Assembly (NCBI RefSeq): GCF_900496995.4
Contig: NC_044019.1
Location: forward strand, 1,364,001-1,428,000
Reading direction: 5' to 3'
DNA: 64,000 bases
From: Aquila chrysaetos chrysaetos
Lineage: Eukaryota; Chordata; Aves; Accipitriformes; Accipitridae
Every line of letters starts with the position of its first letter. The first letter of the stretch is position 1. Below are positions 1-64,000 of the stretch, in pieces. Below the pieces are notes generated by a model. It ran no database searches. It saw only the letters and a list, made by a program, of their open reading frames with translations, and was not told the origin of the DNA. Made by a program: the position numbers and the translations under genes.

Positions 1-679
1 TTGAAATATTTTAATAGACTAATACAATTAAAACACCTTTCACCACAGCTCTTCTCTGTTGTGTCTCTTCTGAAATAACTTGTTTTCCAAGAAAAAGCAC
101 ATGGTTAGAGCTGACTGACCAAGGAGAGTATAAGTGGCAGAAACTCTCAGTAAGTCCTGAGAAGGCCCCAATAGATTCTAAAAGTATCACTTGCTTTGAG
201 CTGTTTAAGCGTCTTTGTATTTTACTTTGATCCACAGCACTTACTAGCCAAACACTAGTTTGGTATGTGTGATGTGTGCCAAAAGCTCTCGTCTTTGAAG
301 TTTTTTTTAATCTTTGTCAATATTTTTAAAGTTGATTCATTCCTAACAGGTGAGGTAACTCCTACTAGAATAGAAACTGAGTTGCTATGCTCTATCAGCA
401 CTCAAAAGGTTAAACAAACTAAACATTGGAGTCATTTCAGCTCCCCGGTGTTAACACTGCATTTGTAAACTTATTGTGATATGCAGTTAGTTGTCCTAAG
501 AATTAATGACTGACTCAGATAAAATGTGTTCAGCTGGTAAGCAAAAAAAAAAAAAAAAAACTGTTCTGAAAGAATCTATTCCTATAAAACATCCTAAGGA
601 TTACTCTGATTTTAAAGAAAGAGGTGCCTGTAAATGAAGCAAAGGCAACCTGTGAAAGCAGCAGTGGCTGCTCACTTAC

Positions 680-707
680 CTTTCAGAATCTTCCACTGAA
701 CTTGATG
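680..707 (-). other. Candidate small THRAP3 5' UTR exon (exon 2)
   Basis: On the minus strand a 28-base segment is bounded by a pyrimidine-rich acceptor ending GGGCACAG and by a near-perfect donor, GAAAG|GTAAGTGAG. It contains no ATG and ends ...GATTCTGAAAG. This would suit a small 5' UTR exon joined to a start codon further left, outside the window. Support is limited to splice-site quality and the expected gene structure. Confidence 0.35.
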
Positions 708-3700
708 CTGTGCCCACAAAGCACACACATGCATACAGCCTCACAGAGCTCACAGGGGGATGCTGCTTTTTGAAACACGGGAAGGTAAAGCGTGTCTGGC
801 CCTCAGTGGGGACTGCAGTAGAAGCATCTACACAGTGCTATGGAGACTTGTTGTTAGCAATCTGCTCTGCCAGAATTCACATTTCCTTCCTGCTCACAGC
901 TACAGAACGCCTTCCCATGACACTGGCTCCACCTCTACCTTGAAAGGGACCATGGTTGATCCCTGCTGCCTGATCCAGGTCTCATCTCCCAGCAGAGACA
1001 AGCGTGACTGCACACATCTGGAGGGCATGCACTCCTGGAAACATTGCCAGGAATTTTCAAAACTGTTTTTTGCTTTGTCTTTTCTGAAGACCCAGTTACA
1101 AGCTGTCCAGCACATCTTCCCAAGTAGTGTAGTCTCACATCCAAAAGTATCAGCACTGATCCTGAGTGTGGCGAGTTTAAAAGTTCTAGTAAGGTATTAC
1201 CCTATTAGAAAACAGACACTTGACAGCTTGTTTATCTGTCGTAAAACTACACTGTATAACATACCTCGAAATTTAACACGCACCAAGTCTGAAGAAACAA
1301 TTTGTATTCCAAATTAGTTTGCTAAATTCACTCATACCACACAGATTTAAAATTAGTTACATTTACTGCAAGCCAGATCTGAAATCACTGAAGTCGGTCA
1401 GTGAAGAAAATAGTCAATCTAACAGGTAGCCATTTAGTCTGCTGAAAGTACATTGCCAATGCAAATTAGTAAGCATTATAATTTTTTTTAGATTCTTATT
1501 GTAAGAAATATGGACATTTCTGCATAAAACATGAAAGTATTCAGATTCCCACATGCTGTGAGTACCACCAACTCAAAGGTGTAAAGTTCAGCCTTGTTTG
1601 AAAATGAGCAACAGCCAAAGCTTCACTGAACAGTAAGACTCAAACTGGCAAACATCTCTTATTGGAGTAAACTGTTTTGAATCCTTCTTCCATAGTTTAT
1701 AGAAAGTAAAGGCAGAAGGTTTGCTCGAGCTGTGAAAGTCTTTGACAGCAATCAGTAACTTAAGTGAATTTGATTCCTCACAGGAGAGCATTGCTACATT
1801 ACTTATATCCCCTTCTTGGCATCAAAGATTTCCCTGACCCCAAAGGCATACACCTGGAATTCTTCAAGCCTGTTGTTAAGGAAAGCAGGCAATACAACCT
1901 GATCAGTTCTGCATGTAGTTTTCGTAATATTTATACAAGCTACTTCATTCTGGAAGTTCTCAAGCTGCTTTAAGATAACTGGGGTTTTTTTTGCCACACA
2001 ACAAATGGTGCCATTCAGAAAGGGAAGACTTGCAAAGAAGGCTAATGCAGTAGAGAATGAGCGCTGGTCAAGAACTACAAGACTTTTGTCTTTACAAAAC
2101 TGTTGTGAATCTTTAACATGTACAAAGAAAAAGCAATAAAAGCCTGGTTTCCAAGGATCTTAACCAAACAGGACCCACACTGTGAAATGTAGGCAACTCA
2201 AGTCATCTACCAAGTGAAGACAAAGGCCAAAGTCAACCCTCTGATGTCTAACAGTAACCTTTGTGGATGGTTTTCTGCAGAGATCCACTTCTACTTCTTA
2301 AAGAACTAGAACAAAAATTAACATAGAGGTCTCTGAGGATATTTCTGTTGATGTGCAGTTTGACTAATTACTACCTTAGCAACAAGGCCCATGTAGAAAG
2401 TTCCCATCCTGCCAATATAATTAATTATTCATCTACATTCTAAACTTAATCCATGTCATGACAGAGATTAAAAATATTCTTGTAAAACAGAACATTTGTA
2501 ATCCAGACTGATTCTGTGACCCCATTCATACGAGCCCTACTGACAAATAACGGGGGGTTGAGATGGAGAACCAACAGCTGGAAGCCTCTCACTCTCAAAA
2601 ATAAGCATTTTCTAAAATTTGGAGGCTATTTCAAGGAGCAAAGTTTGCCTTCTCCATTTCTAAATCCTCATGGCAATCCATCATACCACTCAAAGAGGTG
2701 AAAACAACAGAAGAGCAAATGTTCCTACTAAGCCACCACAATGGACTTTGCCCACAAGACAAACTTTTGTCATGAAACGGTGTCAGGAAAGTTAATGTTT
2801 TACCTGTTTAATGTCTTCTGACAGAACTCAAAAGAACAGCTCAATTCTGCTCCACGGCAATGAAAAAAAGTCACTGTCAAGAGTCTCTTACTGCTGTACA
2901 CTTCCACTAGCTACCACAGCTTCAAAATTTAATTATTCAGAATATTTAAGGAGAACTTTTATGGCCACTGACTGAAGTCACTGCAATGCTTCAGCAAAAG
3001 AACAAATGTTTGAGGACAGACTGAATATGGGGGTTTAACACTTTGGATCAGTATGACATTTAATAATCCGGCTAATTAAGGTATATAGGGGGAAGCAGTC
3101 CTTTTCTACCAAAAGTTGCCAGGGGGTAAATCCAAAAATCACTCAACATAGCATAAAAAAAAAAAGTAGGTACTACTACTTTTTCTATTTACCAGCTATT
3201 TCGAAAGTCAAGCCAAAACATCCCAAGATGTGAGGCTGAGTTTTTTATCAAAACCTGTATAGTCCTTTTTGCAAAGCAACATTAACAATGAAGAAAGAAT
3301 TCAGCTGATAGTTTAACTTGCAGTATGCCCAGGATAGAGGGCATACAAGAAGGTATACTCCAAATCCCAAAACAGGCAGTTTTACCACTTTTGAAGATTT
3401 TAGTTTCTATTGTGTGCTTACCTGCTTGAGCAGGTTCACACCTTCCACCCTTCAACAGTTAGGTTTCACCGTCTCAGCTTTATCAATTATGAAATCAGGA
3501 AGCAAACCTGAAATGAGAAGAAAATGCATTGAAGCATCATTGTATGTACTTTGTTGTACTTACTGCCACCAATGATCAACAGGAGTCTAGGTTCCTTAAG
3601 CTAGCATCCGGTGCTGTACCCAAAATGTTCATCATATCTTAAGTATTTCAACAGAGCACATACATTGCAAAAGTTCATCACTCACTTCACCATGAATTCT

Positions 3701-3927
3701 TTCATGTACTTTTATGAAGATCGTCGTTTTTAAAATAGTTATTCATGCTTTCAAAATTTTAAGTCCACTTTTTCCTTCCTTCCTCCATCTCCACTGCACC
3801 CCATCCGATCTCCTGTTATATACATACTAATAGCTGTCATTACATTTGTACAGCCGTATTGAAGTAATTTCTCTCAGCATATCTGTATGGTCTTACTGGA
3901 TTCAGGACTAAGGATTTCCCCATATTG

Positions 3928-4073
3928 TTAAAGAGAATCCACAAGCCAAGAGAAATAACTTTTCCTGACAAATTCATCCATCAGCATATCGTCGTCTTCA
4001 AAGGGTGCCACCAGTCCATTGTGAGCTGTTTTGACAGGTCTACAGTTACATTTCAGTATCCTTCCATGCACTG
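3928..4073 (-). CDS. Unassigned candidate terminal coding exon
   Basis: The minus strand has a strong acceptor: a T-rich tract, then CACCCCTCTAG, cutting at 4073/4074. It is followed by an open frame of 47 codons that stops at TAA (3928-3930). The predicted tail is acidic then basic/aromatic (APFEDDDMLMDEF..., ending ...SWLVDSL). It holds two closely spaced CpGs in otherwise CpG-poor DNA. The frame needs one base carried over from an upstream exon. I do not recognise the protein and could not build a phase-consistent upstream chain. It may be the last exon of an unknown gene nested in the presumed THRAP3 intron, or a chance open frame. Confidence 0.25.
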
Positions 4074-7000
4074 CTAGAGGGGTGTAAGTTTAAAAAAAGA
4101 AAACAACAGTAAACACAACCTCATAAATTACTCCATGTTATTAAACCTCTGATCTAACAGCAAGAATGTCATTTACTCTGTGTTCAACCATAAAATAAAT
4201 TTGTTTAAAGCTATTCATTTCTTCTGTTTACCTCATTGAAAAAAGGTTTCAAGGCTACTTGAAGATTATACTTTCTCTGAAATGGTGATTAAGTCCTGTG
4301 CTCACCCAAGAGGGAAGGTTGTATTGCAAGGTTTAGAGTTTTCTAAATCATGCTTACCAATCTTTGAAAAAAGCCGAATAAAGAACACCAGTTTTTTGGT
4401 TTTTTTTTTTTTACTGTTGTCATGTCTGTCTGTCTAAACATCCATGAAAGAAGGAAATCCTGCCTTTTACCTTACAAAGACCTTTGACATTCAGCCTTTC
4501 ACAGTGGCTACCAGAAAAAAAAATTGCTGTAACCATTTTTTCTTGCTTTGTGTTAAAACACTTGAGTCTTGTTTGCTTTTTCACCTATTCCCCAAACACC
4601 AACATTACCACAAACTTTTTATACAATCCCCTGCACACAGGTGTCATCCAGATAAAAAGCTGGCTGAATTCTCTTTTGTAGAAGAATACTGTTCTCATAT
4701 TTAGAACACTACTACAAAAAAAATGAACCAAGACAACACACAACAAGCAAGAACAGCTAACCTTTCTTCCAGATATGGAAAGGAAAGTAGGAAACGTGCT
4801 CAATGCTCTCTGCTGAAGCAGAAATCATACTCCAGGAGTTTCTTATTCCAGAACACTGTGAAGAACATTTCTATATGCCAAGACATGGGTCAAATGAAGA
4901 ACATTTCTAGTTTTCACAATGCCTTTTTCCAGGAATTTGTTTCCTATTTCCAACTGGCCTGTATTACTTTATGACTGTCTCTTTCCATCTTCCACTCCTT
5001 TCAAGCAGTACTCATCATTATTTCAGATCTTTCACAGATGTTAAAGCAGAACAGAACCACCACGGCCCTGTACAGAAAAGCCATCTAACAAAATGTTACA
5101 GCTGAAACGACTCCATCTCAAGCATGTCATTGAGGATTGCTATACCACGTAGCACCACAATTTGCCAGCTTAGAGAGAAGAACACAGCAGATAAGTCCCT
5201 ATCAAAAGAAGCAGTTTATTTGTCTTCATATCTGTAATACACCGAGTACAAACACTAAGAACATTTGGAAGCAAGTGAAATGGCTTATGCACATACCTCA
5301 GAAGCGTGCACAGCACTGCAAAACTCATTACAGTAGTTTCAATTTATTACACAGCATTTATAAAACATTAACTTGCAAATATTAAATATTTTGTAAAAAC
5401 ATTTGTAGGAAGCACTATGTAATTGCAGTAGGAAAACAAAAATTTACTCGTTCCTTTCTGGCCAGCATTTAATGAAACTGTTACGGTTTATTTTGCTGTA
5501 AGACACAAAGCAAAGAAGATAGCACCTCATTAGAGAAAACATTTCTGCCTGAACGTCTTGTCATCCATTTAGTGTTTGCTAGTACAAACACTGAATTAGG
5601 GAGAAACAGCTGAACTGCTACTTTATTTGCTCACAACAGCCTTCATTATCAGGGAACAAAAAAATCAATTCTCCTTCAGCCAGCTCTACAATCCATAATC
5701 CTAAGCTCTAAAACCCAAACAAGATTAGTTAATTCTTAAAAAAAAAAAAAACAAAAAACAACAAAAAAACATATCCTACAAAACAGTTTCATTTCCCACA
5801 AAACAAGCTTTTAAACATTTGGATAAGGTACCTGAAAGGCTTACATCAATTTAAACTGTGGCAGCCTTTGTCCTAGCCAAGAAACTGCCTCTTTACAACT
5901 TAAAGACCCAGAAGATGAAAATTATTTATTGCTGATTGACCCTATATCCCAATTTATACTCTACAAAGATATCAAAGATATTGGAAAATGCTGACATGAA
6001 CAGAAATGTCAGCACTGTGTTCTTTTTGAAAGCATTGAAAGTAAGAAATTAGCTATTTATAAACTTAAACAATAGTAGTCACCTAAATCCAGGCCTAAGA
6101 GAGGCAGAAAATCTGATCAAGCCATTAAAAATGCAGTCCTATACCAGACCTTGTAATTCACAAGCCTGTAAAAATCACCACTTCTGTGGATTTTAATTGA
6201 CCTGCCTGCCAGAGAAGCAGAGGAGGTAAGTGGCACCCGTAGATACATCAGAAGACTTGGGTAAGAATACCGCTGTTAAGAACTGCCAAGTATTAGTTAC
6301 AATACAATGACAAACTGTAGGAAATAAAAAGTGTCAAATAAAACACAACAGTAACTAACAACTGTCAGCATCTTTTAAAGTCAATTTCAGTATGATCTTG
6401 TTTCAATTTAACTATCTACCTACAGAATAAGACTTGCACTATGTCCAATACCAAATTGCTACTTGAACACCAAATAACACTGATATGAACAAATTGGTTA
6501 AATAAGCCAAACGTGAGCTACTGGGCTCATGTAAAAACACACACAGAACTGTAATAAATTTGGTCCTTAGTACTTCCTCTTGCACTCAGGCTCAATACAC
6601 TTAGTAAAAGCAGCCTGCCACCAGTGTCGAATCAGAGCAACCTTTGTTTTCTAGACATGTACCTGGCAAAGAATAGAAGAGCTATTCTTTTTTTTTTTTT
6701 TTTTTTTTTCCCCTGCAGCAAGTGCCCCAAAAGGGTATTTTTCATACCATGCATTAATTCCCTGGAAAGATCCACAGTCCAAGCAGCACTTTGCACTTGC
6801 ACCTGTTGAGGCTGCTGCTGGGATCGCACCACACTGACAGCTCACGCAGAGGGACACAGCCAGAGAACACCCCAAAACCCACCTCCCTTCAACCCAGCCA
6901 CAGTTAGCACAAAGACACATGACACCTGCTTCTTCCCTTGCAGCTCCCAGATCTATCAGTTTTATCAAAGAGCAAATCAAAATAATGACCATAGCAGTTT

Positions 7001-10000
7001 GACTATCACAAATTCCTACATTAGATTAAAAATGGAAAATAATATTTCTAAATCAGTTAAGTTTGACAACCATCAATACACTGAAGTGAACTAAAGCTCC
7101 TATTATAAAAGACCAGTCCAGAAGCATGACAAATTAACCTTGCTATGCATGACAGCTATGTAAAATCTATCTCCCAGCAAGCTTTGTACTGCAGCTGCAC
7201 GAGATTTTGCTGTGAACTTACTTGAAGTGGAAAAAAAGTTGCAGCTATCTACATGCCAGAGCACACTGGAAGTGCCAGCAGTAACATACAGAGTACAGAA
7301 AGCACACGCTGGCTTTGCTAGTTCAGAAATCAAAGTCTAATAATCTCACTTTCTACTTGATTCTTCCTTTTGAAGCTAAGGTTTGGTCTTGCACCAAAAA
7401 TTAAGTATGCTCTTGATATCAACAGAACACTTTAAGGGGAAGAAATAAAGAGCCACCTGCATAGCTCCCACTGCCAGCCTGGTGGACTGCAAATTAAAAT
7501 GCTATTTCTAATCATCCAGTTCAAATTTCATTAGGATAACAAAAAGCAGAACAATTCCTCTTTCTAGATCAAGTATCCAGTGTATGTTTTCAGGAGATTA
7601 ATGACACAAGTTAAACTAAAGCCTACAACTACACCTACCAACCTCCTCAACAAAAATTTTCCTGGACAACACTGCTAAAAACAAAAACAACAAAAAAACC
7701 CAAACCACAACTACTTTACCAAACTACAAACTACTTTAATACATGCCAAACATGCTTTGAGGAAAAAAAAAGTTCAGATTATTCTGCCATGACAACAGAA
7801 GCACTAGTTTGTCAATAGCAGTTCCAATTTCTCTCTAGTTTATATGCTTTTAAAATTAAGATTTTCCTTCAAGCATGTTCAGGTTTTCACACAATTAAAC
7901 TAATCCCTAAAGAAGTTTAATATTGAGCTCCAGCCCTGGTTTCAGACAATTAGAAGCAGGTTCTATAGAATGGTTGAAAAACTACTTACAAGTTCTTCCA
8001 AAAAGGACTGATTCTGCAGATTGCAGTGCTGAACAATCGTTTTCCAAATAATTTGAGCAGCTATAAACACCAATCAGTGACTTTAATTCTGACACTAGTT
8101 ACTTGATAAAAAATATTTTATATATCTTTGAGCTTAAAAAGTCTTATGTTGTTATTCAGACAGTTTAGTGACAGGGAGCTCAAAGAAAACAAATCCAAGA
8201 AAAAGCTGATTAGAAATGTGGATGCTTTTGCTACAAAAGTCAGGCAGCTGGATTTTCTGTTAAACGTGGAAGAAAAATATCCACAATAAAAAAAAAAAAA
8301 AAAAAAAAAAAAGGAAAACCTATTTCATCAGCTTTTTGCTTCCAAACCTACACAACCTGCGAACAGACAAGCAGAAAAATCAGATCTTTCTCAAAACTAA
8401 TGGCTTCCTCACAGTGCAGCCCTACTATTTTGAGCAGTTTTTGAATGTGAACTGAACCCTTGTCAAACCTGTTGGGGGTCTGTGAATCCTCGTGCCTGTA
8501 GTTTCAGAACCCCCAAGAGAAGCAAGAAATGGTCCAATTTACTTTACATAAGAAAACTATTCACAAATCAGTTAACCAAAAGAATTCAAACTTGTGCATA
8601 ATTGAAGTTATTGTGCTACTCCCCACGCAGCAATGGAAGAATAAACTGTGGCCTCAGTGAAGTTTTCAACCCTCTCAAGTCACTGCAGTCTGGAAACCAG
8701 CAGACTCTGCACACCAGTATTTCCTTTATTAGAGTGACCACAATGCACTTAAAAAATGTGGAAGTTATGCTTCCAGAGAAACAGCAAGTAATGTAAAAAA
8801 CAATTGAATCTGGGGCTCTTCGGAGTATCTTCTGAAATACCCAGTACAGTTACAGCCAAAACTGAATCTGCCCTAAAGGATTACTACTCTTCATATATTT
8901 AACCTGTGAAAATACAAGCTCCAGCAACTTTAATTTATAGGCTGCAACAAGCAAAACCATTCACATATTTACTCTCAAGTCAGAACTTGATTTATCTTTA
9001 CCTTAACTTGAATCTCCTTCAGGGGAAAACAAGGAAAAGGATTTCCACAACTTGGTATAACATTAAAAGTTCTTTAAAAAAAATAAAAACTCATGGGAGT
9101 TATTGCAAGCACAAGCCATCAGAACAGGCTATCCCCACAGTCTGCTAGGCTACAAAACAGAGGTAAATGCTTGTCCACAGAAATCTCATACACAGGGAAT
9201 AAGCTTATTTGAACAGATAGTTTTCAATGCTGTGTTTACATACCTTGTATAAGTCTCCCATCAATTATGTTTCTCAATACTGCTTTATTAGAAGCGATTG
9301 AGCTCTCACCTAAGTAAAAAAGGGAAAATCAAATTTAAACCAATCAAGATACCAGCAAATCATCACATTTTACAAGCATAGGAAAGTATTCTGATTTTAG
9401 CCATTCATCCCAGCACCATTTCCCAGTTAAAAAAAGGCTGCCAAAATTACTTAATCTAATCAGATAGCGCATATGCAGATCCTGAACTCAGGAAACCAAT
9501 CTCATCCACAGCCCTATAGGAGCAACTGTAATAATTTACACAGATACATAGGGCCTGAAATAATCAGGTACACAACCCCCACAAGATATCATGTGTATAG
9601 CCCTCTGTTAAGGCACAAGTTAACATCATTAATACTGAGCCTAATTCCCTTGAGAACAGAATTTCAGCTTAAGGCCCCCCACGCCATCACCTTTTGTGCT
9701 CTCAGAGCAGAGAAACCTATGAGGTTACTTGCCAAGCTTTCCTTTCTTCCTTTCACTCAACCAAAGGTAAAAGTGAAATGGAGGCAGCAGTGGGGAGGAC
9801 ATATGCTGGCTGGCGGTGCAAGCTACAGCACCCCTCGCATTACGGCAGGGGCTTTTTTGGGTTTTGTACAGCTACCTTACACTGTAAATCATGACAGGCT
9901 AAAAATGGCTGGATGATGAATTTGGAGATGAAATTATGAGTAGTCCATTCGCTCTTGTATCAAAGGAGTACTAGCTACGAGCAGGGCTTTGCAAAGAGGC

Positions 10001-12636
10001 CTCATTCTCCTACAAGTACAATGGGAGAAACATACAAACTATTTTCATATGTGATAGGAAAAAAGGGCACTGACAGAAAACTTCCTTGGGTAGGAAACAA
10101 CTCCCCCCTGCCACCCGCCCAGGACCCAGCGCTCCAGCGTTCCCACAGCAAGGCTGGGTGTCATCTCTGTGTGCCTTTTTTTTTTTTTTTTTTTAATGGA
10201 CGCGACAGCTTCCGGTTACCATGGAGTGAAACAGCGCAAACACAATTCTCAGCTGGCATGAAATGTAATCCCAGGATTTTACTATTCATAGCTCTGACAT
10301 GATAAAGCTAAATTAAGCAGGAACTCCTAACTTTCTCAAACCTAATAGCAGTGATTTAGCCTCTGCTAATGCTCTATTTCACTGTGAAGAGAGGAAGGAT
10401 ATTTTCCTTTATGATAAGAGAGACTCCAGACCTACAAACCCAGCCTGTCATCCAGAAACAAAATGGCACCTACTTGTTCCCAGGCACCACTTCAGCGCGA
10501 CTCCAGCAGGAACAGGGGAGACAAGATGAGCTTTTGTGCTAAATCTAACACCTTCTCCTCATCTTGGGACCCATTACAGAAACCCACAAAGCAGTTTTAA
10601 GCCATGCTCCCAGGCTTGCCCAGCAGCGAGTGTTTGCTGAACACCAGTAGAGGAACAGGGGTCAGCTCAAACCACAAATAAGAGATATGCCAAGCACAAG
10701 GCAAGCCAGCACAACCCCAATACTGACCGTTAGCCCTTTATACAGCCTGTACCTTGCACAAGCTCCACAGAGAGCCGGAACAGCTTTTGCAATTAACAAC
10801 ACTATTCCTCTCTCTTTCAGTGCCCACAGACTAAACTATATGGCTAAATATACAGCAGGAATCCTGCCACGCAGAGGAACTCTCTGTACCATCATAATTC
10901 AGAGGAAACCATATGACCCAAGCCCACTTTATTGTACTGGCACATGCAGCCATTAAACACAGCTCAGTATATTGTAAACTTTTCCTGATATAGAAAAAAA
11001 GTTCAAGGGCTACGTTGCTGCTTAAACAATTAACAAGTTGCGACAGGACAAACTGTCATTTTGCAAAAACAAAGCAAAGTGAGCTACCAAAAAAAAAAAA
11101 AAAAAAAAAAAATCAAGCTTAAATGGCACTATTCTTTAGGGAGCTAGTGATACAGCTACAAAGGGAACACCACACTTTTACAATGAAGAGCATCCTCAGG
11201 CCTAACCAGTCCGGGTCAGTACTTCCTAGGCCTCTCAAAGCAAGATTTCTTTTACAGTAGAGAAAGTGGGAGCAGGTGAGGAAAAAAAGTGACATCTGCT
11301 GACTTGCTTGAACTGCCACCTATTTTATGTCCTGGTGTTTTATACATGTAATGTTTTGGTTTTCTAATAGCACCAACCGTGCTAGAAGGTGTCCACCAGC
11401 TCTTCTGCAGCATGCAGATCTCAAACGCCTCACCCGTGAACCCACAGGGCACAGGCCTGGCTTGACCTGAGTGACTATCTTCTCAAATAATTTATAAAGC
11501 TTCCTCGCTTAAACAAACTGGAGAAACCAGCAGACAGCTAAATTGTATTATCATATCCCTAATAGCAGAACACCCCTTTAATTTACAATACACACAACAA
11601 AACTTTACTTTCATCGAAACAGAATTGGAAGTTAAGGTCAGGGGCACACGGCTGCTCTGAAATCCCAGGATACAGGGAAACCTCTTTCCAGACAGCACTC
11701 ATTGAAGCACTAAGAGCAGAACTATGTCTTCCAGAGATACAGAGCTTGCAGATAGACATGGAATTAGCAAGGAAGGAAAAAAGCAGGAAGACACCAGAGC
11801 ATAACTCAGCAGAAATGCAGGCATGACTTCTGCAGACAAAGAACTATCCAGAGAACGTGGGCACGCATTCATCGCAACACACACCTGCCACTGCCAACAC
11901 ACGGTCTGTATAGACATACTGCAGGGCAGCAACATCTGCCACAACTCTAATGCATTTACAGCAAGCACCTCAAAAAGAGACCACGTGGAAGGTGCTATAG
12001 CTGCCTCCTTACCACGGCCAGGTTGTTTCTTTACAGTAAAATGGCAGGTAAAAGGTTTCACCTTTTGATCCCTGGACAAAAGAGGATGTAAAAATGTGGG
12101 CATTCAAGTTAGCAGGTGGCAAGGCCTCCCACACCCTTGCTGGCGATGGCATGCTGCCCTATGCCTTCCTCTTTCCCAGGGGCAGGAGCCCCAGCTGAAG
12201 GGGAACGGTGCAACGCCACAGCTGTCAGTTCAGGCTCCAGAACTCTGCAAACCCCCTGGGCTGAGATCGTATAGTTTACAGATCACACACTCTCACGTGT
12301 ATCAACACCAATTCTGAAAAGACATCTCGGGACACTAAGGCCTATCTGCTAGAGTACTGCCTCAGTAGCAGCATTTTTAACCAGCAATATCAGCTTCTTA
12401 AGGACTTCAGAGATAACTCTTAAAATTGACTTTTCATACATGCCCCTCCCTGTTCCTGCTGAAGTAGGAATAACTAATTCACAGTAGGGAGGATGTGAAA
12501 CAAAAAATAAATAGCAGGATCCAAAGAAAATTTAGACATAATCACAAGGCCCCTAGACTCTACGGAGGATCTTATGTCACAAAAACATACATTTTAGACA
12601 GCTCTTTACAATAACTGCTTTATTTTATCCTCTTAC

Positions 12637-12819
12637 CTGCTGTTCGATTGTGTAACTAATAATGCAGTTCACAGTCAGCCATTTCCTCACTCTGTGCTGG
12701 GCACCTGCAAACTGCCAGCGCAAGTATACAGACGAACTACTAAACGCTCCAGGAGAAGGCACAGTTATGTCTAAATACTTATTTTTTCTGTCTCTACAAT
12801 ATACTCCCTTAAAGGCAAT
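12637..12819 (-). CDS. Unassigned candidate internal coding exon
   Basis: A 183-base minus-strand segment is bounded by an acceptor (CTTAGCTTCTCAG) and a good donor (CAGCAG|GTAAGAGG). One of its frames is open for all 61 codons, so the exon would be symmetric (phase 0-0). It contains several CpGs. The translation (starts IAFKGVYCRD, ends SYTIEQQ) matches nothing I know. The next exon I could propose to its left does not share its phase. It is listed because a fully open 183-base segment between good splice sites is uncommon in this AT-rich DNA. Confidence 0.2.
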
Positions 12820-14241
12820 CTGAGAAGCTAAGCTTCAAAACATACCCTTTTCAATGAATGGAAGTCAGGTTATGCAATATGAACCCAAAGAACAGATCTC
12901 CTCTTCAGCCACAGCACTTCAGGGCAGCGTCCACACAAAAGACACATTAAAAACACACCTCAAATGTCACATTGGCCTTACTAGAAACATTGACATAACT
13001 ACCTGCCCTCGCTACTAGCGGGAAGGAATACTGCAAGAGTCCTTTGCAGAGAGTAATGGGATGATTTAATTGTCTGTGCTCTTAGGAAGGAGCATCCTGA
13101 AAACATCCATTTGCTGATGCGACCCTGCAGCCTCTCACACGCGTGCTCTGTGCTGACACTGCCGCAAGAGCAGCAGATAAAGTCTCCTTCCACCCATCAG
13201 CTGTAAGACAACCTATAACGTTTCCCAAATGGTTTTACGTATTGTTTATTTCAATGAACAAATCTGTTCTTACACCACAGCATCAGACACATCACGGTAC
13301 ATGTAAAAAACAAGAACAAGTACCCCAGCTCTGACAAGTCCCAAGGAAACGCTGTTGCACCCACTCCACATCTACAGAGTTCTCCCACATGCCAGCAGAC
13401 AGAGGCGAACCTGCGCCTCCCAAAGCTGCTACACGGAGTACTGCTTATTCCAAACTTATCTCGTCACCTTCTGGCACATAAATGCACTCAGAAAGCCACT
13501 CAAGAGGCAATTACAGTGACAAATGCCTTGTGGAGACTTTGAAATACATTTATAGACCCCTCAAACACATTAATCTCCCCAAAACAACAACAGTTAGGGA
13601 CACAAGCCCTCGTCAGCCTGGTGAAAATAAAGATACAGGGCTCACAGGTGACTCTGTGCCACCACAAAGCCCATTCCGCCGCATCACCTGGGGTTCTACC
13701 AAACTTCACTTTTAAACAAGAAGACGCAGAGCGGGGAACGCGAGCGAACAAACCCACCCTTCCTGCACCGAGAAGTGCACGGTGCTGCGCGCCGCTGCGT
13801 GAGCCCAGCGAGAGCTACACACCCTCGGGGGTTCAACCCCAGCCCGCGGGGTCGCGGCGACGACCCGGACAAACCGCAACGCCTGCAAACTGCCGCTACC
13901 CGCCCCCCGGCCCCGACCGCCCGCCCGCCCTGGGAATACAGGCAGCCCCTCCCGTGCCGCAGCGAGCGTGCGGGGACCCCGCGCACAGCCCGCCACCACG
14001 GCGAAGGGAGAAAACCTACGGGGACGGGCCCGAAGCGGGGCAGGAATCTCCGAGGACGGGGCCCGGAGGCCCGGGCGGAGAACGGGAATCTCCAGGAACG
14101 GGCTGGGCCGGGACAAGGAGGAGGAGGAGTCTCCGGGGTCGGGCCCCAGCGGGACAGGGGCAGCCTCCGGGGACAAGGCCCGGGGCGGGGGGGGATGGGG
14201 GGGGGGTGGACGCGGGGCCGCGCCCGGCACGTGGCGGCGGC

Positions 14242-14267
14242 GGGGGGGGGGGGGGGGGGGGGGGGGG
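14242..14267. repeat. G26 homopolymer tract
   Basis: An uninterrupted run of 26 G sits inside the CpG island at the presumed start of the first THRAP3 intron, about 170 bases past the exon 1 donor. It is a G-quadruplex-forming candidate and a place where assembled length is unreliable. Confidence 0.9.
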
Positions 14268-14433
14268 TTGGGTAGCGCCGCGCGGAGGCCCGGAGCGGGC
14301 GGGGAGAAGGCGGGCGGCCACGGAGGGCCCTCGGAGCGAGGCGGGAGGAGGAAAGGGGAAGAGATGAGCCCAGTGGCGGAGAGGAGGACAGGGCCGGGCC
14401 CCGCCACGGCGGGCCGGGCCTACTCGCACTCAC

Positions 14434-14580
14434 CGGACCCCGCACCGCCCGCGGCCTCCTCAGCAGCCAGGCGCCTCCACCTCCCTCCTCCTCCTCCTCC
14501 TCCTCACGCACTTCCGCTTCGCGCCCGCCCGCCGCCCGCCCGCGGGGGCTGCCGGGAGCCGCAGTCCGGACGCCCCGCCG
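14434..14580 (-). other. THRAP3: Probable THRAP3 non-coding exon 1
   Basis: The minus strand carries an excellent donor, GGTCCG|GTGAGTGCG, at 14433/14434, inside a CpG island just downstream of a CCAAT box and an ETS site. The only ATG in the putative exon (near 14590) opens a frame that stops quickly, so the exon should be 5' UTR. The gene identity comes from synteny: in human, THRAP3 lies next to MAP7D1 on the same strand and starts with a non-coding exon. The upper limit (transcription start) is a guess. Confidence 0.5.
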
Positions 14581-14745
14581 CGCTCATTGGTTAGCAGGGA
14601 CGGGCGGACTACAACTCCCAGCGGGCATCGCGCGGGGGGTCACATCATTTCCGTCTCCTCCCCTTCCCGCCCCTGGCTCCACGGAGAGGGCGAGGCTTCC
14701 GGCGGGGAGGGGTGGGGCTACGGGGTCTGGGCGGAAAATGGCGGC
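14508..14745 (-). promoter_or_regulatory. CpG-island promoter with ETS, CCAAT, ZNF143 and YY1 motifs
   Basis: Clustered core-promoter motifs are visible. An ETS/GABP site, CACTTCCGC, lies at 14509-14517. An inverted CCAAT box, ATTGG, lies near 14586. A close match to the ZNF143/THAP11 site (ACTACAACTCCCAGCGGGC) lies at 14608-14626. A YY1 site, AAAATGGCGGC, lies at 14735-14745. The surrounding island runs from about 13.75 to 15.1 kb. This is a housekeeping-type promoter, most likely for the minus-strand gene whose donor is at 14434. Some divergent plus-strand transcription is possible. Confidence 0.65.
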
Positions 14746-15348
14746 GGCGACCTTCGCTGGGCCGTGGCGCAGGCCGCCCCCCGACCCTCCCCGGCGTGGG
14801 CCGAGCCTCCTCCCGCACTGCCCAGCGCTTCCCCCGCCCAGGGAGGGGAGCGAGGCCGCAGAGCAGCCGGTCGCTGGACGGGGCCCCCCCCGGCCGCCCC
14901 TTCCCACCCGGGCCCTGGCAGCGTAGGCCGCGGCCCTGAGGAGGCGGAGGCCCCGGGCTCCCCGCGCCTGGCGGTGGCTGCCGGGTTCTTTCCACCAGCC
15001 CTGGGCCCGTTGCAGCTCCCGAGGGCCCAGCTGCCGGCCACCGGCTCGGAGGCCGGGCCAGGGAGGGTGCAGGGGCCTGCTGGCATGTGGGGAGGGCGGC
15101 CAGGATGAGCCAGCCGCATCCCCGCAGGGAGAAGGGAGCTGAGAGCCGACGGAGCAAACGGTGCTGGGGGGGCTCCAGGGGTGAGCCCTGAAACCGGGGG
15201 TAAACCCACCCCACTGCTGCCGGGGGGGGCCAGGAGAGCTGCCAGCCCCATGGAGCACTGAGGCACGGCCGCCTGCCCGCCAGCAGCATGGTTTCCGTCC
15301 CCCCCGGGGACACGGTGAGGCGAGGCAAGGCGAGGGCGGTTGTCCACT

Positions 15349-15354
15349 TTTATT
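15349..15354 (-). terminator. MAP7D1: Polyadenylation signal of MAP7D1
   Basis: An AATAAA hexamer on the minus strand (TTTATT at 15349-15354) lies about 600 bases past the MAP7D1 stop codon. The intervening 3' UTR includes a U-rich tract corresponding to the A-run near 15705-15725. Cleavage would fall near 15.33 kb, only about 0.7 kb before the THRAP3 promoter motifs. Confidence 0.7.
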
Positions 15355-15958
15355 GTTCGCAAAGGTTGTCCAGATGCATAACACTGTCACGACGGCACGG
15401 AGAGCAACGTGGCGCCGGCCAGGCCCCGGGCCACGCAGACATGCGTGGGGATGTGGGGACGGGGAGCGACCTCCCCCCGGCCGGGCTGCGGCCCTTCTCC
15501 CTGCGAGCCCCGGGCAGCCCTGAATCCTCCCGCCCCACGCAGGGCCGGGCCAGGCGAGCATCCCCGATGTCTGGCCGAGCTCTATTTACAGTATTCACAT
15601 ACATTGTACCCAGCAAGTTAAATAACTACATTATTACACCACACGTCTGGGGCGGCTCTGGCAGGCTGCTAGGGTGGGGGTGTCAGTCTGATAAGGTGCA
15701 TATTTAAAAAAAAAAAAAAAAAAAAGAAATAAGAACGAAGAGAGAAACCAGGTGTCCCTGCAGCGGGCAGGGGGCCGGCGGCCGCCTCGCCGAGGCCCCA
15801 CACTGCCCGGGCCCCCCACGGCAGGGCCGGGCACGCGTGGCGGGGCGGGGGGGAGCGGCGAGGTTTTTCTTCTGACAACAGCTACGGTTCTGCGCGGGCG
15901 TCCGGAGTCGGGGACGTGTGCGGTGACCCCCGCGGGGACGTCTGCCAGGGCCAGGCCC

Positions 15959-24315
<8,357 letters not shown>

Positions 24316-24599
24316 CTGCAACGCAGGCAGAGCAGAACAGACGGTCACTCAGTGCGGGAGCCCCGGGCAGCCCCGTCCCCCCCCAAACACAGCCCTCGGG
24401 GGATGCAGCCCTGTACCCCCCAAACACAGCCCTCGGGAGCAAGGCTGTCCCTGGCCGCCGGGGCTGGGGACAGTCCCCTGGTCCCCCCGGGAGAAGGCAG
24501 CGGGACCCCCACCCGAGCCCCGCCGCTGCCCCCATCTTGGGGAGCGCCTTCGCCACCCCATGCCGGGTGCCAGGCGCCGGGTGCACAATGCACAGAGGG

Positions 24600-24870
24600 A
24601 ACCGGCCGGGGCTCCGCCAGGCACCGCCGCCACAAAGCCGCCCTTCTTCCCCCGACAGCTGCCGCCCCGGCCCCGCTGCGGGGGGACGCGGGGACAGAGA
24701 CCCCACGCGGGCACGGGGACCCACACGCTTCCCCGCCGCTCTTCCCGGAGGATGCGGGGCCGCTTCCGCCGGTGCTCGCGGCATGGCCGGAGGCAGGATG
24801 GGCGCGGGCCCCCGCGGCCTGACGTCACCGCTCCGGCCCTATGTCCCCCAGCACCGCGCCATGCTGTGGC
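24600..24870 (-). promoter_or_regulatory. CpG-rich segment with perfect CRE, possible MAP7D1 promoter
   Basis: A CpG-rich block about 0.5 kb upstream of MAP7D1 exon 2 contains a palindromic CRE, TGACGTCA, at 24820-24827. It also contains a minus-strand ATG at 24784 in a GCC-ATG context. I found no convincing donor that would join that ATG to exon 2 in phase. It may be an alternative promoter or just an intronic CpG block. Confidence 0.35.
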
Positions 24871-27800
24871 CAGGCCCGAGCACAGCCATGAACTCATGGC
24901 CAAGGAATGTACACGAGGCCGCCGCCGCCACCAGCAAACAGCCCCCTCCTCGCGTGGCACCCGGCCGCTCGCTGCCCCGCCGTGGGGTGGACGGGGGGCA
25001 CGGCGCCTGCTCTGTGTACCCCAAGGGGAGCAGCCCGGGGAATCCCCCCCCACGTCCCGGCCAGCCCCAGGGAAGCCCGGCAGCTGGGGACCCCGGGGGA
25101 CCCCGCTACACGCCCCGGCACTGGGGACAGAGACATGGTGCCAGCCACCCTGCGAAGCCACAGCACGTGCCCTCTGCACAGGGTGGATGGGCCAGGACCG
25201 CCTGCGGTGACCAGCAGTGGTCATCCCCCCCGCCCCAGTTAACCAGCCCTTTAGCAAATGCACCTCTGGGGTACGTGCCCAGGACCACAGCCCCGACCCC
25301 AACGCAGCGGGCAGTGCCGTCGCTCCTGCCCAGGAATGACGCCCGACCCGCCCTGGTGCTGCGGGCACCCAGCTCCAGCCCCGCGGGCACCGCTGCAGTG
25401 CATGACCCCAGCTCTGGCAGCGCGGCATGGTGGGGACACCAGCGACCGGCACCCGCTGGCCTCGGCGAGCGGCTCTTGCCACGGGGTGATGTCACACACC
25501 GGGCTCGGCCGTGTTTGCAGAGCTCTCCACAATCTTCGGCGAGGGGCAAAGTGTGGGCTCTGCAAACACGGGCTGGCGCCGCTCCTCCACCCTGCGCCGG
25601 AGCCCGCCGAGCCCAGGGGCAGCCCCAGACTGCCGGGGAAGGCACCGCCAGCCCCCCCTGCACCGTGGGCATGGGTGCACCCCTGGCCCTATGGTCCCCC
25701 AGCACCCTCACCGGGGTGCAGCACCCACAGCAGCACCCGCCCGCCCACGGAGGGGCTGGGGGTCCTGCTGCAGCCCGCCAGCAGGCCAGGGCTCGTGCTA
25801 GCAGGGTTCACCCACCCTGGGATCCACGGGGGACACGGCCAGCCCCGGCCCCCCCGCAGACCCCGGCAGCCTTCCGGGTATTTTCTGCCGCAGGAAGCCG
25901 GCCCATCCCCTGGCTTCGATCCTGCAAATCCCACATCCCCATCGCTGCACCCCGCGAGGTGGCCATGATCCTGATGCGCAGCCGGAAAGGTGCTGGGGCT
26001 GCAGCCGGGAGGTCCCCTGCCCCAATTCCCTAGATCGGCACCCGCGGGCACGGGGGCTCGGCGGCCCCGCAGGCTCCAGCTCTGAGGACGATACCCGCGA
26101 TGGCACCGTGTGTATCCCAGCTCAGAGAGGTGACGCTGCTGGGTGCTGCCCGCAGGGCCGCCAGCCGAGCAAAATCTTCAAGGGCAGGCTGACACCTCCG
26201 AGCAGATGGGAATACCTCCTGCAGCCTCGGACGTGTGGGGAGCGGTGCGGGGGTATGGCGGGTGCCTCCTGCCACCCCGTGGCGCCGGGCACGGAGCCCT
26301 GGGCACAGCCCTGGGCAGGATTCGTCCAACCCCACTAGCCAGAAGGACAGCAGCACCCGTGGCCAGGGCAGGGCTGCCGGGCACGGCCAAAACCCCAGCA
26401 TGCGGCCAGGACCAGCCCTGCCGCCATCTGTCCCTGTCGCTGCTCCAGCGCGGCAGCTGCCCTGAAACCCAACGCTGCCTGCGCCCAGGCGGCGCGGGCG
26501 TCCCCTCTCCCCCGGCCAGGGCATTCCGCAGGGGATTAGCTCCCCGGACCCCAGACACGCAGGCACGGCTCCCCTGCAGCCCCCAGCCCGGTGCTGCTGG
26601 CACCGGGACGGCGCTGTGCCCAGCCACGGGCCACGGCCACAGGGCGAGGTGCTGCCCCTCAATGTCACGTCACCCAGCTCATCCCACCTCCTCCAGTGGG
26701 TCCATGTGGCACCGGCACCCGCACCAGCAAGCACCGCTGGCACCTCCAGCCCGGCACTGCCCGGTGCGACGTTGCTCCGTGGCCAGCACATGGCTGGGGA
26801 TGCTCAGCCAGGCAGAGGCTAATTCCCCGGTGCCGTGAAGCGAGAGCACATCGAGGCCCTGCGGGGTGCTCCGGTCGGAAGGCAAGCAGCCCTCGTTAAC
26901 CGTCCGCTGCGCATCCCCGCAGGGCGCTTCCCACGAGGGCGGGGGGGGGGCACCCGCGCCACTTTAACCTCAGCTCCCCCCGGCCGCCATAGCCTCACGT
27001 TCCCGCTCTGCGGCACGGCCGGAGCCCACCACGGGATGCTCTGCATGCAGTACCTGCCCGGGGCTGGGGGCATCGGACGGAACCCACCCCTACGCAGGGA
27101 GGAGAGGAGGGCAGGGCTGGCGGGCACAGCAGGGGCCCGTTGGTGGCAGTTGCAAAGCCACCCAAAGGGGCTGGGGTCACGGGGGGTGGCTGGCGGACCC
27201 CGGCCACCCTGGCCATTGCACAAGTCCCTGCGATGCCCAGGGACAGGGTCCTGAGGGGAACCCCAGCCCCGAGAGCCACCACCGGCTCCCTGCAGCCCGT
27301 GGGGACACCGGTGTGCCCAATGCGCCCTTCGGCCCTTCCTGGTGCGGCTGTCCCCCCACCTCCACGGCAGCCCCACGGCCATGCCAGAGGAGGGGGAAGG
27401 ATGGGTCTCGGGGCTTCTCCTCATTGCCAACAGGTCCCTGTGCTGAGCAGGGAGGCAGCCGTGGCCCCAAGGCCACGATTGCTCTGCGGGTGCTGGGTCC
27501 GGCAGGCAGAGCGGCTGCCCGAGGCCACTGGCGTGCCATGGGGTGCATGGGAGGGTTCAAAGCCCTGGGGGTGCTCAGAGCCCCGGCGCTGCTCCCAGTC
27601 CCGCTCTGCCTCGTCACGTCTCAGACGTGCTTCGGAGCCGAGCCCTGTCCCGTCCCACCCAGCTCCCGGGATTCCCCTCGCACCTGGATGACAGGGACAG
27701 CGAGCAAGCATCCCCGGCACAGCCCCGGCACGTCCCGGCCGCGGGCGCAGCGCTGACGCACACCCTCGGCCCCGGCTCGCATGCATGGGCAGGGAGACAC

Positions 27801-29700
27801 AGGTGATGCGCAGATCAAGCACCAGCAGCACCGCACCACGGGGGTGGCCAGTGCCCCCCCGGCAGCCACCGACAGCAATGACGCCCGGTCCCCCGTGGAG
27901 AGGGGGGGTCCCTGTGGTGCTGCTGCCCACAGCCACCCGCACCCTGGCTCCAGGCAGCACGGGTGCTGTAGCCTAAGGCTGGCTCCTCTCCCCGCCGGCT
28001 TACAGCCAGCAAAACACAGCCGGCAGCGCCGGGGCAGGTCAGGCACCGTCCCACGGCGGCCCACGCGCTGCCCGGAGCTCCGCTTCGGGGACGGGCCTCC
28101 AGGGCCAGGCAGGAGCAGGGCAGGAGGGGCACAGGCAGCAGCGCAGCCGGGAGGGCATGGCCGGATGCTCGCGGTGGGTGCTGGGGAGCAAGGGACATGG
28201 CAGGGCATTGCCCACCCGGCTGGGGCCACACTGCCTTTCCACCCGCTCCTGGCAGGGCTGGTTCGGGAGGGGGCTGCGCCCGCTGCCCAGCTAACCTCCC
28301 CAGCATGGAGGACCAGCCCCCCTTCCTGGGGTCCACACTCCTCCGAGGCACCGGGGGCATGGGGGCAGCCATGGAGGAACCGCGCCAGCCCCTGGCAGAG
28401 GCCGCCGAGCTCCTGCGGCTCAGCAGCCAGCCGGCGGTGACGTGCCAGGCCGAAGAGCAGCAAGGGGAACTTGGGAGATGGGATCTCGTGGCCAGAGCGG
28501 GGCCAGAGCCGGGGAGTTTCCAGGGTTTAAAATACACGCGGAGGAAAAAGCCTGAGCTGCTGCTGTGCCCCGGCACCCCCACAGCAAACTTTCCGTTTGG
28601 CTGCGGTCACGGCACAGCCCCCAGCAGAGCGAGGGCAGGGGCAGGCAGCACCTGCCTGCCATCCATCTGGGCAGCGCCGGCAGCAGCGACAGGAGGTGCC
28701 CTCGTCCTTGGGGTGACCCGTGCGGAGCCGCCAGCGCCGAGGGCAGCCGGCCCAGCCGTGCTCCCGAAAACCTGTCTGCTAGCATCACGCTGGGAAAACA
28801 GAAACCTGGCTCAAAGGCAGGGCAGGGGGCTCTGCGCCTGCTGGGATCCGGCCTCTCGGGGAGCAGGTGCCCAGCACCTCCGAAAAATGGGTCCTGAGCC
28901 TCACAACGCGGATGCGGGCACCTACCGGGGCTGGGGCCGTGCGGGATCCGGCTCCGCTCCCAGCAGGCTGCCTGTGCTGCTGCCCGTCCCTGCTCAGAGC
29001 CCTTCGACGAGCGAGAGCTGCGCTAACTATTTTGGACATGGCACCACGGGACTGTCACATCACCGCTCCGCACGTCGCATCACGTTGCTCTGACGGTTTC
29101 GCAGCAGCAGCTCTGCTGGCGTCCCCGCACTGGGAGAGCTCCCGAGCTGCCTGCTCCCAAACACAGGCGCTGGCTGGCAACCAGCTCGCCCTGCACCCTC
29201 CCTCTCCGCCGTGCCGGAGGGAGAAGGGCTGGAGAAGCCAAGGCAAACCCAGATAAGAACAAACCCCTGCCTGCTCCCTGCCGTGGTCCTCGCCCCTCTG
29301 CCTGCCCGCAGGGCGGCATCCCACCCGGGTGGCTCCGCAGGGCGACGCTGCCCCGTCTGCCCTCTGCCAGCCCCTTTCCCCCCCCAGCACCACCAGCTGC
29401 CCCACACCACGGTGGGTCCCGGTGCCTGGATTGCAACCCCGGCCCTACTGGCGACCAGAACACGGCGCATCTGGGGAGGCCAGGGGCTCCGACCCACGCT
29501 GGGCAGCGAGACCTGGAGGGAGCAGCCTGGGCTGCTCAGCCATGTGGGTCACCCAAATGAGAAGGATCGGGGATGGTCCCCGGAGCGGGATGTGCTGCAG
29601 AGCCGCCCGCGCTCCCCCAGCACCGTCCTCTGCTCACGGTAGAGAGCCAAGCACCTCCCCGCAGCGGGAAACCAAACCACGCAGGGGGTACGGGGGGCCC
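24870..29700. other. Gene-free stretch, probably MAP7D1 intron 1
   Basis: This is GC-rich DNA with many chance open frames on both strands and no frame I can tie to a known protein. If MAP7D1 starts in the CpG island at 29.7-31.6 kb, this is its first intron; otherwise it is upstream flank. No repeat family was recognised. Confidence 0.5.
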
Positions 29701-29739
29701 GGCTGACCGCAGAAGAGGCCGGCGCGGCCGGGAGCAGCC

Positions 29740-31570
29740 AGCCCCCCTCCCCGGGCAGCGATGGCCTCAAGAGGGAAGGAAAGGCAGAGCCGGGCTGCGC
29801 GCCGGGGCGGGCGGGAAGGCTGCGGAGGCGGCGAGCGGGACACAGACAATATGTCTGCAGCGCAGGACGCGCCGTTCGGGCAGCGCAGCCGGGGATCTGC
29901 AGCCGGTTTGTTCAAGAGCCGCCGAGAAAGGGCGAGCGGCATTTCGGCATTGCCGGGAGCCGGCAGCGATCTCTCCCCGCCTGCGAAGGCCCGGGCGGCC
30001 GCGGGCGATGAATCACGGGCCCGGTGGCGGGCACCGGGGACGAGGGGGAGGGGAGCCGCCTCTCCTCTTCCTCCATCGGTGGGAAGCAGCTCTGCCACGG
30101 AGCCCTGCTTAGTCACAGCCCCGCGCTGAGAGCGAGCGGCCCGGCGGGGCCAAAGAGCGCTTGGCTGGAGCCCTGCAAAGAAGAGCCAAAACAAACCCTC
30201 GCCCCGAGACTCGGCCCCGCCAGCCACCGCCCTCCCCGGTCCCCCGAGCCGAGGGCCGGAGGCAGAGTTCATCCTGGGGCAGCGATGGGACTGGACCGGC
30301 TGGGACGTGTCCCGAGTCCCCGTGGCGGGAGGCGAGGGCAGCCGGCTCCGGGCAGGCGGGGGGGGGGGGGGCAACCCCTGCACCCCTCAAAACCCACCGG
30401 CAGCGGCTTCTGCCCCAGCCAGTGCCAGTCACCCCTGCTCGCCCCCCCAGCCAGGCTGCCGGACAGGCGGTGACCCCGGCACAACCAGGGCGCGGACCCC
30501 AGGGCCACCCACGCCCCACAGCGCGAGTGGGGCTGCCCTGGCATGCAGGCAGGCCCCCCCCCCCGCCCTGGCCACCCCCCAGAGCAGCCTGTCGGGCCAG
30601 GGCGTCGGGACCCGGCACCACATGCGGCAGCGGGACTGGGGGGGGGGGGGGCTCGGGGCCCGGCCGGCATCGCCCACCGGCTGGTGGGGAAGAGCAGGGG
30701 CAGGCGCCGCCGGCCCCGACACCCCCCCCGCCATGGCGGGGCCGCCCCCGGGAGGGCTCCCCAAGGGCAGCTCCCCCTGCACCCCCCGGCGGCGGGGCCG
30801 GGGGCTGCGCGACTCCGTCCCACCCCAAGATGGAGGGGCCGTGCCCGGGCTTTGTCCCTCCCGGCAAGAGACCCCCCCACCACCACCACCCCCCGGCCCC
30901 CAGCCCCGGCAGCGCGTCCCCCCCACCCCCCCGCCACCTCCACGGCTCCTCCACCGCCTCCCCGGGCCCCCGCCCCGCTCCGCCGCCCGAGCGGCTCCAC
31001 GGGCGGCCCCGCCGCATCCCCCGGGCCCGGCCGCAGCGGCATCCCCGCCGGCATCCCCCCACGGCCGGCTCCCGCTCCCCCACGCCCGGCTCCGGCTCCC
31101 GCTCCCCGCCGCGGCTCGGCTCCCGCCTCCCCCCCTCCGGGCTACGGCGGGAGCGGGAGGGAAGGGGAAAGGCGAAGAAGAAGAAGCCGGGAGAGGGTAA
31201 AAGAGGAGAGTACATGGGGGAGGGGGCTGGGGCTCGACGGAGAGGCTCAATCTCCATGGAGTGGCGGGAGGAGCGAGGGATGGCGAGCCAGTGGACGAAG
31301 CGCGCCGTGCGAGCGAGCGCCCCCCGCTCCCCCCGGCCCGGCGGGGGAGGACGCACGGCGCTCCCCGCCCCGGCCCCGGCCGCGCATCCCGCCCGGCCCC
31401 GCGGCCCCGGGCTGGGGGGGGGGGGGGGGGGGCGAGCAAGGGGATGCTCTCTGCCCGGGCTTGCCTCGCCCCTGCCCCCAAAGGCGGCTGTCCGCAGCCC
31501 GGGCCCGGCACCGCGGCTCTCCGCAGGGCTCCCGCCCGCCGGGTCTCGGCCGCCCTCCCGGCAGCCAAGG
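29740..31570 (-). promoter_or_regulatory. MAP7D1: Large CpG island, probable MAP7D1 5' end
   Basis: A CpG island of about 1.8 kb has dense CpGs and several long G runs (for example 30358-30371 and 31414-31432). It lies about 6 kb upstream of MAP7D1 exon 2, a spacing that fits the long first intron I recall for human MAP7D1. Several minus-strand ATGs (near 31256 and 31054) open long frames, but no donor clearly supplies the phase exon 2 needs. The exact exon 1 is therefore left open. Confidence 0.5.
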
Positions 31571-34500
31571 CTGGGACCCCACGCCCGTCACCCCGGCCTC
31601 AGGCCTGCCCTGCTACCTGCAACCGCAGCGCCCAGCATCCTCCAGCTTGGCTCGGGCACTCATCCGTCTCTGGCCCCTCCTCTCCCAGATTCTGGGGCCT
31701 GCACCCACTCTTCCCACTTCCCACATTTTAGGATGCTCCGGTCACCCGCAAAGCCCTGGCCCTGCGGCAGACGCCCACTGCCCTGCCCTGCCCTGCCCTC
31801 GCCGTGGCCGGAGCCACGACCAGCACCGCAATGCGCAGCCAGCGCCACTCGGATCAGCTGCCCGATTTCCAGGCACCCCAAAGAAACATCGATTTCCCCT
31901 CCCGGACCCCCACCTCGGCTGCTCCTGAGGCCTCGAAGCTGCTTCCCTCGCCACCCACCCGTCGCATGTGAGCCTTAGTCACCGCCAGCAGCAGCCCCCC
32001 CGCTCCTGGGGGTGAGGGCTTCGCCCCCACACATCCCACCCTGCCTTGATAACAAGCAGATAAGGAGAGGCCTCCCCCGCTTCCCAGACAAGAGCAGAGG
32101 CCTCGGCTCAGCCCTGCTCAGTGGTGAAACTCCTCCTGGCCTTGCAAGAAGCAGGGGTGGGCCAGGAGCGCGGCCCCCATCCCTGCCCCACGCAGCATCC
32201 CACGGGGCGGCCGGAGCACACACACCCCGGGCACGGGTGCCTGCCCGCTGCAGCAGCACATCCGAGGGCAGTGGACATGCAGGCAGCAGCAGCCGGGGGG
32301 GAAACACCGCTTAGGGCATTGCAGGGGCAGCAGGAGCCAGGGACACCTCCCTGTTCGCTGCATGGCTGGCCCGGCCCGGGGCACCCTGCAAAGCACCAGT
32401 CTCCCGGGTTCACGGGGACGACGAACAGATTCGGTTTTCTGTGGGCAGCGCCCATCAGAGATGCCTGTTTTAGGGATGATATCACCGCAGGGCCAGGAGA
32501 TCCCCTGCCACCCCATCCTCCTTCACCTACCAGGCAAACAGGTTTCCCGAAATCCCAGCCCTCTCCTCCGGAAGCGTGTTCCTCTGACTCAGGGGATGGG
32601 GAGCGGGCAGGAGGGCTCCTCGGCAGACGGGGCAGCCCCGCTCTGTGCCACTGCAGAGGATGCCGTATGGCCCAAACCGCCCCGAACGCCCCAGAGTCCC
32701 GAACTGCGGTCAAGCCACCACCTTCCCCCAGTCCCCGGCCCTGCCACCCCGCCGGCTGCTCGCCCAGCTCAGCCAGAGCAGAGGCTTCCCCGAAACTCCT
32801 GGCAGCCTCACCCACTGGCTGACTCCCCGCCGGGGAATGCTGCGGGGCCGAGCCACGGCTCCAGGAGCTGTGCAGCCCCGGGGGGATGGCAGGGGACAGG
32901 AGCGCACGTGGCACAGGAGCGTGTCCCAGTGAACCCACAAACACAGGGGACACCCCAAGACAGGGAAGGGGAACAGTCCCACTTGCACGCCTGCATGGCC
33001 GAGCCTCCGAGGAGGCTGCAGCAGTCCCATGGCCCCTTATTTCCATGGCACGCAAGGGACCTGGCAGAGCAGGGCTGGGGCCACCCCATGACCTGCTCCG
33101 AGGGTGCCGTTGGGCAACTTCCAAAGCCCCTTTGCCTGGCAGGGTCACGGCCCTGTGGGTCCCAGCAGGGCAGGCAGGGAGCCCAGCACAGCATCGCCCA
33201 GAACGGACGAGCATCCCGGGGCTCCAGGACAGCCTGGCACCCAGTCCAGCCATGCCCATGCTTCTTCTCCCCACCACGGGGCCAGCCTGGAGCAGGGGGC
33301 ATGGTGAGGAAGGGGCAATGGTGGGCGTACAGGGCCTGCGGCTGTGCTCCACTGGTGCTCCCGATGCGGGCAGCGATGCAGAGGGCTCCTGGCTGCTGTG
33401 CCAGCCCGAGTCGATGGGCTTACACAACAAGCAGAGCATTGATCGATCGCTCCACTGCAGGCAGAGCCCCGCTGCGTCGGGGTTCCTGGGTGCAGCCCCC
33501 CCTTTCCCGTGGTGCTGGGAACAGCCACCCTCCCCGCGCTGATGGAAAATCCGATGAGCTCATGATGAGCATGCTGCCCGGCCCCAGCAGCTGCATGCCC
33601 CAGAGCTCCCCGTGCTCCTCAGCCCCTCGGCGTGGGGTGCAATGCTGCCACGGCTCCCTCGAGCCGGCCTGGGGAGGGGGCTGCACCCAGAGGGCTGGGG
33701 CCCAGCCATGGCTCTAGCCCCCACAGCATGCCCAGTGCCTCACCCTGATGCTGCCTGTGGGGAGCCAACAGGGTGCCGAGCACCCCCAAATCAAAGGATA
33801 ATTACAGCTGCGGCTCAGTCACTGCCCCGCCAGCGCGAGCCGACACCGTGGGAGGCTGGGTACAAACAGGGATGAGGACGGCAAACAAACCCTGCCGGCA
33901 TCCCCGGGCAAAGTACCGCGCAGGACACCCCATCCCACCCGCTCCCACACCGCTCCCCACCCCTCTGTCCCACACCTCCCTCCTCTGACCCCAGGACTTT
34001 GTCCCCACCCCAGGCTGCTCCCACCCTGCTGCTCTGCGTGGGGCGGTTTCGGGGTCCACACAGGGCAGTGGTACCACGGCCATGAGGGCTGATCTGAACC
34101 CCTGCCCCCAAAATGCTCCAGCTGACCCCCACTAGCTATGGGGCAGTGACCCAGCAGGAACCCAGGGACAAGGGTCTGTCCCTGCATCCTGCCCCGGAGC
34201 ACACGGCTGCGGTACCAGCCTGTCGCCGGCAGTGTGCCGGGGCAGCCACCAGCCCCTGAGCATCTTGCCACGGGGCCAGCATCACGGCTGGCTGCAAAGC
34301 CCTGCTGCTGCAGGACAGTCCCCTGTGGGTGCAGGTGACAAATGGGCCAGTGATGGGCTGAGCCCTGCCCTGCCCTGCCGCAGCCCTCACCCGCTCTGTA
34401 ATTATCCCAGGCCGCATCTGTAATTAGCGCCCTGATGTCATGGTGTCAGGCCTGGGCAGCCCCACGCACTCCCCGCCAGCCCCACCTTGGCCTCCAGCCC

Positions 34501-34860
34501 CAGCGCTGAAGGAGATCCCAGCCCTCCAACGCCGTCCCGAGGAGCTCCTGCCTGTCTCTGGCTATCCGCGCTCCCCACTAGCATCGCTGCTGGACCCCCA
34601 TCCCATCCCTGCCCTGCAGCACCCGAGCTGCTGTAGGGCTGGATCTGGCCCCCTGGCCGGTGCAGGGCTCTGCCGCTCCCCACTCCTCGCCGTGCTGGCC
34701 CTGCCGGCTGGCTGCACGGCTGCCACCCTCCTGGGGACGGATCCTGCCTGGGCAGGAGAGCGGCCACCCCCTGCCCTCCTGAGCCCCCCAGCCTGGGGCT
34801 GAAGGCAGCGCTGCCGGTCCCCCACCCCCCTCAGCACAGGGAATGTGCTGGAGCGGCCCC
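31570..34860. other. Intergenic stretch between MAP7D1 island and GH3 gene
   Basis: I see no exon, RNA gene or known repeat here. Open frames are GC-driven and lack splice-bounded coding signals. The likely function is only spacing and flanking regulation. Confidence 0.5.
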
Positions 34861-34865
34861 GGCAG

Positions 34866-34875
34866 CTATAAATAG
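34866..34875 (+). promoter_or_regulatory. Isolated TATA box (CTATAAATAG)
   Basis: A strong plus-strand TATA box lies in GC-rich DNA about 230 bases beyond the polyadenylation signal of the minus-strand GH3 gene. It points toward that gene, so use of it would give antisense RNA across the GH3 3' end. The inverse reading, CTATTTATAG, also fits an A/T-rich element without promoter function. Confidence 0.3.
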
Positions 34876-35099
34876 AGCAGGAGGCGCAGGCCGGTCTGGG
34901 CGGCTGCTGCCCCTCGGCCGGCGTGGGGGCACAGGCAGGGTGGGGGGCTGCAGCAGCACCCCCGGGTGGGACGGGAACGGGGAGGAGGGCGAAAGCCCCG
35001 GGCGCTGCCGTCCCGCCGCAGGGACGCACCCAGCCCTGTGCCGGGGGGGGGACGGGAGGGGAGGCCCCCACACAGCCGCCGTGGAGCAGCACCCGGCAC

Positions 35100-35105
35100 T
35101 TTATT
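35100..35105 (-). terminator. Polyadenylation signal of the GH3 gene
   Basis: A minus-strand AATAAA (TTTATT at 35100-35105) lies about 100 bases past the GH3 stop codon at 35206-35208, giving a very short 3' UTR. Confidence 0.8.
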
Positions 35106-35205
35106 GCGAGGCAGGCAACCGCGCTCCCCACGGCACACGGGACGCCACGTGCCCCTTCCCTCTGCCAGCGCCCCGGGCTGCCCGGCACCGTAGCCACCTC
35201 CACCT

Positions 35206-38200
35206 CTAGCACCCACGCAGGGGCCGGGCTGCACCGGTGACGGTGAACCGTGCGCTCAGCACCTCCGAGGGCGCCCGCGTCTGCTGGCCTGGCTGTTGCC
35301 CGCCGGCAAAGAGGGTGAAGGTGCCGGGCTCGAGGCGCCAGTCCTGTGCCCAGACGGCACGCTGCTCGGCCGCCACCTGGAAGGACAGCTTGGTCTCCCG
35401 GCCGGCCGGCACGGCCACGCGGCGGAAAGCCACCAGCTGCCAGCGGGGCACCGGCACGGACGACTGCTCCCACCGCAGGTACAGCTGCACCACCTGCCCG
35501 GAGGGACGGGAGTCAGCGCTGACGGGACCCCCCAGCTGCCCCCCTGGCAGGGGGGACCCCGGCTGCAGCCGTACCCCCTACGGCCGCATCAGTGCGGAAC
35601 GGAGGCGCTCACCTCCTCGCCATCCCTCTGCCCCGTGTTCTCCAGCACCACGGACACGGAGAGGTTGGCACAGACGGGCAGCGCTGGGGGGCTCAGCACC
35701 AGGTCCCGGTACTGGAAGGTGGTGTAGGACAGCCCGTAGCCAAAGGGATAGAGCGGGGCCTCCTGCCCATAGTACCGGTACGTTCGCCCCTCCATGGTGT
35801 AGTTCTCCATCGGTGGCACCTGAGGGACGTCGGGCCGGTGGAGTTGGGGCAGGGCTGGGCAGGCATGGTCAAGGAGCAGCCCCACGTCCCACGGCTCCCT
35901 GGCCACCGAGGCAGGGAAGAGCTACGGGATCCGCCGGCTGCCCCGGCCGTACCTGGTGCATGCCTGCGGGCCACGTGGCCGGCAGCCTGCCGGCTGGGTT
36001 GGCCCCCACGTCGCCCAGCAGGACCCTCGCGATGGCGAGGCCGGTGGCCTGGGCGGGGAAGAAGCACGCCAGGATGGCCCCCACGCCCTCGTGCGCCTGC
36101 GCCCAGCTCACGTCCAGGGGCCCCGCATTGAACAGCAGCAGGATGACGGGGCGCCCGGCGGCTGCAGGGAGACAGCGGTCATCGAGACCCCGCACCAGCG
36201 CTGCTCAGACAGCTCCGGGGTGCCCCATGGATGGGGACCGCCTCGGGGGGTTGCGGTTCCCCTCCTTGCGCCTCAGCCCATCACCACCCGCTCTGGGCTG
36301 GCCCCGACCCCCAGGACACCAACCAGCCCCCAGGTGCCGGCACGCTGCCCTGGCCAGGAGCAGAGGCCCTACCCGCTTCCACGGCATCCTGCAGCAGCTC
36401 CAGCTGGTGGCCCGGCAGGGACAGGTCCCTCCGGTCCTTCGCCTCCGTCTCCACATCTGTCCCTGCGTGGGGACAGCCAAGGGACAGCCCCTTACACCCT
36501 GCCCGGGGCACCGCGGACAGATGGCGCAGAGGGGCACCGACCGCCTCGGGGGGCCGATGAGGACCCGTTCCTCTCCCAGAGCCGCCCCGGATCTGGGGTG
36601 CTCCCTCTCCCAGGCCATGCCCACCCAGCGCCTTCCCCGCTCCCACCTACCTGTCCCCAGGCAGACCACCACCACGTCGGCTGCCCCTGCTGCACCCACC
36701 ACCTCCGCCCGCGAGTACTGCTGGCACTGCGGCTCACGGCAGCCTGCCGCGAAGCTGACGTTGGCCGGCAGCGTCTCCAGCCCCCTCCTGCACCAGGAAA
36801 GAGCAGAAGGCATGGGGGCTGCTGTGCCCCAGGGTTGGGGCACCTTGGGGACACCCCCCCTTGCCCCAGACCCCCGTGAATGGTTGAGCAGCTCCAGCAG
36901 CAGACCCAGGCAGCGCCCAGGACCAGGGGATGGACGGCAGCACCATGCTGTCTCACCGGGGAGTGTAGATGTACCGCGGCTCCGGCACCGGCGCGTAGTC
37001 CCCGAACAGCACCCGGGGGTTGTCAGCGAAGGGACCCACCACCTGCGGAGGGCAGAGGGGTGAGGGTGGGCACCGGCAGCCCTGTGCTACGCAGCCTGCG
37101 GCTCTCGAAAGGAGGGGACACCTGCGGGCCCGGGGTACAGAGGCAGCAGCCCCTGGGTCACTGTGTCCCCCCTGCCCACCTCCGTGCGTGGGGCTCACCG
37201 CGAGGTGCTTGCCGGGCAGGTCCCGAGCCCGGAGGGGCAGCGTCCCCCGCGCGTTCTTCAGCAGCACAAAGCTCTTGACAGCAGCTTCCAACGAGAGGTT
37301 GCGGTGCTCGGGGCTCTGCACAGCGCTCAGGTCCAGGGCGCTGTAAGGGTTCATGGCCGGGGGGTCGAACTCCCCCAGCCGCATCCGTGTGTAGAAGAGG
37401 GGCCGGACCCGGTCACGCAGCATCTGCAAAGACCCCGACACCAAAACCTCGGTTGTGCTTGGCGGGGGCAGTGCTGGCTCTGTGCCCATGCCCTCGGCCC
37501 CATTTCCCCCGGCTCACCTGCAGCGTGATGTTGCCCATGGCCAGAGCCTGGGGGATGTGCATGAAGACGTTGTTCCTCATGCCATAGGAGAGCTCCAGGT
37601 TACAGCCGGCGTTCATCGAGGCTGCCGTGCCGGAGAGAAGGGAAACCGCCCGTCACGGCTGCGTGATGCCCGGGGACCCCGCGCCCGTCCCGCGAGCTCA
37701 CCGACCGCCGTCTCCAGGAAGGTGCGCGTGTAGTGGTGCCCCAGCATGATGAGCTCCAGGGCCCCCTCGTCGCTCACCACGTAGCCCTCGAACCCCCACT
37801 CGCCGCGCAGGATGTCCGTCAGCAGCTTCTTGTTGGCACAGGCGGGAACGCCGTTGATCCTGTCGGAAAGGGGATGGGGCAGCCCAGCCGGCCGGGCACC
37901 GGCCACCCCGCGGGCAGCCCAGCCCGCACGGCCCCCGCCACGCTCAGTACCTGTTGTAGCTGCACATGAAGCTGTAGGAGCCGGCGCGCACGCACGCCTG
38001 GAACTGGGGCAGGAAGGTGGTACGCCAGTCCCGCTCCAGCACCTGCAAGCGCCGCGGCAGAGAGGGGTCAGCGCCCGGGGGGCTGCCCGCCGTCCCGCGG
38101 CCCCGTTGCTCTCACCTTGGCGTCGAAGCTGAGCCTGGAGACGGGGATGTTCTCGGGGCCCCCGTGCACGCTGAAGTGCTTGCAGCCGGCGCTGGCCTTG

Positions 38201-39196
38201 ACGTAGCGGGGATGCTGGCCCTGCAGCCCCTGCACGAAGCTGCGGGCCAGCTCCCCGCTCAGGAACGGGTCCTCCCCGTAGGTCTCCTGGCCCAGGCGCA
38301 GGCGGGTCACCGCCGGGACCCCCAGACCCACACGCCCCCGCAGCCAGCACCCCAAGGAGCTGCTGCCACCCTCCGGCCGGTCGGCCACGGTCCTGCGTGG
38401 CCTGACCCCCCGCCCGGGGTCACCACCACTCCCCCCCCCATGCTGGCACCTGGTTCCTGCCCCACAGCGGGTGCCTCATGATGTTCAGGACGGGGCTGAA
38501 GCAGCTGAGCCCCGTGTGGTCACCGTAGCGGCCGGTGGCGGCGAAGTCGTTGTGCTTGGCTCTCACCTCGGTGGCGGTGGCGTTGGCCACCCGGTAGACG
38601 AGCTCTGGGCTGTGGAGGGTGGGGGGGAGCGCGGAGGCGTCGAGGCGGGGGGCGCAGGTCCGTCCCGCGGGACCACATCCCGCACCCCCGGGGTGCCCCG
38701 TCCCCGGTGCCGGTACCTGAAGGCGGCGGCGAGCCCCAGCGCCTGGGGGAAAGCCGTGGCCCAGCCGGGAGCCTCCGCGTCGCCCCGCAGGCACTCCGTG
38801 TTCCAGTTGTAGGGCCCGATGCCCAACCGGGGAACGGGGGGCGCGGGGCCGTTCCCCATCGCTCCCCCCCTCGCCACCTGCGGGCCAGCGGCGCTGAGCG
38901 GGCAGAGGAGGAACGGGGCGGGGGGGGGGGGGGTCCCGGGGCCGCCCCCTCACCTGCAGCACCAGCTCGGCGGGGCTCAGCCGGCCCAGCAGGTCGTCGA
39001 GGCGGCGGTGCCAGGGCAGCGCCGGGTCCTGGAAGGGGAAGCGGGGGAAGGGGGTGGGCTGAGCCCGCCCCGGTCCGGCGCCCAGCGCCGCGCACAGCAG
39101 CACGGCGGCGGCCCGGAGCCCCGCCAGAACCGGCACGGCCGCTCCCGGGGTCGCCGCTCTCCGCCGAGCGGGCGGGAGGGCTGCTGGGCGCGGCAT
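35206..39196 (-). CDS. Secreted glycoside hydrolase family 3 (beta-xylosidase-like)
   Basis: This gene is predicted to remove terminal beta-linked sugars in the secretory pathway or outside the cell; the true substrate is unknown. Fourteen exons (minus strand): 38954-39196, 38717-38877, 38450-38609, 38116-38286, 37951-38042, 37702-37859, 37518-37621, 37199-37423, 36957-37042, 36651-36787, 36373-36462, 35953-36161, 35613-35819, 35206-35493. All introns are GT-AG and all phases agree, giving 776 residues, the usual length for plant beta-xylosidases. Residues 19-45 form a likely signal peptide. The GH3 N-domain has GPYNWNTECLRG (Glu109), HPLWGRNQETYGEDPF, CKHF (Lys224-His225) and MCSYNRINGVPAC. 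The nucleophile is Asp306 in VVSDEG. The GH3 C-domain starts near SFVLLKN (residue 414) and has VETEAKDRRDL (Glu517/Glu519, acid/base candidates). A fibronectin-III-like domain ends the protein (VVQLYLRWEQ...). Several N-glycosylation sequons (NAT, NIT, NLS, NVS, NYT) support secretion. The ATG at 39194-39196 is the only upstream in-frame start. Confidence 0.93.
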
Positions 39197-39720
39197 GGCA
39201 CGGCTCGGTTCCCGGGATCAGCCGGGCCTCTCCCGTCCCGGCGCTCCGAGGCCACGGGCGATGGGCGCGGCGGGGCGGGGCGCGCTGCAGCTCGGCCCTG
39301 CGCCCGCCGGACGGGGCGGGACGGGACGGGACGGGACTCGGCGGGGGGGGGGGGGGGGGGTCCCGGGGCGGCGAGTCCCGGCCGGCGGCACCGGAGCACC
39401 GTGCAACGTGCAGCCAGGCCCTGGCTCCCGTCCCCTGGCTCCGCCGCGGTGGCAGGTCGCGGCGTTTCGCTTCCTCGCCCCCCCGCCCCCGAGCACCTCC
39501 CGGTGCGGGCACGTCTGTGAGCGGGAACCGGCAGAGCTGCCCGGTGCAGCCAAACCGGCTCCCGGGGTCACCCCGGCTGCAGCGGGGCTGCCCGCGGCTC
39601 CGATGCTGCCGGCAGCGGAGCTGGCAGGGCACGGCCCCCTGCTCGGGGCTGGGGGGCAGAAGGTGGCCCACTGCTGCTCCTGTCCCGCACCCGGGGCAAC
39701 GAGGGGAAAGGCCTTCACTA
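38600..39720 (-). promoter_or_regulatory. CpG island at the GH3 gene start
   Basis: Dense CpGs cover exon 1 and about 500 bases upstream. A GGGAC pentamer is repeated at about 39312-39336, followed by an 18-base G run at 39343-39360. No TATA box is evident near the start codon. This suggests broad CpG-type initiation between about 39.2 and 39.4 kb. Confidence 0.5.
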
Positions 39721-41600
39721 GCACGCTGTGCTTTAACGAGAGCCACGGAGCGTGAGTGACGCCAGCGCGGGTCCCCTCTGTGCCCCGCGGTGCCTGGTGG
39801 GATGCTGCCAGGGACCCTGGTGCAGTGACCGGGGACACAGTACCTCCGGTGGGCACCTGCAGACGGGAGCAGCCGCGGTGGCTGTGGTCACGCTCTCGGT
39901 GCCCGAGGCTGCAGGTCCTCCCGGCCGTGCCGCCCAAGTCCCACACTTGCAGCCTGGGGACACAGTGCGGGGCCGGGCGGTGGCTCCGGCGCGAGCACGC
40001 CGGCGGGGCTGTGGCCAGACCCAGCACGTGTCCCGCCGCCCGGCCAGGTGACTCCCCAGCCAGCGAGAGCCAGCGCTGCGTGACCCCGAGCAGCATGTGG
40101 TGGCTCGGGCAGCCCCCGGGCACACGGCGATGTTTGCTCTGTGGCTTTCCCCACACGGCCGCTCCCACGAGACAAACGGCATGGTGATGGCCAGGGTTTG
40201 GCTTGGCACCGGGCAGCCCGGGCCCGTAGAGACCTGTATCTCCACATGGGCAAGTTTGGTGGCCGCCTGGCTCAGGAGGCTCGTGCCCACTCCAGCATCG
40301 TGGCCGTGGCATTGTGTGCTGCATGCCGCAGGGTCTCCGCTGCCCCCACCTTCACGCTCCCCTGGATGTAGCTCTCCAGCTGGGAAATGCACAGGGGGCG
40401 AGGGGAGAGCACGAAACAGCCATTTGCCTGCCGGTGCTGGGGGCAGGAGGGGAGCCGGTGCTGGCAGACTGCTCCCCTGCGCTTTAGGGCTGGGAGATGG
40501 GGGAGCACAGACACCTCAGCATCTCGCTGGCACCATGTCCCGCTCCTGCCAGGGACGGTGGCGACGCTGGCAGTTCCCCAGCCCTGATCGCCCACGCCAA
40601 GAGCTGGTATCAGTCCTCGGGGCTCACAGCCTGCCAGCAGCCGAGCGAGCGCAGGCTGCGCCGTCCCGGGGACGTAGCCATGTAAGGCAATGCCAGCGAG
40701 TCGGCCGCAGCCGTCGAGAGCCCGGCCGGCCCCCACGCTCCCAGCACTGCTGCTCGGCAGTGATAGTGAGCGATCCCCCAGCTGCTGGATTCCTGAGCGG
40801 CCGGCGGGGGGGGGGGGGGGTCCCGCTAACGGCTCCCTCTGCGCCCACAGCATACCCTCCCACCCGCCACGCAGCCTCCATCGCACCGCACCGGCTGGAG
40901 CCACCCTTGAGCAGGGGTCAGCAGCCAGAACTCGCTCAGCGACACGTCTAGAATAGAGACGTAACTGAATAAATAAATAACGGCCAGGCAGTGTCCATCG
41001 GGGAGCAGAGGCTGGTGCTCGGGCGGCCGCACCGGCTGAGGAGGGTCTGTGGGAGCTCGGTGGTTCCAGTAAATATTTACTGCAGTCGCTCGGAGCCCCA
41101 GGCCAGGCTGACCCCTGTGACACCCCAGTCCTCCGCCACATTTCCCCGCGGCCGCATCTCTCAGGCGTGCGAGGCGTCGAAACCCTGCACCGACCAGCTC
41201 CCGTTCCCACACCGGGCCGCAGCCCGAGGCTCCGAGCTGGCCGGCCCTGCCCCGCCAGCCCAGGGCTTGCTCCGTCCGCCCCGGGGCGGGGGGAACGCCG
41301 GCTGCCCTCTCCCCAGGAACCAGCTCCGGCCAAGACACCAGGGCCAGCGGCTGGGCGGGGAAGGGGGCCCCCGCCAGCCCGGGGAACCTGACCCCGGGCA
41401 GGCCCTTTGGCGACAGCCCTTTCCGTGAGGAATTCCTCATCCAGCCAAAACCCCTCGTTGCCATCACCGGGGCTGGGGGGGGGGCCTCCGCAACAGCCGC
41501 CGGGTACCCGCGGGCCCGGGCCGGTGTCCCGCCTTCACCCGGGGCCGGTGGGAGGCAGCAGCGCCGCAGCCACCGGCCCCTCACCGGGCGGGCAGGGCTC
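39720..41600. other. Spacer between the GH3 gene and TRAPPC3
   Basis: Apart from the candidate exon at 40272-40379, this spacer holds no supported gene. It contains another G run at 40806-40820 followed by TCCC, the same junction seen after the G runs at 38920-38933 and 39343-39360. Confidence 0.5.
40272..40379 (-). CDS. Unassigned candidate terminal coding exon
   Basis: A strong minus-strand acceptor (a pyrimidine tract, then GTGCATTTCCCAG) precedes an open frame of 35 codons ending in TGA at 40272-40274. The frame starts LESYIQGSVK and ends MLEWARAS, an amphipathic helix-like composition. I do not recognise the protein. A divergent minus-strand transcript starting at the TRAPPC3 CpG island (donor candidate GGTCGCG|GTGAGC near 41.63 kb) could include it. 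It may also be chance. Confidence 0.25.
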   Translation of the reverse strand: MESYIQGSVKVGAAETLRHAAHNATATMLEWARAS

Positions 41601-41782
41601 ACCCGCCGCCGGCGGAAGCGCTCACCGCGACCCCGGGGGCGGACGGGCCCGGCCCCGGCGGAGAGACCGGCCCGGCGGGCGGAGGCGCCCCCTGCCGGCG
41701 CGGCGCACCCCCCCTCCCCTCCCCGCGCTTGGTTCCGCCCACCCCCGCGCCTGCCGGGAGCGGCGGTCAGGTGACCCGCCCC

Positions 41783-42039
41783 GCACGCCGGGATTTGTAG
41801 GCGCCCTACCGTCACGCCGGGAAGGGTAGTGCCGCCCCCCTCCCCGTCTCCCATGACAGCGCGCATGCGCGCAGGGCGGCCGCGTTGCACTCTGGGGCGC
41901 GTAGTTCGGCTTGGCGGGCGTGGCGTGGCCGGCGGCGCGGCGCGGACTACGAGTCCCGTCGTGCCCCAGCGGCGCGGCTCGGCTCGGCGCGGTGCGGGAG
42001 GCGGCCGGGCCGGGCCGGGGAACGAACGGGCCGGGCAGG
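41783..42039 (+). promoter_or_regulatory. TRAPPC3: TRAPPC3 promoter with NRF1 palindrome and ZNF143-like sites
   Basis: A CpG island covers the TRAPPC3 start. It holds an NRF1-type palindrome, GCGCATGCGC, at 41861-41870. It also holds three sequences resembling the ZNF143/THAP11 site (ACTACAxxTCCC...GC): 41783-41801 (minus), 41887-41905 (minus) and 41946-41964 (plus). There is no TATA box. Such promoters are typical of housekeeping genes and often fire in both directions. Confidence 0.6.
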
Positions 42040-46630
<4,591 letters not shown>

Positions 46631-46692
46631 ATCGCAACCCAGTCTCCCTTTGGGACTGGAGGGGACCACCTGGTTTTGGCCATTAGCTATCG

Positions 46693-46747
46693 TCACAGAT
46701 CTGTAGGGATATAGTGCTTTCATCACAGATCTGTAGGGATCTAGTGC
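46693..46747. repeat. 30-bp tandem duplication in TRAPPC3 3' UTR
   Basis: TCACAGATCTGTAGGGAT plus seven more bases occurs at 46693-46717 and again at 46723-46747 with one mismatch, a period of 30. It lies 60-120 bases after the TRAPPC3 stop codon. Confidence 0.85.
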
Positions 46748-47683
46748 CCCTGTACATTCAGACTGACTTACTGACTGTTTAAGATGTTATTATATTCTTC
46801 TACTGTAACTTCCATCTTCCGTAGAAGACAATTGTCTGGTTGCTGTTTATTTCACAGGTTCATTCTGAAGCTTTTTCATAAGGTGATGTCTTTTTCGTAT
46901 TCCCCTGGGGACTCTTTTTATGCTCAGTTTCTAATTGTGATGTTTGGTTGTGCGAGAACTGCTCAAACTCCAGAAGAGCTCCAGTTTGTTCAAATCTGAT
47001 TGAATGTTTTATTACCAGAATTGGAGACCAAGCTGTGAGAGCCCACTGATTACTGTTAAATGCTGTCCTTAAAAGGAGAGGTTTAAAATTCATTTGGAGA
47101 TAAGCACATAGTATTTCTGTAGACCAAACTGGCTTCCTGCATTTGATTCAGAAGTTAGTAGTAAAATGCAAGCTTGATACAAAGGGGTGATTTGGGAGAG
47201 CTGTTTGAGTTTTGGCACCAGGTCGGGGAGGCTCCTGTTCCCAGAGAGCCGTGGCATCGTGCAGCACTGGCAGATTCAGGAGGCCCGTGTGGCCTGGGCC
47301 TTTCAGCAGTTTCTCTTCCCCAGCAGTCTCATGACTCCCCGCTTGGAAGGGGAGGACCGTTAAATTCCAGTGGAGCAGCAGTAAATACTTTAAATGGGGA
47401 AACGAAAAGAGTGGCTAAAATGCCATTGGTCTTCTACAGTGTGTACATCCCGGGGGCCGCATGGCAAGTCCACAGAACAAAAAACAAAACTCAGACTAAC
47501 GACTGGGAGGTATTAAATGCATTTCAGCAAGTAGAGTCTGGTCCCCTGTTACAGTGTATAAACACTGTAGAGCGTGGAGGTGGTGCTGGGGTATATTCTC
47601 ACAGATGTTTAGGCTACAACAGAATTTCCCGTGTTACTTAAATTGGCAAGCTTTGGCAGTCTGCAGCACCTGCTGTTCTGTAA

Positions 47684-47689
47684 AATAAA
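47684..47689 (+). terminator. TRAPPC3: Likely TRAPPC3 polyadenylation signal
   Basis: AATAAA lies about 1.05 kb past the stop codon. An ATTAAA variant at 47512-47517 could act as a proximal signal. The UTR between stop and signal contains no other supported gene. Confidence 0.55.
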
Positions 47690-47699
47690 TACACAAAGT

Positions 47700-50436
47700 A
47701 GTCTTACATCTCAAAAAGCAAGGTATTGGAAAATCAACTTCCTCTGCGTCCTGTTCAGTGAGAAAATGCAGTCAGATGTTCAGTTCTCAGATCACTTTAC
47801 ATAGCATGAAGGCACAGATCCACAGAGAAAATTAGAAGCTTGATAATAAGTCAATAGCTCTTACTCACTTTCACAGGAGCTGGCGGCTCAAATACCTTTG
47901 TAGGTTTATGCCTGAGTGTAAGGTGAGAGAGAAAAAGCTGCCGCTTGTGCTGCCATTCATTTAGGTTCTCCAGACAAACGTTGGGCCATCTGGATGCTGG
48001 ACGACTCGCCCCGTCCCTTTTTTTGCCCAAATGAGTACCTTTGGTGAGAGGGTTTGGATGCCGCATGTGATGTTTGTCCTGTGAAGGGGCAGCGTCACTG
48101 TAAAAGCAGTTGGAGAATGACATTGAGGAAAAGCAGTGGCTGGTGGGTTTTGGAGGCAGAGGTGCCACACGGTCATGTTGCAGAGATGAAAAAGATCCAT
48201 CGTTTCTCATCATTGACCATTATAAGTCATTTTAAGGCTGCATTTTGAAAGCAATCGCATTAAAAGAATCCTGGTGTCAGCTCCTTGGTTTCCTCTTGCC
48301 TTTTTTTTTGGTGACACGGGTGCTGGTGTGGAGCAGCAGCTGAGCGGGGCTGGCAGGGTGACGGCAGCGCCGCACCAAGAATGTCTGGCTGCCAGTGCAT
48401 GTGAAAGCTGCTGCCTGAAGGAAACCTGCCCAATATTCAGCGCACGGAGGGATTGTGGCTGGGGGTGGGACTCGGGGGCTGATGGGCAGCGCTGGGAAAC
48501 CAGACAGTCAATGTTTGCTTGTTTGAGGACTGGCATTTTCTGCCCCGTGAATACTCGTGCATGTACGTTAGCAGCGACTCGCTACCGCCAGCCCAAGGCA
48601 GTCCGCTGCAGAGAGAGCTGAGGCATGCTATTTGTGGTCATTCTTAGTCACAAAAAAATCACCTCGGGGGGCATCTGTGCCCCCCTGTGCCAGCTCAGCT
48701 CGGCGCGGCGGCTGCTCCATGGCTGCCGTCGGGCACGCGGTGCTGCAGGCGGGAGCGTGCAGGCGAAGAACAGCAACTGCTGGCTCTCCAGGAGCAGGAG
48801 TTTGTGCCTCCCTTGCTTGTATCAACAGTGTAAATGCTCCCCAGGAGCCGGCGGCATGGGGGAGACACCCTGCAGCGTGCCGGTGGGCTTCCCCCCTGCG
48901 CCGGGGGGGCACCCTGCAGCCTCGCTCAGCCCCGAGCACTGAGCACCCCCAGGGCTGCACCCCGGCCCGCTGCCAGACCCGAGGAGAGGGAAGCAGCAGC
49001 TTTTGCAATAAAGTGGCTTTTTCTCTTTGGCTGGAGCTGCCAAGCGTCACGTGTCACCTGCCCGGCCGGCAGCGAGAGCCAAGCCTCGCCAGCCAGAATG
49101 GCCCCAAACAGCCCCGACACGCACCCGGGTCCTGAGACAGCCTCTGGGCAGCAGCTGCCCCCGGGGACTCTGTCCTAGAGGTTCTGGGTGGAAGCAGGCC
49201 CTGTGTCCTTGCCGACGTCGCAGCTAAAAGGGGGTTATTTTGCAACGGTGAGCTCGCGCCGGGTCCTTTTCCCTCCTTTGGCGAGCAGGGGAACAGGCTC
49301 GCCCCCACGGGGAGTGGGTCCCGGGCTCCCACTGCCGGCCCCCTGGGAATTACGGAGTTGTGCAGTAATTTGCTGGGGCGACTGGGTCAAAACCAGCCCA
49401 GACCCTCTGGAAGAACAAAAAGCAAAAATTGCATTAAGTAAATTAAAACTGTCTACTACCAAGTAGCTCATTGTAGACAAGGGAGAATATGCAAAAAGCT
49501 CTGTTTGAAACCTACTAAATACTACCATGTGCTGTTTATAGGAAACAAATGGCGAAAGGCATGCTGCATCAATAAAACCCTGAACATGGTTGGAGTTGGA
49601 CTAAAGCCTTTCCACGGCTCTAGGTTATTGAATACCCTTCACTTTCATGTAGTGCCAGGCATGACCCCTGGACACATACCGCGAAGGGGAAAGTTGACTT
49701 GTGGGAATAATAGACATTCCTGGTGAACGATTTAACCTGGCAGGAAAAGAGGCGACTTTCAGCCTTTCATATCTCTGCGTGATATTAGAGATGACAATAG
49801 CAACAAGTCGAGGCGGGGGACGTGGGACATGGGGCGGGAGCGCTGCTGGAGAGCGATGCTCCAGGACCCCAGTGGACGGCGGTGCGTGGGGTGAGCCCCC
49901 CACCACTGTGCCTGGCCCCTGCCTGCCCACGCTGGGCACTCGGCCAGCCTGCCCGCCCCGGCCACCCCACGATGGCAGCAGGCAGACTCTGCATCGCCGA
50001 GACCCCGGGTCCCAGCCACAGCGCCGCATCCCAACCCCATCCCGGGCCCGGGCTCCCAGAGCAACAGGTTGCAGGAGCTTTAGTTGCAGCGGCACCCACG
50101 GAAGAAACTTTTCCATCCCTTGCCCTCCTCCAGCACCGATTCCTCCCGTGGGCAAGCGGGACTTTGGCTGGTGTCCTGAGGGCACACACAGGCGGGAGCT
50201 GAAGTCCCGTGTGTGACTTATCAGGGTCTAGCTTGAGAGTTTAAACCAGCTCACCTCCCCAGTGTGGGAACAACCTGGCTGTTGCTCCCAGCTTGCCCAG
50301 GGTTTGTTGCCTGCTTTGCTGCAGGCAGGCGGCGAGGGCCGTTTGCTGCCGCCCTGCTCTGGCCGCACGGTACGGGGCAGCGGAGCTGGCGGCAAGCCCA
50401 GCCACGGTCCACGCCGCCTCGTGCCGGCAGCACCCT
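47700..50436. other. Gene-free stretch downstream of TRAPPC3
   Basis: No exon, RNA gene or repeat was recognised. Short open frames on both strands lack splice-bounded coding signals. Confidence 0.5.
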
Positions 50437-50650
50437 CATAGAATCATAGAATCATTTAGGTTGGAAAAGACCTTCAAGACCATCGAGTCCAACCATCATC
50501 CATGCCCACTAAACCATGTTCTGGAGTACCCCGTCTACTCGCTTTTTGAACACCTCCAGGGATGGTGACTCAACCACTTCCCTGGGCAGCCTATTCCAAT
50601 GTCTGACAACCCTCCCAGTAAAGAAATTTTTCCTCAGGCCAGCCTGGAGC
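50437..50650 (-). mobile_element. Truncated CR1 LINE, 3' end
   Basis: The plus strand starts with CATAGAATCATAGAATCATTTAGG, the reverse complement of the CR1 3' tail with its short tandem ATTCTATG-type units. Read on the minus strand, the segment encodes the end of the CR1 reverse-transcriptase ORF (HWNRLPREVVESPSLEVF). It is 5'-truncated, as most CR1 copies are; similarity fades near 50650. The frame is still open over this short piece, suggesting a fairly young copy. It is the only clear interspersed repeat in the window. Confidence 0.93.
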
Positions 50651-53600
50651 CGGGCAGTCCCTTCTCCCCTCGCTGGTGGGAAGCAGAGCTCCCAGCCCCA
50701 CTCCCGCCACCTAAACCAGGGGCGGGCGGCAGCCCTGGGCACCGTCCCTTTGCAGACCCCACGGCCCGGCACCCGCTGATGGGACAGGGATGGTGCTGGG
50801 AGAGGAGCCTGGATGGGACGGGGGAATCTCTCCAGGAGGGAAGCGTTTCCGGACTGGTGTCCTCATTGCTGGGGCAGCTCCCACAGCTTTCAGCCAGATG
50901 TGCTTGGCCAGGGTGCCGGGTGCTCGCTGGGGCCGTGTGAAGGATGTTTCACCCACGAGGGCTTGTGCGCTGGGGACGGCAGCTCCTTGACAGGGCTGGC
51001 ACGGTGCCGGTGGCCCTGAGCAGCCAGGGTGTGGGCAGTGATGGTGGGGATGTGCTGGCACCATCCGCACACAGCTCAACAAACGGTCCCCTTGAGCCCT
51101 GGGATGCTCAGCCCCAGCCCCGCATCCCCAAGCACCCGCGCGTTGAAAAACTGTTGGCAGCACCTGGGCCAGGTGAGAGGATGCATGGGTGGGTGGGTTC
51201 CAGCTGGGCACGGACCCGTTCCCCCCCAGGACTCCCAGCTCTGGCCAACCTGGCTGAGCACCTCCCCATGCTTGGCACCACATGGGTACCAAATGAATGT
51301 GTTCTCTGCCCGATAACAGTCTGGCGAGTTTGGGTATGTGGATGCTTTTATAAACCTTCCCAGACCCCTGGGCTGGCTGCGAAGCATGTTCAGCTGACCC
51401 GGGAAGCCTGAGCAGCTTGCAAAATCCTTCCCCAAGGCACAGCCATGCTGCAAAACCACTGCCCTGGCCCAAATATGGTTTCCAAAGCTGGGAATGCCCG
51501 CTGGCAGCAGCGTCGGGTCAGGGCAGCCCTTTGGCGATGCTCCTTGGCACCCACCCTCCTGCAGCATCCCTTGCCAGGGCCGAGGAAGAGGAGGAGGTAT
51601 CTGCAGTTCCCCTCCTCAGGCCAGGGGACGTGAGAGCTGCCCCAGCAGCACTGCTTGGAGCTCTGCCACATTTTGGTGGCATTTGGTATTTTGGGTGAAG
51701 GGAAGGAGGCTCCATTGTTCCTTTTTTATTGTTTTGTGTTTCCTAAGCGGGACAGGCGCCCTCCTCCCACACTCTGCCCAGCTGCGGAGCTGATCCAGCC
51801 CTTTGAAAGTCAACACTGCAGCGAATGCGTCTGTTAAAGTGCTGGGCAAACGGAAACGCAGTGAGAAATGTCCCTGCTCCCAGGCATAGACTGGCACCAG
51901 CAACACGTGCAGGGATGAGGGGGATCCAGGGCAGGGACCCTGCATGGAATGCGATTTATCTCGCTGTCCCCCTTCCCCCGGCCGGGTCCATGCTCCCAAG
52001 TCTCCACACAGTGCTTTGTCTCATATGTGGCCATTTAGTCAGCGGCAGCTTGTGCCAAGCTGTGATGGGAAGGGACAGCCCCGGGCGACAGCACGACAGT
52101 CGCAGGAGAACAGATTGACATCAGCCGAGCCGTGCCACCATTCCTGCCCTCACGCCGTGACCCGGCGAGGACTCCGGTGCTCTCCCGGCCGTGGGATGGT
52201 CCAGCCACCCCCACCACGCCTCCCATCAGGCAGCCGGCCAAAGACCGTCCTTTCTGCCTTTCTCCCTGCGGTTTCGCTGCTCGCCATTTCTTGTTCCGCT
52301 CCACACAACTAAACCCCAATAATTAAAACCACAGCCGCTATTGTCCTGCTGGCAGCAGCACCATTCCCCTCTGGAAGCCGTCCTCTGCTGCCAGGCAGCA
52401 CAGGATGCGGCACGGGCACACGGTGCCCTGCGGCGCTGGGCTCCATCCGGAAAAGGTGCAGGCGTGCCCGCAGGATGGGGTACGGCCCATGCAGCTGTTT
52501 TGCACAACAAATGCTGAAGCCATAAGCTCGTTGCCATCCCGGAAACAAAGACCCTGCAGAGAGCAGGAGAGCACCAGTCCAGCCTTTCTAACTTTGTACA
52601 AAAGGTACAAAATTTCCAAGGGTCAATTACCAAACGCAGCCAGAACTCTGAGTCCAGCTCGAGTGGATTTGCCCGGAGGCAGCTCGGGAAGCTGCTGGTG
52701 TTGAGCAGCCTTGGCCCACGACAAGACCTTCAGCTGCGGGCCAGGAACAGACAGGCATTTTGATGAGAAATGTTTGTTTTCTTTTAAAATAGTTTTAATT
52801 GTGGCTTCCAAGGAATGGAGCTGCTGAAATGGTCTGTGTTTCCCTGAGCTGCAGCAAGCTGGGTTTTTGAAGGGCATCTAACCCATCCCAGGGCAGGAGC
52901 TGCTCTCAGCCCATCCTTGTTGCGCTTGGGCTGACCCGGGCTTCAGAACCCAGTGATGGAGCTTTCCTCCTCGCCCCAGGCAGCCCAGCCCCTGCTCAGC
53001 TGCCCCAGAGAGCTGCTGCTTTCTAGTTTAAATCTTTCCTCCAGCAGTTCAAACCTGCAGCATCCCGTCCTGCAGCAGTGCCCAGGGAAGGTGGCTCAGT
53101 TGACGGTTCCTCCTTTCGCCATTGTCATTAGTCTGTCTGTTCATCCAGCAACCAGATGGATGAACCATCTGAACTCATTGGCCGTGGCAGAGGAGTTGTG
53201 AGCCTGGGCCCTGCCAGCATGTGTCAGGGTGCCAGCCGGCCCTGGGAGCCACCTCCCAGTCCTGCACATCTGGGCAGCAGCTGGGGGCAGGCACATGCAG
53301 CGGCACAGATCTCAGGGAACACATTTGGGGTGTCCCCTTGGCTGCTCCTAAGCATGGGCTGCCCCCAGAAGCTGGGGACCCGCTTCTCTCCCACCTCCCC
53401 AGCCCTCCAGCACGGGTACTGCCCGGCACAGCCACCATCTCCCCTTACAGGATTTGCTGAAGCCCCCGGCACCCGAGCAGCCCTGGCTCCAAGCTTTGGG
53501 ATGCTAAAGTTTGCTCGGCTGCTGGCACGGGGTCAGCAAATCACATCGGTGCATGCTCAGCTTCTCACCCCAAGTCCCACTGCCTGCGGGTGACCTTCCC

Positions 53601-55065
53601 TCAGCCCGGTACTGCTGGGTTTTGGGGGTTGTTTTTAAAGCACTTGGCACCAGCCCCCACACCAGCCCTGCCACCACCGGCACTGCAGCAGCACAGACGG
53701 CACCAACCGGGGGCCACATGGGAACCCCCCAGGACACAGCCCATCCCCAACCCCATCCCATCCCCACCGTGGCAAGCAGCTCGCCATGAGCAGGACCAAA
53801 CTGGATGCCTGTATGGCAGGGAACAGGCTGTGGTCAAGGTTTCCAAGCAGTTAAGTTCATAGACAGAGGAGCAAAATGATTTGAAAATTTAAAGCCAATC
53901 CCCTCTTCAAATGAAGCAAAGCCCCAAACTTTCATCTCAGCCCTGGGATCCCGTTGGCTTCTGCCAGCCCATCACGCATGGGCAGCCGAGACATGGGAGC
54001 TCACGCGGGGAAAATGCTCACCAGAACAATGTCCCTTTCCAGAAAAAAAAGAGATATTTATTTTCTTTTAATTAGTGCTAACACTGACATCCAAGAGCTC
54101 AGAGAGAAGTTGCTGGGCATGGGGCCGGCTCCATGTCCCCATCCCACTGCTGGGCACAGAGCTCCCCACAGCCATCACATGCCCCAGCTAGAGCCGGCAT
54201 CTTGCCCTGGGGCCAGTGCTGGCACCGTGGCCTCTTGCCCAAGCTCCTCAGCTGTTATTGCTCCCCCAGGTACCACAGCAGCGAGCCATTGCTGGGAAGG
54301 CACTTGAGCAAGATTCCACCGAGGAGCCGGAGGGGTATAACCCAGTGGCTTCCTCAAGCACGGAGCACCGAAACAACGCGGCAGGACCTCCGCCTGCCCG
54401 GTGCAGAGGAGCCTGGAGGCAGTGAAGAGGTGATGGGGGCTGACCTGGGCTCCTGCATCCCCTTACCCCAGGCTCCAGCATCCCCCTGCTCTGCCCTCCT
54501 GCATCCCCCAGGCTCCAGCATCCCGGCCAGGCAGGGCACAGGGAGCCACGCCATGGGCACTGGCTGGCCAGGAGCTGGGGAGCAGAGCGTTAACCGGGAC
54601 AGCCGAGCTGGGGAGCAGAGCCCAAGGAATGAGGAAGCTGAGGAGCGGGTACCCGTAGTGGAAACGGCTTGGCACAGGCTGTGGAAAATGGAGGCCTAGA
54701 GAAATGTGACAGCAGGCTGGACTGGCTGGGAGTACCACACAGGCGTATTTAAGCCTTCAAGCCTGCCATTGTTCTCCCCTAATTATTCCCACTCCCTGAG
54801 TATTACACCCCATAATTCAGGAAAGCTGAGTAATGGAAGAAACAACAGCAATTTTAATCTCTCAGTACCGGTGGTCTCTACCAAAAAAATGCTTTCAAGA
54901 ACTCTGCGGTTGCAACTTCCTCGGTTTGGTGGGCAGCGGAGGGGAGGGAGAGCACGGCCACCGGCCCACGAGTGCTCAGCCAAGACCGGAGGTGAGGAGG
55001 GGAGCAAGGATGGGACCAGGACCTTCCTCTGGGTGATGGGAGAGGAGCAGAAGGAACGCACCGGG

Positions 55066-55112
55066 TGCCGGCAGCATCCTTGCCAGGTACCGGCAGCATC
55101 CTTGCCAGGTAC
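55066..55112. repeat. 22-bp tandem repeat
   Basis: CCGGCAGCATCCTTGCCAGGTA occurs twice in direct succession and begins a third time. It is a short local duplication in non-coding DNA. Confidence 0.8.
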
Positions 55113-58100
55113 CACGTGAGCCCTGCGCTGGCAGCCGGGCTGGCTTTGGGGTGATGCCGGGTGGTGGGTGGGGGCAGCCCCTCGCCCCCCTGCACCGGGG
55201 GACCCTGGTCAGCATGGCTGCCGCAGGGCAGGACCAGAGCAGGGCAAAGTGCCCACCTCACACCGCCGGCGCTTTATCTTCTGCTCTTGGCTAAACCACA
55301 GAGAAGAGAACAGGGCATCAGGTTTTGGTCAAAACATTTTCCTTAATGGGAACTGGCTTTAGGAAAAGGAAATTCTGATCTCTCTCTAGAAATGCTCTTG
55401 CTTTTCAACAAAAGCCACCATGTGTTTGTACCCTGAGGAGCAAGCTTTGGGTACACACATTCCCGCTCCTGTGAGGAACGAGACCAGGAATCAGAACTGG
55501 CAGCACCCGGGTGCTCTGGAGGCACCCACACAGGCGGGAGGGACCCCCAGCCCTGCCCTTGCCCCTCTGCCCACTCCAGCACCCCCAGCCAGATCCAGGC
55601 ACCTTCCCACCAGCCCTGCTCCCACCATGGCTCTGAGCACGAGTAAAGCGAGTGGCAGGTATAAACAAGCCTCCCGGCTAATTTAGCATCACTTGCCCAT
55701 CAGGTCTCGGGGAGCAGGGAAGGCAGGACTGGCAGCAGCGCCCGCAATGGGGCCAGAACACTTGCACCGAGTGCAGCTCTGCCGTGCCACACCGAGCTGC
55801 CCTGGGCGGGAAGCAAAGCACCACGTGTGGGGACCAGGCATCCCTCAGGAGCACCCCAAGGTCGGGGCATCCGCCAGCCTCCTGGGCACAGGCTGCTGGG
55901 AGGCAGCCATCGCCTCCATCCATCCTCCCTCCTCAGCTCCAAGCCACAGTAAAAGCACCGAAACAAGCCCAGGTCTGCCCTGCTGCAGCTTTCTGCGGAC
56001 ACAGCAGCTAACCTGTAATAAATTACACCAGCCATTTTCCCTCCCATTTGAAGTTTCAGCAATAGCAACGCTCAGGCCAAATAAGTAGCAAATTAGCTCA
56101 TCAAGCCAGGCAGCAACTTGCCACACACAAGCTGCCCATCGCAGCCCACGGCAGGGATCGCACTGGGAGCGGAGGGGACGGAGCCAGTGGGTTTGAGAGA
56201 TGGTTTCGCATCACTTCTCAGCAGCTGATCTATAGTTTTGGCTACAAGATGCTCAGCTCCCTCTTAAGTTTAGCAAAGCTTTGCTGGAGGTCACATCCTT
56301 GCCCCAGGTACAAGCCAGGGCGATGGCTCTGCTGCAGCATCCCTCAGAGCCACCTGACAAGCCACCAGCCATGGGGGACAGGTCACCCTGCAGCCACCCA
56401 TTAGGGTTAACCCTAATGACACACAGTTCAACCTGCCGCATCCTCGAGTGCTGCCCCTTGGTATGTCCCAAAGGCCCCCAAGGTCCCCGAGCATCGCAGG
56501 CGAGGTGGGACGGGGTGGCCCGAAGGTGGCCGTGCCGGTGGCGGCGGGGCGCGCTGCCTCTGTGTGGTCTGCAGCCATCTGGATGTACTTACAGCAATAC
56601 TGCAGCAATTGCGAAAAGATCAAAAATCTTCAGGCCAACCTTGATTCCCATTGCATTTTTTGCATTTTTGAGGACTCGAGTCTAAAACCTGACAGCAGGG
56701 AGGGGCGTTGCCTGCACAGCCTGGGAGCATTCAGCACAGCGCTGCCAGACTCTGAAGAGTGATGGCCGGGCTGCCCCAACATTGCTGCGAGACCCCACGG
56801 GATGCTGGGGAATGATCCCGAGGAAACGCTCTGTTTGGCCCTTTGTCTGTACCTGGCACAAGGAGCTGGCACCGTTTCTGCTGGGGGGTGAGTCAAGATC
56901 CCTGAGCACCGCCCTGCTGAGACCCTGCTGCATCCCTGGAGCTCCCACTCACAGCAACAGGAGAGGGCATTTCAGGTCTCCCCAGCCCTGGGGCCAGGGA
57001 AGTCGCCAAGAAACAATCAACACCCACGCCTGCCCCCAGCAATGCCCCGGCTCCTGGCCAGCCGCACCTCCCCTCCCGGGGCTTCTCATCCCCTTTGAAG
57101 CTCAGCTGGGGGAAACATGTCCCAGCGCCCGTGCAGCCCTGCCCAGCCCGGAGGAGGTTATCCCAGCACAGAGGCGATGCTGATTTACCAGCCACACACC
57201 ACCTCCATCTGCACTGGAGAGTGACGAGGTTCGGACATCTGGGATTCAGGTGCCCCACAGCATGGATGGATCCTGCCTGGGCTATGCCTGGCCCCAGCCC
57301 CGTGAGCCACTTGTTCACCCTTCCCTGTGTCCCGGGTGGTTCCGATTCACCCTGGCCCAAAGTTTCCAGCTGCTCCCGTCCCCCCCTCCCAACCCCTCTC
57401 AGCAAAGGGAAGACAAAGAAAACACACCCAGGAGCCACCACCAGCACCCACCTGTGTCCATGGGGTACGTCCAGCCCCAGGGCTGCAGCAGCCATGTCCC
57501 TGTATGTGCACTGGGAGGAGGAAAGGACACACGTCAGGGTGCCGGTTTCCAAAGGACATTACACCCACATCAGCAGAAAGTCATTAACAACTCACATTAA
57601 TTGAGCAAGTCTCAGGCTGGCACATCCCGCACCCAGCAGCGGGCACGGGCGGCCGCACATAGCTGAGCCCCAGCCAGCACCAGTGTGCTGCTTGGGGCAG
57701 CCTATGCCCAAACAAGCCAGCAGGCTCTCAGCTTTATTATTGTAAGAACAGATCAAGGAAAAGGCCTTTCTCCACCTCGCAGTTCCCCCATCCAGCCCAA
57801 AGCATCTGCAGAAAAGTTCCCATGTTGATTTTGGGCTGGGATAAAAGTTGAGCTGTGCCAGCTGTCGAGCTGCCCCACTCAAGGCTGACACTCAGGAAGG
57901 TCACCGCAGGGCACCCAGGTTTGTGAAATGGGTGGTGGGTGCTGCACGGCCAGGACCAGCGTATCCAGGGGCAGTCAGCACTGGGCTTTATCCCCACTCG
58001 GGCACAGCACCCTGCAAGGGAGGGTCCTCAGCTCCTGCCCCGAGCCGTGCTTCGGAGGGACCAGTTGGACCCCCACACCCAGCACCCTGGTTAGTCCTTC

Positions 58101-58618
58101 TCAGCAGCCTGCTGCCCAGCCGTGGTCTCCACCTGAACACTTCCCAGCTCTGTCCCGGCTGCTCCCTGGGCGGCTGCACCTCACCAGCCAGCACGCTGCT
58201 CCCCGGCCACCTCCGCACCCATCACCAGACGAGCAGAGCCAAGCCGGGGCCGCAGCAGGGCAGGCAGCCACGTGCATCGCTCCCGCTGACGCGCAAGTTG
58301 CGGCCTCGTACCCCTGCGGGGAGACGGGCCCCTGAGGGTTTGCCAGCAGGCTGGCTCCCTGGCCGTCGGCAGAGCCAGCCGCTGCAGCTGCCCAGCCCAG
58401 GCTCAGCCCTGCCTGCCCGGGAATGGCCGGGAGCTGCTGCTGCTGCCCAGGCCACCAGCACTGAGCTGGGCTAGAAGGCAGCATCGTGAAAGCCCTGCGC
58501 AGAAAGAGGCAAAGAAGCTCCCACCAGCCCAAGGAGAGACCCCAGCAGCAACACCCCCCTCCTTACCCAGAGGCAGCAACCCAGCCCCAGCCACACAGCC
58601 AGCTCCAGGCTGGGCTTT

Positions 58619-58632
58619 TGGCCCTTATATAG
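58619..58632 (+). promoter_or_regulatory. TATA-like element (CCCTTATATAGGGC)
   Basis: This palindromic A/T core in GC-rich DNA resembles a TATA box or an off-length CArG box. It lies on the strand expected for COL8A2. A GT donor (CCCCAG|GTGTGC) follows about 45 bases downstream. Its use as a promoter is unproven. Confidence 0.25.
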
Positions 58633-61600
58633 GGCATGTGGAGTCAGCCCCCACCTGGGGGGGCCGTCAGCCCCAGGTGTGCCTGTCCTGCTGCCCGACT
58701 GGGGCTAGCCCTGCCTGCACCCTGCCCTGCTCAGGCAGCGCTGCACTGCAGGAGCCCTCCCACCTCACCCGGCATACGGCCCCGCTGCCCATCTCACACC
58801 GATACCAGTCTTCATGCACTGGACATAGGAGAGGGAGATTTCATCCCTGGGCATGGAAAGGGTTAAACCTCCCCCTCTTCCTCCCCAGTGGGGCGCCCAG
58901 TGCTCACCCCTGGGATTGCATTCCCAGTCTGACCCAGTGGTGGTGTGCATTCCCAGTCTGACCTCCCAGCAGCAGCCAGTTACCCACACCGTGGCACCGA
59001 GGCACTGCAGCACCATGGCACTGGGCTGTCGGTCTGGCTGCTTTCACACCAGGCAATCCAGACATGTTCTGGGCAGCCGGAGCAGCCGGCTCGGTCGGAG
59101 CAGTGCCGTGCCGGCATGTTCTGAGCCACACGGGACCCTTCGGCACACCAGGCACAGCAAAGGTGCCAGCCCCAGCACCTGGACCCATTGGCACTGCCTT
59201 CCACACACATGCATGGCCCCATCACGTTCGCCCTGCACAAAAGCTGCTCAGAGAGGTGGCAGCCCCAGTAATTAATCATTAGCTCGGTCCTCATGGCTGG
59301 GGTGGCGGAGGGGGCAAAGGGGAGGCGGGATCCCACTCCTCTGCCAGTGCCTGCCCGTGCTGACTGAATGGTTCAGTCATTAACGGGAGTGGGGCTTGTT
59401 TGGCTTTTCCCTTGCGCCGCCTGGAAAGGGGCCACTTACTGTTTTACAACTAAAATAACAAATTATTTCATAGAGGGCTGGAGCTGCCGGGAGCTCTCGG
59501 GCCGGCCGCGGTGCGGCGCCGGGGCAGGCGGTAACGGCCTCCCGCGCCCCCTCCCCGGCGCTGGCACGAGCCGTGGCCCGGGGCCGCCCGAGCTGTGCCC
59601 ACGGGGAGCACACGGTTCCCACCGGAACGGGCAAAGGGGGCACAAGGGATGGAGAAGGAAGAAGGGGAGCACCTGGGGAAAGGGCTGACACATCCCTGTG
59701 GTTGCCTGTCCCTGTCGAAGCTCACCCCCCCCCCCACGGGGACCCCACCCCCTGGTGATGCCCAGGGACCCCCAGCTGACTCTTGGGGGGGGGGGGCAGG
59801 CTCTGTGCAGTGCTGGGGGCTGCAGCAGCCCCCGGTCTCCGGCACACTGGGCTGGCATCCGCATCCTGCATCCCTCTGGGCACCGGCAATGCCACCTCCC
59901 CGAGCACTCGGCTTCCTCTGGGAACGGGAGGCTGTGCTGTGCCCCGGCTTCCTCTCCCGGGGAACGTGATGGGAACCAGCCGGGGCCCCCGCTCCCCTGC
60001 CCTGCCATCCGGAGCTGCTCACGCACCGTCTGGCCTCGCAGCCGGCCCTCCGGGTGCTGCAGGACACAGCCCCACGCCGGTGCCCATTGAGCAGGGCCCC
60101 CACGCCACCTCCCCAAAGCGACCTGCTGACAGCCCCAACAATAGCACGGCTGATAAAAATCATAAAGCAACAAGTGCGCTTCCCCGGGCCGTGCCCCACC
60201 GTGGCTGCCCGTCCCTGAGCGCCCAGCTTGGTGCTGTGGGGTGGATGGGGGCCGGGGGGAGCCGAGCCGGGGGGTGCAAAGAGCCTGGAGCCTGCCAGGA
60301 CCTGGGCTTTGTGCCTCTGCCCCGCCAGCCGGACCTCCTCGGCGAATGACCCCCATAAAACGAAGCAGCAGCTGTTTGGTGGATAATAAAACATTATTTT
60401 TTTTTCTCTTTTACAACTAGTTTACTGCATAAACGTTTCAGCAGCACAGCAGAGCACCGGGAGCAGCAAACCTCCTCTTTTGCTGCTGCATGTTCCAGGT
60501 GGGTCACCGGACCCCCGGGGCAGCTCTCCAAAGGGCTGCAGGAGCCTGCCCTTGTCCCATGGGATGGGTTCCCAGCACCCATGGGAGCAGCGTGCAGACG
60601 GCAGCACCCAACCCGGTCAGTGGTGCAGGAATGGCACGGGGAGGAGGGATGCAAACCGGGAGGGTGACAGCAGCCGGGCGAGCCTGCTCCCGACGGCTCC
60701 TCTCCTGAGCCACCCGCCTCCAGGGGCAGCTGGGTGCTGGGGGATCACCCCAGCCCCAGGATGGAGCAGCCCCTGGGACCCAGGGACTCTGTTCACCCGC
60801 CGGCTCTGGAGGCAGATTTACTAGCTTGTAGCCAGGGGTGTTTATGGTGGGCTGGAATGCGCGCCCCCAGCACGTGATGAATTTACAACGTGCCAACAAG
60901 TGGATTTATTCCTACCCCACTGTCAGCGAATTAATCACAGCAGCCACAGAAAGGCTGGAGGTGCAGGACAGGGAGAGGTGCCCGGAGAGGAGGGCGGTGG
61001 GGGGCACGTGGGGCACATCGGGCACGGGGCATCGCGGGGACGGTGCCTGGCTCTGGTTGCACCAGCCCTGTTGCCTTGAGCCACGGCGAGCTCCGGGACT
61101 GCTGTGTCCCCCCCAGCGCTACTGCCGAGCTGCTGCCTCGGGGAGCTGGTTTGGGTTAGGTGAAGCTGGGGAAGCTGGGAGCGGAGCACATTTTCCAGCT
61201 GATTTCACACTTGCAAATGCTGCCGTTCCCTGGGGAGCCGCATTTTGCTGCTTCCCCACCTGCCCCGACAGGACACGGAGCCCGATGTGCGAGGGCATCC
61301 ATTGGTAGGGCTGCTCTCCTCGCAGCTCCCGGCTGCCCTTGGGGGACCACGGCCATGGGCGAGGAGTGCAGTGCTGCGACGTCTCCCCCAGAAGGCAGCT
61401 GAGAATTAATGTGTTCAGGAAAAATACAGCCTGGGGGGTTATTCACCGGGAATCTTTCCGGTTCACCGCCCCAGCACTGCTGGCAGGGATGTGCGCGCCG
61501 CTGCAGGGGCCACGGGCAGGTTTCCCTGTCACCACCAGCTGCCGTCGTGATGGGCAAGGGATGAGAGCACTGAGTCCAGAACAGATGCTGCCACTGTCCA

Positions 61601-64000
61601 CATGAACACCGTGTCCCTGGGCCTGTGCTGAGCTATTTCAAGCAAGACCCTGCGGCAGCATTTGTGTGTCTGTTTTGCATTTGCTGTGTTTAATAGCGAC
61701 GTGGGTCACTTCACCCCTCGCTCCCATCCCGATGCCTCGGCAAGCAAGGCACTGCCCTGCGCTGACTGCCTGCGTGGGTCGGGGCACAGCCAAGCCCCCG
61801 GGGACGCCCTGCTGCTGGCACTGGGGCCACGTCCCTCCTCTCCCCGAAACCCTCGCGGCAGGCAGCATGGGGCCGGACATCACTTGCTTGTGCTCCTGCT
61901 CTTGCTCCAACTCCTGCTCCCACTCACCAACAGCGCCCAGCAGCCCTCCTCTTCCTCCTCGTCCTCCTCCTCCTCCCCTAAACCGCAGCAGCATTTCCCC
62001 CACTGCTCTGTTCGATGCTCAGCCGCGTCTGGCCGCTGGCTCTGGGCAAGCACTCGCCCAGGAAGGGCCAGCAGCCTCTGGGGCTGCCGTGGGGAGAGGT
62101 TTAACCTTCAGCTCCTCTGCGGCTTTCAATTCAACGTGCCATTTCCAAACAGAGGTCTCGGGGCTGCCAGCTCCCACCTGGGCTGGCTCTCTGCAGAAAA
62201 GGGAGCCGTGGAAATGTTAGGTGAGTGCAGTTTTTCCATGCATATGTATATAGGAGTGGAGTCAGCTGCCAAAGTAAATACAACCCTTCCCTTTCCAAAA
62301 ATGTCCTCCAGGAATTGTAAAGGATCCTGGAGCAAGAATTCTGTCTCAGATCCTTTATGCTTTCTATCGGGGGAAGTGTATAAACCCGCTTCTTTTTAGC
62401 TCTAGCAAAGTCAACGTGCTGAGAGTGTTTTTTTTATGACATGTACCAAAGGCGCTGGGAGCCGGAGCCATGGCCATGTGTACCCCGGGCAGGGCTTACG
62501 CAGAAAAACAATCCCAGTAAAGAGCTTTATAGCCACTGAGGAATGTGGAACCTCCACCAGCCCGGCCGAAGCTTGCAAAGCTAATTGCTTTGGGATTTAC
62601 TCTTTGGGGGGGTCGAGTCTCCATGGTTGCTGCCTCCGAGGGTCCCAGCTGCCCTTGCGGTTCATTAGGATGCTGAACGGGGAACTAGAGATGCTTTTAG
62701 GAGGCTGCAGCGGTTGTGGGGTAAGGGAAGGAGTCATGCGGTTCCCAGCTCCAGCCCTGCCTTCTCCCGTTACAGCCGGGGACCCTTCCCGCCCCAGCGG
62801 GGTCCGCGCTCGGAGCCGGCGGTGGCAGCGGTGGCCGTGGTGTCCCCATGGCTGCCATGGGTGCAGAGCCAGGCACTGTCCCTGAGCCCGGCGGGACCGT
62901 TCCCTACAAGGTGACCCACTGGGACCCATCCCCAGCCCGGGCAGACCTCTGGGGCAGAGATGCAGGGGATGCTTTCGGAGGCCGATGCATCCTTGTGTCT
63001 CCCAGGGCGAAGGCTGTGGTGGCCGATTGCTGCCGCTGCTTGAACCGGCACCTCGCGACGTGCCGGGAGAGCAGCCGCTCCGGGGTGCTGCGCCTGCGGC
63101 TGCCGCAGCCGCTCCCCCCAGGCCCCGGCTGGCCGGCGTGTTTTCTTTACTGATCTTTTCTTGCTCATTTAAGTGACTTTGGAAAATGGGATTTTGGCTC
63201 TTAAATCGTTCAGGGGCTTTTGAAAATTTGACTCTAAATACTTTCCGAAGTGCATTTGTATGAAGTAATTCTCTCCAACCTCCCACAGTGGTAGTCAGAT
63301 TGCATTTAATCCATCACTGAATGTTCCCGAAGGCTGGGATCTGGCACCGCGCTCCACACGGAGCCGCGGCTCGCCCCGCGCTGTGCCGGCACCGGCACTG
63401 TCGCTCGCTGCCCGGCCTCCTCCCGCCCCAGGCACCTCTCACCTGCTTGTCACCGCCTGCAAAGCCGGGGTGATGGACCCCGGCCCCTCGGCTCTGCCCG
63501 TGGCACAGCCCTGCCAGCTATCCAAGCGAGCACAGCAGTGCATCCCGGCACGCGCGGCTGGCAGGGCTCCCCTGCCGTGGGGACACCGCGGCGCACGGCC
63601 ACCGGCACGACGGGGCTCTGCTCAGCAGAAGCACTGCTAACGCCCGGCCGCCAGCCCAGCCCCAGGCCCCTTCCCACCCCCACGGCAGATTTTCCTGCTG
63701 AGCACCAAGGGCTGGTTTTCAGAGAACAATTATCCGTCTTGTGGAAACATGGAAACGATATTCCAATGCACGGGGCTGATTCGATTACGTCCGTGACCCA
63801 CCGAAATTAAGTTAAGGCATTTTTCAGCCCTAGATTGAATTATTTCTCCTCCCTCTCTTTCGTTCCTCCTGTGCAGAGCAGCAGGATGGCTGGGATGGGG
63901 CTTTTGGGGGGCAGCGAACCTGGAAGCCCGCGAGCAGCCCCTGGGTGCAGCAGTGCCCACGCACCCAGGCCTCGGTGCTGCTGAGGTGCCAGGAGCCCTT

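Follow-up and report, generated by a model that had tools for sequence, protein, structure and literature searches.

An intact GH3 gene with changed pocket residues in the genome of the eagle Aquila chrysaetos chrysaetos

The genome of Aquila chrysaetos chrysaetos contains an intact, resident GH3 gene, whose predicted protein retains the catalytic set of the family and differs from most of its relatives at residues of the sugar pocket. The gene lies in a window of 64,000 nucleotides (the whole stretch of DNA analysed; assembly GCF_900496995.4, contig NC_044019.1, positions 1,364,001 to 1,428,000 of the forward strand), to which the coordinates given below refer. To judge from these residues and from its relatives, we consider it reasonably probable that this single-copy vertebrate gene encodes an active exo-beta-glycosidase of the secretory pathway, which descends from the xylosidase clade and probably has a broader subsite -1. 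Being intact and resident and carrying the full catalytic set, the gene, if expressed and if its product is active, represents a candidate vertebrate glycosidase; we know of no human counterpart. The changed pocket makes the substrate amenable to assay and points to a possible change of specificity inside GH3.

Gene structure and genomic setting

The coding sequence runs on the minus strand from 39196 to 35206 and is split into 14 exons that together comprise 2331 bases, i.e. 776 codons and the stop codon. All 13 introns (73-211 bp) have GT-AG borders, and their phases keep the reading frame. An in-frame stop at 39220 precedes the ATG by 7 codons, a G occupies position -3, and an AATAAA starts 101 nt 3' of the stop codon, at 35105. 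The GC content at third codon positions is 0.915. As far as the sequence tells, the gene is real and complete. A preliminary description of this DNA had proposed 14 phase-consistent exons encoding 776 residues at 39196-35206, and this gene model was reproduced. The features of the window considered here are as follows.

35206..39196, minus strand: coding span of the GH3 glycosidase, 776 aa (splice-consistent model; Pfam)
39196-38954, 38877-38717, 38609-38450, 38286-38116, minus strand: GH3 exons 1-4
38042-37951, 37859-37702, 37621-37518, 37423-37199, minus strand: GH3 exons 5-8
37042-36957, 36787-36651, 36462-36373, 36161-35953, minus strand: GH3 exons 9-12
35819-35613, 35493-35206, minus strand: GH3 exons 13-14
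38954..39196, minus strand: exon 1, with the start codon and a stretch that may be a signal peptide, its hydrophobic core spanning about residues 20-38
38717..38877, minus strand: exon 2, with N107 (at the xylose-selecting Trp position), R112 and the O4 contact E109 (alignments; roles from excerpts of PMC8913315)
37702..37859, minus strand: exon 6, with the nucleophile D306 and with E307 (a Cys position in relatives) (alignments)
36373..36462, minus strand: exon 11, with the acid/base E519 within the motif VETEAKDR (alignments)
35206..35819, minus strand: exons 13-14, with the Fn3-like domain (residues 681-747) and the protein end (gene model; Pfam)
35100..35105, minus strand: polyadenylation signal AATAAA, 101 nt past the GH3 stop codon
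16062..22761, minus strand: MAP7-family gene, exon-like fragments (Pfam MAP7 1.2e-18, five fragments joined by hand)
42040..46630, plus strand: TRAPPC3, from the start codon at 42040 to the stop codon at 46628-46630 (Pfam TRAPP 1.9e-44)

The assembly comprises 1,233,704,830 bases in 144 contigs, and the window occupies 1.36-1.43 Mb of a contig of 30.6 Mb. A search of the genome with the eagle protein yielded 14 matching stretches, all of which, among the best candidates scored, fell at one locus. This locus lies between a MAP7-family gene and a TRAPP-family gene, which we take to be MAP7D1 and TRAPPC3, respectively, and which presumably adjoin each other in human; the TRAPPC3 protein was pieced together manually, and a few of its residues at exon junctions were filled in from the known protein. 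Given that the sole locus in the genome is located between these two neighbours, the GH3 gene appears to be a resident vertebrate gene. The earlier suggestion of an intact gene at a vertebrate locus is thus borne out by the splice model, the Pfam matches, the single locus and the neighbours.

Sequence composition varies sharply within the window: 14001-42000 forms a block of about 67-76% GC, compared with 36-49% in the first 14 kb and 45-53% between 42 and 48 kb. A CpG-rich stretch coincides with the TRAPPC3 start (41500-42499; observed/expected 1.01 and 0.95), and a smaller one covers the GH3 start (39000-39499; observed/expected 0.91). The compact, GC-rich region with the GH3 gene is situated near one end of the mid-sized 30.6-Mb contig, and may reflect the fusion of a former microchromosome. 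Between the GH3 gene and TRAPPC3, the minus strand of 40275-41534 contains an open stretch of 420 codons, which ends in ...LESYIQGSVKVGAAETLRHAAHNATATMLEWARAS and has an acceptor-like site ahead of its last 35 codons. Its last 37 residues gave no Pfam match, and it may have arisen by chance in GC-rich DNA.

Domains and descent

Pfam assigned the GH3 N-terminal domain to residues 103-370 (9.8e-42; 143.9 bits, cut-off 27), the GH3_C domain to residues 416-644 (2.3e-44; 152.2 bits, cut-off 31) and an Fn3-like domain to residues 681-747 (8e-16, above the cut-off), scores that are far beyond chance and agree with the two GH3 domains and the C-terminal fibronectin-like domain reported before. Of 8 matching NCBIfam families, Xyl3A xylan 1,4-beta-xylosidase (NF041776) ranked on top with 492.9 bits, a score below the cut-off of 1250 for that family; the next families reached about 332 bits. 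Among solved structures, 88 distinct sequences matched the protein (E <= 0.001), and the top match within the best 60 of these 88 was PcBxl3 (7vc7, 7vc6), with 305 bits. A hydrophobic core spans residues 20-38, approximately, which fits the previously noted signal peptide as a putative one, and the protein contains six N-glycosylation sequons; together, the hydrophobic N-terminus and the sequons suggest the secretory pathway, and the protein is probably secreted or a component of that pathway.

The relationship to other GH3 proteins was evaluated in two alignments of 31 rows each. The first comprised the eagle protein, 28 bacterial proteins and, in part, two solved enzymes; for the second, six partial or distant rows were replaced by six closer ones, giving the eagle protein, 29 bacterial proteins and PcBxl3, and all residue counts given here are taken from it. 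In the second tree, the eagle protein and 22 further rows including PcBxl3 formed a clade with a support of 100/100, separate from 8 other GH3 rows, and in the first tree an 18-row clade likewise contained the eagle protein and PcBxl3 (support 100/98). Within the clade, the eagle protein was paired with PcBxl3 in the second tree (87/97), a pairing that involves long branches and was not resolved in the first tree. The eagle protein was flagged for a long branch in the first tree and for an odd letter make-up in both, and its end branch measured 1.41 in the second tree. These data support the view that the protein is, by descent, of the xylosidase type; within this clade, we know of a measured activity for PcBxl3 alone.

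Identity of the eagle protein to the 30 other rows was 31-39%, rising to 45% over shorter stretches. PcBxl3 shares about 35% identity with it over 599 aligned residues. The highest-scoring relatives found were bacterial GH3 proteins of the same clade (Bacteroidota, Planctomycetota and others, e.g. L044, L045, L019, L001 and L007), which are 34-39% identical to the eagle protein. In one phylum, 7 of the 148 genomes contained a match at 1e-110 or better. When a prokaryote collection was searched with six sequence patterns, 9 of the 19 stretches found encoded GH3 relatives. One of these patterns was a degenerate version of PYNWNTEC; it was absent from all 8 aligned relatives (8/8) among the 9 thus found. 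No stretch of the viral collection matched any of the six patterns.

The catalytic residues and the sugar pocket

According to excerpts of PMC8913315, D267 of PcBxl3 is the nucleophile and E470 a possible acid/base, E62 and K183 contact the sugar at O4, R143 and H184 at O3, and Y407 at its alpha-face. All of these residues have identical counterparts in the eagle protein: E62, R143, K183 and H184 align with E109, R186, K224 and H225, and D267, Y407 and E470 with D306, Y454 and E519. The catalytic Asp, the acid/base Glu and the Lys-His pair of the GH3 family (D306, E519, K224-H225) are thus all present, as are the subsite -1 contacts of xylosidases to O4 (E109), to O3 (R186 and H225) and to the alpha-face (Y454). 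As the residues with which D306, E519, E109, K224, R186 and H225 align have these roles in PcBxl3, catalysis and the grip on O3 and O4 appear to be kept. The nucleophile and the Lys-His pair had been named correctly in the preliminary description; of the two Glu residues that it offered as acid/base, E519 and not E517 lies in the column of E470. D306, R186, K224, H225 and E519 are identical in all 31 rows of the alignment, and E109, Y274 and Y454 in all 23 rows of the clade.

Other positions of the pocket have changed. Excerpts of the same source (PMC8913315) place W60 of PcBxl3 near C5 of the sugar and credit it with a part in excluding C6, and describe one disulfide and one methionine at the beta-face. 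In the alignments, the column of Trp60 holds N107 in the eagle protein; the Cys following the nucleophile is replaced by E307, and the Cys that ends the AGxDxxC motif by L339. We assigned the cysteines of the pocket disulfide to columns 307 and 339 from the alignment, as they are not numbered in the excerpts of PMC8913315, and their identity as the disulfide is to be read as such an alignment-based assignment. Column 307 is Cys in 22 of the 23 clade rows, the eagle protein being the only exception, and column 339 in 20 of 23, the exceptions being the eagle protein, L001 and L007. At column 107, 16 of the 23 clade rows have W, two have Y, three G and one Q, and the eagle protein is the single row with N. 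His at column 112 is found in 21 of 23 rows, with Arg in the eagle protein and Cys in L037. N107, E307 and L339 may be private to the eagle species or may mark a whole animal lineage.

Loss of the Trp is no proof of a new specificity, and the Trp seems dispensable for some members, since 7zb3, which is named a beta-xylosidase, carries His at the Trp position of PcBxl3, and 6 of the 22 other clade rows likewise lack the Trp. N336 occupies a position that is commonly Asp; we do not take it for a mark of decay, since N, S or T occurs at this position in 8 of the 22 other clade rows too. L001 and L007, both Planctomycetota GH3 proteins, have YNLG in place of YNWW and lack the second presumed pocket Cys, and represent a further lineage within the clade whose pocket has changed.

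The eagle protein has the GH3 layout in common with the fungal GH3 beta-xylosidases PcBxl3 (7VC6/7VC7) and TrXyl3A (5AE6/5A7M), the latter compared by its published description only. Shared with both are the nucleophile Asp, the acid/base Glu, the O3 and O4 contacts and the alpha-face Tyr, and with PcBxl3 also a Phe (F129, corresponding to eagle F172). In contrast, the xylose-selecting Trp of the two fungal enzymes (Trp60 and Trp87, respectively) is Asn107 in the eagle protein, the fungal Cys residues after the nucleophile and in AGxDxxC are Glu307 and Leu339, and the His of the fungal EALHG motif is Arg112. The protein also differs from the 21 bacterial rows of the clade, which at column 107 have W (15), Y (2), G (3) or Q (1) and never N, and at column 307 have Cys in 21 of 21 cases. 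The earlier label of a beta-xylosidase-like gene thus holds with regard to descent, as indicated by the tree and by PcBxl3 as best solved match, and not with regard to the xylose-selecting Trp and the presumed pocket cysteines. Their replacement, unremarked before, makes it less likely that the enzyme is a strict xylosidase.

Proposed function and alternatives

We propose that the eagle enzyme would act by the two-step retaining mechanism, in which D306 would attack the anomeric carbon and E519 would serve as acid/base, and that E109, R186, K224 and H225 would grip the sugar at the non-reducing end by O3 and O4, as in PcBxl3. N107 takes the place of the C6-blocking Trp, and E307 and L339 that of the two cysteines presumed to lie beneath the ring; given these replacements, sugars other than, or besides, xylose are probably accepted. 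The enzyme may remove beta-linked sugars from the ends of host or dietary glycosides, either in lysosomes or extracellularly, in a role that would lie outside any xylan-digesting set of the animal's own. An intron-blind profile search of the genome for such partners gave no match for GH10, GH11 or GH43, whereas the same searches gave matches for GH10 in 4, GH11 in 1 and GH43 in 5 of 14 control genomes. Given that the Pfam GH3 model recovered only one exon of the eagle GH3 gene in an intron-blind search of this kind, the missing xylanase genes are weak evidence, and the result speaks only weakly against an endogenous xylan-digesting set.

A strict beta-xylosidase (or xylosidase/arabinosidase), which would complete the breakdown of xylo-oligosaccharides that gut microbes release from food and in which other residues offset the missing Trp, would agree with the fully supported clade shared with PcBxl3 (100/100), with the top NCBIfam score for Xyl3A, with PcBxl3 as best solved match (among the best 60 of 88) and with the equally Trp-less 7zb3. 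We nevertheless regard it as unlikely, considering that 492.9 bits is far under the Xyl3A cut-off of 1250, that the Trp and both presumed pocket cysteines are replaced, and, with the little weight of an intron-blind search, that GH10, GH11 and GH43 gave no match. Judged by its residues, the enzyme is more likely to have a beta-glycosidase activity that is broader or of another kind than to be strictly a xylosidase. Xylosidase-type ancestry, the hydrophobic N-terminus and the six sequons would suit a lysosomal or extracellular enzyme for xylose-bearing glycans of the host, for instance for the beta-xylose that remains on serine once glycosaminoglycans have been broken down, and vertebrates do make Xyl-Ser linkages. 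This explanation appears improbable to us, as no feature of the sequence indicates a peptide-linked substrate and mammals, to our knowledge, degrade proteoglycans without a GH3 enzyme. Excerpts of PMC6017418 name no such vertebrate enzyme.

The unusual N107, R112, E307 and L339 at mostly conserved positions, together with the long end branch, could also indicate an enzyme that is catalytically dead or a relic, kept for another role or drifting. A frame open over 776 codons and 14 exons, intact splice sites and polyadenylation signal, and the retained catalytic and sugar-contact residues make this highly improbable. To contamination, a recent transfer from bacteria or a faulty assembly we give next to no credence: the closest sequences in the non-animal collections searched are microbial, but the gene has 13 GT-AG introns, lies inside a 30.6-Mb contig between the MAP7-family gene and TRAPPC3, and is only 31-39% identical to the 30 other alignment rows. 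As an extension of the broader exo-beta-glycosidase that we favour, it is conceivable, and we put it forward tentatively, that an ancient vertebrate GH3 gene between MAP7D1 and TRAPPC3 was lost in mammals, and that a change of Trp to Asn, together with loss of the disulfide, turned the xylosidase pocket of its product into one for a host or dietary glycoside that bears C6 and is outside the range of the known vertebrate hydrolases.

Animal GH3 genes have been published before, and the eagle gene is a variant of that theme. The consulted parts of PMC6017418, PMC1382263 and PMC6555040 contain no mention of a vertebrate GH3 enzyme. Among the papers listed by searches of the open literature, we recognised no description of a vertebrate GH3 gene, which leaves absence unproven. 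Automated annotation in RefSeq may already include proteins named 'probable beta-D-xylosidase' for fish, amphibians or birds. Excerpts of PMC6011409 deal with GH3 homologues in animals, regard a bacterial or fungal origin of these as likely, and set sea urchin and ascidian against human and mouse with their markedly reduced sets of cellulase families; human and mouse are the vertebrates named there, and the animal GH3 genes of that study are known to us by description. In the hepatopancreas of the snail Pomacea, transcript contigs are listed as 'probable beta-D-xylosidase', according to excerpts of PMC5322654.
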